From Marinobacter sp. JH2 (GTDB lineage: Bacteria > Pseudomonadota > Gammaproteobacteria > Pseudomonadales > Oleiphilaceae): a stretch of DNA of 64,000 bases. Under the pieces are notes generated by a model. It worked only from the letters and a program-made list of their open reading frames with translations, was not told where the DNA came from and did not search any database. Made by a program: the position numbers and the translations under genes. Shown one piece after another: positions 1-64,000 of the stretch. Position 1 is the stretch's first letter; the number at the start of each line of letters is the position of its first letter. The DNA lies in contig NZ_CP037934.1 of the NCBI RefSeq assembly GCF_004353225.1, forward strand, positions 3,620,731 to 3,684,730. Direction: 5' to 3'.

Positions 1-121
1 GGTTCGTAACGGTATGGAGTGTGGTATCGGCGTTAAGGGTTACGATGTGAAAGTGGGCGACCAGATCGAAGTCTTCGATCGCGTTCGCGTTGAACGTCAG
101 CTCGAGTCTACGGGGGCCTAA
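1..121 (+). CDS. infB: Translation initiation factor IF-2, C-terminal end (partial)
   Basis: This is the last 39 codons of an open frame that enters from the left edge (frame starting at base 2) and stops with TAA at 119-121. The residues ([18 protein letters not shown] followed by QIEVFD) match the end of domain IV of IF-2, the GTPase that places initiator tRNA on the 30S subunit. The stop codon overlaps the rbfA start codon by one base (TAATG), as expected for the nusA-infB-rbfA-truB operon and translational coupling. Most of the protein lies outside the window. Confidence 0.93.
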
Positions 122-552
122 TGGCACGGGATTACAGCCGCATCGATCGTATTGGCGATCAAATGCAACGTGAGCTGGCCCAGATCATCCAACGTGAGGT
201 GAAAGACCCTCGCGTTGGCATGATCACGGTGAATGACGTCAAAGTCAGCCGAGATTTGGGCTATGCCGATATCTACGTTTCGCTGTTGTCGACCGAAGAG
301 CTAACCGAGCAATCTCCGGAAGTTCAGGAATCCCTGAAGGTGCTGAATAAAGCATCCGGATTTTTGCGTGGCCAAGTGGCGCGGGCGATGAAGTTGCGCG
401 TTGTGCCTATGCTGCGGTTCCACTTCGACAGTCTGCTTGGTCACAGCCGTAAACTGGATCGTTTGATTCGGGAAGCTGTGGGTGACCAGCCTGCCGTTGG
501 GCAAGATGATGGTGGCGAATCTGACGCGGACAGTTCGGAGCGTGACGCTTGA
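121..552 (+). CDS. rbfA: 30S ribosome-binding factor RbfA
   Basis: A protein of 143 residues with the RbfA fold signature: the N-terminal [14 protein letters not shown] helix, the DPRVG turn near residue 30, and the [11 protein letters not shown] stretch near residue 100. RbfA binds free 30S subunits and helps late maturation of 16S rRNA, including during cold adaptation. The C-terminal 25 residues are acidic and probably disordered. The ATG overlaps the infB stop by one base, and the stop (TGA, 550-552) overlaps the truB start, so three genes are tightly coupled. Confidence 0.96.
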
Positions 553-1472
553 GTCGAAGACGTAAAGGTCGTGACGTAAATGGCATCCTGGTTATTGATA
601 AACCCCAGGGTGTCACCTCCAACGGTATTCTTCAGCAGGTGAAGCGCCTGTATGGGGCCGCGAAAGCGGGCCATACCGGTGCTCTTGATCCGTTAGCCAC
701 TGGTGTGTTGCCTTTGTGCTTCGGCGAGGCTACCAAGTTTTCTCAGACGATGTTGGACAGCGATAAAGCCTATGTCACTACGGCTCGCTTAGGTGTTCGC
801 ACTGAAACTGGGGATTCCGAAGGCGCTGTTGTTGAAGAAAAACCGGTTCCCTCTTTAACGGAAACCGAGGTAGAAGCGGTTCTGGAAAACTTCCGGGGCG
901 ACATTCAGCAGGTTCCGTCGATGTATTCCGCTCTAAAGCATCAGGGCAAGCCTCTGTATGAATACGCTCGGGAAGGCATTGAAATCGAACGCCCGGCAAG
1001 GCCCGTTACCATCTATGAAATGAAGCTTCTTGCGGTTCGGGACAACGAACTCGATCTGGCGGTAACCTGCACTAAGGGTACGTACATCCGCTCATTAGTT
1101 GAGGACATCGGCCAAGAGTTAGGTTGTGGCGCTCATGTGGTGGCTTTACGTCGTACTTTGGCTGCGGGTTACACGCTTGAAAACGTTCAGAATGTCGAAA
1201 CTCTGGAAGCTATGCGCGAGCGTGACGAAAGCCTCGACGGGTTGTTGTTGCCGCCGGAAAGCGCGCTGACTATGTTCCCGGAACACCGGCTTTCGGGATC
1301 GGCGTTGGTGTCGATATTGAACGGGCAACCAGTTAGAATACCCGGTCAGCCCTTTGAAGGATTTGTGCGTGTTTACGGCAATCATTCTTTTGTCGGGTTG
1401 GCTGAAGCTCAACCGGAAGGCGAAGACACCGTGCTGGTGCCTCGTCGACTGGTCAAGAACAACGGCAGATAA
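549..1472 (+). CDS. truB: tRNA pseudouridine(55) synthase TruB
   Basis: A protein of 307 residues that makes pseudouridine 55 in the T-loop of tRNAs. The catalytic motif [12 protein letters not shown] places the nucleophilic Asp at residue 47. [14 protein letters not shown] motif follows at about 175-190, and the C-terminal part resembles the TruB C-terminal/PUA region. The start is a TTG at 549 that shares bases with the rbfA stop (TTGA overlap). No better start lies downstream before the conserved N-terminal residues, so the unusual start codon seems real. Confidence 0.95.
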
Positions 1473-1549
1473 GCTGCCGCTGTATAGCCGGGCTGTAGAG
1501 ATGCGCGGTTCGGCCGGATTTATCAGCATCGCAAACAATGAGGTGTAAT

Positions 1550-1819
1550 ATGGCACTTTCTGCCAGTGAGAAAGCTCAAATCGTTACAGATTTTCAGCAA
1601 GGTGAAAGCGATACTGGTTCCCCTGAAGTTCAGGTGGCTCTGCTGACCGCTAACATCAACAAGCTGCAGGATCACTTTAAGGCCAACAAGCAGGATCACC
1701 ATTCCCGCCGTGGTCTTATCCGTATGGTAAACCAGCGTCGTAAGCTGCTGGACTACCTGAAGCGTAAAAATGCTGACCGTTACCTTGAATTGATCAAGCG
1801 TTTGGGTCTGCGTCGCTAA
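1550..1819 (+). CDS. rpsO: 30S ribosomal protein S15
   Basis: A protein of 89 residues, the normal size of S15, with the family sequence [20 protein letters not shown] near residue 25 and [18 protein letters not shown] near residue 45. It binds the central domain of 16S rRNA during 30S assembly. The start at 1550 (MALSASEK) is preceded by GAGGTG at 1540-1545. An in-frame ATG at 1538 would add four residues not expected in S15, so it was not used. The gene is followed by a hairpin terminator and then pnp, the usual order. Confidence 0.97.
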
Positions 1820-1838
1820 TCGGATTTAGTGACCTGAA

Positions 1839-1874
1839 GGCTGGCCCGGGTTTCCCGCGGCCAGCCGAGTTTTC
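1839..1874 (+). terminator. Hairpin terminator after rpsO
   Basis: A stem of eight pairs (1839-1846 with 1859-1866), extended inward by four more pairs (cggg/cccg) with one bulged base, is followed by GAGTTTTCT. It lies 19 bases after the rpsO stop. In other gammaproteobacteria the rpsO-pnp junction carries a partial terminator, so some read-through into pnp is likely. Confidence 0.65.
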
Positions 1875-1987
1875 TCCTCCGCTGTCTGCGCTTGCTTGTA
1901 AGGCAACCAGGTGGCTATCTGCTGCAGTTGATTTGTCCGTGACACCAAAGGATTTTCCCTGTCGTAATGGAAAGCCGATATTGAAAG

Positions 1988-2034
1988 CAGGTTGTCGAAA
2001 AGCCGGGGCATCGCCGGGTTTTTGCGACAGCCTG
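1988..2034 (+). promoter_or_regulatory. Long leader hairpin upstream of pnp
   Basis: Bases 1988-1997 (caggttgtcg) pair with 2025-2034 (cgacagcctg), ten pairs with one G-U. Inside, AAAA pairs with TTTT and CCGG with CCGG around a short loop. The structure lies about 130 bases before the pnp start. In E. coli the pnp leader carries an RNase III-cleaved hairpin that mediates autoregulation by PNPase, and this is a candidate equivalent. The inner CCGG stem followed by GTTTTT could instead act as a second rpsO terminator. Confidence 0.45.
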
Positions 2035-2061
2035 TTAGCTTTCAGACGGGTTGCCTTTTGG

Positions 2062-2089
2062 TTCACCGTTCAGACTGCTGCGGCATAAA
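2062..2089 (+). promoter_or_regulatory. Possible pnp promoter
   Basis: TTCACC (2062-2067), a 16-base spacer, and CATAAA (2084-2089) resemble a weak sigma-70 promoter 74 bases upstream of the pnp start. Both hexamers match consensus at only four of six positions. Such matches are common by chance, so this is a low-confidence call. Confidence 0.25.
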
Positions 2090-2162
2090 TGGAAAACACG
2101 GGCTATGCTGAATCATTCAGTCATTAGCCACGTATTAAACAGTTGAAAAGCAGGAGTAAATT

Positions 2163-4283
2163 GTGGATCTGCAACCACGTACGAAAACATTTGAAATGGG
2201 TGGACACACCTTCACACTGGAAACCGGTCGCGTTGCCCGTCAGGCAACCGGTTCTGTTGTAGTTACCTGTGGTGATACGTCCGTTCTGGGTACCGTTGTT
2301 GGTGTCCGTGAAGCAAAGCCGGGCCAGCCTTTTTTCCCGCTGACCGTTAACTACTCCGAGAAGACTTATGCTGCGGGTAAAATCCCCGGTGGTTTCTTCA
2401 AGCGTGAAGGTCGTCCTTCCGAGAAAGAAACTCTGACGTCGCGCTTGATCGACCGTCCGATTCGTCCTCTGTTCCCGACGGGTTACATGAACGAAGTTCA
2501 GGTGATTCTGACGGTCATGTCGACCGACAAGAAGCAGGATCCGGATATCGCAGCCATGCTGGCCGCTTCTGCTGCCCTGGCAATCTCTGGTATTCCTTTT
2601 GACGGCCCTATCGGTGCCGCTCGTGTTGGTTTCACCAACGATAAAGGTTACTTCCTGAACCCTTCTTTTGAAGACCTGCAAACCTCTCTTCTGGATATGG
2701 TTGTTGCCGGTACTGATGAAGCCGTTCTGATGGTTGAATCTGAAGCCAAAGGCCTGTCTGAAGATCAGATGCTGGGTGGCGTTCTGTATGCTCACCAGGA
2801 AATGCAAACTGCAATCAACGCGATTAAAGAATTCGCTGCCGAGAACGGCAAGCCGCGTTGGGATTGGCAGCCAGAGCCGGAAGACACCGGACTGCTAGAC
2901 GCGATCAAAGCCGATTTTGTGGGTCAGATCGAAGAAGCTTATGCCATTCGCGACAAGATGGCTCGTTACGCGCGTTTGGGTGAAATCAAAGCCGCTGCCG
3001 TTGAGAAACTGGCCGGCGAAGAAGGAGGTCAGCCTTCTGCCGACTTGGTGAAGAAGTACTTCGGCAAAGTTGAGAAGACAGTTGTTCGTCAGCAAGTTAT
3101 CGACGGCAAGCCGCGTATCGATGGCCGTGACAACAAGACCGTTCGTCCGATCGAAGTGGAAGTAGGCATTCTGCCTTCTGTTCATGGTTCTGCCCTGTTC
3201 ACCCGTGGTGAAACTCAGGCGATCGTGACCACAACTCTGGGTACGACCCGTGACGTTCAGACCATCGACGCACTGGAAGGTGAGCGTAAAGATCCGTTCA
3301 TGTTCCACTACAACTTCCCTCCGTACTCTGTCGGTGAAGCCGGCCGTGTAGGTACTCCGGGTCGTCGTGAAGTGGGCCACGGTCGTTTGGCCAAGCGTGG
3401 TGTGTTGGCGGTTATGCCGACTATCGAAGAATTCCCGTACGCTATCCGTTCGGTTTCCGAGATTACGGAATCTAACGGTTCCAGCTCAATGGCTTCCGTG
3501 TGTGGTTCAAGCCTCGCGCTGATGGACGCTGGTGTTCCGATCAAGGCGCCGGTTGCCGGTATCGCGATGGGGCTGGTCAAGGAAGGCGAGAAGTTTGCGG
3601 TTCTGACCGACATTCTGGGTGACGAAGATCACTTGGGCGATATGGACTTCAAGGTTGCGGGTACCAAAGAAGGTATCACTGCGCTGCAGATGGATATCAA
3701 GATCAACGGTATCACTGACGAGATCATGGAACTTGCTCTTGAGCAGGCACAGGCTGCACGTTTGCACATCCTGGACGAGATGAACAAGGTTATCTCTGAG
3801 CCGCGTACCGAGCTGTCTGATCGTGCTCCGAGCATCACTACGATCAAGATTCATCCGGACAAGATCCGTGATGTAATCGGTAAGGGTGGCGCGACTATTC
3901 GTTCTATCTGTGATGAGACCGGTGCGTCTATCGATCTGGATGACGATGGTAACGTGAAGATCTACGCAGAAAACGGTGAAGCGGCTCAGGCGGCGATGAA
4001 TCGTGTTAAGGAAATCACGGCTGAGATCGAAGTGGGCGCTATCTACAAGGGCCGTGTTGAGCGGATTGTGGACTTCGGTGCGTTTGTGAACATTCTGCCT
4101 GGCAAGGATGGTCTGGTGCACATTTCCCAGATCTCTGAGCGCCGTATCGAGAACGTGACTGATGAGCTGAGCGAAGGTCAGGAAGTTCTGGTTAAGGTTC
4201 TGGATGTGGACAACCGTGGCCGCGTTAAGCTGTCCATGAAGGAAGTTAAGGAAGGCGAGCAGGCAACTGAATTCGCTGACTAA
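2163..4283 (+). CDS. pnp: Polyribonucleotide nucleotidyltransferase (PNPase)
   Basis: A protein of 706 residues, the usual PNPase length. It carries two RNase PH domains, the second with the catalytic stretch [18 protein letters not shown] near residues 480-500. A KH domain ([18 protein letters not shown], about 565-585) and an S1 domain ([16 protein letters not shown], from about 627) follow. PNPase degrades RNA 3' to 5' using phosphate and is a core component of the RNA degradosome. The start is GTG at 2163, preceded by GCAGGAG. It sits downstream of rpsO and ends at a strong terminator. Confidence 0.97.
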
Positions 4284-4302
4284 GATTTCTGGTTTGTCTT
4301 GA

Positions 4303-4329
4303 GAAAACCCGCCTTTTGGCGGGTTTTTT
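4303..4329 (+). terminator. Rho-independent terminator after pnp
   Basis: AAAACCCGCC and GGCGGGTTTTTT form a stem of ten or so pairs around a four-base loop, followed by a T run, starting 20 bases after the pnp stop. The A run on the other side means it could also stop minus-strand transcripts coming from the hydrolase gene. Confidence 0.92.
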
Positions 4330-4360
4330 CGTTTCTGGCTATTGCTGAATTATGGGGGTA

Positions 4361-4472
4361 GCGTGGTTTGGGGAAAGTGCTTTCAAAAGCCGCTACGAGC
4401 ACATCCATGTGCGCTTCTTTCGGGCCGTCCTTGGCCCTCAAGACTTTTGAAAGCACTTTCCCCAAACCACGC
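4361..4472. repeat. Palindromic intergenic repeat, family A, copy 1
   Basis: Bases 4361-4389 and 4444-4472 are perfect inverted repeats of 29 bases. They enclose a 54-base centre (4390-4443). The centre, read on the minus strand, is nearly the same as the centre of the element at 37863-37966 (shared blocks include ggccaagga and gaagcgcacatggatgtgct). The arms of the two copies are unrelated in sequence. The element lies between the converging pnp and hydrolase genes. A short open frame crosses it, but its conservation can be explained by the DNA itself, so I do not call a gene. Confidence 0.85.
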
Positions 4473-4498
4473 ACCGATCATGGGCAGTGGTTTCGAAA

Positions 4499-5368
4499 CT
4501 AGAAGTTATCTCCCATAAACTCGAGAACCGCCTCACGATACGCAGGAATCACGAAGGTGGCTGCGTGTGGGGTATCCGTCTGGAGGAATTCTTTTGGATG
4601 CTCAGCGGTATCATAGAGCCTTGTGCCGTGGTGGAACGGGATGATGCCGTCTCGGATACTATGGATGATCATCACCGGTACGGGCGCTATGCCCGATATT
4701 CCGCCTACGCCTTCGTAGTCGTCGGGGATGGTCCAGCTCAGGGGGTATTGGAAGGGCCAGGTTAGCCAGAAGCTGTTGAGTTTTTCCCGGGCTATGTAGC
4801 GGAAGCCTGAGAAAGTGCCGTCGAGGATCACGCCGTTGAGTTTGGGTTGTTCGTTGCGTTGCACCCATTCGCTGGCAAGGGCAATCCCGAGTGCGCCGCC
4901 AAGGCTTTGACCTAGGAGGAAGAGTGGTTGGTCTGTTTGGCGCTCGGCCAGCCACCGTAAGCCGGTTTCGACGTCGTGTAGGGCGCCTTCGATGTCGGGA
5001 GCGCCGGTGGATTGGCCGTAGCCCCGGTAATCTAAGGTGAAGACGTTGTAGCCTTCCGGTGGTAGCCAAGCGACGTTGAGTATGTGAGCGCTTACGTTTT
5101 GGGCATTGCCGTGGAGGTAGTAGAGGGTACCTTTGGCGGGTTTGTCGGTTTTAGCCGGTAGCCACCAGCCGTGGAGAGTTTCTCCGTCGGCGGTGTTCAG
5201 GAACACATCTTCGTAATCCAGTTCGAGTCGGTCTGGGGTGATGTAGGTGGTGTTGTTTGGATAGAAGAAGACACTGCTGCAGCCGGTTTGCAGCAGTGTC
5301 AGGAATGCGAAAACTAGCGTGGTGAGCGCTTTCGAGTTTAGAAGTACGCGTGGATGCCTGCCTGCCAT
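4499..5368 (-). CDS. Alpha/beta hydrolase lipoprotein
   Basis: A protein of 289 residues with a lipoprotein signal peptide: basic and hydrophobic N-terminus, then LQTGC with the lipidated Cys at about residue 30. The rest is an alpha/beta hydrolase. It has an oxyanion-type YYLHGNAQN stretch near 85, the nucleophile elbow GQSLGG with Ser at about 155, an Asp in HSIRDGIIPFHHG and a final His in DTPHAATF. It resembles the BEM46/YfhR-type hydrolases whose substrates are unknown. It probably acts at the inner face of the outer membrane or the periplasmic side of the inner membrane. Its start lies 31 bases inside the upstream DUF4105 gene, so the two are co-transcribed. Confidence 0.85.
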   Translation of the reverse strand: MAGRHPRVLLNSKALTTLVFAFLTLLQTGCSSVFFYPNNTTYITPDRLELDYEDVFLNTADGETLHGWWLPAKTDKPAKGTLYYLHGNAQNVSAHILNVAWLPPEGYNVFTLDYRGYGQSTGAPDIEGALHDVETGLRWLAERQTDQPLFLLGQSLGGALGIALASEWVQRNEQPKLNGVILDGTFSGFRYIAREKLNSFWLTWPFQYPLSWTIPDDYEGVGGISGIAPVPVMIIHSIRDGIIPFHHGTRLYDTAEHPKEFLQTDTPHAATFVIPAYREAVLEFMGDNF

Positions 5369-7251
5369 GTGCTTTGGTACCTGTCGAAGTGGTCTTCTCG
5401 AGTGAATTCGGTGAATAGGCTGAATTCGCGGCCGATGTGGTAGTTGGCTTTTAAGTAAAGCTGGTCTTGCCGGTGTTGGCTGCTGACGATCCAGGCTTTG
5501 GTTTTGACGCCGCCGAGTAAGCTGAAGTCTGGGCTTTGGTGCAGTACGCCAAGGTCTGCGCCCGGGGCGAAGTCGTAGCCGCGGCGGATGTCATCGTCGA
5601 TTTCAAGGTCGGCCGTGGCCAGGGCGAAGACTTGGCTGTTGTCGCCGAGGCTCCAGCTGCCTCCGGCTCCACCTTCCAGATATGGCGCGAGCACCCGCTG
5701 GGTTCCCGTGTCGGTGCGGCGGCCGCCGAAGCCAACTTGCCAGGAAGTGGGGGAGAAGAACTGGTTGCGGGGGCTCAAGGAGCGAATTTCAACGCCGGTA
5801 ATTTGTTCGACCTGAAGTTCGTCGTTGTCGTGATAGAGACGGGCATCCAATCGCAGGAACTGCAGCTGCGCTCCGGTTCGGTAGCCTTCGGGGGGATCGA
5901 CGATGTCGTGGTAGGCCGGTCGAATGGTCAGATCGGTGAATGCGCTGTGGGCCAGCTGGCCTGAACTCAGGCTGAGCCTGAAGGTGTCGTGGCCTTGATC
6001 GTCGCGCACCGTGGGTTTTGCAACCGGTGGTATGGGTTTGGTGTTGTCGATTTGGCTTCGGGTCATCAGCAACTGGTGAGATAGCGGCGCGGCAATCTCG
6101 CGGGGCCAGTTGGCGGCTTCGCTCTGGTAGCGCACGTAGTCATAGGTTGCGTCGAGCAAGCGTGCCTTTTCGCCAGAGGGGAGGTTTTGAACCTCCGGAT
6201 CGTCTACGTTTACGTAGCCGTTGGCAATTGCTGCGGCTATGGTTTGGTGCTCATCGGGCAGGGATTCGAGGTTGTGACTAACGGCTGTCGCGGCGGACGG
6301 CCGGTAATGAATGCTTTCAACCAGGTCTTTGTCGCGCACCCAACGTACTGTGTCGGAAGGGATCGCGTGAGTACTTACTTCCTCTAAAAGGTCAGTTCCT
6401 GGGCGGGCCACGTCAATAAGCGCGAGCAGACGGTAGGCGCAGTTTTCGTCAAAGAAGTAATAATCGAAATTTTTGTCCTGGATCTCCCAGGTGTGGGCCA
6501 GCATGGTGTCGACTTCTTGCTGGCTCAGGTTCAGGGTGTACTCCCATAAGTCCCGGTGTTCGATGTCGTTGTATAGGCGGATCATTTCGTAATAAGGCTT
6601 GATCGCGGTAATGCCCGGGTAGCCACCAAAGATACCGCGATAGGCGAATAGCAGTTCACTGTCGTGCTCGGCGGCATCGGCGGCGTAAGAAATGGTATTG
6701 GCCAGCAGCAGGTCGGTTTCGTTGTCATCCTGCGGTGGGTCGAGTCTCAGGAAGGTGTGGCCAAACATCGACGAGGGACTATTTAGGTAAGAAGCGGCAA
6801 ACACCAGCGTGACTTTTTCGGTATTCAGGGTGCCGGCCCAGTCTTCGTAAGCCGGGCAGCTCACCGGTTCATTGGGCAGATCAAGCTGTTGTCGTAACCA
6901 GGCATCTCGGGCAGGGAAGCGGCAGCGCGCGTGGTCATTACCTTCGCCCGGTTGTTGAATCGCTTCCAGGGTGGCGGAAAGCTCTGCCTTCGGATGGGTT
7001 TTACCATCTTCGCTTAGGAAAAACGCCGGATCATCGGCCTGGCTCGTGTGGCCCGAACCCCAGCTGTTTTCATGATAGTGGCCAAGCGTGAGCCAAACCG
7101 GGTGTTCGTGAAGGTTCTCGGTATTAATCGCGAAGGCAGTGTGGGTTGCCAAGGTGCCGGCAAGCCATAAAGCAGCCTGCCCAGTGCGCAAGAGGTAGCC
7201 CATGGGTGTTTGGTGCATCCGGTTTGAGTGGAGAATAGGATAGTGCGCCAT
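5338..7251 (-). CDS. DUF4105 (Lnb-type periplasmic domain) protein
   Basis: A protein of 637 residues. A signal peptide ends near AFA-INTEN (about residue 41). The middle carries the DUF4105 hallmarks SSMFGHTFLRLD (about 160), the TISYAADA and YRGIFGGYPG region, and DENCAYRLLALID (about 275). The C-terminal third is rich in alternating hydrophobic/polar strands and ends in AGIHAYF, with a terminal aromatic residue as in outer-membrane beta-barrels. The DUF4105 domain is also called the lacto-N-biosidase N-terminal periplasmic domain, but no enzymatic role is established here. ATG codons at residues 12 and 17 are alternative starts that still leave a signal peptide. It lies between the DUF3015 gene and the lipoprotein hydrolase. 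Confidence 0.82.
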   Translation of the reverse strand: MAHYPILHSNRMHQTPMGYLLRTGQAALWLAGTLATHTAFAINTENLHEHPVWLTLGHYHENSWGSGHTSQADDPAFFLSEDGKTHPKAELSATLEAIQQPGEGNDHARCRFPARDAWLRQQLDLPNEPVSCPAYEDWAGTLNTEKVTLVFAASYLNSPSSMFGHTFLRLDPPQDDNETDLLLANTISYAADAAEHDSELLFAYRGIFGGYPGITAIKPYYEMIRLYNDIEHRDLWEYTLNLSQQEVDTMLAHTWEIQDKNFDYYFFDENCAYRLLALIDVARPGTDLLEEVSTHAIPSDTVRWVRDKDLVESIHYRPSAATAVSHNLESLPDEHQTIAAAIANGYVNVDDPEVQNLPSGEKARLLDATYDYVRYQSEAANWPREIAAPLSHQLLMTRSQIDNTKPIPPVAKPTVRDDQGHDTFRLSLSSGQLAHSAFTDLTIRPAYHDIVDPPEGYRTGAQLQFLRLDARLYHDNDELQVEQITGVEIRSLSPRNQFFSPTSWQVGFGGRRTDTGTQRVLAPYLEGGAGGSWSLGDNSQVFALATADLEIDDDIRRGYDFAPGADLGVLHQSPDFSLLGGVKTKAWIVSSQHRQDQLYLKANYHIGREFSLFTEFTREDHFDRYQSTWQAGIHAYF

Positions 7252-7286
7252 CCATAGCGCAGGTTCAATCCTTCGGGGCTAAGCGA

Positions 7287-7751
7287 TTAGGCCGCCACGT
7301 ACTTGCTCAGAGATGTGTTCTGTTCAAGCAGGGCTACGATTGCGTCTACCGCTTCGCCAGAAGTGGTTTCGGAGTTCGGGAAGATAGCTGCGAAGTTGTC
7401 CTGCAGTACCTGACGGAAATCAGCGCGATCCGCCTCTTCTACGCCAAGAAGCACGGCGAGAGTGTTCAGGTTTTCACCGGAGCCGCGGGACATGTCACGG
7501 GCAACCTTGTCGATGTTGCTGTCCATGTACATAGCCATGGATTGAACAGATTGGTTGGTGGAGCAACCCAGAGTACCGGTAGTCATACCAAAGGTCTGGT
7601 TACCGAATGTTCCGTTGGTAGTAGCCGCCAGCACGTGTGGAGCAATGCCGGACTGTCCCTTCCATATCATTGCGCCAACACCACAGCCAGGCTGAGCGAA
7701 TGCCATAGAGGAAGCGCTGAGAAGAATTGCACCTGCGATCAGTTTTTTCAT
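7287..7751 (-). CDS. DUF3015 family exported protein
   Basis: A protein of 154 residues with a clear Sec signal peptide (MKKLIAGAILLSASSMAFA, cut before QPGCG). The mature part has the DUF3015 features: an N-terminal GCGVGAMIWKG, a second Cys at TLGCSTNQ, and a conserved helix with ARDMSRGSGENL. The two Cys could form a periplasmic disulfide. The start at 7751 has a good AAGGAG upstream; an earlier in-frame ATG would spoil the signal peptide. It is the first gene of a minus-strand set, 35 bases before the DUF4105 gene. Function unknown. Confidence 0.85.
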   Translation of the reverse strand: MKKLIAGAILLSASSMAFAQPGCGVGAMIWKGQSGIAPHVLAATTNGTFGNQTFGMTTGTLGCSTNQSVQSMAMYMDSNIDKVARDMSRGSGENLNTLAVLLGVEEADRADFRQVLQDNFAAIFPNSETTSGEAVDAIVALLEQNTSLSKYVAA

Positions 7752-8040
7752 TATCCACTCCTTGTGTGGTTTTTCTCTCGTCACAAAACGCTTAAACGTA
7801 AAGCTGGTCATTTATTAGATAAGAACGGCTCGGAGGATGATGCCCTGCATGCAAACCGCTCCGGTAAGTATAGACGAGTCTGTAAAAATGCAAGTGGCAC
7901 AAAGTATTAGACTGTTTTCAGAATTAGTTGTTATTGCTAATTGGTTTATAAATGTCGGAGTTAGATTATGTTGTCATAAAGGGGTGAGTTGCGTATAGTT
8001 TTGCCCGCCAAGACGGCGACCTTCAAAGACACATGGAGAC

Positions 8041-8487
8041 ATGATTGTGAAAAAATTACTTATTGCCTCAAGCCTTGTAATGGCCGGCGCGTTGACTGGT
8101 TGTAGCTCCCTGAACACCAGTGCACCTTCTCTGCCATTGACCGGTGCTGTTGCCACTGACGTTAAAGCTGACATCGAAGTTGGCGAAAAAATCACTGGCC
8201 AATCTTCTGTTACTCAGCTGTTTGGTCTGCTGACTCTGGGTGCTCAGAGCGAGTACGCTGACGGCGTTGCTTACGGTGCTAATGGTGGCGGTTCTCTGCT
8301 TTCACTGGGCGGCGCTTCTTTGACTGAAAAAGTTAAGTCTGCAGCAGCTTATAACGCCATTACCGAGTCCGGCGCTGATGTGATTGTAGCTCCTCGCTAC
8401 ACCGTTAAGCAGGAAGGTTATGGTTTCTTTGGCACCATCGACGTAACAGTTGAAGGTTACAAAGGCACAATCCGAAGCATTAAATAA
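8041..8487 (+). CDS. Small lipoprotein, function unknown
   Basis: A protein of 148 residues with a lipoprotein signal peptide (KKLLIASSLVMAGALTGC, Cys at residue 21). The mature part is rich in Gly, Ala and Ser, with VGEKITGQSSVTQLFGLLTLG near residues 55-75 and a terminal VTVEGYKGTIRSIK strand. It resembles the small TRL-like/DUF6567-type lipoproteins, but I cannot assign a family with certainty. GTG at 8047 is an alternative start two codons later. It is monocistronic and ends at a strong terminator. Confidence 0.7.
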   Translation: MIVKKLLIASSLVMAGALTGCSSLNTSAPSLPLTGAVATDVKADIEVGEKITGQSSVTQLFGLLTLGAQSEYADGVAYGANGGGSLLSLGGASLTEKVKSAAAYNAITESGADVIVAPRYTVKQEGYGFFGTIDVTVEGYKGTIRSIK

Positions 8488-8501
8488 GCTTTGTGATTGT
8501 C

Positions 8502-8543
8502 AAAAAAAGCCGGAGAGGGGGAGACCCCTCTCCGGCTTTTTTT
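8502..8543. terminator. Bidirectional terminator between lipoprotein gene and livF
   Basis: Bases 8502-8520 (seven A, then gccggagagggg) pair perfectly with 8525-8543 around GAGA, giving a 19-pair stem with T runs on both strands. It lies 14 bases after the lipoprotein stop and 12 bases beyond the livF stop, so it serves both converging transcripts. Confidence 0.95.
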
Positions 8544-8555
8544 GATGGGTAAATG

Positions 8556-9257
8556 TTACCCCCCCAGGTATGCCTCCCGGACTTCGGGATTGTTTAGCAA
8601 GTTCTTGCCTGTATCGTGCAGCCGGATCTTTCCAGTTTCGAGCACATAACCCCTATCCGCTAAATTCAGCGCTTGATGCGCGTTCTGCTCAACGAGAAAT
8701 ACCGTAATCCCCTCGTCTCGCAGCTGACCGATTATCTCGAAAATCTGCTGAATGATGATTGGAGCCAAACCCAGAGACGGTTCATCCAGAATAATCATAT
8801 TGGGTTTGCTCATCAGTGCCCGGCCGATGGCCAGCATCTGCTGCTCTCCGCCTGACATGGTGCCGGCGCGTTGGTTTTCACGTTCTTTGAGCCGGGGGAA
8901 TAGCTCGTAAACGTGATCCTGGCTTTTTTGAATCTCGGCCTTGGTGTTGAAGAACCCGCCCATATGCAGGTTTTCCTCTACGGTCAGGCCGGAAAATACC
9001 CGACGGCCTTCCGGCACAATGGCGATGCCTGAGCGCATGATGTTGGAGGTGGCATCGAGAGTGATGTCCTTGCCTTCCAGAATAATGCGCCCCGAGCTGG
9101 CCTGCGGATGGCCGCATACCGTCATCAGAAGAGTGGTTTTACCGGCCCCGTTTGCGCCGATCAGCGAAACGATTTCTCCCTTGTTCACTTCAACAGAGAC
9201 ACCGTGTAAGGCCTCAATTTTGCCGTAATGTGTATGAACGTTTTCCAGTACTAGCAT
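8556..9257 (-). CDS. livF: Branched-chain amino acid ABC transporter ATPase LivF
   Basis: A protein of 233 residues, the usual LivF size. It has a Walker A GANGAGKTT near residue 35, the signature MSGGEQQMLAIGRALM near 135, and a Walker B MIILDEPSLGLAP near 155. LivF and LivG power uptake of leucine, isoleucine and valine through LivH and LivM. It is the last gene of the minus-strand liv operon, nine bases after livG. Confidence 0.93.
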   Translation of the reverse strand: MLVLENVHTHYGKIEALHGVSVEVNKGEIVSLIGANGAGKTTLLMTVCGHPQASSGRIILEGKDITLDATSNIMRSGIAIVPEGRRVFSGLTVEENLHMGGFFNTKAEIQKSQDHVYELFPRLKERENQRAGTMSGGEQQMLAIGRALMSKPNMIILDEPSLGLAPIIIQQIFEIIGQLRDEGITVFLVEQNAHQALNLADRGYVLETGKIRLHDTGKNLLNNPEVREAYLGG

Positions 9258-9266
9258 ACTTCTTCC

Positions 9267-10022
9267 TCAGGCCTCGCCCAGATAAGCTTTGATCACGTCG
9301 TCGTTCTGGCGTACTTCGGCCGGAGTGCCGCTGGCCAGAGGGCGTCCCTGGTTAATGACGGTAATCCGGTCAGAGATATCCATTACGAGGCTCATGTCGT
9401 GCTCTATCAGCAATACTGAAACGTTATAATCCTCTTTCAAACTCATGATCAGTTGGTTGAGATCGTTCGTTTCAGCCGGGTTGAGGCCGGCTGCGGGCTC
9501 GTCGAGCATTAATAGCTTGGGCTCTGTAACCATGCAACGAGCGATTTCCAGACGCCGCTGCTGGCCATAGGCAAGGTTGCCTGCTTCCCGGTTAGAGAGC
9601 TCCAGTAGGCCGACACGTTCCAGCCAATAGGCCGCTTTATCCAGTGACCGCTGTTCGCGAGAACGGTAATTCGGTGTTTGGATCAAGCCGGCAAGCAAGT
9701 TGGTGTTCAAGTGGCGGTGTTGTGCAACCAGCAGATTTTCAACCACGGACATTTGGCCAAATAATCGAACGTGTTGGAAGGTACGCACCATACCAAGTCG
9801 AGAGATCTTATAGTCAGGTTTGCCTTGTACTTCTTTGCCTTCAAACAGAATCTTTCCACCAGTGGGTTTGTAGAACCCGCTTAGGCAGTTGAACACGGTG
9901 GTTTTACCGGCACCATTAGGACCGATCACCGAGACGATTTCATGGTTCTGAACGTCCAGGTTTACGCCATCCACGGCTAGCAGGCCGCCGAAACGCATGG
10001 ACAGATCTTGTACTTCCAGCAT
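9267..10022 (-). CDS. livG: Branched-chain amino acid ABC transporter ATPase LivG
   Basis: A protein of 251 residues when started at the ATG at 10022 (MLEVQDLSMRFGG). A longer frame reaches into livM but lacks support. It shows Walker A GPNGAGKTT near residue 35, the LivG-type signature LAYGQQRRLEIARC, Walker B LMLDEPAAGLNP and the H-loop LLIEHDMSLVM. It pairs with LivF as the second ATPase. The gene begins five bases after the livM stop. Confidence 0.93.
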   Translation of the reverse strand: MLEVQDLSMRFGGLLAVDGVNLDVQNHEIVSVIGPNGAGKTTVFNCLSGFYKPTGGKILFEGKEVQGKPDYKISRLGMVRTFQHVRLFGQMSVVENLLVAQHRHLNTNLLAGLIQTPNYRSREQRSLDKAAYWLERVGLLELSNREAGNLAYGQQRRLEIARCMVTEPKLLMLDEPAAGLNPAETNDLNQLIMSLKEDYNVSVLLIEHDMSLVMDISDRITVINQGRPLASGTPAEVRQNDDVIKAYLGEA

Positions 10023-10027
10023 ACCTG

Positions 10028-11299
10028 TCACTCCTGCCGTTTCAGTGAAATGGGAATTCGACGCATAGGCATCAGACCTTGAGGCCTCCATACCATCATC
10101 AGAACCATGGCGGCCCCGAAGACGAGCATTCGGAAGTCTGAGAACTCGCGTGCGAGCTCCGGCAGGATGGTGACGGCGATCGCCGCGAGAATAACGCCAA
10201 TCTGAGAACCCATGCCGCCCAACACAACGATGGCCAGAATGATGGCGGATTCCAGGAAGACAAAGGATTCTGGGCTGATGAAGCCCTGTTTGGACGCGAA
10301 GACGGTGCCGGCAAAGCCGGCGAAGAACGCGCCAATGGTGAACGCAGACAGTTTAACGGCGGTGCGGCTCAAACCGAGGGAACGGGCTGCAATTTCGTCT
10401 TCCCGAAGGGCTTCCCAGGCCCGGCCAACCGGCATACGCATTAAGCGGCGGATGACCAGCGCAGTAATGACGGCCAGTACGAGAGCGATCAGGTACAGGA
10501 ATATAACCTTGTGTTCACCGCTGTAGGCAATGCCGAAGGTTTCATGGAAGGAGGTGTTGCCTTCTCCTTTAACCCTGCGCCCGAACTCCATGCCGAACAA
10601 GGTCGGGTCTGGAATGCCACCGATACCGTTAGGGCCGCCGGTAACCGCCGTCCAGTTATTCAAAAGAATACGAATGATTTCACCGAAACCCAGTGTCACG
10701 ATGGCCAGATAGTCGCCTCGCAGCCGTAACACCGGGAACCCGAGCACCAAACCAAAGGTCGCGGCCAGCAGAGCGCCAACCGGCAAGGCCATCCAGAAGG
10801 TGAATCCGAAGTACTGGTAGAGCAGCGCAAAGGTGTAAGCGCCCACCGCATAGAAGGCAACGTAGCCAAGGTCGAGAAGACCGGCGAGGCCGACCACCAC
10901 GTTCAAACCCAAAGCCAGCATGATGTAGATGAGCACCAGTGTGGCCAAATCGACGGAACCCCGCGACACCACGAACGGCCAGAACAGGGCCAGGACGATA
11001 ATGGCGGTTAGCACCCAAGCTTCCACTTTCGCCCGTTTCTCGGCGGGCATGGGTTCACGGCCGCTTAACGGGTTCAGCTTAGGCAGTTTGCCTAAATTGC
11101 CCATGATGTTGTCACGGAACAGCTGGAAGAAAAAGACGATGCCGGCCGCCAGAAAGATCGAAATGATGGTGGTTGGGGTGGCACCTTCAAGCCCAATTTG
11201 GGTGCCTTGGGCCACCAAGTCGAGACCGAGGATAGGGTAGGCGATAACGACGGTAACGATCGCACAGAACAGCGCGTGCTTTAAGTTGTGTGTTGCCAT
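10028..11299 (-). CDS. livM: Branched-chain amino acid ABC transporter permease LivM
   Basis: A protein of 423 residues with about ten membrane segments. The family stretch [26 protein letters not shown] lies near residues 132-158 and the coupling-helix region [18 protein letters not shown] near 295. The N-terminal 100 residues, with two extra membrane segments and a loop, are typical of the long LivM form found in Marinobacter and Pseudomonas. Its ATG shares one base with the livH stop (TGATG), so translation is coupled. Confidence 0.93.
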
Positions 11300-12222
11300 C
11301 AGATCTTCTCAACCTCCGGTTTGCCAAGCAGGCCGGTGGGTTTGAACAGCAGAATCAGTATCAGCAAACTGAACGAAACAACGTCTTTGTACTCTCCGCT
11401 TAGGTAGCCGGAGGTCATGCTCTCGGAAACGCCGAGAATCAAGCCGCCCAGCATGGCGCCGGGAATGCTGCCAATGCCGCCGAGTACCGCTGCGGTGAAC
11501 GCTTTCAGGCCGGCGATAAAACCAAACAGTGGATCAACCGAGCCGTAGTACATGCCCAGTAACAAGCCGGCAACTGCTGCCAGCGATGCGCCAATGATAA
11601 AGGTCGCGGAAATGATCCGGTTGGTGTCGATGCCCAGCAGGTTCGCCATCCCCAGATCTTGAGAAACGGCCCGGCAAGCTCGCCCGATGCGAGAGCGCGA
11701 GATGAACAATGAGAGCAGGGTCATGCAGATCAGTGTGGTGATAAAGATGGTGATCTGCATGTAGGAAAGTGAAAGCTGGAAACTTTCAGGGGGACCAAAG
11801 CGAAAACTGCCGTCGATCAGCGCCGGGAAGCCGATGTTGCGTGAACCTTGGGCCAGATGGATGTAGTTTTGCAGAAAGATCGACATACCGATGGCGGAGA
11901 TGAGCGGTATTAACCGGTGACGTCCGCGTACCGGGCGATAGGCGACTCGTTCAACCGCCCAGCCCATAGAGCTGGATACAATCACTGCGCAAATCAGCGC
12001 AACCAACAAAATGACGGGTAACCAAGCAACGCCGAGGGTGGCTAAACCGGTAATGGCAATAAGCGCAGTGTAGGCGCCGATCATATAAATTTCGCCGTGG
12101 GCGAAGTTGATCATGCCGATAATGCCGTAAACCATCGTATAGCCGATGGCGATCAGGGCGTAAGCGCTCCCGATCGTGAGCCCGTTAACGAGCTGTTGAG
12201 AAAAATATAGGAGGTCTTGCAT
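11299..12222 (-). CDS. livH: Branched-chain amino acid ABC transporter permease LivH
   Basis: A protein of 307 residues with about eight membrane segments. It carries the LivH hallmarks [27 protein letters not shown] in two blocks at residues 18-44 and [20 protein letters not shown] near 240. It forms the membrane pore with LivM. It follows livK after a 96-base gap that contains a strong hairpin, so the binding protein can be made in excess over the membrane parts. Confidence 0.93.
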
Positions 12223-12252
12223 GCTGGGGGAGCTCCGAGTGCATACGGCCAG

Positions 12253-12292
12253 AAAAGCACCTTCCCCCGGATCGCGGTTGGAAGGTGCTCTT
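12253..12292 (-). terminator. Attenuator-type terminator between livK and livH
   Basis: On the minus strand, AAGAGCACCTTCC pairs with GGAAGGTGCTTTT around a 12-base loop, ending in TTTT. It sits just after livK and before livH. Partial terminators at this place are common in ABC operons and set a high ratio of binding protein to membrane parts. Confidence 0.8.
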
Positions 12293-12318
12293 ATTCATAC
12301 CTCGTAAGAGGATTTGGC

Positions 12319-13431
12319 TTACTGTGCCGGAGTCTTACTGCCGTCAGAATGCCATTCGTACACCACAAATTCGAAGGACTTCAGGTCCCCGGCTTTGTCG
12401 TATTGAACGGTTCCGATCGGCGTTTCGAAACTGTTGGCGCGCAAAGCGGCGGCAACGTCAAACGGGTCTTTGGAATCGGCTTGCTTGATACCTTCAACGA
12501 CTAGCTGAACAGCGGTGTAAGAAGGCAGAACAAACGGACCGGATGGGTCTTCGCCCTTGTCTTTGAAGGCTGTGACCAGTTCCTGGTTCTCGGCTTTCTC
12601 ATCAAAGCTTGGTGGCAGGGTGACCAGTAAGCCTTCTGCGGCTTCACCGGCGATGGTGTTGATGTCTTTGTTACCAACCCCTTCCGGGCCCATGAACTTG
12701 GCCTCAACGTCGGTTTGGCGAGCTTGGCGCAGAATCAGTCCCAACTCAGGGTGGTAGCCACCGTAGTAGACGAAATCCACGTCGGCTTGCTTGATTTTCG
12801 TGACCAGCGAGGAGAAGTCTTTGTCGCCGGCGGTGATGCCTTCGAACATGGCAACTTCGATGCCCGCATCTTTCAGCGTGTCACGAACCGCAGTGGCAAT
12901 GCCTTCACCGTACTGTTGCTTATCGTGAACAACGGCAACTCGCTCTGGCTTCTGGCTGGCGATGTAGTTACCGGCGACTGGGCCCTGCATGCTGTCCAGG
13001 CCAATGGTGCGGAACACCAGCTCATAGCCGCGTTCGGTGATTTCCGGGCTGGTAGACGCCGGGGTAATCATCAGAATGCCTTCATCTTCGTATATGTCGG
13101 AGGCAGGCTGGGTCGAGCTGGAACACAGATGGCCAATAACGTACTGAACGCCTTCATTCACCAGGCGGTTAGCAACGGTAACGGCTTGCTTTGGGTCGCA
13201 AACGTCATCGACTTCAACAGCAACCAGATCTTCACCCATCACACCGCCGGCGGCGTTGATGCGTTCGATGGCCATGCGGGCGCCAGAGAACTGCATGTCA
13301 CCATACTGGGCGACCGGGCCGGTCATGGGGCCTGCAATGCCTATTTTGATATCTGCGGTAGCATGGCTTGCGGCCATCAGAGCTACAGATGCGCTTACAG
13401 CGGTAGCGAGTTTCTTTGCGGAAATGTTCAT
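12319..13431 (-). CDS. livK: Branched-chain amino acid ABC transporter binding protein
   Basis: A protein of 370 residues with a Sec signal peptide (cut near ATA-DIKIG, about residue 27) and the type I periplasmic binding fold: IGIAGPMTGPVAQYGDMQ at the mature N-terminus, a Cys pair near residues 78 and 106, and VYYGGYHPELGLILRQA near 230. It captures Leu/Ile/Val-type ligands for LivHMGF. The start at 13431 (MNISAKKLA) gives a clean signal peptide. A longer frame upstream does not. Confidence 0.92.
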   Translation of the reverse strand: MNISAKKLATAVSASVALMAASHATADIKIGIAGPMTGPVAQYGDMQFSGARMAIERINAAGGVMGEDLVAVEVDDVCDPKQAVTVANRLVNEGVQYVIGHLCSSSTQPASDIYEDEGILMITPASTSPEITERGYELVFRTIGLDSMQGPVAGNYIASQKPERVAVVHDKQQYGEGIATAVRDTLKDAGIEVAMFEGITAGDKDFSSLVTKIKQADVDFVYYGGYHPELGLILRQARQTDVEAKFMGPEGVGNKDINTIAGEAAEGLLVTLPPSFDEKAENQELVTAFKDKGEDPSGPFVLPSYTAVQLVVEGIKQADSKDPFDVAAALRANSFETPIGTVQYDKAGDLKSFEFVVYEWHSDGSKTPAQ

Positions 13432-13544
13432 CGTGTTTTGTTCCTGTGTCTCAGGGTTCTTCTTATGTTCACAATGAGTTAAGAAACACCACAGTTCAGG
13501 CCTTGTCAAGCAAATGCGTGTAGGGCTGCGATACATATGCCAGT

Positions 13545-14456
13545 TTAGGCATCTTGCGAATCGTCGTGATCGATATAAACCAAATTTTTGAAGTTTTCGT
13601 GATCGTGCAATTGCTCGAAGCTTGGGTCAACCGATGCATCGTCTCGGTAGGCTTCGGAGATCTCGATGGCTTTTGCAAGGTTGGCAACCGCGTCTTCCCA
13701 GCGGCCGATCTCGGCAAAGGCGCAGGCCAGTTGGTAAAGCGCATGGCCGTTGTCTGGAGCCAGTTTGAGCGCGCGGTTACACAGGCTGATGGCCCAGAGC
13801 GGTTCTTGTATTTCGAGAACGGCATCGGCTTTGTAGCTCAGCGCTTCAACATCGTCTGGCCGGAGTTCCAGAATCTGGTCGTAGGTGTTGATCTTGTTCT
13901 GTTGCGACGTTTCCTGGCTGGCTTTGAGCCAGAGCGCATGGACTTCGTTGGTTAGCTCGATTTCCGCCTGGTTCTGGTGAATGATCTCCGACTTTTGCTG
14001 TAACTGCACTTCAATGGCCTTCAAGCGCTTTTCGTATTCCACCACCAATTCGTTAACTCGTTCTTCTGCAAGGCCTGTGAGCTGGTGGCGCATGTCGCGA
14101 ATCGAGTTCCAGCCGATAACGACGAGAATGGAGGTGGCGCCAGCAATCAAGTAGAAGAAGTAGGTGACCGTATCGGCGGCATAAGACATGGATTTGTCGG
14201 CCACCGACAGCTCCTTCTCGACGACTTTCTCTATCAGCTCGGCACGGGTGTTTTGCATGTCTTGTCTAAGTGCTTTTGTTTCGTCGAGCAGGTATAGCTC
14301 TACGAAGGGCGTATACATCGGTTTTTCCAGTGTTTTGATACTTTCTTCCAAGTCTTCGGCTGACAGCTCTTTGTCTGGGCCAAGTTCCTGCCGTTGTGCA
14401 TGGAGGTGTCCGGCAAAAATAAGGGCGAGGATGAAAACGAGGTAGTGCCTGATCAT
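13545..14456 (-). CDS. Membrane-anchored TPR protein
   Basis: A protein of 303 residues. The N-terminus looks like a signal peptide (LVFILALIFAGHLHAQ). One further membrane segment lies near residues 85-105 (YFFYLIAGATSILVVIGW). A coiled coil of about 50 residues follows (EERVNELVVEYEKRLKAIEVQLQ region, split by charged residues). The C-terminal half carries at least two TPR units (PDDVEALSYKADAVLEI, PDNGHALYQLACAFAEIG). It probably scaffolds proteins at the inner membrane. Partner and pathway are not visible. It is monocistronic. Confidence 0.75.
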   Translation of the reverse strand: MIRHYLVFILALIFAGHLHAQRQELGPDKELSAEDLEESIKTLEKPMYTPFVELYLLDETKALRQDMQNTRAELIEKVVEKELSVADKSMSYAADTVTYFFYLIAGATSILVVIGWNSIRDMRHQLTGLAEERVNELVVEYEKRLKAIEVQLQQKSEIIHQNQAEIELTNEVHALWLKASQETSQQNKINTYDQILELRPDDVEALSYKADAVLEIQEPLWAISLCNRALKLAPDNGHALYQLACAFAEIGRWEDAVANLAKAIEISEAYRDDASVDPSFEQLHDHENFKNLVYIDHDDSQDA

Positions 14457-14611
14457 TAAAGATGTCCGCTTTTCGGTGAGTAGAACAGTATCAGTGAATG
14501 ACCTTAGCACAGTGGCTATTAGAAATAATGCCGAGGGGCAGCGCGAGTTGGCGGCATAGGGCGTTGCAGGTGAGCTAGGTAATATTCGCACTTGCATCAA
14601 AGAGGGCGAAG

Positions 14612-14630
14612 ACCTCTAATAGTTAGAGGT
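14612..14630. promoter_or_regulatory. Perfect dyad upstream of marR gene, likely operator
   Basis: ACCTCTAA (14612-14619), a three-base spacer, and ATTAGAGGT-type complement TTAGAGGT (14623-14630) form a perfect 19-base inverted repeat. It ends 27 bases before the proposed start of the MarR-family gene and overlaps a TATAAA at 14630-14635. MarR proteins bind dyads of this size and commonly repress their own gene, so this is the natural candidate. Confidence 0.6.
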
Positions 14631-14657
14631 ATAAACAAATCGCTTGGGAGTCGAGTT

Positions 14658-15152
14658 TTGGATAGTTACGAGCAGGTGTTGGTAGCGCTTCGGCGGGTTA
14701 TCCGGGCAACGGATTTGCATTCGAAACGGTTGAGTAAGCATGCCGGGCTGACGGGGCCTCAGTTGCTGATTATGCGCACCATTCGTGATTTGGGTGAGGT
14801 GACAATCGGTACGATTGCCGAGAATGTCAGTCTCAGTCAGGCAACGGTAACGACCATTCTCGACCGCCTTGAGCACCGTAAGCTGGTTTATCGGGTGCGT
14901 AGCACGAAGGATAAGCGAAAGGTGCATGCGCATTTGACTGAAGACGGAGCGGATCTTTTGGCTCGTGCGCCGAACCCTTTGCAGGAAGACTTCATTGAGA
15001 AGTTTCAGAATCTGGCAGAGTGGGAGCAGACGATGATTTTGTCGTCGTTGCAGCGTGTGGCTCACATGATGGACGCTGATGACATTGATGCTTCGCCAGT
15101 TCTGACGGTGGGGTCTGTGTTGAAGGATGACGGCTGGAAGGAGAAGGCCTGA
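14658..15152 (+). CDS. MarR-family transcriptional regulator
   Basis: A protein of about 164 residues with a MarR winged helix: SLSQATVTTILDRLEHRKLV is the recognition region, followed by the wing RVRSTKDKRKVHAHLTEDG. The start is uncertain. TTG at 14658 (MDSYEQVLVAL) has GGAG at 14647-14650 and leaves the upstream palindrome free. An ATG at 14592 would add 22 residues and run through that palindrome. The regulated genes and the inducer are not known. No obvious target gene is adjacent. Confidence 0.82.
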   Translation: MDSYEQVLVALRRVIRATDLHSKRLSKHAGLTGPQLLIMRTIRDLGEVTIGTIAENVSLSQATVTTILDRLEHRKLVYRVRSTKDKRKVHAHLTEDGADLLARAPNPLQEDFIEKFQNLAEWEQTMILSSLQRVAHMMDADDIDASPVLTVGSVLKDDGWKEKA

Positions 15153-15166
15153 GGTTGGGGCCTGGC

Positions 15167-15253
15167 ACTGGGTGGGGCGTATGTTTTCTTTGGAATAATA
15201 ACTCGCTTCGCTCGGACATCTTCTTCTGGCAGAAAACACACGCCCCACCCAGT
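15167..15253. repeat. Long hairpin element (family B) between marR and lon genes
   Basis: Bases 15167-15189 and 15231-15253 are inverted repeats of 23 bases with one mismatch. They enclose 41 bases (15190-15230) that include tcgcttcgctcggacatctt. The layout matches the family A elements at 4361 and 37863, but the centre is different. It lies between a plus-strand regulator gene and the converging lon-type gene and may terminate both, although no T run follows. Confidence 0.7.
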
Positions 15254-15276
15254 ACCGATCGGGCTATCGGTATGGG

Positions 15277-17736
15277 TTAATGCACGCTAGACCCACTCTT
15301 CGGCTTATTGCCAAAGCACACCTGAAGCACGTCGTTGTAGTTCTTGGCAAAGTTCACGGTTAGCCCTTCTTTGAGATAATCCGGCAACTCATCGTAATCC
15401 CCCCGGTTTGCCTCGGGCAGAATCAGGTTGCTGATTTTCTGCCTTCTGGCGGCAATCACCTTTTCACGAATTCCACCGACCGGTAGTACCTGTCCAGTCA
15501 GCGTTAGCTCGCCGGTCATGGCCAGATTCTGCTGGGGTGCTTCCCTGCGGGCGATCGAGAGCAGGGCGGTTGCCATGGTGACACCGGCGCTGGGGCCGTC
15601 TTTCGGTGTTGCGCCTTCGGGCACGTGCAAGTGTACGAAAGACTTCTCGAAGAAGGTCGGGTCGCCTTTAAAGCGTTTCAAATTGGAAGCCACGTAGCTG
15701 TAGGCGATTTCTGCGGACTCGCGCATGACGTCTCCCAACTGCCCCGTCAGTTTGAAACCCCGATGGTGGGTATGCACGCGGGAGGCTTCGATGCTCAGAG
15801 TAGCTCCGCCCATGGCGGTCCACGCTAAACCAGTGACCACACCAGTACCTTTCAGGGATTTTTCTTTACGGAATGCTGGTTGGCCGAGATAGGTGGTTAA
15901 GTCGCCCACACCGACTCTGACCGGTTCACCCGGATGTTCCAGCAGTTTCACAATGCCTTTGCGAATAATTTTGTGCAGCAGCTTTTCAAGGCTGCGTACG
16001 CCAGCTTCCCGGGCATACCCTTCGATCACTTGGCGCACGGCAGCGTCTGAAATGTTTAGCTGTTTTTTCAGTAAGCCGGCACGTTTGAGCAGGCGAGGGA
16101 TCAGGTAATGCTTGGCAATGGCAAGCTTTTCTTCACAGATGTAGCCAGACAACCGAATCACATCCATCCGGTCTAGTAGTGGCCGGGGGATGGTGTCTAG
16201 CTGGTTGGCGGTGCAGATGAACAGGACCTTGGACAGATCCATGCGGACATCCAGGTAGTGATCCAAAAACTCTTTGTTTTGCTCCGGGTCCAGAGTTTCC
16301 AGCAGGGCGGACGCCGGGTCGCCCTGGAAGGAGGAGCCGATTTTGTCGATCTCATCCAGCATGATGACGGGGTTGGCAACTTTTGTGTCTTTGAGTGCTT
16401 GCACAAATTTGCCCGGCATCGCGCCGATGTAGGTGCGGCGGTGGCCTTTGATCTCGGCTTCGTCGCGCATGCCGCCAACACTGAAACGGTAGAATTCGCG
16501 GCCCAAAGCATCTGCCACGGAGTGGCCGATCGATGTCTTGCCCACGCCCGGCGGGCCAACCAGCAAGAGGATGGAGCCACTCATTTCGCCTTTGAAAGAG
16601 CCTTCAGCAAGGAACTCGATGATGCGGTCTTTGACATCATTCAGGCCGTCGTGGTCCCGGTCCAATATCTTTCGCGCAGCAGCGAGATCGAAATGGTCTT
16701 CGGAGTATTCGCCCCACGGCACTTGCGTGAGCCAGTCGAGGTAATTGCGGGTGACGCCGTATTCCGGCGAGCCTTGCTCCAGAATCTGCAATTTCTGAAC
16801 TTCCTCGTCGAAGCGTTCTTGCACCGCGTCCGGCGGGTTCAGTTTGGCCATCCGCGCTTCGAAGCGCTCTGCATCGGCGGTCTTGTCGTCTTTGGCGATG
16901 CCGAGTTCGCGCTGAATGACCTTCAGTTGCTCGCGCAGGAAGAATTCACGCTGGTGCTTCTGCACCTTTTCGTTCACTTCCTCGTTGATTTCGGACTGCA
17001 GGCGAGCGACTTCCAGCTCTTTGCGCATGAGCAGAAGCACCCGCTCCATGCGGCGAAGCAGCGGAACCGTATCCAGAACTTCCTGCAGCTCCTGCCCGGG
17101 AGCGCTGGTCATAGACGCGCCGAAGTCGGCCAGTGGCGAGCTGTCATCCGGGCCGAAGCGCGAGAGGTACTGTTTTACGTCTTCGCCATAGAGCGGATTC
17201 GTGCGCAGCAGTTCCTTGATGGCACCGATGATGGCGAGGGTGTAAGCCTTAAGCTCGTCGGCCGGCTCTTCTGGCTCTTCTGGCTCTTCCGGGTATTCGA
17301 CCTCCACCAGATAGGGCGGGCGGCGGCGCAGCCATTGCACGACCTTGAAACGGTGCAAGCCCTGAGCAATGAATTGGACTTTGCCGTTGTCGTGCTGGGC
17401 TTGATGGACCCGAACGGCGCAGCCCATTAATTCCAGTTCGTCGCTGGCAGGCACGCCTGAGTCACTCTCGGTGTCCTCAACAAAGCAAATGCCGAGCATT
17501 TTGTGATCGGTTTCCGCCACCCGTTTCAGGGTTTCCTGCCAAGGATCTTCGTTGACCATCACCGGCTGCACCTGTGCCGGAAAAAATGGCCGGTTGGTGA
17601 CAGGCAGCACATACATTCTGTTTGGCCGGGCTTGTTGTGGCAACGCGAGGGCCTTGTTGTTTTCTTCTTTACCGATGTATTTGGTCACGTCTTCTTCAAA
17701 TTCGTCCAGGGAGTCTTTGCGGTTTTCGTCGTTCAT
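15277..17736 (-). CDS. Lon-family ATP-dependent protease, AsrA-like
   Basis: A protein of 819 residues with the LonA layout: N-terminal substrate-binding domain, central coiled coil (about 220-280), AAA+ domain with Walker A GPPGVGKTS near residue 394 and Walker B VIMLDEIDKIG, and C-terminal peptidase domain. The catalytic dyad is Ser about 716 (KDGPSAG) and Lys about 759 (GGIREKV), 43 residues apart as in E. coli Lon. It is not beside clpX or hupB, where the housekeeping lon normally sits, and the N-terminus resembles the second Lon of Pseudomonas (AsrA). An EEP repeat lies near residues 150-158. The ATG at 17736 is preferred over one 63 bases upstream. Confidence 0.88.
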   Translation of the reverse strand: MNDENRKDSLDEFEEDVTKYIGKEENNKALALPQQARPNRMYVLPVTNRPFFPAQVQPVMVNEDPWQETLKRVAETDHKMLGICFVEDTESDSGVPASDELELMGCAVRVHQAQHDNGKVQFIAQGLHRFKVVQWLRRRPPYLVEVEYPEEPEEPEEPADELKAYTLAIIGAIKELLRTNPLYGEDVKQYLSRFGPDDSSPLADFGASMTSAPGQELQEVLDTVPLLRRMERVLLLMRKELEVARLQSEINEEVNEKVQKHQREFFLREQLKVIQRELGIAKDDKTADAERFEARMAKLNPPDAVQERFDEEVQKLQILEQGSPEYGVTRNYLDWLTQVPWGEYSEDHFDLAAARKILDRDHDGLNDVKDRIIEFLAEGSFKGEMSGSILLLVGPPGVGKTSIGHSVADALGREFYRFSVGGMRDEAEIKGHRRTYIGAMPGKFVQALKDTKVANPVIMLDEIDKIGSSFQGDPASALLETLDPEQNKEFLDHYLDVRMDLSKVLFICTANQLDTIPRPLLDRMDVIRLSGYICEEKLAIAKHYLIPRLLKRAGLLKKQLNISDAAVRQVIEGYAREAGVRSLEKLLHKIIRKGIVKLLEHPGEPVRVGVGDLTTYLGQPAFRKEKSLKGTGVVTGLAWTAMGGATLSIEASRVHTHHRGFKLTGQLGDVMRESAEIAYSYVASNLKRFKGDPTFFEKSFVHLHVPEGATPKDGPSAGVTMATALLSIARREAPQQNLAMTGELTLTGQVLPVGGIREKVIAARRQKISNLILPEANRGDYDELPDYLKEGLTVNFAKNYNDVLQVCFGNKPKSGSSVH
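17264..17290. repeat. Three tandem 9-base units inside the lon-type gene
   Basis: GGCTCTTCT, GGCTCTTCT and GGCTCTTCC lie head to tail. On the coding strand they encode three EEP units in a linker of the substrate-binding domain. Because the unit is a multiple of three, gain or loss would change linker length without breaking the frame. Confidence 0.8.
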
Positions 17737-17869
17737 ACCGTTCGCTCTAAAGGCGTGAGTGTTTACTGTCCTATGTGACGGCGATGGTGAGATTTTCAAG
17801 TTGGCTTGATTTTTATTGTTTGGCCCCCATTACCAAAGCCATCAAACATCCTTTTGACCGGGTTACTTT

Positions 17870-18733
17870 ATGACTGCTTCACCCTATATCTTCGATGCCA
17901 CCATGGACAACTTTCCGCAAGAGGTAATGGAAGCCTCTGCCAAAACGCCCATCCTGGTGGATGTTTGGGCGGACTGGTGCGCGCCGTGCAAGCAGCTGAT
18001 GCCGATACTGGAAAAGCTGGCGGACGAATATCAGGGCAACTTCCTGCTGGCCAAAGTGAATGCTGATGAGCAGCAAGAATTGACGTCTTCTTTGGGTGTG
18101 CGCAGTTTACCGACCGTTATTCTTGTGAAAGATGGCCAGGCTGTAGACGGATTCAATGGTGCCCAGCCGGAAAGTGAAATCCGCAAAGTGCTGGAGAAGC
18201 ACGTTGAACTGCCGGCAGAAGACCCTTACGAAAAAGCTCATGCGCTTTGGGAAACGGGTGATCTGGACGGTGCGCTGGCGATCCTGACGGAAATGAACCA
18301 GAAGGACCCGGAAGATCTCGACGTATTGATTGATCTGGCCCAGCTCAAAGCCGAACAGGGCGATCTCGAAACGGCCGAACAAGTGCTCGACAGCTTGCCA
18401 CCGGAAGAGAAGCTGCAGACCAAGGCCAAACAGCTGGCGGCTCGGATCAAGTTTCTAAAGCAGTCCAGTGAGCTGCCTGCTCTTGAAGGTTTGGAGCAAG
18501 CATTGGAAGTCAATCCAAAGGATCCGGAAGCCCTGCACCAGTTAGCGCTGCATAAGGTGCTGCAGGAGGAGAACGCAGAGGCGATGGACTTGTTGATCCG
18601 GCTCATGCAGTCGGACAGCACTTATAAAGACGGTGTGGCCAAGTCGACGTTGGTGGAGTTGTTTGAGAAGCTGGGCAATAACAATGCGGATGTGCGGACG
18701 TATCGGAGAAAGTTGTATACGTTGATGCATTGA
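17870..18733 (+). CDS. cnoX: Thioredoxin/TPR co-chaperone CnoX (YbbN)
   Basis: A protein of 287 residues. An N-terminal thioredoxin domain (1-110) carries the motif WADWCAPCKQL with both Cys present. A TPR region follows (about 115-285, e.g. DPEDLDVLIDLAQLKAEQGD and NPKDPEALHQLALHKV). E. coli CnoX has SXXC and lacks oxidoreductase activity, acting as a chlorine-activated holdase that passes clients to GroEL and DnaK. Here the intact CXXC suggests retained redox activity. It is divergent from the lon-type protease, giving a proteostasis pair. Confidence 0.88.
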   Translation: MTASPYIFDATMDNFPQEVMEASAKTPILVDVWADWCAPCKQLMPILEKLADEYQGNFLLAKVNADEQQELTSSLGVRSLPTVILVKDGQAVDGFNGAQPESEIRKVLEKHVELPAEDPYEKAHALWETGDLDGALAILTEMNQKDPEDLDVLIDLAQLKAEQGDLETAEQVLDSLPPEEKLQTKAKQLAARIKFLKQSSELPALEGLEQALEVNPKDPEALHQLALHKVLQEENAEAMDLLIRLMQSDSTYKDGVAKSTLVELFEKLGNNNADVRTYRRKLYTLMH

Positions 18734-18744
18734 GGTCGCACAGT

Positions 18745-18780
18745 AAAAAGGCCAGATGAATTTCTTCATCTGGCCTTTTT
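18745..18780. terminator. Bidirectional terminator between cnoX and the kamA-like gene
   Basis: AAAAAGGCCAGATGAA (18745-18760) pairs with TTCATCTGGCCTTTTT (18765-18780) around four bases. There is an A run before and a T run after, so it works for both converging genes. Confidence 0.95.
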
Positions 18781-18802
18781 GTATCTGCGTCAGGTAAGGG
18801 TG

Positions 18803-20167
18803 TTATCCATTCCCTTTCTGCATCTGTTCAAACTCATCTTCAAAAAAGAACTTTTCCTCTCCGAAGGCAGGCTCCAGCTCATGAAGCCAGGTGGCTGTTT
18901 CGCTGAACTTGGCGAAGAACGGGCGCTGTACCCAGTCCGGGTTGCGGCCTTGCAGGAAGCGCAGCACGAAAACCTTTTCGCCTTTGATTTCGGCAATACC
19001 CTGAATTTCTACTTTGCCGGGACCGGCACTCATGCTGGGGCCTCGTGCGGTACGGGCCAGCCCGGAGACCTTCTTCATGGCTTCTCGGTAGATGTTGTAG
19101 GCTTCCGCTAGCGGCACTTCAAAGTAGTTCTTGGCGCCGGTGTCCCGCTCTACAAACATGTAGTAAGGGATGATGCCCAGCTTCACTTCTTTCTTCCACA
19201 ACTTGGCCCATGCGTCGGCGTCGTCGTTGACGTGCTTGATCAGCGGGCCCTGCGCACGGATTTCTGCTCCGGTGGCGCGGATGCGGCGAATGGCTTCTTC
19301 CGCGATGTCGGTAGTGATTTCCTGCCAGTGGTTGTAGTGCGCCATGATGGCTACGTGCTTGCCGGCATCAACCAATTTGGCGAACAGCTCGATCAGTTCG
19401 TCTGCATCCTTGTCGGTTACGAAGCGGTAGGGCCAGAAGGTGAGGGCCTTGGTACCGATTCGAATGGTCTGGATGTGGTCGAATTCCGGCTGAAGCAGTG
19501 GTTCCAGGTACTGGGCCAGGCTTTTGGTTTTCATAACCATGGGGTCGCCGCCGGTTACCAGCAGATCGGTCACTTCGGTGTGTTCCTGCAGGTAGCCGTG
19601 AAGCTTCTCGGCTTCGGTGCTGGACATCTTCAGGTCTTTGTCGCCGACGAATTGCGCCCAGCGGAAGCAGAAGGTGCAGTATGAGTGACAGGTCTGGCCT
19701 TGGGCTGGGAAGAACAGCACTGTTTCGCGGTATTTGTGCTGTACGCCGTCCAGCACTTCGCCGTCCAGCTCCGGCATGTTCATTTCCATTTGGCCGGCTG
19801 GGTGCGGGTTCAGGTCATCGCGGATTTGCTTGGCAACGGCCTGGATTTCTTTCTTGTCTGCGCCGTCCCGGTGCATTTGTGCCATCTGCTCGTAATGCTC
19901 GTCCTTCAGCATACCCTTTTGCGGGAACACTAACTGGTAGATGGGGTCGTTTGGAACTTTGTCCCAGTTGATCAACTCGTTGATGACGTATTCGTTGACG
20001 CGGAAGGGCAACACACTGGCCACAACCTTCATCTCAAACAGGGTTTCCTCTGGCAGGCCCTGAATGGCTTCAATTTTGTCGAGCTGGCGGTCAGTAAACA
20101 CCTTAAACCGGCGCTCTTCGAATTCCTGCACCGGAATACGGTTAGGAAAGGTGACGATGGAGTTCAT
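18803..20167 (-). CDS. KamA-family radical SAM protein
   Basis: A protein of 454 residues related to lysine 2,3-aminomutase. The radical SAM cluster motif CX3CX2C is seen as CHSYCTFCF near residue 160, followed by the SAM-binding VTGGDPMVMKT. A Lys in SAGPGKVEI near 395 corresponds to the PLP lysine of KamA. It is longer than EpmB (about 340 residues), and no efp, epmA or lysine-fermentation genes are adjacent, so the substrate cannot be named. Homologues are usually annotated only as KamA family. It is monocistronic, with a terminator shared with cnoX. Confidence 0.85.
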   Translation of the reverse strand: MNSIVTFPNRIPVQEFEERRFKVFTDRQLDKIEAIQGLPEETLFEMKVVASVLPFRVNEYVINELINWDKVPNDPIYQLVFPQKGMLKDEHYEQMAQMHRDGADKKEIQAVAKQIRDDLNPHPAGQMEMNMPELDGEVLDGVQHKYRETVLFFPAQGQTCHSYCTFCFRWAQFVGDKDLKMSSTEAEKLHGYLQEHTEVTDLLVTGGDPMVMKTKSLAQYLEPLLQPEFDHIQTIRIGTKALTFWPYRFVTDKDADELIELFAKLVDAGKHVAIMAHYNHWQEITTDIAEEAIRRIRATGAEIRAQGPLIKHVNDDADAWAKLWKKEVKLGIIPYYMFVERDTGAKNYFEVPLAEAYNIYREAMKKVSGLARTARGPSMSAGPGKVEIQGIAEIKGEKVFVLRFLQGRNPDWVQRPFFAKFSETATWLHELEPAFGEEKFFFEDEFEQMQKGNG

Positions 20168-20765
20168 AGATCGCCCTCTGTTGGGTAATAAAATAAAAGA
20201 AGGCTATAGCACCTTCATAATTGCCTAAAAAACGGGCCGAAAATTATACAGAATTCTGAAATTATTTTCAGTTCTAATTAATTTTCCCGTGGGGTCGCAT
20301 TGCCCTGAATGGTTCTGTTTTGGGGTGGAGGCCTGTCATTACGGGGTGTGGTCGTTCGTCGGGAACAGGAAAAATATTTAGCTACGCGAAGGTTTATTGG
20401 GGCGGTTCGGGTATCAGACCTTGGTCGGGGGTGTGTTGTTTTAATGAAGTGAGTTGGTCATTATTACGTAAATAAACAGAAATTATGCGTGCCTTGATGT
20501 CGTTATTTCAGGTTTCCGGCTAAAAAACGTGTTTGTTTTGCTAAAAGTACGTAATTTCAGTGAGCCGCATTCCTGAGGCAGTCCGCCACAGGAAAAAAAT
20601 GAAAGCTGTTCTATGCTTGAGGGAAGTCATGCAGGCCACTCAGCATTTCTCGCAAGCTGTTACTTCAATAATAAAGCTGCCTGTTATCGCAGTTTCCAAT
20701 TTCGCATCGTGTTTGGCTGCTGATCGTGGCGCACGTTGCACTCGTTAGGTTCAGGGGAGGGTTAG
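20168..20765. other. 598-base intergenic region before aceE
   Basis: This gap holds the divergent promoters of the kamA-like gene and aceEF. It is AT-rich at 20190-20290 and 20450-20600. Two TACGTAA sites (near 20465 and 20546) and a GACC-TT-GGTC dyad near 20417 are visible, but none matches a named operator well. I see no PdhR-type ATTGGT-N3-ACCAAT box. A 49-codon frame from ATG 20599 with an AGGA before it ends 17 bases before aceE. Its sequence matches nothing I know, so I do not call it. Confidence 0.5.
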
Positions 20766-23429
20766 ATGTACCAGGATGATGATCCCATTGAGACCAGAGA
20801 ATGGTTAGATGCACTGGAATCTCTGATCGAGAATGAAGGTATAGATCGAGTTAAGTACATACTGGAGCGCCTTTCCGAGCGCGCCAGTCGAGATGGCACT
20901 CAGCTGCCGTACTCCATCACAACGCCATTCCGCAATACTATTCCGGTAACGCAGGAAGCTAGAATGCCGGGTGATCTGTTCATGGAGCGCCGAATCCGTT
21001 CACTGATTCGCTGGAACGCCATGGCTATGGTGGTGCGGGCTAACAAGCGCCCGGGCGATTTGGGGGGGCATATTTCTACGTTCTCTTCTGCTGCCACATT
21101 GTATGACGTGGGCTTCAACTACTTCTTCCACGGTGGCGATGACAAGCGGGATTCAGATTTGGTGTATTTTCAGGGGCATGCGTCGCCGGGTATCTATGCG
21201 CGTTCGTTCCTTGAGGGTCGGTTCAGTGAAGAGCAGTTGGACAAATACCGTGAAGAAACCGGTGGTGAAGGTCTGTCCTCCTACCCGCACCCATGGTTGA
21301 TGCCAGACTATTGGCAGTTCCCCACTGTCTCCATGGGGCTCGGGCCGATCCAGTCCATCTATCAAGCGCATGTGATGAAGTATTTGCACAGCCGCGAACT
21401 GATCGACATGGGCGATCGAAAGGTTTGGAGCTTCCTGGGCGACGGCGAGTGTGACGAGCCCGAAACCTTGGGCTGCATCTCCAAAGCTGGCCGAGAAAAG
21501 CTGGATAACCTGATCTTCGTGGTGAACTGCAACTTGCAGCGTCTGGATGGTCCGGTTCGTGGTAACGGCAAGATCATGCAAGAGCTGGAAGGTTCTTTCC
21601 GGGGTGCCGGCTGGAACGTCATTAAAGTCGTTTGGGGTCGCATGTGGGATCCGCTGTTTGATCAAGACGAAGACGGCGTCATGCAGCGGGCTATGGATGA
21701 GGTTTGCGACGGTGATCTGCAAAACTACGCGTTCAAAGGCCCATCCGCCACCCGCAAAGAGTTCTTCGGGAAATATCCGGAAATGGCTAAGCTGGTTGAA
21801 GGCCTGTCAGATGACGACATCGCCAAGCTGAACCGTGGCGGCCACGATCCTTATAAAGTGTATGCGGCGTATCACCGTGCGGTGCACCAGAATAACGGCA
21901 AACCGACGGTGATTTTGGCCCACACCATCAAAGGTTACGGCTTTGGCGCAGCGGGTGAAGCGCAGAACACCGCACACTCGCTGAAGAAGCTGGATCTGGA
22001 TACCCTCAAAGCGTTCCGGGACCGGTTCGGTGTGCCCCTCAAAGATGAGGAGCTGGAAGATGTGCCCTATTACCGCCCGGCACCGGACAGCCCCGAACTG
22101 GTGTACATGAAGAAAAAGCGCCAAGAACTGGGCGGCTTCTACCCGAAACGTAATAAAGACTGTCAGCCGTTGCAGATACCTGATCTGGATATCTTCAAAG
22201 CGGTGCTGGAAGGTTCTGGTGATCGCGAAATCTCCACCACTATGGCGTTTGTGCGTTTGCTGGGTGCTTTGGTTAAAGACAAGCGTGTGGGCAAGCGTGT
22301 GGTACCGATCGTTCCGGACGAAGCCCGTACTTTTGGTATGGAAGGCATGTTCCGTCAGCTGGGTATCTACACGTCTGAAGGGCAAATGTATGTGCCTCAA
22401 GACCGTGACCAGATCATGTATTACCGTGAGGCCAAGCAGGGCCAGATCTTGCAGGAAGGCATCAACGAAGCCGGTGCCATGGCGACCTGGATGGCTGCGG
22501 CTACGTCCTACAGCAATAACAGCTTCCCGCTGATTCCGTTCTACACGTTCTATTCCATGTTTGGTTTCCAGCGAATTGGCGATCTGGCCTGGGCGTCTGG
22601 CGACATGCAGGCTCGGGGTTTCCTGATCGGTGGCACCGCTGGACGTACCACGCTGAACGGTGAAGGTTTGCAGCACCAGGACGGTCACAGCCATGTGTTG
22701 GCGAATACCATCCCTAACTGTAAGGCCTACGACCCGGCCTACGGTTACGAAATGGCCGTAGTGATCCATCACGGCATGAAGGAAATGTTTGAAGAGGACC
22801 AGAACGTTTTCTACTACTTGACCATGGAAAACGAGAACTACGTGCAGCCTGCGATGCCGAAGGGTTGTGAGGAAGGCATCATCAAAGGCATGTACCTGTT
22901 TGAATCCGTTGAAACCAAAGGCAAGAAAAAATCGCCGCGGGTTCAGCTGATGGGCGCTGGCGCCATTCTCAACGAAGTGCGCGAAGCAGCCCAGTTGTTG
23001 AAAGAAGATTGGGGTGTGGCATCGGATGTCTGGAGTGTGACCAGCTACAACGAGCTGGCCCGCGATGGTCAACACGTTGAACGTTGGAATGCCCTGCACC
23101 CGGATGACAAGCCGCGTAAAGCCTATGTAACCCAGTGTCTGGAAAAGCAGAAAGGGCCGGTGATTTCATCAACCGACTACATCAAACTGCATTCTGAACA
23201 GCTACGGGCCTATGTCCCGGCTACCTATATGACGTTGGGTACCGACGGCTTCGGCCGCAGTGACACCCGCGAGAAGCTTCGCAATTTCTTCGAAGTAGAC
23301 CGTTATTACGTCGCGGTTGATGCGTTGGCGGCTTTAGCTAAAGACGGCGAAATCGACCAGAAGCAGGTTCTCGAAGCGATGCGCAAGTACGGTATCGATC
23401 GCAACAAACCGAACCCGGCGCACAGCTAA
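20766..23429 (+). CDS. aceE: Pyruvate dehydrogenase E1 component (homodimeric)
   Basis: A protein of 887 residues, the size of the homodimeric E1 of gammaproteobacteria. The thiamine diphosphate site is seen in the GDGECDEPETLG and NCNLQRLDGPVRGNGK stretches near residues 228-265. The second half has the transketolase-like pyrimidine domain (YYREAKQGQILQEGINEAGA near 560). It decarboxylates pyruvate and acetylates the lipoyl groups of AceF. The ATG at 20766 follows AGGGGAGGG. aceF begins ten bases after the stop. No lpd (E3) follows. Confidence 0.97.
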   Translation: MYQDDDPIETREWLDALESLIENEGIDRVKYILERLSERASRDGTQLPYSITTPFRNTIPVTQEARMPGDLFMERRIRSLIRWNAMAMVVRANKRPGDLGGHISTFSSAATLYDVGFNYFFHGGDDKRDSDLVYFQGHASPGIYARSFLEGRFSEEQLDKYREETGGEGLSSYPHPWLMPDYWQFPTVSMGLGPIQSIYQAHVMKYLHSRELIDMGDRKVWSFLGDGECDEPETLGCISKAGREKLDNLIFVVNCNLQRLDGPVRGNGKIMQELEGSFRGAGWNVIKVVWGRMWDPLFDQDEDGVMQRAMDEVCDGDLQNYAFKGPSATRKEFFGKYPEMAKLVEGLSDDDIAKLNRGGHDPYKVYAAYHRAVHQNNGKPTVILAHTIKGYGFGAAGEAQNTAHSLKKLDLDTLKAFRDRFGVPLKDEELEDVPYYRPAPDSPELVYMKKKRQELGGFYPKRNKDCQPLQIPDLDIFKAVLEGSGDREISTTMAFVRLLGALVKDKRVGKRVVPIVPDEARTFGMEGMFRQLGIYTSEGQMYVPQDRDQIMYYREAKQGQILQEGINEAGAMATWMAAATSYSNNSFPLIPFYTFYSMFGFQRIGDLAWASGDMQARGFLIGGTAGRTTLNGEGLQHQDGHSHVLANTIPNCKAYDPAYGYEMAVVIHHGMKEMFEEDQNVFYYLTMENENYVQPAMPKGCEEGIIKGMYLFESVETKGKKKSPRVQLMGAGAILNEVREAAQLLKEDWGVASDVWSVTSYNELARDGQHVERWNALHPDDKPRKAYVTQCLEKQKGPVISSTDYIKLHSEQLRAYVPATYMTLGTDGFGRSDTREKLRNFFEVDRYYVAVDALAALAKDGEIDQKQVLEAMRKYGIDRNKPNPAHS

Positions 23430-23439
23430 GGAGTCCGCT

Positions 23440-25113
23440 ATGAGTGAACAGGAAATTAAAGTTCCCGATCTCGGCGGTGCTGATGAAGTCGAAGTGATCG
23501 AAATCATCGCCAGCGAAGGGGATACAGTACAGGAAGAAGATCCGATTTTGACGGTTGAAACCGACAAGGCGACGGTCGAATTACCGTCCCCGGCCGCCGG
23601 TAAGATCAGCAAAATAACCGCTAAAGTCGGTGACAAAATCAAAGAAGGCGATGTGGTGGCTATGCTCGTTGCCAGCGATGATTCCGGCGATTCAGACGAC
23701 TCGGAAGAGGATTCCGTGAGTGCCGAGGCCGAGAGCAAAGTCGATGGGGATGAGAAAGCGGAAGCTAAGTCCGAAGACAGCAAGCCGGCTCCGAAAAAAC
23801 AGTCAGGTGGCTCGCGTACTGAACGGGTGAAGGTACCCTCGCTTGATGGTATGGAAGACATTCCGGTCATCGAGATTAACGTCTCCGAGGGCGACACGGT
23901 TGCAGTAGACGACCCACTGGTGACGGTGGAATCGGACAAAGCGACCATGGAAATTCCGTCTCCCTTCGCTGGCAAAGTCAGCAAGATGCTGGTGAAAGAG
24001 GGCGACAAGTTGTCCGAAGGCGCCGATTTGCTGGATCTGGTTGTCGAAGACGAAAGTGATGAGTCGGACGAAGTTGAAAGCACCGAAGAGAAAGCGCCGT
24101 CGAAGGAAAGCGCTGACCAGTCTGAGTCAAAATCTGACTCCAAACCTGAAAAACAGGAAGACAGCTCGGCTCAAAGTGCCACCTACGCCCCGCCTTCGCC
24201 GGGTGCCAAGGTGCATGCTGGCCCGGCGGTCCGGAAATTGGCCCGGGAGTTGGGTGCAGACCTTACCCGTATCAAGGGCTCAGGCCCTAAGAGCCGGATC
24301 CTGAAAGACGATGTTCAGGATTACGTGAAGGGTCAGCTGCAGCAGGTACAGCAGGGTTCTTCTGTGGGTGGCGGAAGCGGCATCCCGGCTGTCAAACTGC
24401 CAGATTTCAGCAAGTTCGGTGAAATTAAGCGGGAAGGCATGTCTCGCATGATGTTCACTACAGCGAACAACATGCAGCGCAGCTGGCTGAACGTGCCCCA
24501 CGTAACCCAGTTTGATGATGCGGATATCACGGAGATGGAAGCCTTCCGCAAAGCGCAAAAAGCGGTCGGTGAAAAACGTGGTGTGAAAATGACGCCCCTG
24601 CCGTTCCTGCTGAAAGCATGTGCCGCAGCATTGGCAGAATTGCCCCAGTTCAACGTGTCATTGGATATGGAGCGCAAGGAAGTAGTGCGCAAGAAGTACA
24701 TCCATATCGGCATTGCGGTGGACACCCCGCACGGTTTGATGGTGCCGGTGATCCGGGACGTAGACCAAAAAGGCCTGTGGGAACTGGCGGCTGAAAGCGC
24801 CGAGTTGGCACAGAAGGCCCGGGACAAGCAGCTGAAACCGGCTGAAATGCAGGGCGCTTGCTTCACTATCACCAGCTTGGGTGGTATTGGTGGCACTGCT
24901 TTCACGCCGATCGTGAATACCCCGGAAGTGGCTATTCTGGGTGTGTCTAAAGCAGCTATGAAGCCGGTGTGGGATGGTAACGAGTTTCAGCCACGCTTGA
25001 TGCTGCCCTTGTCGTTGTCTTACGACCATCGGGCAGTGAACGGCGCGGATGCGGCACGATTCACCAGTCTGCTCACGCAGGTGCTTGGGGATATCCGCAC
25101 CTTGTTGCTGTAG
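23440..25113 (+). CDS. aceF: Pyruvate dehydrogenase E2, dihydrolipoyl acetyltransferase
   Basis: A protein of 557 residues with two lipoyl domains (lipoyl Lys in ETDKATVE at residue 43 and ESDKATME at residue 167). They are joined by acidic Ser/Glu/Lys-rich linkers (about 78-125 and 205-245). The E1/E3-binding domain follows (HAGPAVRKLARELG, about 258-295), then the catalytic acyltransferase domain ending with SYDHRAVNGADAARF, which carries the active-site His and Asp. It passes the acetyl group to CoA. It shares an operon with aceE. Confidence 0.97.
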   Translation: MSEQEIKVPDLGGADEVEVIEIIASEGDTVQEEDPILTVETDKATVELPSPAAGKISKITAKVGDKIKEGDVVAMLVASDDSGDSDDSEEDSVSAEAESKVDGDEKAEAKSEDSKPAPKKQSGGSRTERVKVPSLDGMEDIPVIEINVSEGDTVAVDDPLVTVESDKATMEIPSPFAGKVSKMLVKEGDKLSEGADLLDLVVEDESDESDEVESTEEKAPSKESADQSESKSDSKPEKQEDSSAQSATYAPPSPGAKVHAGPAVRKLARELGADLTRIKGSGPKSRILKDDVQDYVKGQLQQVQQGSSVGGGSGIPAVKLPDFSKFGEIKREGMSRMMFTTANNMQRSWLNVPHVTQFDDADITEMEAFRKAQKAVGEKRGVKMTPLPFLLKACAAALAELPQFNVSLDMERKEVVRKKYIHIGIAVDTPHGLMVPVIRDVDQKGLWELAAESAELAQKARDKQLKPAEMQGACFTITSLGGIGGTAFTPIVNTPEVAILGVSKAAMKPVWDGNEFQPRLMLPLSLSYDHRAVNGADAARFTSLLTQVLGDIRTLLL

Positions 25114-25123
25114 TCTTAGCCTT

Positions 25124-25157
25124 TTGCTGCTTCAATCTGATTAGGTTGAAGCAGCAA
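25124..25157. repeat. Inverted repeat between aceF and the acyl-CoA dehydrogenase gene
   Basis: TTGCTGCTTCAA (25124-25135) and TTGAAGCAGCAA (25146-25157) are perfect 12-base inverted repeats around a ten-base loop. No T run follows, so it is a weak terminator at best. It may instead stabilise the aceEF transcript end or serve as a protein-binding site for the downstream gene 41 bases away. Confidence 0.65.
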
Positions 25158-25197
25158 ATCTCGGCAAGACATTTCGTATTTGGTGGACAATAAAATC

Positions 25198-26379
25198 ATG
25201 GCCAACAAGGCAAGTTTCCATTGGGAAGACCCCCTTCTTCTCAACCAACAACTGACCGATGAAGAGCGAATGGTGCGCGACAGCGCCTGCCAATTCGCCG
25301 AGAAGCATCTTCGGCCTCGTGTAGTAGACGCATTCCGTAACGAACACACCGATCCCGAGATTTTTCGGGAAATGGGTGCCAATGGCCTTTTAGGTGCCAC
25401 CATACCCGAGCAGTACGGTGGCAGTGGCCTGAACTATGTCAGCTACGGCTTGGTTGCCCGGGAGATCGAACGGGTAGATTCCGGCTACCGTTCCATGATG
25501 AGTGTGCAATCATCCTTGGTGATGGTCCCCATCTACGAATTCGGCAATGAAGAAACCCGTCAGAAATACCTCCCCAAACTGGCCTCCGGTGAGTGGGTAG
25601 GTTGCTTCGGCCTGACCGAACCGGATCATGGCTCCGATCCCGGTAGCATGGCTACTCGCGCCCGTAAGGTGGACGGAGGTTACAAGCTGACCGGCAGTAA
25701 AATGTGGATAACCAACAGCCCGATAGCCGATGTGTTTGTGGTCTGGGGCAAAGATGACGACGGCAAGATTCGCGGCTTCGTAATGGAAAAAGGTTGGGAA
25801 GGTCTGAGTACGCCGGAGATTCACGGCAAGGTGGGCCTGCGCGCTTCGATTACCGGTGAGATCGTTATGGACGAGGTGTTTGTGCCGGAAGAAAATGCTT
25901 TCCCCGAGGTTAGAGGCTTGAAAGGTCCGTTCACATGCCTGGATTCCGCTCGTTACGGCATTTCTTGGGGCGCCCTAGGGGCTGCAGAAGATTGCTGGCA
26001 CACAGCGCGACAGTATGTGCTGGACCGTAAGCAGTTTGGCCGCCCATTGGCTGCCAATCAGCTGGTTCAGAAAAAACTGGCGGATATGCAAGCCGAGATT
26101 ACACTGGGTTTGCAAGGCGCTTTGCGCTTGGGCCGAATGAAGGATGAAGGTTCTGCAGCGGTGGAGATTACCTCCATCATGAAGCGCAACTCCTGTGGTA
26201 AAGCTCTTGAGGTTGCGCGGCTGGCCCGAGACATGCTCGGCGGTAACGGTATTAGCGACGAGTTTGGTATTGCCCGCCATCTGGTGAACTTAGAAGTGGT
26301 GAACACCTACGAAGGCACCCATGACGTGCACGCGCTGATTTTGGGGCGCGCGCAAACGGGCATTCAAGCCTTCTTCTGA
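25198..26379 (+). CDS. gcdH: Acyl-CoA dehydrogenase, glutaryl-CoA dehydrogenase type
   Basis: A protein of 393 residues with the acyl-CoA dehydrogenase fold: [15 protein letters not shown] for FAD binding near 140, [14 protein letters not shown] near 175, and the C-terminal catalytic Glu in [17 protein letters not shown]. The [13 protein letters not shown] stretch near 95-110 and the overall length fit glutaryl-CoA dehydrogenase, which oxidises and decarboxylates glutaryl-CoA to crotonyl-CoA in lysine and tryptophan breakdown. The usual neighbours (gcdR, a CoA transferase) are absent, so assignment rests on sequence style. ATG at 25198 is preferred to GTG at 25180. Confidence 0.88.
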
Positions 26380-26398
26380 TTGTTGTTGAGAGAGTATT

Positions 26399-26435
26399 CA
26401 AAAGCCGGGTTACCTGACAGGTGTCCCGGCTTTTG
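26399..26435. terminator. Terminator downstream of gcdH, usable on both strands
   Basis: CAAAAGCCGGG (26399-26409) pairs with CCCGGCTTTTG (26425-26435); the loop can fold further (acctg/caggt). A and T runs flank both sides. It is 20 bases after the gcdH stop and 13 bases beyond the stop of the small minus-strand frame at 26449-26559. Confidence 0.88.
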
Positions 26436-26448
26436 TGTTTGTGGGCAA

Positions 26449-26559
26449 TCAGTTTGCGAAAAACATCCAATCAAAGTAATTGTGAAGATCCTGCATGGCG
26501 GAGGTTTCGGCAGGCTGGGTCAGTTCGAACAGCAGACTTTGGTCTTTGGCTAGTTTCAT
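26449..26559 (-). CDS. Candidate small protein, 36 residues
   Basis: A short frame starting MKLAKDQSLLFELTQPAETS and ending FDWMFFAN. It has a good ribosome-binding site, GAGGTG five bases before the ATG, and is followed 13 bases later by a bidirectional terminator. A possible extended -10 (TATGCT, at about 26585 on the minus strand) lies upstream. The peptide is amphipathic, with an aromatic C-terminus, and has no signal peptide. No family is recognised. A longer in-frame start at 26685 lacks a ribosome-binding site. The call rests on the translation signals only. Confidence 0.45.
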   Translation of the reverse strand: MKLAKDQSLLFELTQPAETSAMQDLHNYFDWMFFAN

Positions 26560-26752
26560 AATGACACCTCGTGAAGTTTCAGCATATTGAACAGGGCAGT
26601 TGTCGGCTGCCGTCATAAGAGTGTTTGCATCAGCTGTGCCAGTTTTTATTTGAAGGTAACTGGTTGATTTTGAATGGCGGGACAAAGAGGGCGCGGTAAT
26701 AAATTGTGAAAGATTGGGCTAGTTTGGGGCGCGTTGCACCAATCTAGAACGA

Positions 26753-26778
26753 AAAAACCCCGGCGGATGCCGGGGTTA
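26753..26778 (-). terminator. Terminator of the porin gene
   Basis: On the minus strand AACCCCGGC and GCCGGGGTT pair around four bases and are followed by TTTTTCG. It lies 28 bases after the porin stop. Confidence 0.93.
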
Positions 26779-26805
26779 AAGAAGAGTTAACGTCTAAAGA
26801 AGTTT

Positions 26806-27900
26806 TTAGAAGTTGTACTGAGCTGCGAACATCAAGCGGTTCGCGTCTTCGCTGTCGCCGCCTTTGGTTTCGGTTTTCCAGTACTGGTATTCAACACCCA
26901 TCATTACGTTGGTAACCGGGGTCCACATGTAGTTGGCCAGAATGTTGGAGCGAGTCTCTTCTGCTGCCGAGGCATCTACATCTAGCTGAGTCATGCCGTA
27001 AACAAGGTTCACGCTGCGCCCGCTTCCGAGTGCAAGGCTTGCGCCAAGAGAACCACCGATACCTGAAACGCTCTCAAGCTCATCGTTTGAGTCTACGAAT
27101 GCGTCAGCTCCACCGGAGAGATAAAGGTATCCATTGGCACCGTCAGTGTAGACCACGTTACCTTGGATCGAGAGTGTGTCGGTTGCTTGTAGCTTGGCCG
27201 CACCGAAAACACCATACCCAAGAGTGGAATCGTCCTCACCACCGGTATCTGAGTCATCGTAGGAATTTTGCTTTACAAGGCCCGCAGCCGAGAATGAAAG
27301 AGCGTCCGATGAGCCTTCGTAGCGTGCTGTAAAGGCTGGAGTACCGTCTTTCTTGGTACCGCCATCGATTGAGCCTTTTGGATCTTCTGCAGAAACTGAA
27401 AGCCCGCCAGTGGTGTAACGCAATTGCGCAGTACGGGCCTGGTACCCGGCCCAGCCGGCAGCGCCGTTAAAGTCTAGAGTTGGCGTGTTGCCGGTAAAGC
27501 TACTGAAGTTAGACCAGGTTTGCCCCGCCAAGATGCCGTTGTACTCGCCGAATGCATGACGCAGACGGAAGTTGCCACCGCTTGCGAAGTCACCTTCGAT
27601 AACGACTTTAACGTCCTGCGGAAGCATGGTGCGTACACCGATACGGCTTTGAGCAGCCGAGGCATCGAAGTGCCCCTCGTTATCGGAACCTGAAACTCTG
27701 CCGAAATCACCAGCCAGTGTGCTGTTGTCAGCCGCGAGTTGTTCATTAATGTCGTAGGTAGCGGTTAGCCTTGCGTAGCCATATATATCGGCCTTCACAT
27801 CGCCCGCTTCGATCTCAAAAGCCTGCGCCTGAGAAGCCAATCCCAGCACTGTCAAAGCCGCCGTTGCACGAATCGCCATTCGCAATTTATTGTTCTGCAT
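26806..27900 (-). CDS. Outer-membrane porin, DcaP-like
   Basis: A protein of 364 residues with a signal peptide (AALTVLGLASQAQA, mature start FEIEAG). It has the repeated amphipathic strands of a 16-stranded porin and ends in FAAQYNF, with a C-terminal Phe as outer-membrane barrels require. The stretch FRLRHAFGEYNGILAGQTWSNF is typical of DcaP-type trimeric porins, which pass anionic small molecules such as dicarboxylates. The start at 27900 gives the signal peptide; a longer frame does not. It is monocistronic and divergent from astC. Confidence 0.85.
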   Translation of the reverse strand: MQNNKLRMAIRATAALTVLGLASQAQAFEIEAGDVKADIYGYARLTATYDINEQLAADNSTLAGDFGRVSGSDNEGHFDASAAQSRIGVRTMLPQDVKVVIEGDFASGGNFRLRHAFGEYNGILAGQTWSNFSSFTGNTPTLDFNGAAGWAGYQARTAQLRYTTGGLSVSAEDPKGSIDGGTKKDGTPAFTARYEGSSDALSFSAAGLVKQNSYDDSDTGGEDDSTLGYGVFGAAKLQATDTLSIQGNVVYTDGANGYLYLSGGADAFVDSNDELESVSGIGGSLGASLALGSGRSVNLVYGMTQLDVDASAAEETRSNILANYMWTPVTNVMMGVEYQYWKTETKGGDSEDANRLMFAAQYNF

Positions 27901-28104
27901 TGTTGTCTCCACATATTTGTTTTTGTTGGACCAGCACCAACTTAGTAATGTGTGAGTCATATTTCAAACAAAATTTGCAATAGGTAGACAAACGTCTAAG
28001 CAAGAGCGGACGTGAAGGTCGTACTGACTCGCCATGGGCTGTTCTTATGCAATCAGAGGCGTATTATGAGGGATTAAACCTGTCACTTAGTAATGCGTCA
28101 CTGA

Positions 28105-29328
<1,224 letters not shown>

Positions 29329-29392
29329 TAAGAAACCGGTGGCTTGACGCCAGAGCCGCTCACACTCTGAAGTGACAGAGGGAGGGTGCAGT

Positions 29393-30490
29393 ATGCTGAT
29401 TGTTCGGCCGTTTCAATCCACGGATCTCGACGACCTTTACGCCATGGCCCAGAGTGCCGGCAAGGGGCTAACCACCCTGCCGGCCGACCGAGAATTACTG
29501 CAACGCAAAATCGACTGGGCGACAGATTCGTTCAGCAAACGATGCAAACCGGAAGAGGCCCTGTATCTGTTTGCGCTTGAGGATACCGAAACCGGCCGAA
29601 TGGTTGGCGTCAGCGGTATTGAGGCTCGTGTAGGCCAGGATGAAGTATTCTACAACTACCGTCTGAGCCTTACAGTTAACGCCTCCCGAGAATTGGGTGT
29701 GCACGTGCGTACGCCCACCCTTCACCTTTCCAGCGACATGACCGACGCCACTGAAATCTGTTCGCTGTTGCTGGCGGATGACTATAAAGGGGGCGGCAAT
29801 GGCTTGTTGCTGTCCCGCAGTCGCTTTATGTTTCTGGATGATTTTCGGGAGTTCTTTTCGGACAAAGTGTTTGCTGAAATGCGCGGGGTGTCGGATAAAG
29901 ATGGGCAAAGCCCCCTTTGGAACGCCTTGGGTAGCAAATTTTTTGATATGGAATTTGTAGAAGCTGACCGGCTGTCGGGGTTGGGTAATAAGTCCTTCAT
30001 TGCCGAACTGATGCCCCAGTACCCGATTTACCTGTCTTTGTTGCCCGATTCCGCCAGAGAAGTCATCAGCCAAGTGCACGATAACACCCGCCCTGCACTC
30101 AAAATGCTCGAAGCCGAAGGGTTCAATTTCAATGGATTGGTCGATATCTTCGACGGCGGCCCGGTAGTTGAAGCTTTTTTGCACACCATTCGAACCGTGC
30201 GCGACTCTTTGAACCGGGAAGTGGTTGTGGGGGATTCACCCATAGACCTCGATGTACCGGCGGAGCACCGGGTGATGGTGTCCAATCGTTCGTTCGATAA
30301 CTTCCGGCTGACCACTCTGCCAATGAGCTGCATTGGGCAAGATACCGTAACCATTCCGCAGGCGATGGCTGAAGCTTTGCATCTAAAAAACGGAGATACC
30401 GTTCGTTTGGCGCCCCTTAAAGACGGTGGCCTTTCGCCCATTCATCTGGAAGACTCGATAGGGGTTAATGATGGCAAAACACGCAGTTGA
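29393..30490 (+). CDS. astA: Arginine N-succinyltransferase
   Basis: A protein of 365 residues with the AstA features: [19 protein letters not shown] at the N-terminus, [18 protein letters not shown] near 95, and [25 protein letters not shown] (split across about 165-190). It transfers succinyl from succinyl-CoA to arginine, the first step of the AST pathway. A single copy is present, rather than the paired aruF-aruG of Pseudomonas. ATG at 29393 has GGGAGGG before it. It overlaps astB by 23 bases. Confidence 0.95.
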
Positions 30491-31811
30491 GGCTAACTTT
30501 GACGGGCTTGTAGGCCCAACTCACAATTACGCCGGGCTGTCTTGGGGGAATGTCGCGTCCAAATCGAATGTGAATGCGGAATCCAATCCGAAACAAGCCG
30601 CCTTACAGGGCCTGGCAAAAATGAAAGCGCTGGCCGATCGTGGCTATATGCAGGGCGTGTTGCCGCCTCATGAGCGGCCTCACTTGCCTACTTTGCGCGC
30701 CCTGGGGTTCGATGGCAGTGACGAGCAGATTCTGCAGGCTGCGGCAAAACAAACTCCGGCCATTTTGGCCGCTGTTTCGTCGGCTTCCACCATGTGGACA
30801 GCAAACGCGGCGACGGTTTCGCCCAGTGCCGATACTGCCGATCACCGGGTTCACTTCACGCCAGCTAATCTCAGCGCCAAATTCCACCGCTCTATTGAGT
30901 ACGAGGTTACCGGTCGGGCCTTGAAGGCTATCTTCCGCGACGAGCAGTACTTTGTTCATCATTCCGCGTTGCCTTCGGTTAGTCACTTCGGCGACGAGGG
31001 CGCAGCCAATCATACCCGCCTCTGCGGCCACTACGGAGAGCCGGGCGTTGAGCTGTTCGTATACGGGCAGCACGCGTTTAATCAGCAAGCACCGGCCCCG
31101 TTAAAGTACCCGGCGCGCCAAACGCTGGAAGCCTCCCAATCGATCGCCCGGTTGCACGGTTTGTCGAGCCGGAACACGGTATTCGCCCAGCAAAATCCAG
31201 CCGCTATTGATGCCGGCGTGTTTCATAACGATGTGATTGCGGTAGGCAATGGCAATTGCCTGTTTTACCACGAGTTGGCTTTTTTGGACGAGGCCAGGGT
31301 GCTGGCTGAGATCCGTGAACGCTTGCGGGGGGGCGAACTGGAAGCGATCAACGTGACCGCAGCGCAGGTGCCACTGGATGATGCCGTGTCTTCGTATCTG
31401 TTTAATAGCCAGTTGTTGAACAGTTCTGACGGCATGTTGCTGGTGGTGCCGGGCGAGTGTCGGGAGGTTGCTTCGGTTAGTCGGTATCTGGATGAGTTGG
31501 TGGCGTCCGGCGGCCCGATTACTTCGGTCGAAGTGATGGATGTGAAGCAGTCCATGCGTAATGGCGGGGGGCCTGCGTGTTTGCGTTTACGGGTGGTTCT
31601 GAATGATGAAGAACGCCACGCAATCAATCAGGGAGCGGTGCTAACCGACGAACTCTACGCGCGGCTGACAACCTGGGTGGAAACTCATTACCGCGACCGG
31701 CTCGTTCAGCAAGACCTCGCAGACCCAAAGCTATTGAATGAAGTCCGACAGGCGTTGGACGAACTCACCGGCATTCTGCAGCTTGGCTCTATCTACGATT
31801 TTCAGCGGTAG
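30468..31811 (+). CDS. astB: N-succinylarginine dihydrolase
   Basis: A protein of 447 residues (446 if the second of two adjacent ATGs is used). The start [21 protein letters not shown], split here as [10 protein letters not shown] and [11 protein letters not shown], is the AstB signature. The catalytic Cys lies in [11 protein letters not shown] near 366, and His residues in [11 protein letters not shown] near 247. It converts succinylarginine to succinylornithine, ammonia and CO2. It overlaps astA. The next gene converges after seven bases, so astD is not in this run. Confidence 0.96.
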
Positions 31812-31818
31812 CACCGGT

Positions 31819-32439
31819 TTACTGGGTTGCTATCGAGTGTGACAGCATGTCCATGGTGTGCTGGATCAGCGTGTCGGAAGGCATGCTTTCTCCTTCGCAC
31901 AACATGATCACGCCGTGCAAGGCGCCTCTCAAATAGAGAGCTGTCTGGGTAGGGTCGGTAATACGTTCTTTATTCATGGTGTCGTCTTCCAGGCCTTTCT
32001 GGAGGGCGGCCACCATGAGTCCGATCAGTTCATCCCGCGAACAAAGCATTTCTGCTGCCTGGGTTTCATCCACGTCGGCAATCACGGTGGATGCTTTAGT
32101 AAGCGCAGCAAAGTACTCCGGTTCCTCTTGGTAGAATTGGTAATAGGCCTCACCCATAGCGCGAATCTGTGCGATGCCGGTGTCGTTGGGGCAATGGGAG
32201 GCTTTAAATCGCTCCACCAAATTTTGTCCCGCCCGCTGCATGATCCCCATCTGAATGGCCGCTTTATCTTTAAAGTACACATACAAGAGTGCCCGACTAA
32301 GGTTGGCGGTCCGGGCAATGTCGTCCATGGACGTGCGGTCGTAGCCTTTGTCGGAGAAAACGGTTTCGGCCGCATCCAGTATGGCGTCGTATCGTGCCTG
32401 TTTTTCCTTTTCTCGGCGTGATTTCAACGGCTCATTCAT
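31819..32439 (-). CDS. TetR-family regulator of the adjacent RND pump
   Basis: A protein of 206 residues with an N-terminal TetR helix-turn-helix: ILDAAETVFSDKGYDRTSMDDIARTANLSRALLYVYFKDK, split over about residues 20-60. The C-terminal ligand-binding part is divergent. It is transcribed away from the RND efflux genes, with a 166-base gap containing strong dyads, the usual layout for a TetR repressor of a pump. The inducer is unknown. Confidence 0.88.
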   Translation of the reverse strand: MNEPLKSRREKEKQARYDAILDAAETVFSDKGYDRTSMDDIARTANLSRALLYVYFKDKAAIQMGIMQRAGQNLVERFKASHCPNDTGIAQIRAMGEAYYQFYQEEPEYFAALTKASTVIADVDETQAAEMLCSRDELIGLMVAALQKGLEDDTMNKERITDPTQTALYLRGALHGVIMLCEGESMPSDTLIQHTMDMLSHSIATQ

Positions 32440-32498
32440 GGCTTACGGTTTCCTCAGGGCTGGCTGTGCGATGACTAAGTATCGATGAAAACCTATTA

Positions 32499-32537
32499 TT
32501 GACAAATTGTCAAAGAGTGACATTATGTCGTCATAAT
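32499..32537. promoter_or_regulatory. Operator/promoter dyads between tetR and RND genes
   Basis: TTGACAA-A-TTGTCAA (32499-32513) is a perfect 15-base dyad. GACAT-T-ATGTC (32519-32529) and ATTATG-TCGT-CATAAT (32522-32537) follow directly. TTGTCA (32508-32513), 18 bases, and CATAAT (32532-32537) could be the promoter of the RND operon. A repressor bound to the first dyad would cover its -35. The TetR product next door is the likely ligand. Confidence 0.6.
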
Positions 32538-32605
32538 AGGGCTGCTTGTAATTCATGGGTTGGCAAGCCCACCACTAACCATTCAGGGAAAGGGGCTTTC
32601 TGTTC

Positions 32606-33691
32606 ATGTCTCCCATAAAACGTTCTCTCCCATTTACCGTTGTTACCCTCGTGCTCGTAATGTTGTCTTTAACGGGGTGTCGTGGCGGGAGCAGTGAAAC
32701 CGCAGAAAAATCAGCAACGGTATCGGTTCGTGTTGCGGAGGTCACCGGGGGCCAAGTGGAGGAGATTCCGCTGCGTTTCTCCGGCATTGTTCGTGCTGCC
32801 CAACGCGCGACTTTGACCTTTCAGGTTAGTGGAACGCTGAAAGAGCGGCCGGTAGAGTTGGGCCAGATGGTGAACCCCGGTGATACCTTAGCCAGGCTGT
32901 ATAACCCCGCTTTGCAACCGGCTCAGGACTCTGCCAAAGCCAAACTCCAAGAGCTGAAAACCCAGTTCAACCAGGCACAGCGGGAGTGGGAACGTTCGGT
33001 TCGCCTGCATAAGCGCGGCGTGGTGTCTGAACAGAGCCTGGAACAGATTGCTGCGCGCCGGGATTCGTTGCGAGCGAGCATGGCTACTGCTGAAGCAGCG
33101 TTGTCGGAAGCAACCCACCTGCTAGAAGAAAGTGTATTGAAGGCGCCGTTTGCGGGTCAGTTGGAAGCCTTGTTGGTTGAGCGCGATGAATTTGTTTCGG
33201 CGGGGCAGCCGGTTATGCGTTTGTCATCACCGCTGGGACGCGAAGTTGAAGTTCGAGTGCCGGCGCATCTACTGAGCCATGTGCGTGTGGGTATGGAATT
33301 GCCGGTCTGGCAAGTTCAGGACCGCAACCGGGTTCCTGAGACTGGAACCGTGATTGAAATTGCTCAAGGCAGTTCTATTCGGGGCGAGCTGCATCCTGTG
33401 CTAGTTAGTTTGCCCGCGAACTCACTGTCATCCGGAGAACCCGTTGAAGTAGGCATTACGCCGGTACGGGAATCGGCTGTAACCGTGCCGATGCTGGCGG
33501 TGGTGCGCGATGCTGCCGGCACCAGCGTTTATCGTGTTAGCGACGGTGTGGCACTTCGGGTACCCGTAAAAGTTGAGCGGGTGATTGGTGAGCGAGTGAT
33601 GGTGCACCCCGGCGAACTTCAGCCCGGTGATCAGGTGGTGTATGCCGGCATGACACGATTGGTGGATGGCGACACCGTGGAGGTACGCTAA
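32606..33691 (+). CDS. RND efflux periplasmic adaptor (lipoprotein)
   Basis: A protein of 361 residues with a lipoprotein signal peptide (MLSLTGC, Cys at residue 25). The membrane-fusion fold shows a lipoyl half-motif GTLKERPVELGQMVNPGDTLARL near 75-100. An alpha-hairpin follows (about 105-175), then the second lipoyl half near 180, a beta-barrel, and a membrane-proximal domain with GDQVVYAGMTRLVDGDTVEV at the end. It links the inner-membrane pump to an outer-membrane channel, which is not encoded here. Its stop shares one base with the pump start. Confidence 0.92.
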   Translation: MSPIKRSLPFTVVTLVLVMLSLTGCRGGSSETAEKSATVSVRVAEVTGGQVEEIPLRFSGIVRAAQRATLTFQVSGTLKERPVELGQMVNPGDTLARLYNPALQPAQDSAKAKLQELKTQFNQAQREWERSVRLHKRGVVSEQSLEQIAARRDSLRASMATAEAALSEATHLLEESVLKAPFAGQLEALLVERDEFVSAGQPVMRLSSPLGREVEVRVPAHLLSHVRVGMELPVWQVQDRNRVPETGTVIEIAQGSSIRGELHPVLVSLPANSLSSGEPVEVGITPVRESAVTVPMLAVVRDAAGTSVYRVSDGVALRVPVKVERVIGERVMVHPGELQPGDQVVYAGMTRLVDGDTVEVR

Positions 33692-36600
33692 TGACGCGTA
33701 GTCTTCTTAATTATCAGCGATTGTTGGGTATGGTGGTGACCATGCTTTGCTTGTTGGGGCTCGCTGCGTACAGCACTATGCCCCGACAGGAGGACCCGTC
33801 TTTTCCTTATCGCGCGGGTATAATTTCAGTGAATTACCCGGGTGCGAGTGCCGAAGCGGTTGAGCGGCTGGTGTTACGGCCTTTAACCGATGAACTGCGG
33901 CAGGTTGAAGAGGTTGATTTCAGTCAAGGCACGGCCCGTACCGGTGTGGCCTTGGCCCGAATTAAACTGCTGGATCGCATCTACGACACCGATGCGGCGT
34001 GGGATCGGGTGCGTCAGGCGATGGAGCGCGCCAAACAGGATTTCCCCGATGGTGTAGGACAGATGAGCCTTGACGACCGGCTTATTGATATCCCCGCGGT
34101 GCTGCTGGCGGTGGGCGGTTCGCCTTCCGTGACGGAACTGTCGAAAGCTGCGGAACGCCTTAAGCAGAACCTCTCAGATATTCCGGGTGTCTCCCGCATC
34201 GAGCTTGAAGGCGATGTGGATGAACAAATCACACTGGCGTTAGACGACGCCGCATTGTTCCGGCTAGGCATTTCCCCACAGCGAGTGTTGCAAACACTGT
34301 CTCAGCGTAACCAAACCACGCCCGGGGGGTTTGTGGTGGTGGATGGAAAGCGCTTATCTGTTTTGCCCAACTCCGAATTCAGCAACATCGAAGCCATTCG
34401 CGCGACGCCCATCGAATTGCCGGATGGCTCGCAGGTTCCTCTCGCAGCTGCCGCCGAAGTTTGGCGTGGCCCGGTTGAGCCGCGTCAGCCGGAAACCTGG
34501 TTTGATGGCGAACGGGTCGTTTTGGTATCCCTCATCATGGAAGAAGGCAACACCGATGCCATTCGCTTTGGGGAGCGAATCCGCAACAGGCTAGATGAGG
34601 TTCGCTCGGACTTCGAGCCCTTCGAACTGAGGGAAATGTTTTTCCAGCCCGACAAGGTGTCAGACCGACTGGATAATCTGGCGTGGAGCCTGGTGCTCTC
34701 GGTACTGATTATCGTAGCGGTGGTGTTTACTGGAATGGGCATACGAATGGGCCTGCTGGTGGCCTCTATCCTGCCGATGGTGGCAATGATCAGTGTGGGG
34801 CTATACGACCTCGGTGGCGGCGTACTGCACCAGATTGCCGTGATTGGCATGGTGATTTCGCTTGGTATTCTCATCGATAACGCCATCGTGATCGTGGAAA
34901 GCATTCAGGGTTATCTGGATGTCGGTATGCGCCGCTTGGATGCGCTTAAGAAAGCGGTTAGTGAATTGGCGGGGCCCCTTGGCGCCTCAACCGGTACCAC
35001 GCTTGCGGCCTTCGCACCGTTGCTCATGGCTAAAGGGGGGGCTGCCGACTTCACCCGCGGCGTTCCCGTTATGATCATGCTGACGCTGTCCGTCAGCTAC
35101 CTGCTGGCGATCTCGGCTGTTCCTTTATTGGCGACTCGTTTTCTAAAAGCCCGCAAGAACGTGAGTGAAGACCGGCTGGTTGGCTTTGCTCGTGTTCTCG
35201 GCGGTTTGGTCTACCGACATCCGTCCAAGCTGATCCTTTTGGGTACAGTGCTCGTTGCCATCAGCGTGGGTTTGACACCGTTTATGGCTCAGCAATTCTT
35301 CCCGAACGCAGACCGACCGCGGGTGATTGTCGAAATGTACATGCCGGAAGGCACCGATCAGGCCCGGACCGCGGAAGTTGCCGAGAACCTGGAACGTGCC
35401 ATTCGCACCCAGCCCGAAGCGTTGGAAGTGCACCGCTTTGTTGGCTTTACCGGCCCAAGTTTCTACTACAACTTGCAGCGTGCACCGCAATCACCGAACC
35501 GGGCTCGCCTGGTGGTGCAAACGCCTACTTTGGCAGACACCACCGATTTGGTTCGAAAGATCCGTAAAGAGGTAGCCCAAAACTTGCCGGAACTGGAAAT
35601 CTCCGTGGGGATTCTGGGGCAGGGCCCACCACGCACTGCGCCTGTTGATGTGCGTGTTTACCATGCGGATGACGATGTCCGAGTGTTGGCAACCGAACAG
35701 ATCTATTCGATCCTTCGTGATGTGGAAGGCACTGTAGACGTCCGCCACGATCTGGACATCGGTGTGCCGAGCATCGCCATCAATGTGGACGACGCGACCG
35801 CGGCCCGTTATGGCCTGACCCGTGCTGATGTAGCACAAAGCCTTTATGGACAGAGTTTCGGTGCCATGGCAGAACGCTATCGCCAGGAAGAAGACCCGAT
35901 CCCCATCGTGCTTCGCTCGCGTGAGGGTACCTCTTTGTCGTTGTCGCGCTTGTTGTCGGTAAACATCTACAACAACCGTGGTGATGCTATCCCGCTGTCT
36001 GCCGTGGCTACAGCTGAAACCACGTGGGAGCCTGCAGCCCGGTACCTGCGCAACGGGGTACGGGTGAACGCGGTAGCCGCCAATCTGGAAAAGGGCTACA
36101 GCTTTAGCCAGGCGCTCGACGGACTGAACGCAGCACTGGAAGACAGTCCGCTACCATCCGGAACGCGCCTGGAAATGGGCGGCGATGCTGAGGGCTCAAA
36201 TGACGCCAACAGCGCGCTGCTCACCGCAGCACCCATTGGCATGCTGTTGTTGCTGTTCTTTTTGCTGCTGCAGTTCAACTCATTCCGCCGTGTGGGCATT
36301 ATCTTGCTGACCGTGCCCTTGGCGACGGTGGGAATATTCCCCGGCCTGGTGTTGTCGGGCTCGCCCTTTGGTTTTCAGTCGCTTTTGGGAGTGATTGCGT
36401 TAGTAGGCATTGTGGTCAACAACGCCATCGTTCTGCTGGACGTGATGGATCGGGAGTTGGAAAAGGGCAGGGCAATCAAAGATGCGGTCAGAACCGCAGT
36501 AGAGCGCCGCACCCGGCCAATACTGCTCACTACCGCCACCACAGTGGCCGGATTGCTGCCGCTGGCGCTCTCCAGTTCCACATTATGGCCACCCATGGCA

Positions 36601-36717
36601 TGGGCGATTATCTCCGGCTTGCTGGCCTCTACGGTGCTGACTTTGCTGGTGATCCCGGCCGTGTGCACCAAACTCATCAAACTACCGGTGGCAGAACCTG
36701 AAAACGCCCCGGCATGA
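33691..36717 (+). CDS. RND efflux pump permease
   Basis: A protein of 1008 residues with the twelve-helix RND layout and two large periplasmic loops (about 35-330 and 545-845). In the fourth membrane segment the sequence is GILIDNAIVIVE, with Asp396-Asn397 where AcrB has two Asp. The eleventh-segment region has IVVNNAIVLLDVMD. It belongs to the hydrophobe/amphiphile side of the superfamily, but is shorter and more divergent than AcrB, and the substrate is unknown. The TetR gene and the adaptor complete the module; no outer-membrane factor is nearby. Confidence 0.9.
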   Translation: MTRSLLNYQRLLGMVVTMLCLLGLAAYSTMPRQEDPSFPYRAGIISVNYPGASAEAVERLVLRPLTDELRQVEEVDFSQGTARTGVALARIKLLDRIYDTDAAWDRVRQAMERAKQDFPDGVGQMSLDDRLIDIPAVLLAVGGSPSVTELSKAAERLKQNLSDIPGVSRIELEGDVDEQITLALDDAALFRLGISPQRVLQTLSQRNQTTPGGFVVVDGKRLSVLPNSEFSNIEAIRATPIELPDGSQVPLAAAAEVWRGPVEPRQPETWFDGERVVLVSLIMEEGNTDAIRFGERIRNRLDEVRSDFEPFELREMFFQPDKVSDRLDNLAWSLVLSVLIIVAVVFTGMGIRMGLLVASILPMVAMISVGLYDLGGGVLHQIAVIGMVISLGILIDNAIVIVESIQGYLDVGMRRLDALKKAVSELAGPLGASTGTTLAAFAPLLMAKGGAADFTRGVPVMIMLTLSVSYLLAISAVPLLATRFLKARKNVSEDRLVGFARVLGGLVYRHPSKLILLGTVLVAISVGLTPFMAQQFFPNADRPRVIVEMYMPEGTDQARTAEVAENLERAIRTQPEALEVHRFVGFTGPSFYYNLQRAPQSPNRARLVVQTPTLADTTDLVRKIRKEVAQNLPELEISVGILGQGPPRTAPVDVRVYHADDDVRVLATEQIYSILRDVEGTVDVRHDLDIGVPSIAINVDDATAARYGLTRADVAQSLYGQSFGAMAERYRQEEDPIPIVLRSREGTSLSLSRLLSVNIYNNRGDAIPLSAVATAETTWEPAARYLRNGVRVNAVAANLEKGYSFSQALDGLNAALEDSPLPSGTRLEMGGDAEGSNDANSALLTAAPIGMLLLLFFLLLQFNSFRRVGIILLTVPLATVGIFPGLVLSGSPFGFQSLLGVIALVGIVVNNAIVLLDVMDRELEKGRAIKDAVRTAVERRTRPILLTTATTVAGLLPLALSSSTLWPPMAWAIISGLLASTVLTLLVIPAVCTKLIKLPVAEPENAPA

Positions 36718-36720
36718 TGA

Positions 36721-36757
36721 CGTCAGGCAGGGTGGCGATCCATTACCCTGCCTGACG
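36721..36757. other. Hairpin at the RND/astE convergent junction
   Basis: CGTCAGGCAGGGT (36721-36733) pairs perfectly with ACCCTGCCTGACG (36745-36757) around 11 bases. It begins three bases after the RND stop and overlaps the last codons of astE. There is no clear T run, so it may be a weak terminator or a transcript-end stabiliser. Confidence 0.65.
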
Positions 36758-37792
36758 CTTATTCCTTGCTCTAACCATTAAGCCAACCCGTTGCCCCACC
36801 GGAACCTCTCGATTCGGGAATACAATCGCTTCGGCCTCTGCGCCCACACGGTAACAACTCTCACCATCTTCCCAAATTACCGTACCCGGCGGGTACAGAG
36901 TAAAATTAGACGCATCCTCGGGCACATGAAACCGAAACCCCGGCCCGGTATTCAAAACCTCATGCACCACCTCAAACACCGTCAGTTGCTCTGAGTTCTG
37001 GGACTGTGGCGCTGGCGCACCACGAAACCGCCGCCGCAACGCCAGTTGAATACCGTTAAAACGCTGCAAATCATTCTGACCAAACGGCCGCACTTTCCCA
37101 AGCTCTACGGTAAAACTCTCGGCACCCAGCTGGCTGGCAGTAAACGAAGAAAACACCGTGGACTCTTTGTGCTGCAGCAGCAGCGCTCCCACCTCCGCCT
37201 CCAGCAAAAACGCACACTGCTCCCGCGGAACCAAACGCCCCGGTACAAACGGATACAACGCAAAGCGTTCCTGCTTTGACGGCCGAATCGCCGTATGTAA
37301 ATCGTAATGGCTCAACGCCAGAGCCGAATGCTCTGCGGCAAACGCCCGACAGATTTCCTCGATAAACCGGGCCCGCTTGGCTTCTGGCAAGTCTGCATAT
37401 TCCGCCTTCTCATGAGCGCCGTTAAATAACCGGTTCATGTTTACATCCAAAAACCGTTTACCGGCTGCCATGGCTGGCGGATTACCGAGAATCAGCAGCA
37501 GCGGGCAAGCCAATCGCCACTCGCGTGCGAGCAACCCGGAGACCAGCCCATTCAATACCTCAATCGGTGCCGTCTCGTTACCATGAACCCCCGCTGAAAC
37601 AATCAAGGCCTCGTGGTTCGGGTTATCCCGTTCAACGGGTGGTGTGAGCCACAGTACGCCGTTGGCGATTCGGGCAACGTGGGTGCCGTCCGCAAGTTGC
37701 GAGGTGGTTTCAGGAAGGTTAGAGGAAGCGAATGAAAGGGTGTGCGAAAGCCAGTCGGGAGAAGTGCCGAAAAGGTGTGTGAGCGTGTTCAT
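36743..37792 (-). CDS. astE: Succinylglutamate desuccinylase
   Basis: A protein of 349 residues in the AstE/aspartoacylase zinc family. The metal ligands are seen in SAGVHGNETAP near 75 (His and Glu) and HYDLHTAIRPSK near 160 (His). RFLDVNMNRLFNG near 117 and FTVELGKVRPFGQND near 225 are further family blocks. It would release glutamate and succinate at the end of the AST pathway. It lies at the 3' end of the minus-strand arginine-type transporter operon, not with astCAB. The start at 37792 has GGGAGAGGG upstream. Confidence 0.92.
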   Translation of the reverse strand: MNTLTHLFGTSPDWLSHTLSFASSNLPETTSQLADGTHVARIANGVLWLTPPVERDNPNHEALIVSAGVHGNETAPIEVLNGLVSGLLAREWRLACPLLLILGNPPAMAAGKRFLDVNMNRLFNGAHEKAEYADLPEAKRARFIEEICRAFAAEHSALALSHYDLHTAIRPSKQERFALYPFVPGRLVPREQCAFLLEAEVGALLLQHKESTVFSSFTASQLGAESFTVELGKVRPFGQNDLQRFNGIQLALRRRFRGAPAPQSQNSEQLTVFEVVHEVLNTGPGFRFHVPEDASNFTLYPPGTVIWEDGESCYRVGAEAEAIVFPNREVPVGQRVGLMVRARNKRQAG

Positions 37793-37862
37793 GAAACCCT
37801 CTCCCGTATAGTTTTTGTGATTACCGGAGCGGGCCAAACTTGAGGCCCAGAAGCAGGTTCTG

Positions 37863-37966
37863 GGCTGGGTGTCGGGGTGGTCTTGCCGAGAATTTCGAAG
37901 GCCAAGGATGGCCTGAGAGAAGCGCACATGGATGTGCTCGTAGCGGTTCTCGGCAAGACCACCCCG
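37863..37966. repeat. Palindromic intergenic repeat, family A, copy 2
   Basis: Bases 37869-37892 and 37937-37960 are perfect inverted repeats of 24 bases. The stem extends outward to 37863/37966 through two G-U pairs and four more pairs. The centre (37893-37936 and the inner arm edges) matches the element at 4361-4472 in opposite orientation, sharing gaagcgcacatggatgtgct and ggccaagga. The arms are unrelated to that copy. It lies between the permease gene and astE, so the whole operon transcript would fold here. Confidence 0.85.
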
Positions 37967-37996
37967 ACACTTAGCCTTGCACCAATAGTAAAAGAA

Positions 37997-38719
37997 TCAG
38001 GAATTCGCAGGCTTTTGATGCCGCAACAAATGATTTTCCAGTTTACGAAATACAAAAACCAGAATGAACGTCAAAACCAAATAAATCAGCGCCACAAAAA
38101 TAAACGCATCAAACGGCGCATAAAACCGCGAGTAAATATTCCGCGCCGCCCCGGTAAGATCCACAATCGTAACGATACTTGCGATGGCACTCGCATGAAG
38201 CATAAAAATAACCTCATTCGAATACGCCTGAACCGCCCGGCGCGCCGCACTCGGAAGAATGATCCGACGCATCCGCAAGAACCAGTCCATACCGTAAGCC
38301 TTCGCCGCTTCAATCTCGCCATTCGGCGTCGACATAATGGCACCGCGAATAATCTCAGTGGTATAGGCCGCCGTATTCAGGGTAAACGCCAGCAGAGCAG
38401 GGTAGAGCGGCTCTTTGAAAATCTCCCACCAGAAGGTTTCCTGAATCCCCGGAATCTGCGCCACACCGTAGTAAATAATATACAACTGAATCAGCAGTGG
38501 CGTACCGCGAAACAAATAGGTGTACAGCCAAATAGGGCCGGAAACAAACGGATTCTTAACCGTACGAAGAATCGCCAAAGGCACCGCCACAATCAGCCCG
38601 ATGACCAAAGATAAAAACACCAAGTGCACGGTAGTAACCAGCCCATCCCAGTATTCCATCAGAGTCATGGCGGTGAAAATTTCGTTGGAGTTCAGCCAAT
38701 CGGCAATAAAATCAGGCAT
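37997..38719 (-). CDS. aotM: Polar amino acid ABC transporter permease (AotM/HisM type)
   Basis: A protein of 240 residues with about five membrane segments and the HisM-type coupling motif EIEAAKAYGMDWFLRMRRIILP near residue 155. TYLFRGTPLLIQLYIIYYG near 90 is typical of the family. With AotQ it forms the pore for arginine/ornithine or histidine-type ligands. The ast genes on both sides favour arginine/ornithine. Its start is three bases after the aotQ stop. Confidence 0.87.
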   Translation of the reverse strand: MPDFIADWLNSNEIFTAMTLMEYWDGLVTTVHLVFLSLVIGLIVAVPLAILRTVKNPFVSGPIWLYTYLFRGTPLLIQLYIIYYGVAQIPGIQETFWWEIFKEPLYPALLAFTLNTAAYTTEIIRGAIMSTPNGEIEAAKAYGMDWFLRMRRIILPSAARRAVQAYSNEVIFMLHASAIASIVTIVDLTGAARNIYSRFYAPFDAFIFVALIYLVLTFILVFVFRKLENHLLRHQKPANS

Positions 38720-38722
38720 CGC

Positions 38723-39427
38723 TTAATTCCCCTGAACCACGCCGACGTTGGCTCGTTTATCAAGCCAGCGGATGAATAATTCTGTGACTGCCGTCAAGGT
38801 CAAGTACACCGCTGCCACTGGAATAAAGAAATGGAACGGCATCCGCTCTGCTTTTGCTGCTTCCTCAGCCACACGCACCATATCGGTAAGGCCAATGATG
38901 GAAACCAGCGCAGTGGTTTTCAGTAGTACTTGCCAGTTGTTCCCGATGCCTGGCAAGGCATGACGCATCATTTGCGGGATCATCACCCGGCGAAACGTAT
39001 GCCAGCGGGTAAAACCATAAGCCTTAGCGGCTTCGATCTGACCAACGTTCACCGCCAGAAACGCACCGCGGAAGGTCTCCGTCATGTAAGCGCCGAAAAT
39101 AAGACCGATGGTCACCACGCCAGAGATGAACGGATCAAACTGAAAAAAGAAATCGATTTCCCGGGTTTCCCATAAATAATCTGAAAGCGCATTTACCGCG
39201 ACCTGACCGCCATAGTAAAACAGCAGCATCATTACCAAATCGGGCACGCCCCGAATCAGAGTGGTGTAAGTGGTGGCAATGCCAGTCAGTACGCGGTTGC
39301 CAGAAAGTTTGGCTGAGGCGCCTAGCAGGCCAAGAGTAACCGCCAGTGCCAACGACATAAATGCCAGCTCAATGGTAACCACGGCACCTTCTGCGAGGGC
39401 GGGGCCATAACCTTTCAGGTCAAGCAT
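38723..39427 (-). CDS. aotQ: Polar amino acid ABC transporter permease (AotQ/HisQ type)
   Basis: A protein of 234 residues with about five membrane segments, TLIRGVPDLVMMLLFYYGGQ near 56-75 and the coupling region QIEAAKAYGFTRWHTFRRVMIP near 145. It partners AotM. It lies 50 bases after the binding-protein gene, in the order P-J-Q-M-astE. In Pseudomonas the aot genes have a similar content in a different order. Confidence 0.87.
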   Translation of the reverse strand: MLDLKGYGPALAEGAVVTIELAFMSLALAVTLGLLGASAKLSGNRVLTGIATTYTTLIRGVPDLVMMLLFYYGGQVAVNALSDYLWETREIDFFFQFDPFISGVVTIGLIFGAYMTETFRGAFLAVNVGQIEAAKAYGFTRWHTFRRVMIPQMMRHALPGIGNNWQVLLKTTALVSIIGLTDMVRVAEEAAKAERMPFHFFIPVAAVYLTLTAVTELFIRWLDKRANVGVVQGN

Positions 39428-39477
39428 GAGAGAGTCCGGGATGCAGGGAGCAGCCAGCAGGCTGCTCCCGGAGTGGT

Positions 39478-40224
39478 TTAAATCTTGATGTCGTAGTTGA
39501 AGTACTTGGCCATGATGGCGTCGTAGGTGCCGTTCTCTTTCAGAGTCTTAAGAGCGGCGTTGATCTCTTTTGCCAGCTCGGCGTCACGCTTACGCATGGC
39601 AACACCAACACCTTCACCCAGCTTCACAGGCTCACCGACTTCTTTGTAGCCGTCGCGGTTCAGAATGGTTTGTTCGCCAACCGGGTAGTCCACAAAGGCC
39701 ACATCAATACGCTGACCTTCCAGGTCCAGAACCATGTCCTCAGCGGTGGTGTAACGTTTGATGGTTACGGCGCTGTGCATGTTCTCTGTTACGTATGTGT
39801 CCATGGTGGTGCCGCGCTGAACGCCAACGGTTTTACCGTCCATGGCTTCCAGGTCGGTAACGTCAGTGTTGAATGACTCAGGACCGAACCAACCACCCGG
39901 AGTGATGTAGTACGGGTCTGAGAACAGTATGCGCTTGGCGCGCTCTTCTGTAATCGACATGGAAGACATGATCAGATCAAACTTGCGGGCGATCAGGCCA
40001 GGAATCATGCCGTCCCATGCTTGAATCACGAATTCGCAATTGGCTTCCAGCTCTTTGCACATGGCGCTGGCGAGTTCTACTTCAAAACCGGTCAGCTCGC
40101 CGTTGTCGTCTTTGTATTCAAACGGCTCGTAAGGCACGTCAAACGCAATCCGTAGATCCTGGGCCTGTGCGCCGCTCGCAAACATGGCCATGGCGCAACT
40201 TGCTGCAATCAATAATTTTTTCAT
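39478..40224 (-). CDS. aotJ: Arginine/ornithine-type ABC transporter binding protein
   Basis: A protein of 248 residues with a Sec signal peptide (LLIAASCAMAMFASGAQA, cut before QDLRIAF). It has the small type II binding fold: DVPYEPFEYKDDNGELTGFEVELASA split over about 28-55, SMSITEERAKRILFSDPYY near 88, and VGVQRGTTMDTYV near 132. The Cys pair near 59 and 67 is as in HisJ/LAO proteins. It likely binds arginine or ornithine, judged by the ast genes around it. Residue-level ligand specificity was not resolved. Confidence 0.87.
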   Translation of the reverse strand: MKKLLIAASCAMAMFASGAQAQDLRIAFDVPYEPFEYKDDNGELTGFEVELASAMCKELEANCEFVIQAWDGMIPGLIARKFDLIMSSMSITEERAKRILFSDPYYITPGGWFGPESFNTDVTDLEAMDGKTVGVQRGTTMDTYVTENMHSAVTIKRYTTAEDMVLDLEGQRIDVAFVDYPVGEQTILNRDGYKEVGEPVKLGEGVGVAMRKRDAELAKEINAALKTLKENGTYDAIMAKYFNYDIKI

Positions 40225-40312
40225 GTGTCATTTCTCCACTCGTTTGCCATTCAGGCTTTATTTTTTATGGAAGTTTTTCAATCCAGTTCCGATTTCAAGA
40301 TAGCACCGGTGT

Positions 40313-41083
40313 TCAGAACTTGGGAGCAAGAAATTGTTGCATACGTTCAGATTCCGGATGATCAAACACCTTTTCCGGTGAACCTTGCTCTTCAATCACG
40401 CCTTGATGCAAAAACAGGACCTGACTCGACACATCCCTTGCAAACGCCATTTCGTGAGTCACCACGATCATGGTTCGGCCTTCCTCGGCCAAGCTCTGCA
40501 TTACTTTTAAAACTTCACCCACCAACTCTGGGTCCAGCGCAGAAGTAGGCTCGTCAAATAGCATCACCTCTGGCTCCATCGCCAGCGCCCGGGCGATGGC
40601 AGCTCGTTGCTGCTGGCCGCCCGACATCTGCGCAGGGTAGTAATCTTTGCGCTCGTAAATGCCGACTTTGTTCAGATACGCTTCAGCGCGTTCGATGGCT
40701 TCTTTTCTGGGTACTTTTAGAACATGGACGGGAGCTTCGATGATGTTCTCCAGTACCGTCATGTGTGACCACAAGTTGAAGCCTTGGAAAACCATCGACA
40801 GACGCGCACGAATAAGTTCCACCTGACGATTACTGGCGGGTATTCGCTCGCCTTTGCGGTTGTGTTTGAACTGAACAGGGTCGCCGTGAACGATAATGTC
40901 GCCGGAGGTCGGCGTTTCCAGCAAGTTGATGCAGCGCAAGAAGGTGCTCTTGCCAGAGCCGGAGCTGCCAATCAGAGACACGACATCGCCTTTACGGGTT
41001 TCAAGAGAAATGCCCTTGAGAACTTCGAGGTCGTTAAAGGTTTTGTGAATGTCCCTGCAAATCAGAGGCGCTGCATCCGCCAT
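40313..41083 (-). CDS. aotP: Polar amino acid ABC transporter ATPase (AotP/HisP type)
   Basis: A protein of 256 residues with Walker [10 protein letters not shown] near 38, the HisP-type insert [20 protein letters not shown] near 73-92, the signature [16 protein letters not shown] near 152, and Walker [15 protein letters not shown] near 172. It drives uptake through AotQM. It is the first gene of the minus-strand operon that ends with astE, so arginine uptake and the last catabolic step are co-expressed. Confidence 0.9.
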
Positions 41084-41336
41084 GGGGTGACTCCTGGGGG
41101 CTGTCGTTCAAAGGCGCATGTTTTACGGACTGTCGCCGCGGAAATCAACACCATTTTGTTGGATTTTGGTGAAAGTGAGGGCAATAACGTGTCGTACATT
41201 TTGGCGGTTTCATTCATCAATGCAAGTGTTTTGACTTGGGGTGGCGTATGTATCCCGGTCTTGGGCTTTGGTCGGCTTGTGCCCGAACAGGATTCGGCTA
41301 CTGTTTAGGCTAGCGTGAATAACAAATAAAGAGCAG

Positions 41337-42809
41337 ATGATGGCCAAGTCGAAAGCAAGCAAAGCGCAGTTAGCGGAGCTTTTCCGTTCTTTTATAGACC
41401 CGGAATTCGTCATTACTGACGAAGAAACCCTAAAACCATACGAATGCGATGGTTTGGCGATGTATCGGCAGCTTCCTTTAATAGTAGTGTTGCCTGAAAC
41501 CGTCGAACAGGTTCAGCGGGTGATGCGCATCTGCCATGAGCATGAGGTGCCGGTGGTTGCTCGTGGGGCGGGTACTGGGTTGAGCGCGGGAGCAATGCCA
41601 CATAAAGAAGGTGTGGTTTTGTCGTTGGCTAAGTTTGACCGAATTCTGGGTATTGATCCGCTCAGCCGCACGGCGCGTTTGCAACCCGGCGTGCGGAATC
41701 TGGCGATCAGTGAACAGGCTGCGCCATATGGCCTTTATTACGGGCCAGACCCGTCTTCCCAGATTGCGTGCACTATAGGCGGCAACGTCGCTGAGAATGC
41801 AGGGGGCGTGCATTGCCTTAAGTACGGGCTGACGGTGAACAATCTGCTCAGTGCTGAAGTGATTACTGCCGAAGGCGAGCGTGTAACTCTGGGTAGTGAT
41901 GGGCTGGACAGTTGCGGCATGGATTTGCTGGCTTTGCTGACGGGCTCGGAAGGGTTGTTGGGCGTGGTCACCGAGGTGACGGTGAAGCTTTTGCCCATTC
42001 CAGAGGTCGCTCGGGTGATTATGGCTGGCTTCGCTAGCATTGAAAAAGCCGGCGACGCTGTTGGTGGTGTCATTAACCACGGCATTATCCCTGGCGGCCT
42101 GGAAATGATGGACAGCCCCGCCATTATCGCCGCCGATGATTTCTGTGGCGCGGGGTATCCGCGAGAGGCCAAGGCGCTGTTGTTGTGTGAAATCGATGGC
42201 ACGGAAGAAGAAGTCAGTGAGCACATTGCCGAGGCAGAAGCGTTATTCCGTGAGTTGGGTGCGACCTCTATACGTACGTCGAAAAATGAACAAGAGCGCG
42301 CGTTATTGTGGAAAGGTCGTAAATCCGCGTTTCCCGCCGTGGGCCGGATATCTCCCGACTATTACTGCATGGACGGCACCATTCCTCGCAGATATCTGGC
42401 TAAGGTCCTGGTGGAGATGGAGCAAGTGTCAAAAGAATTCGGGCTTTTGGTCGCCAATGTATTTCATGCTGGAGACGGCAACCTACACCCACTGATTTTG
42501 TTCGATGCCAATGTGCCAGGTGAGTTCGAGAAGGCGGAAGCCTTCGGCAGCAAGATTCTGGAGCTGTGCGTAGCCGTAGGCGGTTGCATTACCGGTGAAC
42601 ATGGGGTGGGTGTGGAGAAAATCCGGCAGATGGCGGTGCAGTTCAACGAGCAGGAGCTGCAGCAGTTCCACAATGTAAAAGCCGCTTTTGACCCACAGGG
42701 TATTCTGAACCCCGGCAAGGGGGTGCCTACGCTTAAGTTTTGTCAGGAGTACCGTTCCCTTGAACATAAGCAACACAGGCACGAACAGCAGGGAGCGCAC
42801 CATGGCTGA
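41337..42809 (+). CDS. glcD: Glycolate oxidase, FAD subunit GlcD
   Basis: A protein of 490 residues with the FAD-binding fold of the vanillyl-alcohol oxidase family: ARGAGTGLSAGAMPHKEGVVLS split near 77-98, GPDPSSQIACTIGGNVAENAGG near 138, and the C-terminal GEHGVGVEKI near 420. It is the catalytic subunit that oxidises glycolate to glyoxylate. Two ATGs in a row (41337, 41340) are both possible. It overlaps glcE by eight bases. No glcC regulator is adjacent. Confidence 0.94.
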   Translation: MMAKSKASKAQLAELFRSFIDPEFVITDEETLKPYECDGLAMYRQLPLIVVLPETVEQVQRVMRICHEHEVPVVARGAGTGLSAGAMPHKEGVVLSLAKFDRILGIDPLSRTARLQPGVRNLAISEQAAPYGLYYGPDPSSQIACTIGGNVAENAGGVHCLKYGLTVNNLLSAEVITAEGERVTLGSDGLDSCGMDLLALLTGSEGLLGVVTEVTVKLLPIPEVARVIMAGFASIEKAGDAVGGVINHGIIPGGLEMMDSPAIIAADDFCGAGYPREAKALLLCEIDGTEEEVSEHIAEAEALFRELGATSIRTSKNEQERALLWKGRKSAFPAVGRISPDYYCMDGTIPRRYLAKVLVEMEQVSKEFGLLVANVFHAGDGNLHPLILFDANVPGEFEKAEAFGSKILELCVAVGGCITGEHGVGVEKIRQMAVQFNEQELQQFHNVKAAFDPQGILNPGKGVPTLKFCQEYRSLEHKQHRHEQQGAHHG

Positions 42810-43869
42810 ACAAATCAACCTTCTCCAAGAGCAAGTGCAGCACGCTCGCAGCAATAGCCGAAGGCTCAATATAGTCGGTGGTGGTACTAAAGCCTTCATG
42901 GGCCGCACGGCTGATCCCGACGCAGACAAATTGAGTTTGGCCGGGCACACCGGCATTGTTGAATATCACCCGGTGGAGTTAGTGCTGACGGTACGAGCAG
43001 GCACTACTCTCAAAGAGATTGAAGCGGTTTTGGCCGAACAAGGACAGTGCCTGCACTTTGAACCGCCCCGTTTCGGGGAGGCATCTACCATTGGCGGCAC
43101 CTTGGCGTGCAACCTGTCTGGGCCTGCGAGACCTTGGGCCGGTTCCGTTCGGGATCAGGTATTGGGGATCCGTTTGCTGAATGGCAAAGGCGAGCATTTA
43201 CGCTTCGGCGGTCAGGTCATGAAAAATGTTGCGGGTTACGATGTTTCGCGTTTGCAAGCCGGGGCCATGGGTACGCTGGGCGTAATCACCGAAATCAGTA
43301 TGAAGGTGATGCCAAAACCGGCCGCCACTCTCACATTGGTGCAGGACATGGCTATGGAAGAGGCTGTGAGGTATATGAACCGCCGAGCAGGCGAGCCCAA
43401 GCCTGTCACGGGCGCGTGCTGGGTGGATGGCAAAGTGTATCTAAGGTTGTCGGGTGCCCGCTCCGCGGTGGAAGCAACAGCCGAAAAATGGCAGGGCTCG
43501 GTCATGGGCGACGGTGAGCAGTGTTGGCGGCAGATACAGGACATGAAACACAACTTCTTTGGCGATAAGAATGCACCTTTGTGGCGATTCTCTGTGGGTT
43601 CTGCCGCCAACCTGCCGGTTTTGGACGGCCAATGGATGATGGATTGGGCTGGGGCTCAACGATGGTATCGGGGACAAGCCGCGTTGAGTGATCTTGAGCC
43701 CATGGCACAAGCAGCTGGAGGCCAAGTCAGTTTGTTTAGCGGCGGGGATCGCACCGGTGAGGTGATACATAGCCAGCCGGAGGCATTAAAAGTAATTCAG
43801 CGCCGCGTGAAACAGTCCTTTGATCCCGACAGGTTATTTAACCCGGGTCGTCTCTACAGCTGGTTGTAA
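42802..43869 (+). CDS. glcE: Glycolate oxidase, FAD-binding subunit GlcE
   Basis: A protein of 355 residues related to GlcD but lacking its full catalytic half: RPWAGSVRDQVLGIRLLNGKGE near 107 and GQVMKNVAGYDVSRLQAGAMG split near 134-154 are GlcE hallmarks. It completes the GlcDEF complex, which passes electrons from glycolate toward quinones. The start at 42802 has GGGAGC before it and lies inside the end of glcD. The stop is two bases before glcF. Confidence 0.93.
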   Translation: MAEQINLLQEQVQHARSNSRRLNIVGGGTKAFMGRTADPDADKLSLAGHTGIVEYHPVELVLTVRAGTTLKEIEAVLAEQGQCLHFEPPRFGEASTIGGTLACNLSGPARPWAGSVRDQVLGIRLLNGKGEHLRFGGQVMKNVAGYDVSRLQAGAMGTLGVITEISMKVMPKPAATLTLVQDMAMEEAVRYMNRRAGEPKPVTGACWVDGKVYLRLSGARSAVEATAEKWQGSVMGDGEQCWRQIQDMKHNFFGDKNAPLWRFSVGSAANLPVLDGQWMMDWAGAQRWYRGQAALSDLEPMAQAAGGQVSLFSGGDRTGEVIHSQPEALKVIQRRVKQSFDPDRLFNPGRLYSWL

Positions 43870-43871
43870 TT

Positions 43872-45080
43872 ATGCAAACGAATCTGGTTCAACATTTTGC
43901 CAACACGTCCGAAGGGCAAGAAGCCGAAGACATTCTTCGAGCTTGCGTTCATTGTGGTTTCTGCACCGCTACTTGCCCCACCTACCAGGAATTGAATGAC
44001 GAGCGAGACGGCCCGCGAGGCCGGATCTATTTAATGAAGATGTTTCTGGAAGGGGCCGAAGTTACCGAAAAAACCCGCGAGCATCTGGACCGTTGTCTGA
44101 CCTGCCGAAGCTGCGAAACAACCTGCCCCTCGGGCGTTCAATACGGCCGGTTGGTGGATATTAGCCGTGGGTTATTGGAGAAAGAACTGCCTCGTCCGCC
44201 CCAGCAGCGATGGTTGCGTTGGGTGTTGACTCGGGTGCTGCCCGAACGCCGGCTATTTGGGCCACTGCTGCGAGTGGGGCAAGCCGTTCGGCCCTTGGTT
44301 CCGGGGCATTTACGATCCAAGATTCCGCCACGCCGAACGCCGAGCTCTCGGCCGGTTTCGAACCATCCGCGCTTGGTGCTGGCTTTGGCGGGCTGTGCAC
44401 AACCGGCTGCGGCACCAAACACCAACGCAGCCGCTGCGCGGGTACTGGATAAGCTGGGTGTGTCGTTAGTGGAGGCCTCAGAAGCGGGCTGTTGCGGAGC
44501 GGTGAATTATCACTTGTCTGAACACGAGCGCGGGTTAGAGCAAATGCGCCGCAACATCGATGCCTGGTGGCCGGCGATCGATGCCGGTGCAGAGGCGATC
44601 GTGATGACCGCGTCTGGTTGTGGGGCCATGGTTCAGGATTATGGTCATCTGCTCCGGGAAGACCCGGTTTATGCCAGCAAAGCCAAGCGAGTGAGTGAGC
44701 TTTGTATGGACCTTGGAGCATTTTTGCTGAACGAAGATCTGGAGCCTTTAAAGGTTCCAGCGGGGCAGGGAAAAGTGGCGTTCCATTGCCCCTGTACCTT
44801 GCAGCATGCGATGAAACAAAGTGGAGTGGTTGAAAACGTCCTGAGTAAGGCGGGTGTCGATTTGGCGGCCACGCAGGATCCACACCTATGTTGTGGCTCG
44901 GCGGGCACTTACTCGATCACCCAGCCGGAGATGAGTCAGAAGCTGCTAGACAACAAGCTGAAGGCACTAACGGTGAGCAATCCGGAGCGTATCGTAACCG
45001 CTAATATCGGCTGCCAGTTACATCTCGAAACCAAAGCCCAGGTGCCGGTGAATCATTGGATTGAATTGCTGGATCGATAA
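43872..45080 (+). CDS. glcF: Glycolate oxidase, iron-sulfur subunit GlcF
   Basis: A protein of 402 residues with two 4Fe-4S motifs (CVHCGFCTATCP near 25 and CLTCRSCETTCP near 77). Two CCG-type Cys-rich domains follow (EASEAGCCGAVNYH near 205 and DPHLCCGSAGTYS near 335). It carries electrons from GlcDE to the membrane. It is the last gene of the operon. With dddDTBC in the same window it suggests growth on phytoplankton exudates. Confidence 0.95.
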   Translation: MQTNLVQHFANTSEGQEAEDILRACVHCGFCTATCPTYQELNDERDGPRGRIYLMKMFLEGAEVTEKTREHLDRCLTCRSCETTCPSGVQYGRLVDISRGLLEKELPRPPQQRWLRWVLTRVLPERRLFGPLLRVGQAVRPLVPGHLRSKIPPRRTPSSRPVSNHPRLVLALAGCAQPAAAPNTNAAAARVLDKLGVSLVEASEAGCCGAVNYHLSEHERGLEQMRRNIDAWWPAIDAGAEAIVMTASGCGAMVQDYGHLLREDPVYASKAKRVSELCMDLGAFLLNEDLEPLKVPAGQGKVAFHCPCTLQHAMKQSGVVENVLSKAGVDLAATQDPHLCCGSAGTYSITQPEMSQKLLDNKLKALTVSNPERIVTANIGCQLHLETKAQVPVNHWIELLDR

Positions 45081-45185
45081 CTCAGTGCCGGAGTTACGCA
45101 GTGTTTTGCGGTATGGTTTCTGGTTCTGCTCGGCGGTGTAGGTCGGCCGAGTATTCGATAACGAGACTTCACAGGATGTGAAACC

Positions 45186-45617
45186 ATGCGAAGGATTGCA
45201 GTAACGTTACTGTGTATATGGGTGGCGGTGCCCGCCCACGCTGAAATATATCGCTGGACTGATGCCCGCGGATCGATCCATTTCTCTGATACACCGCCGA
45301 ACCTTGAAGAGCACTCCGCTATTACAGTGCGTAAGCCCGTCACCGTGCCGTTAAGCGAAAATGTTCGCCAATCCGAAAAGGTTCGTCAAAGCCGGCAATC
45401 GGTTGAGCGTATGTTGCGTCCAAAGTCCAAACAAAGATATGCCAAGGCAACGAACACAGGGCAGGTGAAAGCGTCCAAGTGCGGGAAATACCGTGCCCAA
45501 CTCGACCGCATACAGGTGCAGTTGAGAGCTGGATACAGTAATGACCGGGGCAACAGCCTGAGGCAAAAGCGCAGAAAAGTCAGCCAGCTATACAGCAACC
45601 ACTGCGTACTGGACTAA
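45186..45617 (+). CDS. DUF4124 domain exported protein
   Basis: A protein of 143 residues with a signal peptide (RRIAVTLLCIWVAVPAHA). The DUF4124 motif EIYRWTDARGSIHFSDTPP follows directly. The rest is basic and low in hydrophobic residues, with Cys near 114 and at 140 that may pair. Proteins of this group are common in gammaproteobacterial envelopes and have no settled function. It stands alone between glcF and the exporter gene. Confidence 0.8.
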   Translation: MRRIAVTLLCIWVAVPAHAEIYRWTDARGSIHFSDTPPNLEEHSAITVRKPVTVPLSENVRQSEKVRQSRQSVERMLRPKSKQRYAKATNTGQVKASKCGKYRAQLDRIQVQLRAGYSNDRGNSLRQKRRKVSQLYSNHCVLD

Positions 45618-45694
45618 GCCGCCTCTCGGTTAGCGCGCATTGAGATTTGTCGCCGATTGCCGTTAGCTATCTACCTAACAAAAGGAGATAGATC

Positions 45695-46891
45695 TTGTCC
45701 CATTTTCAGCTCGCTTTACTGCTTGGCATGACCGTCGCCCTAGGGCCCTTAGCTTTGGATGCGTATTTGCCGGCTTTCCCAAGCATTGCCCGAGATTTTG
45801 CGGTCCCCCATGCAGAAGTGGGGCTTACCTTGAGCGCCTATGTCGCTACCATGGGGCTGGCGCAGTTGGTGGGTGGTCCGCTGTCAGACCGCTACGGTCG
45901 CCGGCACATATTACTGTTCGGCTTGGCGGTGTTCGCGGTGGCTTCGGTGATGGTGGCGTTGGCGGATGGTTTGAGCGAGATGGCGTTCTGGCGCGTGGTG
46001 CAGGGTTTTGGCGGTGCTTTCTGTGCCGTATCTGTTCCGGCGATTGTGCGGGACCAAGTCGGTGGGCAAGAGGCCGCCCGATTGTTCGGTTTGATTGGTT
46101 TGATTATGTTTATTGCGCCTGCCGCGGCACCAGCTCTCGGCGCGGCCATGTTGGCTCTAGGCCATTGGAACTGGATCTTCCTCGTGCTGGCTGCATACAG
46201 TGTGTTCCTGGCTGTGGTGTTGAAGCTGGCGTTGTTCCCGAGGCTTAAGCCACGGCCGAGAACTTTCACTCCTGTGAAAACCTTGGTGACCAATTACATG
46301 CTGGTGCTGCGTCACAAAACCACCATGCGTTTTGTGGGTATTCAGGTGCTGTGCTTCAGTTCGATGATGCTTTTTATCACTCACTCTTCTTTTATCTACC
46401 AAGAATGGTTTGGCGTATCGAACAGTTCTTTTGCCATGTTGTTCGCGGCCAATATCGTGCTGATGGCGGTGATGAATTTGTCGAACCGACCGTTGCTTCG
46501 CCGGTTCACCTCTGTGGTTCTGCTCAGAGCTCAGGTGCTGTTGCAGTGCGCAGCGTTGTTGCTGCTGGTGACGGTGGTTTTGTTCGATGGCCCGTTCTGG
46601 GCGGTTGCCGCCTGCTTTATCGCTGCCATTGGTTGCCAGGGCGGTATCGTTCCTAACAATATGGCTAACGCGCTGGAGTTTTTCCCGCACCTCGGTGGCA
46701 CGGCTTCCGCTATGCTGGGGGCATCGCAGTTCACTATTGCGGGTATTGTCAGTGCGGTGTCTGCCTCGGTCAGCGGCGAGGCTCTACTGCCAATCGTAGC
46801 GAGTATGTTGGTATGTTCGATAGGGGCGGTGGTGTTAGCTTGGGGCGGGCCCAAAGCGGTGGCACGGGAGCTGGCCGTTTCATCCAACTGA
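45695..46891 (+). CDS. Bcr/CflA-type MFS drug exporter
   Basis: A protein of 398 residues with twelve membrane segments. The first loop carries GGPLSDRYGRRHILLFGLAVF near 60-80, an MFS motif A, and LGPLALDAYLPAFPSIA near 16 is typical of the Bcr/CflA drug-proton antiporters. The start is TTG at 45695 after AAAGGAGA. No ATG fits the family N-terminus. The substrate is not deducible. Confidence 0.87.
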   Translation: MSHFQLALLLGMTVALGPLALDAYLPAFPSIARDFAVPHAEVGLTLSAYVATMGLAQLVGGPLSDRYGRRHILLFGLAVFAVASVMVALADGLSEMAFWRVVQGFGGAFCAVSVPAIVRDQVGGQEAARLFGLIGLIMFIAPAAAPALGAAMLALGHWNWIFLVLAAYSVFLAVVLKLALFPRLKPRPRTFTPVKTLVTNYMLVLRHKTTMRFVGIQVLCFSSMMLFITHSSFIYQEWFGVSNSSFAMLFAANIVLMAVMNLSNRPLLRRFTSVVLLRAQVLLQCAALLLLVTVVLFDGPFWAVAACFIAAIGCQGGIVPNNMANALEFFPHLGGTASAMLGASQFTIAGIVSAVSASVSGEALLPIVASMLVCSIGAVVLAWGGPKAVARELAVSSN

Positions 46892-46917
46892 GTAGGTGCG
46901 CTCGAAAGGAGAGTTCT

Positions 46918-47286
46918 ATGGCTCAGGATAAAGATACATTGTTGGTTTTTTACGACGGCGCTTGCCCGACCTGCATTCGGGACCGACTCTGGTATGAGAA
47001 ACTGGCCGGCCGTGGCGGCGACTCCGTGGGCTGGATGGACATCACCGGCCGGGATGAGGAATTGAAAGCCCAAGGTGTCGACCCGGACAAAGCCTTGCGA
47101 GAACTGCATGTGAAAGACAGTGAGGGGGATATCCATCAAGAGATGGACGCCTACATTCTGCTGATGTCCCGGGTGCCGGTGTTGAAACCGCTGGCCTGGC
47201 TGATTGGATTGCCAGTAATTCGTCCCTGCTTGGCTGCGCTATATCATCGCTGGGTTGCTCGCAGGCTTGCCGAGCGTTCTGGATAG
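46918..47286 (+). CDS. DCC-family thiol oxidoreductase-like protein (DUF393)
   Basis: A protein of 122 residues with the family motif FYDGACPTCIRDRLWYE near residue 10, a DGxCxxC signature with both Cys present. WMDITGRDEELKAQG near 38 and a hydrophobic stretch near 85-105 follow. Family members are thought to be thiol-disulfide oxidoreductases, without a known partner. ATG at 46918 has GAAAGGAGAG upstream. It is 26 bases after the exporter gene. Confidence 0.85.
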   Translation: MAQDKDTLLVFYDGACPTCIRDRLWYEKLAGRGGDSVGWMDITGRDEELKAQGVDPDKALRELHVKDSEGDIHQEMDAYILLMSRVPVLKPLAWLIGLPVIRPCLAALYHRWVARRLAERSG

Positions 47287-47393
47287 TTGCAGCTCCGGTG
47301 TGGTTCGAAGACTTAATCGAGCCGATTGCTGGTGTAGAAAATTATCGAAGCTGTATGATGCGGGGTTTATTTACCTCATTGACGGGAGACCCC

Positions 47394-48071
47394 ATGGCAA
47401 AGTTGAACGCATTGCAAATCGATACCGGTCCCGAGCCCCAACACACCATTATCTGGCTGCATGGCCTTGGTGCCAATGGCCATGATTTCGAACCGGTGGT
47501 GCCCGAGTTTGCCTTTTCTCGCGAAACCCCTGTGCGTTTTATCTTCCCTCATGCACCCGAACTGCCGGTGACCATTAACGGTGGCATGGTGATGCCCGCC
47601 TGGTACGACATTCTTGCCATGGACGTTGACCGTAAAGTAGACGCGGAGCAGCTTCGTGCGTCTGCGGGCATGGTGGCGGAGCTGATCAAAGCCGAGCGTG
47701 AGCGCGGTGTTGCCAGTGAGAACATCATTCTTGGTGGCTTCTCTCAGGGCGGTGCGGTGGCCTATGAATTGGCTCTCAGCTACCCGGAGCGTTTGGGCGG
47801 GTTGTTCGCATTGTCTACCTACTTCGCCACGGCGGATTCTATTGAATTGAGCGACGCGAACCGCAACTTGCCAATTTTTATTGGCCATGGCCGGTTTGAT
47901 CAGATCGTGATGGAGCGACTGGGACAAACGGCCCATCAGACCTTGCAAAATTTAGGCTTCGAGCCTGAGTACCAAAGCTATGGCATGGAGCACAGTTTGT
48001 GCCTGGAAGAGGTGAAAGATCTGGACCGTTTCCTGAAGCCGCTTGTAGCACCGAAACCGGCGCACGAGTAA
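47394..48071 (+). CDS. Phospholipase/carboxylesterase-family hydrolase
   Basis: A protein of 225 residues with the small carboxylesterase fold. LHGLGANGHDFEPVVPE near 24 forms the oxyanion region, GGFSQGGAVAYE near 113-124 holds the nucleophile, with Asp in GRFDQIV and His in YGMEHSLC. It resembles the Pseudomonas EstB-type and eukaryotic acyl-protein thioesterase group and hydrolyses short acyl esters. Start at 47394 after GGGAG; a longer frame from 47298 is not needed. Confidence 0.9.
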   Translation: MAKLNALQIDTGPEPQHTIIWLHGLGANGHDFEPVVPEFAFSRETPVRFIFPHAPELPVTINGGMVMPAWYDILAMDVDRKVDAEQLRASAGMVAELIKAERERGVASENIILGGFSQGGAVAYELALSYPERLGGLFALSTYFATADSIELSDANRNLPIFIGHGRFDQIVMERLGQTAHQTLQNLGFEPEYQSYGMEHSLCLEEVKDLDRFLKPLVAPKPAHE

Positions 48072-48118
48072 TTTTTTTGCAACCTTTACCCGATAACAGG
48101 GGCTAAGAGGCAAAGCGA

Positions 48119-49348
48119 GTGAAATCACAACCATTACCGTCCCTTATTGGTGGCGCAAGTATCATCGCCAGTGTGTGCGTGGGTGCTGGCATGCTTGGTT
48201 TGCCCAGTTCCGGTGCCGGAGCCTGGACTGTCTGGTCCAGTCTGGCTCTGGTGTTGACTATGGTAGTGATGACTCTCTCCGGCTGGATGCTGCTGGAGGC
48301 CTTCAAACATTTTGATTTGCGGGCATCGTTCAACACGGTCACCAAATCCTTGCTGGGTGCGCGAGTGAATGTGTTCAGCAATCTGACGGTGTATTTCGTG
48401 GGCGGGATTTTGTTGTACGCCTACATCACCTCGTCGGGTTTGATTATTCAAAGCATGACCGGGGCGGATAGCAAGCTGGCATCGGTGGTCTTCGTGCTGC
48501 TTTTTTCTTTGGTGGTGTGGCATTCGACTAGGGCGGTGGACCGGCTGTCGGTTGTGCTGGTGACTTTTATGTTGCTCAGTTTCGTGCTGGGTGTGTTCGG
48601 CTTGGCGGCACGAATTGATCTCGGCATTCTATTCGACGCTGCAAATGTGAATGGTCAATACGCGCCCTATGCCATGGCCATGTTGCCTGTGGCGCTCACT
48701 TCGTTTGGTTACCACCACTCGGTCGCCTCCTTGCGAGCCTATTACGGCGAAGAACGCAAAGCCCAGAAGGCCATTCTTGGTGGAACGGCAGTGGCTCTGA
48801 CTTTTTATCTCGTGTGGTTGCTAAGCATCTTTGGTAACTTGCCACGGGCGAGCTTTGGGCCTGTTGTGGCGCAGGGCGGCGATGTGGATGTGTTGTTGGC
48901 CGCGCTGGGGTCCGCCATCGACTCGGAGCGGGTAGCCAACACTATCAATGCCTTCTCGACGGCCGCGATTCTGTCATCGTTCGTGGGCGTAGGCCTGGGC
49001 ACGTTCGATTTTATGGCCGACCTGCTTGGCTTCGAAAATGACCGTACAGGTCGTACCAAAACCTGGGCGATTACCTTCGTCCCGCCGTTGTTGCTCTCGC
49101 TGCTTGCGCCATTCGGTTTTGTACTGGCCATCGGCTATGCCGGCGCTGCGGCGGCCGTGTGGGCCTGCATTGTTCCGGCGTTGTTGGCTCGTAAATCCAG
49201 AATGCTGGAGGGTGGTAATACCGGTTTTATGGCACCGGGCGGCAAGGCTGCGGTTGTTTTAGTGTTGGTTTTTGGCGCGCTGACCATTGTGTTTCATTTT
49301 ATGGGGTTGGCAGGGATGTTGCCGGAGGCTGAATTAGTGGGGATGTAA
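48119..49348 (+). CDS. Aromatic amino acid permease (TyrP/Mtr family)
   Basis: A protein of 409 residues with eleven or so membrane segments. GGASIIASVCVGAGMLGLPS split near 11-30 is the unwound first helix of the HAAAP family, and PVALTSFGYHHSVASLRAYYG near 191 is another family block. TyrP, Mtr and TnaB import tyrosine or tryptophan with protons. Which one applies is not decided here. The start is GTG at 48119. It ends at a strong terminator. Confidence 0.87.
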   Translation: MKSQPLPSLIGGASIIASVCVGAGMLGLPSSGAGAWTVWSSLALVLTMVVMTLSGWMLLEAFKHFDLRASFNTVTKSLLGARVNVFSNLTVYFVGGILLYAYITSSGLIIQSMTGADSKLASVVFVLLFSLVVWHSTRAVDRLSVVLVTFMLLSFVLGVFGLAARIDLGILFDAANVNGQYAPYAMAMLPVALTSFGYHHSVASLRAYYGEERKAQKAILGGTAVALTFYLVWLLSIFGNLPRASFGPVVAQGGDVDVLLAALGSAIDSERVANTINAFSTAAILSSFVGVGLGTFDFMADLLGFENDRTGRTKTWAITFVPPLLLSLLAPFGFVLAIGYAGAAAAVWACIVPALLARKSRMLEGGNTGFMAPGGKAAVVLVLVFGALTIVFHFMGLAGMLPEAELVGM

Positions 49349-49380
49349 AACGCCAGCCTCATAATGAGGCTGGCGTTTTT
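49347..49380. terminator. Bidirectional terminator between the permease gene and dddD
   Basis: AAAACGCCAGCCTCA (49347-49361) pairs with TGAGGCTGGCGTTTTT (49365-49380) around TAA. T runs occur on both strands, and it sits between two converging genes. Confidence 0.95.
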
Positions 49381-49404
49381 GGCTAAAGGTTTTAGTAGCT
49401 TACT

Positions 49405-51918
49405 TTAACTCGGAAGGTATTCCGTGCTCCAGCTTAGCCCCGCAATTCCGCGTTCAATCATTGACTCGATTTCCTCTTCTCTGTAGCCAACGCTCGCAAG
49501 AACGTTGCGCGTGGAATGGCCATATTGCTCTGCCGGTTTAATTGCTCGAGTAGACGCTTCAGCGGGGCGCACCGAGTAGTGGTCAATTTGCGTGATGCAG
49601 TGACCGCTAGGGTGGTTCGGGTAAGTTGAGAACGAAAAGCTACCGGAGCCAGTACCCGGAGTGCCATCGGCCTCACGGCTGTATTGTGCTCGAAGATCTT
49701 CAATGGCATTCGGTTGGGCTGCAGCAATGTCGGCTTCCTGAAGTACTTCTGCCCAGTAGCTGGCGGGTGCCTGGCTTAGCGCATCGGTCAGAAAATCGCG
49801 GATGTTGGTGGCTGAACTTATGCCCTGCAGTCCTTCGACCCCTTCGAGTTTATCCAGTTCAGAGTGGTTCGAATCCAAATACAGCCAGCCCTCGCTGGTT
49901 TTATAGAAGTGTGATAGTTCATGGTGGCCCAAAGCCTCTCGACCTGATGGCTCATTGAACGGTGCGCGCCCCTCATAGTCGAAGGCAAAGGAGATTTGAG
50001 CGATGTTGGTCACCGCCGACAGCGATGTGCGCGAACGCGTGGGCTGGCCGGTTTTTGCTTTATGGTAGAGCGATATTGCCATTCCCAAGCCTGCCGCAAA
50101 GCCACAGTTTACGTCCAGAGTGCCTAGGTGCGCGTGCTCTTCTGGCGTGGCCGGGCCGCCGAAGCGACTCATGATGCCGCTGTTTGCTTGAATGATGTCG
50201 TCGTAACCGATGTAGTCGGTCTTTGGGCCACGCAAGGGGCCGCCCAAGCAGTCAAGGCGACAGAACAGTACGCCAGGGTTGATGGCTTGGAGGCTTTCAT
50301 TGTCTAGCCCCAAAGGTTTCATCTGTCGCTCGGGAGCGTTGATGACGACCATGTCAACGGAGCGCACCAGACGGTTAAACGCTTCGCGGCCTTCTGTGGT
50401 GGTGATGTCAATCAAAGCACTTTGCTTGTTTACATTGGTCTGGAATGTGAACAAAACGCCAATCAAGGGATCGTACATCGGTGTGACTGTGTCCAGCTTG
50501 ATGACTTCTGCACCGAACCGGCTAAGGAACGCCGCAGAGTGAGGGCCAGCAATAACGTTGGTCAGGTCCAGAACCCGTAGGCCGTCGAGCCAGCCTTTGC
50601 CGCTAGCGGGCTGAATGGATTGTCCGGTGGGACGAGTCACGGTTTCACTTGCTGCAACAGCGGATAGTTCTGCCAGTGCCTCATCAAAGGAAACCTGCTT
50701 GCGGGGACGGGGCTGCAGCATGTCTGCCGCCATTTCCTCCAGCCAGGCAATTGGCCCTGGCTGCTTCATCAAACCATATTCGGGGTCGTTTACCTCAACA
50801 ATAAGGCCCGCAGCGTTGGTGTGTTCGTCGTTTACCCACTCTTGGGTGGTGCGGTGCGGCGCTCCGGGAATCTGGCCTTCACCAAACAACACGCCCCATT
50901 CTGTCGAGGTTTTGCTCAGGAATGCCTTCTTCATTTTTTCTGAAATGATGTCAGCCCATTTCTTAGGCAGCGGGTAAACGCCAATAGAGGTTTCGCCATC
51001 CCACTCGGAAACGGGGGCATGCAGGTCTTGCACTTCGGGCAACCCTTCGGCTTTGAGCTCGTCATAAATGCCGAGAAGCTTCAATGCACGTTTTGCGTGG
51101 TTTCGGTGAGATGGACACACGCAGTAGAACATGCGGCCATCTGCACACTCGTATGTACGGTAAAAAGGATCCAGGTATTCCTGGAGGTCTTCATAGCTCA
51201 GATCAAACTCGATGTTATTGGCTTTGCGATACTCGATCTCATCTTCACGCATGGTTTTGTAGCGGTCAGGCAAGCCTTCGATAACGTACGAGTTATAGGA
51301 CAAACCTTCCATCAAGGCAGCGGCGACAGGCACTTCGATGTGGTCCCCACGGCCTGTTTTTTCGCGCTCGAGTAGCGCGAGTACGGCGGAACTTGAGGCC
51401 AGTGATACCGCATAGGCCGAACCCAGTGGCAAGGGCGAGAAGCTTGGGTTAATGCCCATCAGTACCCGGTTAAAGCCCATGTCGGTAAACGCACCGCAGG
51501 TTGCTGCAACGACAGCTTCTGTCGCTTTCCATTCACGGCGTAGTGCATCGTTGCTCGCAAAGCCTGGCACTGACAGAGTGATCAATTCGGGGCGTTCAGC
51601 ACGAAGCTGTGTGAAGTCCACCCCCAGCTCTTTCATGACGCCCGGCCGGAAACTTTCGATAACGATATCAGCCTGTTCGATCAGGGCTTGTGCGTTTGTT
51701 AGTCCGGACTCGGTTTTCAGATCCAAGCTCAGACAGTTCTTGTTCCGGTTAAGCACCGCATTTGCTGGGTGATCCCACTGGGGGCCTTCTGGCGGGTCGA
51801 TGTGCACTACAGTGGCGCCAAAATCTGCCAGCACCATGGCTACAGCGGGGCCTGCGATCTGCTGGCCAAAATCAACAACGCGTACGCCTTCTAATGGTAG
51901 GGGGAGCTTTTTTGTCAT
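49405..51918 (-). CDS. dddD: DMSP CoA-transferase/lyase DddD
   Basis: A protein of 837 residues made of two tandem class III CoA-transferase (CaiB/BaiF) domains, about 1-400 and 440-837. Each starts with the family motif (VVDFGQQIAGPAVAMVLADFG at 14, VLDLTNVIAGPHSAAFLSRFG at 449, both given in part). The only Asp at the catalytic place is D602 in TLDVNCGF, the residue reported as essential in Marinomonas DddD. The first domain lacks a clear equivalent. DddD uses acetyl-CoA to split dimethylsulfoniopropionate into DMS and 3-hydroxypropionate(-CoA). It is divergent from dddTBC, which confirms the role. A ribosome-binding site AAGGAT precedes the ATG. Confidence 0.93.
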   Translation of the reverse strand: MTKKLPLPLEGVRVVDFGQQIAGPAVAMVLADFGATVVHIDPPEGPQWDHPANAVLNRNKNCLSLDLKTESGLTNAQALIEQADIVIESFRPGVMKELGVDFTQLRAERPELITLSVPGFASNDALRREWKATEAVVAATCGAFTDMGFNRVLMGINPSFSPLPLGSAYAVSLASSSAVLALLEREKTGRGDHIEVPVAAALMEGLSYNSYVIEGLPDRYKTMREDEIEYRKANNIEFDLSYEDLQEYLDPFYRTYECADGRMFYCVCPSHRNHAKRALKLLGIYDELKAEGLPEVQDLHAPVSEWDGETSIGVYPLPKKWADIISEKMKKAFLSKTSTEWGVLFGEGQIPGAPHRTTQEWVNDEHTNAAGLIVEVNDPEYGLMKQPGPIAWLEEMAADMLQPRPRKQVSFDEALAELSAVAASETVTRPTGQSIQPASGKGWLDGLRVLDLTNVIAGPHSAAFLSRFGAEVIKLDTVTPMYDPLIGVLFTFQTNVNKQSALIDITTTEGREAFNRLVRSVDMVVINAPERQMKPLGLDNESLQAINPGVLFCRLDCLGGPLRGPKTDYIGYDDIIQANSGIMSRFGGPATPEEHAHLGTLDVNCGFAAGLGMAISLYHKAKTGQPTRSRTSLSAVTNIAQISFAFDYEGRAPFNEPSGREALGHHELSHFYKTSEGWLYLDSNHSELDKLEGVEGLQGISSATNIRDFLTDALSQAPASYWAEVLQEADIAAAQPNAIEDLRAQYSREADGTPGTGSGSFSFSTYPNHPSGHCITQIDHYSVRPAEASTRAIKPAEQYGHSTRNVLASVGYREEEIESMIERGIAGLSWSTEYLPS

Positions 51919-52259
51919 TGGATTGCATCCTTATTCGCTATGTATCTGCTTGTGTTGTGCTGACATGAAACCGACTAGGTTTCGGTGCTAGCAATAATGG
52001 GCGAACAAAGAGCGACTGAACCAGCAATAAAAAAGACCCCTGAGGTCATATTTTATTTATAGGTGGGGCCGTGTGCTTTGAGGGTTGAGAGCGCTAGATA
52101 TAAAAATAATTAGGTCTTAGGGGCGGTTTTTTTTGGTTTCAATCGTCATCGATATCTGACGAAAATGCTTCACGCCAGATCCAGGGCGATAGGTCATCTC
52201 AAGAGCTTGCTGATCAAAGTGGGCAATAACAATTAGAGAACGCCAAAAGAGGTAACAAA
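51919..52259. promoter_or_regulatory. dddD-dddT divergent control region
   Basis: This 341-base gap is AT-rich and holds both promoters. It contains a perfect dyad GAAACC-N5-GGTTTC (51967-51983). Two inverted copies of a motif follow: GACCCCTGAGGTCATA at 52035-52050 and, on the other strand, CGCCCCTAAGACCTAA at 52125-52110. There is also CGTCA-N8-TGACG at 52144-52161. The paired motif, with its own GACC-N5-GGTC half-dyad, suits a LysR regulator such as DddR. No coding frame was found. Confidence 0.6.
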
Positions 52260-53888
52260 ATGAATAACAAAAAAGAGTTAATAAGCTCGACTGGGTGGCT
52301 GACTGGCACAAATCCAGTCATGTCAGTCGGCGCAGGTCTAGTCGTGCTTATTTTTGTTCTGTTTACTGTTGCGGACCCGGTGTATGCCAATGAGCTGTAC
52401 AGCGCCGCCAAGAATTTTATCGCTAAAGAGTTAGCGTGGTATTACATAGGCTTAGTCAGCATTATTTTGTTTATGGTCGTTGGCATAGTGTTTACCCGAT
52501 ACGGCAATGTACGGTTGGGTCAAGATTCTGATCGGCCAGAGTTTAGTAACTTTTCCTGGTTTTCCATGTTGTTTGGAGCCGGTATCGGCATTGGCATCCT
52601 GTTTTGGAGCATTGCCGAGCCTATTTCGTATTTTCAAGGCAATCCTTTCATCGCAGAGAGTCAGGAGTTAACGGCAGAGGCGGCGCAAGTAGCCATGCGC
52701 GTGTCGATATTTCATTGGGGATTGCACGGTTGGGCAGTGTTTGCCTTGAGTGGCCTGATCCTTTCCTACTTCAGCTACCGCAAAGGTTTGCCTCTCTCCA
52801 TACGCTCGAGCCTTTACCCGATCTTTGGAGATCGGATCTACGGGCCGATTGGACACATTGCTGATTTGCTGGCGGTGTTTGGAACAGTTTTCGGTATTGC
52901 GACCTCTCTGGGGATGGGCGCTCAGCAAATGAATACCGGAATGAATTATTTGTTGGGCGTTGAGGTTTCAACGACCAATACCATCCTTTTGATCGCGGTC
53001 ATTTCAATCATTGCAACAATTTCGGTCGTTACCGGGCTGAACCGTGGCATACGCCTGTTGAGTGAGCTCAATATGCGTTTGACGATGGTTATTCTCGGGT
53101 TGTTTTTGGTGTTTGGCCCTACCGCCTACTTGCTGGGATCGCTGGTGACTAACTTTGGCGACTACGTTGTTCATGCCGTGGAGTTGGGCTTTTGGGTAGA
53201 CCCGGATCCAGAAAGTCAGTGGCAGGGGTGGTGGACTATTTTCTACTGGGGTTGGTGGATCTCTTGGGCCCCTTTCGTCGGTATTTTCATAGCACGTATC
53301 TCTAAAGGCCGTACTGTTCGTGAGTTTATTCTTGGTGTGCTAATCGCTCCGACTTTGTTGGCGGTTATCTGGATCACCATCTTTGGCAATACTGCCATGT
53401 TTATTGAGTTATTTGGCAACGGCGGGGTTGTTGAGGCCGTTAATGCGGATACCACCATGGCGCTGTTCAAGACTATCGAGTTGATGGGCAGCAGCGATTT
53501 GGTCGTGACGCTGATGGCCAGTATCTGCACCATCATGCTGGTGACTTACTTTGTGACTTCTGCGGATTCGGCCACCCTGGTTGTGTGTACGTTGATCTCG
53601 ATGGGGGATACGAACCCGTTGGCCCGTTATCGAGTTTTCTGGAGCGCCGCGATTGGTTCGGTTGCTGCAGTTTTGTTGGTGGCTGGCGGTTTGGGGGCGT
53701 TGCAAACAGCCACGGTGGTTGCCGCTTTGCCGTTCTCAATCATTTTGATCATGGCGATATACGGGCTGCTGAAGTCATTGCGTGAGGAGGCTATTCCGGG
53801 GAAGTTGTTTAACGCCGCGCAAATGGTAGGTCCCGCTACGTCACCTGGCAAAAAACCGGGCGTGGCAACTGTCTCGGGCTCTCTCTGA
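52260..53888 (+). CDS. dddT: BCCT-family DMSP/betaine transporter DddT
   Basis: A protein of 542 residues with twelve membrane segments of the betaine/choline/carnitine transporter family. GAGIGIGILFWSIAEPISYF near 103 is the family first-half signature, and WTIFYWGWWISWAPFVGIFIARISKGRTVREF, split near 325-357, the strongest BCCT block. DMSP is a sulfonium analogue of glycine betaine. Between dddD and dddB this transporter is the one called DddT in Marinomonas. AGAGGT precedes the ATG. It is the first gene of dddTBC. Confidence 0.92.
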   Translation: MNNKKELISSTGWLTGTNPVMSVGAGLVVLIFVLFTVADPVYANELYSAAKNFIAKELAWYYIGLVSIILFMVVGIVFTRYGNVRLGQDSDRPEFSNFSWFSMLFGAGIGIGILFWSIAEPISYFQGNPFIAESQELTAEAAQVAMRVSIFHWGLHGWAVFALSGLILSYFSYRKGLPLSIRSSLYPIFGDRIYGPIGHIADLLAVFGTVFGIATSLGMGAQQMNTGMNYLLGVEVSTTNTILLIAVISIIATISVVTGLNRGIRLLSELNMRLTMVILGLFLVFGPTAYLLGSLVTNFGDYVVHAVELGFWVDPDPESQWQGWWTIFYWGWWISWAPFVGIFIARISKGRTVREFILGVLIAPTLLAVIWITIFGNTAMFIELFGNGGVVEAVNADTTMALFKTIELMGSSDLVVTLMASICTIMLVTYFVTSADSATLVVCTLISMGDTNPLARYRVFWSAAIGSVAAVLLVAGGLGALQTATVVAALPFSIILIMAIYGLLKSLREEAIPGKLFNAAQMVGPATSPGKKPGVATVSGSL

Positions 53889-53959
53889 GGCTTAACAAAA
53901 ACAATAAGGGCCTCGTTTCCGTTAGTGGGGCCCCTAATTCAGAAACAGATGGAGCAATT

Positions 53960-55117
53960 ATGGTTACTCAAGTCATTCTCCCTCGCATCCTGCAAACCGG
54001 TGAAGGGGCCTCGCAGCAACTTCCGGAGGTTTTGGCTAGCCTGGGCTGCAGCCGCCCATTAATTATCACTGATAAAATGATGGTCCAACTGGGCTATACC
54101 GAGACCATTCAGGGGTGTCTGGCCGCTAGTGATTTATCAGCTGATGTGTTCGATGACACTGTGCCGGAACCCACGGTCAGCTCAATACAAGCAGGCGTTG
54201 CCAAAGTTCGCGACGGTGATTACGACAGTATCATCGCCCTTGGTGGTGGCAGCCCGATCGATAGTGCAAAGGCCATCAGTATTCTAGGCAAATTTGGCGG
54301 CACGATGCGAGATTATAAATTCCCGCGCATTGTCAACGAGCTGGGTTTGCCGATCATCGCTATTCCCACCACCGCAGGTACCGGTTCAGAAGTGACCCGC
54401 GTGACGATCATCACAGACGAGTCTAACGATGAAAAGATGTTGTGTATGGGGGTGGGCTTTATGCCTGTGGCGGCGCTGGTCGACTTTAATCTAACCCTCA
54501 GTTTGCCCAAGCGAACGACTGCCGATACCGGCATTGATGCGTTAACGCACGCAATGGAAGCATACGTCAGTCGTAAGGCGAGCCTATACACCGACGCTCA
54601 AGCTATCGCGGCAATGCGGCTCATCGGCCCGAACCTCCGGCGGGTGTTCCATGATGGTTCTGACAAAAAAGCTCGCGAGCAAGTCATGCTGGGGTCTACT
54701 TTGGCTGGAATTGCGTTTTCCAATGCATCTGTTGCTCTAGTGCATGGGATGAGCCGACCTATTGGCGCCGCTTTCCATGTGCCTCACGGGCTGTCTAACG
54801 CCATGTTGCTCCCAGCGGTCACCGAGTACTCGATTCCCGCTGCCGCCGAGCGTTATGCAGACTGTGCTCGCGCCATGGGGGTTGCGTCGGAACAAGACAG
54901 CACTGACGTCGCGAACAGTAAGCTGATGGCGGAGCTGTATGCCTTGAATGATGAGTTAGAGGTGCCAACCCCGGAAATGTTCGGCATCGATCGCGGCGAG
55001 TTTTTCCACCTGTTGCCAACGATGGCCGAGCAGGCACTGCAATCCGGGTCCCCTGGAAACAACCCTCGGGTCCCCAGTGCCGAAGAAATTATCGAGCTTT
55101 ACAAAAAACTTTGGTAA
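53960..55117 (+). CDS. dddB: Iron-containing alcohol dehydrogenase DddB
   Basis: A protein of 385 residues in the Fe-dependent alcohol dehydrogenase family: GGGSPIDSAKAISI near 94 for NAD binding, TTAGTGSEVTRVTII near 137, and metal ligands in DALTHAMEAYVS near 195, LVHGMSRPIG near 262 and FHVPHG near 275. In DMSP users DddB oxidises 3-hydroxypropionate to malonate semialdehyde. It follows dddT after 71 bases and precedes dddC. A GGAG lies just upstream of the ATG. Confidence 0.92.
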   Translation: MVTQVILPRILQTGEGASQQLPEVLASLGCSRPLIITDKMMVQLGYTETIQGCLAASDLSADVFDDTVPEPTVSSIQAGVAKVRDGDYDSIIALGGGSPIDSAKAISILGKFGGTMRDYKFPRIVNELGLPIIAIPTTAGTGSEVTRVTIITDESNDEKMLCMGVGFMPVAALVDFNLTLSLPKRTTADTGIDALTHAMEAYVSRKASLYTDAQAIAAMRLIGPNLRRVFHDGSDKKAREQVMLGSTLAGIAFSNASVALVHGMSRPIGAAFHVPHGLSNAMLLPAVTEYSIPAAAERYADCARAMGVASEQDSTDVANSKLMAELYALNDELEVPTPEMFGIDRGEFFHLLPTMAEQALQSGSPGNNPRVPSAEEIIELYKKLW

Positions 55118-55193
55118 CGAACGGTGGTCGGTTCACTTTTTGTACAACAACAAACCTCGCACTGGCTGCGAGAATACTCTTTGAGGAGATAAA

Positions 55194-56690
55194 ATGAATA
55201 CCATAGGTCATTTGATTGGCGGGCAGATGGTTGCCGACGAAAGCCGCACCCAGCTGGTTTTTAACCCTTCGACCGGCGAGGCGACGCGGCAGGTCGCCTT
55301 GGCCTCTAAGGCCACTGTAGAGCAGGCTATTGCTGCAGCAGAAGCTGCCTACCCTGCATGGCGCGATACCCCGGCGATCAAGCGTGCTCGTATCATGTTC
55401 CGTTTCAAGGAGTTGCTGGAGCAAAACGCGGATCACATTGCGCGGCTTATCGGGGAAGAGCACGGCAAAATCCAGCACGATGCGCTGGGAGAGCTGCAGC
55501 GTGGCATTGAGAACGTGGAATACGCCTGTGGCGCTCCTGAGTTTCTTAAAGGTGAACATAGCCCGAAGGTTGGCCCCGGCATTGATACCTGGAGTGAGTT
55601 TCAGCCGCTGGGCGTTGTTGCGGGTATAACGCCGTTCAATTTCCCGGCCATGGTGCCGTTGTGGATGTACCCCATGGCGATTGTTTGCGGAAACTGTTTC
55701 ATTTTGAAACCATCGGAGCGAGATCCTAGCTCAACATTGTTTATTGCCCAGTTATTGCAGGAAGCTGGTCTGCCCGACGGCGTGATGAACGTGGTCAACG
55801 GCGATAAGGAAGCGGTAGATACCTTGCTCACAGATGTTCGTATCCAGGCAGTCAGTTTTGTCGGTTCAACACCAATCGCGGAATACATCTACAGTACCGC
55901 CAGTGCCCATGGTAAGCGTTGTCAGGCATTGGGCGGCGCGAAAAATCACGCCATCGTTATGCCCGATGCTGATATGGACAATGCGGTGAACCAATTGTTA
56001 GGGGCTGCGTTTGGCTCTTCTGGCGAACGCTGCATGGCGTTGTCGGTTGCGGTTGCCGTGGGTGATGCGGCTGGCGATGCGTTGGTTGCCAAGATGGCCG
56101 AGGCCATGAAAACCCTGAAAGTGGGGGCCTACAGTGAAGCCAGTAATGATTTTGGCCCGGTGATTACAGGCCAGCACCGCGATAAGGTCGTGGGTTATAT
56201 CAATAGCGCGGAGCAGCAGGGCGCGCGCATTGTTGTGGATGGCCGCAACCAAGTTGTGGCTGGCCACGAAAATGGTTTCTTCGTTGGTGGTACGTTGATT
56301 GATCAGGTTACCCCTGAGATGACCAGCTACCAGGAAGAAATCTTTGGGCCGGTGTTGCAGGTCATGCGAGTGAATACGATGCAAGAAGCCATGGACCTGA
56401 TCAACGCTCATGAGTACGGCAACGGCACCTGTATATTCACCCGTGATGGCGAAGCTGCTCGCTACTTCACCGACAACATCATGGTGGGCATGGTTGGTGT
56501 TAACGTGCCTTTGCCGGTGCCGGTGGCGTATCACAGTTTTGGAGGCTGGAAGCGGTCCCTGTTTGGTGACTTGCATGCCTATGGCCCGGATGGCGTGCGC
56601 TTCTATACGCGTCGTAAGGCCATAACCCAACGCTGGCCTTCCGCCGGAGTGCGGGAAGGTGCCGAGTTCTCGATGCCAACTATGAAGTAA
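55194..56690 (+). CDS. dddC: CoA-acylating (methyl)malonate-semialdehyde dehydrogenase DddC
   Basis: A protein of 498 residues of the MmsA type: ITPFNFPAMVPLWMYPMAI near 145, VSFVGSTPIAEYIY near 222, the catalytic Cys in SGERCMALSVAV near 284, and SFGGWKRSLFGDLHAYGPDG near 449. MmsA-type enzymes oxidise malonate or methylmalonate semialdehyde to acetyl- or propionyl-CoA and CO2. In this place it completes the DMSP carbon route. GAGGAG precedes the ATG, and a strong terminator follows, closing the dddTBC operon. Confidence 0.92.
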   Translation: MNTIGHLIGGQMVADESRTQLVFNPSTGEATRQVALASKATVEQAIAAAEAAYPAWRDTPAIKRARIMFRFKELLEQNADHIARLIGEEHGKIQHDALGELQRGIENVEYACGAPEFLKGEHSPKVGPGIDTWSEFQPLGVVAGITPFNFPAMVPLWMYPMAIVCGNCFILKPSERDPSSTLFIAQLLQEAGLPDGVMNVVNGDKEAVDTLLTDVRIQAVSFVGSTPIAEYIYSTASAHGKRCQALGGAKNHAIVMPDADMDNAVNQLLGAAFGSSGERCMALSVAVAVGDAAGDALVAKMAEAMKTLKVGAYSEASNDFGPVITGQHRDKVVGYINSAEQQGARIVVDGRNQVVAGHENGFFVGGTLIDQVTPEMTSYQEEIFGPVLQVMRVNTMQEAMDLINAHEYGNGTCIFTRDGEAARYFTDNIMVGMVGVNVPLPVPVAYHSFGGWKRSLFGDLHAYGPDGVRFYTRRKAITQRWPSAGVREGAEFSMPTMK

Positions 56691-56726
56691 GTGTTCAGGG
56701 CGAACTATTAAAATTAGCAAGTTGGT

Positions 56727-56764
56727 GGCGGCGGTGTGCTTGTTTTAGGAGCCGCCGCCTTTTT
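56727..56764 (+). terminator. Terminator of dddTBC
   Basis: GGCGGCGG (56727-56734) pairs with CCGCCGCC (56752-56759) around 17 bases, followed by five T. It lies 36 bases after dddC, so dddR probably has its own promoter. Confidence 0.85.
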
Positions 56765-56830
56765 CGTGCCTAGCATTACCGTGAGGGATGAAACAAAATA
56801 GGACTCCTAACTATAAAAAGAGTTTGCTCC

Positions 56831-57736
56831 ATGAAAAAGAGACTCCCGCCGCTAAACTGGTTGCGGACTTTTGAAGCTGCAGCACGTCACCTGAACCTGA
56901 CTCAGGCAGCGCTAGAGCTGAACTTGACTCAGGCTGCGATCAGCCAGCATGTGAAGGGGTTAGAGTCTCAGCTAGGCACCGAATTGTTTCGACGATTACC
57001 TCGAGGGTTGGAATTGACGGACGCAGGTAAAGCGTACTTACCTGTAGTGCACGAGTGCATTAGGCGACTTGCCACCGCAACAAATGAGATTTTTGGTCAG
57101 GGCAAAACCCGCCTGCTGACAGTTAGAACAAATCTTGTGTTTTTCACTGCTTGGATTGCCCCTCGGTTTGCTCGCTTTCGCGAGATGCATCCCGACGTTG
57201 GCGTGCGCTTCACCAGTAATATCTGGCTGGACAACAGCACGCACGATTCCGATATGGAAGTCCGCTACGGAAAAGGTGATTGGCCGGGCTTCGATGCTGA
57301 CCGGCTGAGTTGGGACGAGTTGTTTCCAGTTTGCAGCCCACAAGTGGCCAGTACGCTGGGTGATATCAATTCAGGTGAGCTAGGCGCTCTTGAAAGCCTG
57401 AGCAAGCAAACATTGCTTCACGTTATTGGTTATGAGGAAGGTTGGGGGCACTGGCTTGATGAATCTGGCTTGTCGAATGTCCAGTTTGCCGGGGAAATTC
57501 AATTTGATACGTTAATTACAGCAATGAAAGTGGCTGAGCACGGCGATGGTATTGCTTTGGGGCGAACCTGCTTGGTGGAAGAAGCGATGGATGCGGGAAC
57601 GTTAGTCGCCCCCTTTGAACAAAAAGTACCGACGGCGGAAGCATTTTATCTGGTTCGGCCCGCTAACAAGTACCTTCATCCTCATGCAGAGATATTTCGA
57701 GGCTGGCTTTTGGAAGAGGCTGCTAAAGCGCGCTAG
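56831..57736 (+). CDS. dddR: LysR-family regulator DddR
   Basis: A protein of 301 residues with an N-terminal LysR helix-turn-helix: LNWLRTFEAAARHLNLTQAA then ISQHVKGLESQLG, about residues 8-50. The C-terminal sensor domain is of the GcvA type (WIAPRFARFREMHPDVGVRF near 100-119). By position after dddTBC it matches DddR, the regulator of DMSP catabolism in Marinomonas. Its likely targets are the motifs in 51919-52259. The exact inducer (DMSP or 3-hydroxypropionate) cannot be read from sequence. Confidence 0.87.
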   Translation: MKKRLPPLNWLRTFEAAARHLNLTQAALELNLTQAAISQHVKGLESQLGTELFRRLPRGLELTDAGKAYLPVVHECIRRLATATNEIFGQGKTRLLTVRTNLVFFTAWIAPRFARFREMHPDVGVRFTSNIWLDNSTHDSDMEVRYGKGDWPGFDADRLSWDELFPVCSPQVASTLGDINSGELGALESLSKQTLLHVIGYEEGWGHWLDESGLSNVQFAGEIQFDTLITAMKVAEHGDGIALGRTCLVEEAMDAGTLVAPFEQKVPTAEAFYLVRPANKYLHPHAEIFRGWLLEEAAKAR

Positions 57737-57811
57737 TGCTGAAGCTAAGGTTTGTTGAGCGGCAGCTCAGGCGGCGAGAGATTAGGGCCGATTTTGCATC
57801 ACTCAGACACG

Positions 57812-57835
57812 AAAAAGCCCGCTAATAAGCGGGCT
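57812..57835 (-). terminator. Terminator after tRNA-Phe
   Basis: On the minus strand AGCCCGCT and AGCGGGCT pair around four bases and are followed by TTTTTC. It is 16 bases beyond the tRNA 3' end. Confidence 0.9.
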
Positions 57836-57850
57836 AGATCGAGAAAATAG

Positions 57851-57926
57851 TGGTGCCCGGAGGCGGAATCGAACCACCGACACGAGGATTTTCAATCCTC
57901 TGCTCTACCGACTGAGCTATCCGGGC
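57851..57926 (-). tRNA. tRNA-Phe (GAA)
   Basis: Seventy-six bases with an encoded CCA. Read on the minus strand, the acceptor GCCCGGA pairs with TCCGGGC before ACCA, the D arm is GCTC-N-GAGC, the anticodon stem GGATT/AATCC holds GAA, and the T arm contains GGTTCGATTCC. The GAA anticodon decodes phenylalanine. The 3' end faces the ddd cluster. Confidence 0.96.
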
Positions 57927-58044
57927 GTGTTGAGCTATGTGCTCCAACGGGGCGCTATTAAACCGGTTTAGGGTTTGGGAGTCAAGGCCGGCAGTTAAAA
58001 ATTTCTTAAAATTTCCGCTGTTGATCAGGCCTTGACCAGATTTG

Positions 58045-58317
58045 TTACTTTTCTGGTGGAACGTACCCTTCAGCCTTGTCGAATGGCTCGTTATTGAAGA
58101 AATGGTCCATCTGGGCTTGCAGGTACTTGCGGTTGTTCACGTCCATCAGATTCAGGTGTTTTTCGTTGATCAGCATGGTCTGCTGATTCTGCCATTCGTC
58201 CCAGGCGGCTTTGGATACGTTTTCAAAGATATCCTGTCCCTTCGGGCCCGGCATTGGAGGCATAGCCAAGCCTTCCATTTCTTTCTGGTACTTTCGGCAG
58301 AATACAGTGCGGCTCAT
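58045..58317 (-). CDS. yggX: Fe(2+)-trafficking/oxidative damage protection protein YggX
   Basis: A protein of 90 residues, the standard size, with [17 protein letters not shown] at the start and the conserved Cys7. [20 protein letters not shown] and [12 protein letters not shown] are family blocks. YggX protects iron-sulfur proteins from oxidation and has been linked to iron handling. It lies downstream of mutY, itself an iron-sulfur enzyme, as in E. coli. The gap to mutY is 49 bases. Confidence 0.96.
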
Positions 58318-58366
58318 GATGACTCCTGTGTCGATTGTGTTGCAGCGAGCATGATAACAGATCGGA

Positions 58367-59431
58367 TCAGAGCAGGGTGCTTTGCTCTGGCTCCGTCAGC
58401 AAGCTGCGAATAGGGGCTGGCAGGCCTAGTGCGAGTGCTTCGTCGCGGTGAAGCCAACGCTGGCTTTCCGAATCTGAAACCTTGGTGCTGGCGGATACTG
58501 GCAAGCGGGCCGGCTGAATGTGCAAGTGGTAATGGCTGAAGGTGTGGCGAAAGCCGCTGATCAATTCAGGGTCGCGGCACACAAGCCCCAGCTCTTTCTC
58601 GCAGGCCTCTTGCAGCTCTTCCATGCCGTATGCCGGGTCCAGTTCGGGAAGGCTCCAGAGCCCGCCCCAGATGCCGCTGGGCGGGCGGCGTTCCAGCAAG
58701 ATTCGGCCATCGTTATCCTCAAAGATCAGCATCCAGGTCGTTTTTTCCGGCTTTTGCTTTTTCGGCTTGGAACCGGGGTATAAGTGGGTTTGGTTTTCCG
58801 CATAGGCAGCACACCCGATGCTGAGCGGGCAGCTATCGCATGTCGGTTTGCTGCGGGTGCAGACCATGGCGCCCAGATCCATTATGCCCTGAGTGTAATC
58901 GCGCACACGTTGGTCTGGTGTGTGGGTTTCCGCGTGCTCCCACAGCTGCTTGAGTACAGCGCTTTGCCCCGGCCAGCCGGGTACGGCGTGGTAGCGGGCC
59001 AGCACTCGTTTTACGTTGCCGTCCAGAATCGCGGCGCGCTTGCCAAAGGCTTGGGCCAGAATGGCGGCTGCCGTTGAGCGGCCAATGCCTGTGAGCGACT
59101 CCAGTGTTTCCTGATCTTGCGGAAATTCACCGTCATAAGCCTCGACGATTTGCTTGGCTGCTTTGTGCAGGTTCCGGGCGCGGGCATAGTAGCCAAGGCC
59201 AGACCAATGGCTGAGCACGGCATCTTCAGGCGCAGAGGCAAGTGCCTGAACGTCCGGGAAGCTTGCCATGAAGGCTTCAAAGTAGGGGATGACGGTAGCG
59301 ACCTGGGTTTGCTGAAGCATAATTTCAGACACCCAGACACGGTAAGCGTTGCGGTTGTGGTGCCACGGCAGGTTGTGCCTGCCGTGGTTGTCGTACCAAT
59401 TAAGCAGTTTGTCGGCGAAAAGGTCTGGCAT
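58367..59431 (-). CDS. mutY: A/G-specific adenine glycosylase MutY
   Basis: A protein of 354 residues. The catalytic Glu lies in [17 protein letters not shown] near 36. The helix-hairpin-helix [19 protein letters not shown] is near 112, and the catalytic Asp in ILDGNVKRV near 138. The iron-sulfur Cys pattern CX6CX2CX5C is seen as [17 protein letters not shown] near 192. A C-terminal NUDT1-like domain (from about 230) recognises 8-oxoG. It removes A paired with 8-oxoG. Its ATG shares a base with the stop of the upstream AsmA-like gene. Confidence 0.97.
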
Positions 59432-61683
59432 TAGTTGAACAGGCCTTTGAGCGCATCTTTTACTTTGCTGCCTTCTTCTCCTAACTTTTCCTTCAGTTTT
59501 TCGTCAACTTTGTCCTTTGCTTTCTGCTTGGCTTCGTCCACCTTTTCTTTTGCCTTCTCCTTGGCGCGGTCGATTTCTTCTTTCGCTTTCGCGCGTGCAG
59601 CGTTGGCGGCGATGTCTTTCAGGGTGTCACGAAAACGGGACCCATCAAAGGAGCACAGGCCTGCTGGGTCTTCGGCGAAATTGCCGCGGCATTCAACCGG
59701 TATGACCACGTTTTTAACGTACTCGGTGGTGCGGCAAGCCTGATCGCGGTGGATGTCACCCACAATGCGCAGTCCGACTTCGTAATCGAGCTCGCTTTGC
59801 TCGAGATTAACGGTGCCATCGCCTTCCAGGCGCATGCCGGCTAGCTCCGCCACGAGGTCTGTGTTGTTCAGGGTGTTGCCGTCGATTTTCAAGGTGCCGT
59901 GCATGTCGTTGAACGGCGTGGTTGCTCCCCAGTCTGAAGTAGACAGCTGATCCTGATTAACCAGTGCGATGCCTTGGCAGGCCATTCGGGTCAGGTTCAT
60001 CTTGCGGAATTCACCCTCCGCCAGATTGAAGTTGATTTCGCCCTTCGCGTTTTCGCGCAGTTTTGAAATGCGGTTGCCGGTGGTGTCCACGGCCAGCTCC
60101 AGATTTGCGCCACCAGACAGCATATCGACTTCAGCAAGTTGGGTGAGCAACGGCAAGGTTTGCACATTGCTGACGTCAGAGCGGATATTCCACTTGGGGT
60201 TGTTGGTACGAGCATCAATCGTGACGTTGGCGCCGAAGGTGCCGTAATACAGTTTGCCGCTGAATTCGTCGACCTTCAGCAGGCCGTCTTTAGCGGTGGT
60301 GCTGGCTTTGATTTCGTTGATGGTGAGGTTGCTGACGATCAACTCGCCCAAATCAAAGTTGATGTCCAGCAATAACGAACGCAGTGTTTCCAGAGGCAGA
60401 AGATCGGTTTCCGGCTGGTTGGCTGAGGCGGTTTCTGGTGCTGGGGCGTCGGTTTCACCTTCCTCTTCGGTGGATGCGCTTTCTTCAGCTGCTGGCGGCA
60501 AATAGCGGTCTGCGTTTAGCTTGTCACCTTGTAGATTGAATACCAGGCCTCCGTTGCTCAGGGTATAGCTGCCGTTACCATTGAAATTGGTGTCGTCCAA
60601 CGTGATCTTCAGTTCGCTTAACGCCACTGTGCCGGGCTTGCCGCCAAGATTGGTGGAAAACGCGATGGCTTTCAGTACATCCGGATCGGTGGTTTCAATG
60701 GCTGGCTGGCCAAGATTGCTCAGGAGTTCTTTCAAAGAAAACTCGGAGATGGCCAAGCTACCATTCAGTGCGGGCTTGTCGCCAAAGCCTTTTACGGTGA
60801 GGTTGGTATTTAGCTTTAGGTTGGCCAGGCTGGCGGTGAAATCGCTCACTGACGCAGTTTCATCTTCAAGATTGGCAGCCAGAGAGCCGCTCAATTCCGC
60901 CGTGACAGACTTGCCGCCAAACGGTTCGCCGTTCATGTCGAATACGGCTTTCAGGCCAGACATGGTGAATTCGTTGAGCGCTTGGTTAGCTTTCAGTTTG
61001 GCGCTGATGCTGCCGTCTACCGCTAGTTTCGGTTGTGCCGTTGCTACCTTGAATTGAATGTCTAGCGGGAACTCGGAACCTAATGTGATGTTGCTGGCCA
61101 TCACCGAGAAGTCTTCCAGTACAACCGATTGCCCAGTGCTCAGATCGTTGTAGTGAACCCGGGCGTTGCTGATTTCAACGTTCTTTACGTTGAAGTTAAG
61201 GGCTTCGCCACCTTCGCTTGTCTCTGCAGTTTGTTCGGAGGCCGCAGGTGTTTCTGTAGCGTCCGCTTCTACAGGCTCTTCGGCGTTGGCGGGTTTCTCT
61301 GCCATGATCCGAGCCCAGTTGCCTTCGCCTTGTTTGTTCACTTCAAAGTGCGCATCCAAGCCGTTAAGTACGAAAGTGTTCACTTGCGGTGACATGGCAA
61401 TCAGTGACCAAAAATCGATCTGGGCAATGAGTTGCTCCAAAGCCACAAACTGCTCACCTTCCAGCGTTGCTTCTACTTTATTCAGTTCCAGACCGAGGGG
61501 TATGAAGGACCAGCCAATATCGCCTTCAAGAATAAGGTCCAGATTGGTTTGCTTCTCGACCACAGCTTCGATTTGGGGCTTGTAGTCATTTGGATTAATA
61601 ACTGCCACAGCGATAGCAACGGCTGCGACAGCTAGTACGACAAGGCCGATGATGGCATATAGCGCGTAGCGGATGACTTTCAT
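59431..61683 (-). CDS. AsmA-family envelope protein
   Basis: A protein of 750 residues with one N-terminal membrane segment (YALYAIIGLVVLAVAAVAIAVAV in part, residues 6-28). The AsmA signature INPNDYKPQIEAVVEKQTNLDL, split near 30-50, follows. The long periplasmic part is beta-strand rich, with an acidic Ala/Glu linker near 110-145 and another near 400-425. The C-terminal 60 residues are a highly charged Lys/Glu/Ala coiled coil. AsmA proteins are bridge-like and affect outer-membrane lipid transport. The start at 61683 is set by the membrane segment. Confidence 0.88.
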   Translation of the reverse strand: MKVIRYALYAIIGLVVLAVAAVAIAVAVINPNDYKPQIEAVVEKQTNLDLILEGDIGWSFIPLGLELNKVEATLEGEQFVALEQLIAQIDFWSLIAMSPQVNTFVLNGLDAHFEVNKQGEGNWARIMAEKPANAEEPVEADATETPAASEQTAETSEGGEALNFNVKNVEISNARVHYNDLSTGQSVVLEDFSVMASNITLGSEFPLDIQFKVATAQPKLAVDGSISAKLKANQALNEFTMSGLKAVFDMNGEPFGGKSVTAELSGSLAANLEDETASVSDFTASLANLKLNTNLTVKGFGDKPALNGSLAISEFSLKELLSNLGQPAIETTDPDVLKAIAFSTNLGGKPGTVALSELKITLDDTNFNGNGSYTLSNGGLVFNLQGDKLNADRYLPPAAEESASTEEEGETDAPAPETASANQPETDLLPLETLRSLLLDINFDLGELIVSNLTINEIKASTTAKDGLLKVDEFSGKLYYGTFGANVTIDARTNNPKWNIRSDVSNVQTLPLLTQLAEVDMLSGGANLELAVDTTGNRISKLRENAKGEINFNLAEGEFRKMNLTRMACQGIALVNQDQLSTSDWGATTPFNDMHGTLKIDGNTLNNTDLVAELAGMRLEGDGTVNLEQSELDYEVGLRIVGDIHRDQACRTTEYVKNVVIPVECRGNFAEDPAGLCSFDGSRFRDTLKDIAANAARAKAKEEIDRAKEKAKEKVDEAKQKAKDKVDEKLKEKLGEEGSKVKDALKGLFN

Positions 61684-61877
61684 TGCAAAATTTCCTTTTC
61701 TTCCCGGGCGAAGGGAATTGCCTGATGTATGACGAATGAAGTACCCAAAGGATAACGCAGGGTTAGCAAAATAACAGTGCAGGGATATGACAAAGCGGTA
61801 GTCTTGGTTCAAAATGCATCGCAAACGTGCAGGGAAAAACGCTCTGTGACGTAAATAACCATAAGAAGGAGTCGGAT

Positions 61878-62339
61878 GTGGCTATCACTGTTTCAATTGA
61901 ACTGAACCGTGAACTGGAAATTCAGGCAAGCTATGACGAAGTATTCGATTTGCTGGCAGATGTACCCAAATCCGTCAGTCATTTCCCCAAAGTAGAGAAG
62001 CTGGTCGACTTGGGCGACAACACCTATCGTTGGGAAATGGAAAAGGTGGGTGTTGATAAGCATGCCATCCAATCTGTATACGCCTGCAAGTACTATGCAG
62101 ACAAAGAAGCCGGCAAAATTACTTGGGAGCCGGTTAAGGGCGAAGGTAACGGTGTCGTGAGCGGTTCCTGGGTTATTGTCGCCAAAGACGCGAACACCAC
62201 CGGCCTGCGCTTTCAAACCAGCGCCGCCCTGACTTTGCCCCTGCCAAGCCTGCTTAAGCTGGCTATTAGTCCTGTCATCAAACACGAGTTTAATAGCATG
62301 GTTGACACCTATATGAACAACCTGAAAAACGCGTTCTGA
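61878..62339 (+). CDS. SRPBCC (START-like) family protein
   Basis: A protein of about 153 residues with the helix-grip layout: IQASYDEVFDLLADVPKSVSHFPKVEKL near 15-42 (given in parts), a mid-section of long strands, and a C-terminal helix (IKHEFNSMVDTYMNNLKNAF). It probably binds a hydrophobic ligand or lipid; the ligand is unknown. The start is GTG at 61878 after AAGGAG. A longer frame from 61827 is less likely. It is divergent from the AsmA-like gene. Confidence 0.8.
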   Translation: MAITVSIELNRELEIQASYDEVFDLLADVPKSVSHFPKVEKLVDLGDNTYRWEMEKVGVDKHAIQSVYACKYYADKEAGKITWEPVKGEGNGVVSGSWVIVAKDANTTGLRFQTSAALTLPLPSLLKLAISPVIKHEFNSMVDTYMNNLKNAF

Positions 62340-62446
62340 GCCTAATCTAAGCGATCCTGCCCATTGCGGGACTCCTGCTGTGTAAATCGGTATAATCCGT
62401 AGATATTAAATTTCGGTAGCAAGCCAGTTTTTACAACGGAGTCTCC

Positions 62447-63040
62447 ATGGCTGAACGCAAGGCTCGGGTAGAGCGAAATACCCTTGAAACCCAGATCACA
62501 GTTGAGATCAATCTCGACGGTACCGGCAAAGCTTGTTTTGATACGGGCGTGCCCTTTCTTGACCACATGATGGATCAGATCGCCCGCCATGGTTTGATCG
62601 ACCTGGATATCACCTGCAAAGGCGATACCTACATTGATGACCACCACACGGTGGAAGACATTGGTATCACCTTGGGGCAGGCCTTCAAACAGGCTGTTGG
62701 TGATAAGAAGGGGATTCGCCGATACGGTCACGCTTACGTGCCGCTGGATGAAGCTTTGTCCCGGGTAGTGATCGATCTTTCCGGCCGTCCTGGCCTGTGC
62801 ATGAACATACCCTACACCCGTGCGGTGGTTGGTGGCTTCGACGTGGATTTGTTTGAAGAGTTCTTCCGCGGGTTCGTGAACCACTCGATGACAACCGTCC
62901 ATATCGACAATCTGAAGGGTAAGAATACCCATCACCAGATTGAAACCGTGTACAAAGCCTTCGGCCGTGCTCTGCGCATGACCGTTGAGATGGACGAGCG
63001 CATGGCCGGTATCATGCCGTCTACCAAAGGCGCTCTGTAA
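62447..63040 (+). CDS. hisB: Imidazoleglycerol-phosphate dehydratase
   Basis: A protein of 197 residues, the monofunctional HisB form without the phosphatase domain seen in enteric bacteria. Metal-binding His clusters are seen in [13 protein letters not shown] near 42, [11 protein letters not shown] near 65 and NHSMTTVHI near 145. It dehydrates imidazoleglycerol phosphate in histidine biosynthesis. It opens the hisB-hisH-hisA run. No leader peptide is visible in the 107-base gap before it. Confidence 0.97.
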
Positions 63041-63069
63041 ACCGGTTGCCAACAGGAATCTGAACCACC

Positions 63070-63711
63070 ATGAAGACCGTCGCCATCATTGACTACGGCA
63101 TGGGCAACTTGCACTCCGCGCGCAAAGCCGTGGAACATGTTGCCCCGGATTGCACCGTATTGGTTACCGATAACGCTGCCCGGATACGTGAAGCCGACCG
63201 GGTGATTTTGCCCGGCGTTGGTGCCATCCGTGACTGCATGGCTGAAATTCGCCGCCTGGAAGTAGATAAGCTGGTGAAAGAAGTCTCTCAGGACCGCCCT
63301 TTTCTAGGTATTTGCGTTGGTATGCAGGCGCTGATGGCCCGAAGTGAAGAGAACGGCGGTGTTGAAGGCATCGACCTGTTTCCCTCGGAAGTGCGTTACT
63401 TTGGTGACAATCTGACCGAAAACGGTGAGCGCCTGAAAGTGCCTCATATGGGTTGGAACCGGGTCCACCAAACGATGGATCACCCCCTTTGGCACAACAT
63501 TCCGGACGGTGACCGCTTTTACTTCGTACACAGCTATTACGCCGAAGCCAGCGGCAACGTCCACATGGCGGGCCGCACTCATTACGGTGTCGATCTGGCT
63601 GCTGCCGTGGCGAAAGACAATATTTTTGCAGTGCAGTTCCACCCGGAGAAAAGCGCACGGGCAGGCCTGCAGTTACTGGAAAACTTCACAAACTGGACTG
63701 GAAACCGCTGA
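63070..63711 (+). CDS. hisH: Imidazole glycerol phosphate synthase glutaminase subunit
   Basis: A protein of 213 residues with the class I glutaminase triad: Cys in GICVGMQAL near 80, His and Glu in VQFHPEKS near 195. [16 protein letters not shown] near 10 is the HisH start block. It supplies ammonia to HisF. It lies 29 bases after hisB and 20 bases before hisA. Confidence 0.97.
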
Positions 63712-63731
63712 ACGCGGGCAGGGAACAAGAC

Positions 63732-64000
63732 ATGCTGATTATCCCCGCAATCGATCTGAAAGACGGCAAATGCGTAAGACTGCGCCAGGGCCGCATGGAC
63801 GACTCCACCGTGTTCGGAGACGATCCGGTAGATATGGCCACCAAGTGGGTTGAAGCCGGCGCTCGTCGCTTGCATTTGGTCGACCTTAACGGCGCCTTTG
63901 CCGGTGAGCCTATAAACGGCGAAATCGTTAAAGCCATCGCCAAAAAATACCCGGACCTGCCCATCCAGATTGGTGGCGGCATCCGTTCTGCCGAAACCAT
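63732..64000 (+). CDS. hisA: ProFAR isomerase HisA (partial)
   Basis: The first 89 residues of His[21 protein letters not shown] at the start with the catalytic Asp8, and [12 protein letters not shown] and QIGGGIRS phosphate-binding blocks. It isomerises ProFAR in histidine biosynthesis. The gene runs off the right edge. Confidence 0.97.

Follow-up and report, generated by a model that had tools for sequence, protein, structure and literature searches.

DMSP is an algal compound, and its breakdown is a main source of dimethyl sulfide (DMS). According to the available part of PMC8163506, enzymes of the DddD family transfer CoA to DMSP and release DMS. The arrangement in which dddD is divergent from the other ddd genes has been published for SAR92 bacteria and Marinomonas MWYL1 (accessible portion of PMC10746254). 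DMS has been measured in a strain of Endozoicomonas acroporae (excerpt of PMC7174347). In Halomonas sp. D47, the regulator AcuZ binds upstream of dddT and dddC (PMC13104084). As far as the available text of PMC9327192 goes, the Marinobacter isolates of that work carried dddL.

We analysed a stretch of 64,000 nucleotides from Marinobacter sp. JH2 (contig NZ_CP037934.1), referred to below as the window. The initial annotation had placed five ddd genes in it. All five open frames were found where it had placed them, and their families agree with it. The features are as follows, by position in the window.

48119..49348, + strand: aromatic amino acid permease, left flank; retained in sister genomes without ddd
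49405..51918, - strand: dddD, DMSP CoA-transferase/lyase, 837 aa; two CoA_transf_3 domains
52025..52063, + strand: candidate DddR operator 1 (dddD side), 39 bp near-palindrome; matrix score 51.2 bits, in the training set
52097..52135, - strand: candidate DddR operator 2 (dddT side), mirror of operator 1; matrix score 49.9 bits, in the training set
52260..53888, + strand: dddT, BCCT-family transporter, 542 aa, probable DMSP importer
53960..55117, + strand: dddB, iron-type alcohol dehydrogenase (Fe-ADH family), 385 aa, probable 3-hydroxypropionate dehydrogenase
55194..56690, + strand: dddC, CoA-acylating (methyl)malonate-semialdehyde dehydrogenase, 498 aa; TIGR01722, 680.7 bits (cut-off 448.5)
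56831..57736, + strand: dddR, LysR-type regulator, GcvA-like, 301 aa
57851..57926, - strand: tRNA-Phe(GAA), right flank, outside the pathway; the cluster lies on the 3' side of the tRNA

On the minus strand, dddD is divergent from dddT-dddB-dddC-dddR (52260-57736, plus strand). The linked BCCT, Fe-ADH, CoA-acylating semialdehyde dehydrogenase and LysR genes make up the dddTBCR gene set. DddR scores 269 bits on the GcvA model, slightly below the model cut-off of 288.

DddD consists of two fused class III CoA-transferase (CaiB) domains, as is typical of the family. The mean pLDDT of its AlphaFold model is 85.4 and the pTM is 0.91; the top structural matches are class III CoA-transferases and racemases, with 420-445 alignment columns of the 837 residues. 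The annotation had expected Asp at residue 602, and this residue is indeed Asp (HLGTLDVNCGF, C-terminal CaiB domain). Its position in the alignment is that of the catalytic Asp in class III CoA-transferases (formyl-CoA transferase, YfdW), and all 66 DddD-like sequences have Asp here. The counterpart of Asp602 in the N-terminal domain, Ser167, is Ser in 66/66. A 2014 study by Alcolombri is reported to have identified Asp602 as the catalytic residue of Marinomonas DddD. The residue counts and the DddD tree include 66 of 87 tblastn places; the other 21 were duplicates, fragments, proteins of more than 880 aa, or a CaiB paralogue with one domain. In the tree, DddD is set apart (support 100) from the two-domain homologues of Dinoroseobacter and Ruegeria, which served as outgroups (L090, L108) and are 42-43% identical to it. 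It belongs to the group with the DddDs of Endozoicomonas acroporae, Pseudomonas taeanensis MS-3 and Marinomonas atlantica Cmf 18.22. Thus, it falls inside the DddD clade; a position outside would have contradicted the annotation. The last two strains appear in the available part of PMC9327192 as reference strains for DMSP-lyase-positive isolates.

Taken together, these results make it highly probable that the region is a self-contained dddD-type cassette for DMSP cleavage and assimilation. DddT would import DMSP. DddD would then transfer CoA from acetyl-CoA to DMSP through Asp602 and split off DMS, with formation of 3-hydroxypropionyl-CoA. Judging by their families, DddB would oxidise the three-carbon product, and DddC would turn the resulting malonate semialdehyde into acetyl-CoA and CO2. 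DMS is probably released by the Marinobacter cluster. DddT carries the aromatic substrate box of BCCT proteins, WTIFYWGWWISW, at residue 325 in the alignment with BetP. The Psychrobacter D2-type Na1 site, in which both BetP-Na1 positions are hydrophobic, is absent from DddT: with BetP numbering matched by motif only, the Na1 motif is TVFGI in DddT and TVFGT in BetP, which leaves one hydrophilic residue. One hydrophilic Na1 residue is also present in a group nearer BetP (PMC13270143).

The dddD-dddT gap contains two mirrored 39-bp near-palindromes of the type CAATAAAAA..CCCTnAG..TTTTTTTAT. Operator 1 is separated by 106 bases from the dddD start codon, and operator 2 by 124 bases from the dddT start codon. 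When up to three mismatches were allowed, the 3.72-Mb genome gave two matches to the near-palindrome, both in this gap. A matrix was built from 8 of the 10 Marinobacter carriers; a genome in which dddT does not adjoin dddD (G003) and a fragment (G154) were left out. The held-out scan excluded all Marinobacter loci and DddD matches below 50% identity, and covered 57 loci whose sequence upstream of dddD exceeded 400 bp, and 50 in which dddT or dddB is encoded on the other strand. With a threshold of 20 bits, the box was found at 39/57 dddD promoters and 26/50 dddT/dddB promoters, and elsewhere in 1.15 Mb only once. This lone site (L021) is at a contig end beside dddR, and dddT could lie just beyond the contig. 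At 15 bits, the dddT/dddB promoter gave 31/50 with an upstream limit of 600 bases and 32/50 with 650 bases, the limit having been raised after a site at 616 bases (L059) was seen. A 17.7-bit match next to an unrelated CaiB gene (L002, L007) turned out to be an intrinsic terminator. Since the 15-bit threshold also matches this terminator, the counts are stated at 20 bits. The dddD promoter box was missed at 20 bits in 18/57 loci; these include 7 of 9 Vibrionaceae, in which it was missed even at 15 bits, as well as NGR234 and Phaeobacter. In 46 ddd-free loci the top score was 3.5 bits, excluding the terminator and a 51-bit locus (L120) that contains the ddd gap itself. The box is retained from Marinobacter to Pseudomonas, Oceanospirillales, Colwellia, Endozoicomonas, Halomonadaceae and Porticoccaceae, and has a single orientation with respect to the gene it serves, upstream of divergent genes. 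A consensus promoter scan was uninformative, with 5 promoter-like sites against 5.8 expected and none in the dddD-dddT gap. It seems reasonably likely from the sequence that the 39-bp boxes are the DddR operator. With similar likelihood, the box, one at each promoter (dddD and dddT/dddB), is the site where DddR switches on DMSP breakdown, and it travels with the cassette. DddR would activate both divergent units through the two mirrored near-palindromes.

It is conceivable that these boxes act as RNA elements (a terminator or leader hairpin) or are generic promoter A-tracts: their arms are AT-rich near-palindromes, and the lax matrix threshold picks up an intrinsic terminator too. However, when the two arms were folded as RNA, on either strand, the result was not clearly better than for shuffled sequences (z of -1.39, -1.66, 0.71 and -0.30), and within 49000-58500 Rfam matches nothing but the tRNA. 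Moreover, the sites precede divergent genes, a place where a terminator would not be expected, in a constant orientation for each gene served. Folding gave no support to the operator as an RNA hairpin, and we consider RNA elements or A-tracts improbable. A different regulator could also bind the boxes, for example the IclR-type protein of the SAR92 ddd clusters, where iclR lies beside lysR (accessible portion of PMC10746254). The gap between dddC and dddR is at least 700 bp in 10 of 31 loci, which leaves room for an iclR-type gene. But here this gap is 140 bp and holds no such gene, and in the 21/31 loci where it is below 400 bp high-scoring boxes are found as well (e.g., L017, L054). Thus, another regulator appears unlikely, and DddR remains the preferred one. 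Ungapped numbering, which does not carry over between these proteins, matched at most 3 of the 11 effector-site residues of the 3-HP/acrylate sensor AcuZ in DddR and 4/11 in homologues. As for the substrate, the cluster might serve another zwitterionic osmolyte, such as a betaine or another sulfonium like gonyol; the two-domain CoA-transferase would then activate a different acid, imported by the BCCT protein. The nearest solved relatives of DddT are trimethylamine and choline transporters, and the Psychrobacter DddT scores below them, so another betaine-like substrate of DddT is possible. The glycine-betaine BCCT model gives DddT 558 bits, below the cut-off of 650, and BCCT substrates are hard to distinguish from sequence similarity only (PMC13270143). 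Against this, DddD groups with the DddDs of DMS producers and retains Asp602, dddB and dddC suit a three-carbon product, and organisms reported to grow on DMSP have a similar gene set. We regard an osmolyte other than DMSP as highly improbable, and DMSP as the probable substrate of DddT.

The distribution of the cluster suggests how it came to this site. The ddd cassette was probably acquired by horizontal transfer, at a variable site flanked by the amino-acid permease gene and tRNA-Phe, because four sister genomes (AceE 97-98%, MutY 92-94%) lack the cluster, keep both neighbours and have other DNA between them, and DddB shares 95% identity with its counterpart in Marinobacter sp. ELB17 despite 85% for AceE. 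The identities to ELB17 are 92% for DddC, 89% for DddD and 75% for MutY. An ancestral cluster lost from most Marinobacter species would account for the grouping of Marinobacter DddDs in the tree, where 8 of 9 rows under one fork (support 87) are Marinobacter. However, one Granulosicoccaceae sequence is nested among them, only 10 of 124 Marinobacter genomes encode DddD, and other carriers have the cluster at different chromosomal sites. In addition, DddB is far closer to ELB17 than to M. zhejiangensis (83%), whereas for AceE the order is reversed (85% and 89%, respectively). Ancestry followed by loss is, therefore, an unlikely account. tRNA-Phe gained no support as an integration site, as its 3' end is not repeated at the other boundary: its last 40 bases have no exact match longer than 10 bp elsewhere in the window. 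By their family profiles, none of the five ddd genes and neither of the two neighbours is an integrase.

We also compared the distribution of dddD with that of the DddL-type cupin PF16867, found in 11/124 Marinobacter genomes (10 above the cut-off). No genome has both. About 0.9 overlaps are expected by chance, so their absence is no evidence for exclusion. The cluster probably enables this marine Marinobacter to take up DMSP, emit dimethyl sulfide and grow on the remainder. Footprinting of AcuZ in D47 was inconclusive (PMC13104084), and a sharply conserved two-promoter site would, therefore, be a direct handle on DMSP-induced DMS release. If confirmed, the operator is a self-contained switch that marks DddR-controlled DMSP units in genomes.

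In the genome contigs scanned, 62 loci encode a DddD relative (best segment 57-89% identical). In 59 of them the dddD relative has one or more homologues of T, B, C or R beside it; thus, the gene association is not due to chance. The same divergent dddD / dddTBCR order was found in 17/62, including an uncultured Marinomonas (L024) with exactly the order seen here. The five named Marinomonas species fetched have the BCCT gene downstream of dddD, unlike MWYL1. The Marinomonas-like content and order claimed by the annotation agree with what the available part of PMC10746254 gives for MWYL1, compared here by published gene order. In that source, Marinomonas sp. MWYL1 and SAR92 H921/H231 likewise show dddD and dddT-dddB-dddC in divergent orientation, with a downstream LysR gene; the SAR92 clusters also hold iclR, which the Marinobacter locus lacks. 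Marinobacter sp. ELB17 (L012) has the same five genes in the same order, with none of the neighbours found in the window. Pseudomonas taeanensis MS-3 (L070; DddD 79% identical) also shares genes and order, but its dddC-dddR gap is 980 bp. Endozoicomonas acroporae (L068; DddD 68% identical), the DMS-releasing strain of PMC7174347 (as far as the excerpt shows), has the same enzymes, with dddR between dddT and dddD, unlike here. The ddd-acu cluster of Halomonas sp. D47/HTNK1 (PMC13104084) shares DddD, DddT, DddC and a LysR regulator (AcuZ). In it, dddA replaces dddB, acuN, acuK, acuI and acuR are present, and dddT-dddD are co-transcribed, whereas here these genes are divergent. The sequences reported to be required for AcuZ binding (AATTGATT, TATA-N8-GATA) differ from the 39-bp box. 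Since the gene order and the membership in the DddD clade match known systems, the locus is a further example of the known ddd system, here in Marinobacter.

The initial annotation was right about the cluster. The five genes that it had claimed were all found, by a coordinate check, at exactly the positions noted, and family searches placed dddT, dddB, dddC and dddR in this order on the plus strand after dddD.

49405-51918, minus strand: dddD, 837 residues, two CoA-transferase family III domains
52260-57736, plus strand: dddT, dddB, dddC and dddR
57737-58317: tRNA-Phe(GAA) and a 90-aa frame (about 58045-58317, minus strand), between dddR and mutY; we take the frame to be YggX-like

DddC passed the model for CoA-acylating methylmalonate-semialdehyde dehydrogenase, with 680.7 bits against a curated cut-off of 448.5. 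Among the NCBIfam matches listed, DddD, DddB and DddR were over no cut-off and DddT was over that of the general BCCT model only; thus, no library model names these four proteins. The host genome contains a second CoA-acylating semialdehyde dehydrogenase (G000:C1:2037053-2038480). Because its TIGR01722 score exceeds that of dddC (835 versus 680 bits), this product is probably MmsA, presumably serving valine breakdown. One YhdH/AcuI-type reductase is over cut-off (453 bits; G000:C1:3553673-3554626), distant from the ddd cluster; it could handle acryloyl-CoA.

Residue 602 of DddD is Asp, as had been claimed; in alignments it falls on the Asp at the catalytic position of formyl-CoA transferase and YfdW. 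Its N-domain counterpart is Ser167, a position occupied by Asp in formyl-CoA transferase. Both residues are invariant in the 66 sequences of the DddD tree. In this tree, made by a quick method with SH-aLRT as the only support, two roseobacter two-domain homologues (L090 and L108, 42–43% identical) split from the other 64 rows with a support of 100. The window protein stands apart from them, within the DddD group proposed for it, and pairs with that of Marinobacter ELB17 (support 100). The large group with the window protein also includes Endozoicomonas acroporae, P. taeanensis MS-3 and M. atlantica Cmf 18.22. According to the available part of PMC7174347, the E. acroporae strain gives off DMS and lives on carbon from DMSP; the other two are reference strains of isolates showing DMSP lyase activity (PMC9327192, available text). 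The PDB sequence search returned no close DddD, the best match being formyl-CoA transferase (3.3e-21). Structure prediction (pTM 0.91) gave a fold whose matches, class III CoA-transferases and racemases, each cover about half of the protein, which is expected since two domains are fused. In DddD, acetyl-CoA is the CoA donor and 3-hydroxypropionyl-CoA the product (PMC8163506, in the portion at hand). Salinisphaera sp. G21_0 has two DddD genes (L038, L073), both within Endozoicomonas groups of the tree; this is possibly a mixed assembly.

The best solved relatives of DddT are trimethylamine and choline transporters, followed by BetP; the Psychrobacter DddT structures scored at most 243.9 bits. 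The BetP Na1 positions are occupied by Thr and Ile, and we therefore grouped the window protein with the DddTs nearer BetP of PMC13270143, as far as its available text describes them. In another Marinobacter genome (G026) dddT looks truncated, with two short matches over about 460 bp (L104:6227-6687), between an intact-looking dddD and dddB, dddC and dddR. DddR is GcvA-like by family model search. AcuZ of Halomonas D47 senses 3-hydroxypropionate and acrylate (PMC13104084, available part).

Alignment of the dddD-dddT gap from eight Marinobacter revealed two arms that are mirror images of each other, a candidate DddR operator. In the window, a repeat search placed them at 52025-52061 and 52099-52135 (70% complementary). 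The two-arm pattern with up to three mismatches matched twice in the 3.72-Mb genome, both times in this gap, and the backward control pattern had no match in the genome. A 39-bp matrix was built from 16 arms and scanned over loci outside the training set. At 20 bits or more, 39 of 57 held-out loci had a site at the dddD promoter and 26 of 50 had one at that of dddT or dddB, with one site elsewhere in 1,146,371 bases; a box in opposite orientation would have been scored as elsewhere. When nine Vibrionaceae loci were excluded, these fractions were 37/48 and 26/41. The base-shuffled control of 40 loci reached a maximum of 1.2 bits. The distance from box to gene ranges from 88 bases to about 600, which is the limit set. 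Where dddR lies between dddT and dddD, for example in Colwellia, the boxes remain with dddD and dddT. Four loci (L065, L013, L039 and L105, from M. zhejiangensis, M. mobilis, M. azerbaijanicus and G053) carry several hundred extra bases that separate dddT from the box on its side; they seem to form a small reading frame, which to us reads like a universal-stress-type protein.

Even with the threshold lowered to 15 bits, thirteen of the 57 dddD promoters, including those of seven Vibrionaceae, NGR234 and Phaeobacter, lack a site; four of the thirteen loci retain a box before dddT or dddB. The similarity of the box within genera is partly due to common descent of the gap. However, the arms are alike within one gap and the site persists where the remaining gap diverges, so descent alone is insufficient. 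On the Pseudomonas aeruginosa plasmid pF045_1 from a cystic fibrosis lung (L091), whose DddD is 73% identical, dddB-like and LysR genes are present, an IS66 element occupies the expected place of dddT, no dddC is among the genes listed, and a box of more than 15 bits is left only before dddB. Among the literature on DddR and LysR-dependent dddD promoters, the accessible portions of PMC13104084, PMC10746254, PMC3338564, PMC7174347 and PMC13280387 contain no description of the motif. AcuZ binding needs sequences other than the box, and footprinting was inconclusive (PMC13104084, in part).

The host is a Marinobacter, a genus in which 10 of 124 genomes encode DddD. The four genomes nearest by AceE (97–98%; query identified by TIGR00759) and MutY (92–94%) are not among these carriers. 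All four retain the amino-acid permease gene and tRNA-Phe, with 0.9–2.8 kb of other DNA between them, which in G031 encodes a GGDEF and a PEP-CTERM protein. This spacing differs widely among the Marinobacter genomes read. In three carriers (ELB17, G026 and G053), for which both the ddd and MutY regions were read, the cluster lies away from the MutY site; five further Marinobacter ddd loci show none of the window's neighbours. Identity to ELB17 is 95% for DddB, 92% for DddC and 89% for DddD, against 85% for AceE and 75% for MutY; M. zhejiangensis is at 89% for AceE, yet at 83% for DddB. This rank inversion in sequence identity points to horizontal transfer of the cluster within Marinobacter. 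The tRNA-Phe repeat search found no flanking repeat at the cluster. A DddL-type cupin family occurs in 11 of the 124 genomes (10 over cut-off), none of them a dddD carrier; too few genomes are involved to call the two exclusive.

With this cluster, a well-known system gains a new member. The candidate box might be the part unfamiliar to a specialist, and it is directly testable. Its sequence differs from those of the AcuZ sites of Halomonas D47 in the available part of PMC13104084. The exact order, with dddD divergent from dddT-dddB-dddC-dddR, occurs in 17 of 62 fetched loci; dddR lies between dddT and dddD in 12, a BCCT gene lies downstream of dddD in five, all Marinomonas, and the remainder have partial or other orders. 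Two SAR92 strains, whose clusters are termed similar to that of Marinomonas MWYL1, share the order of the cluster described here and carry an additional iclR (PMC10746254, available text).
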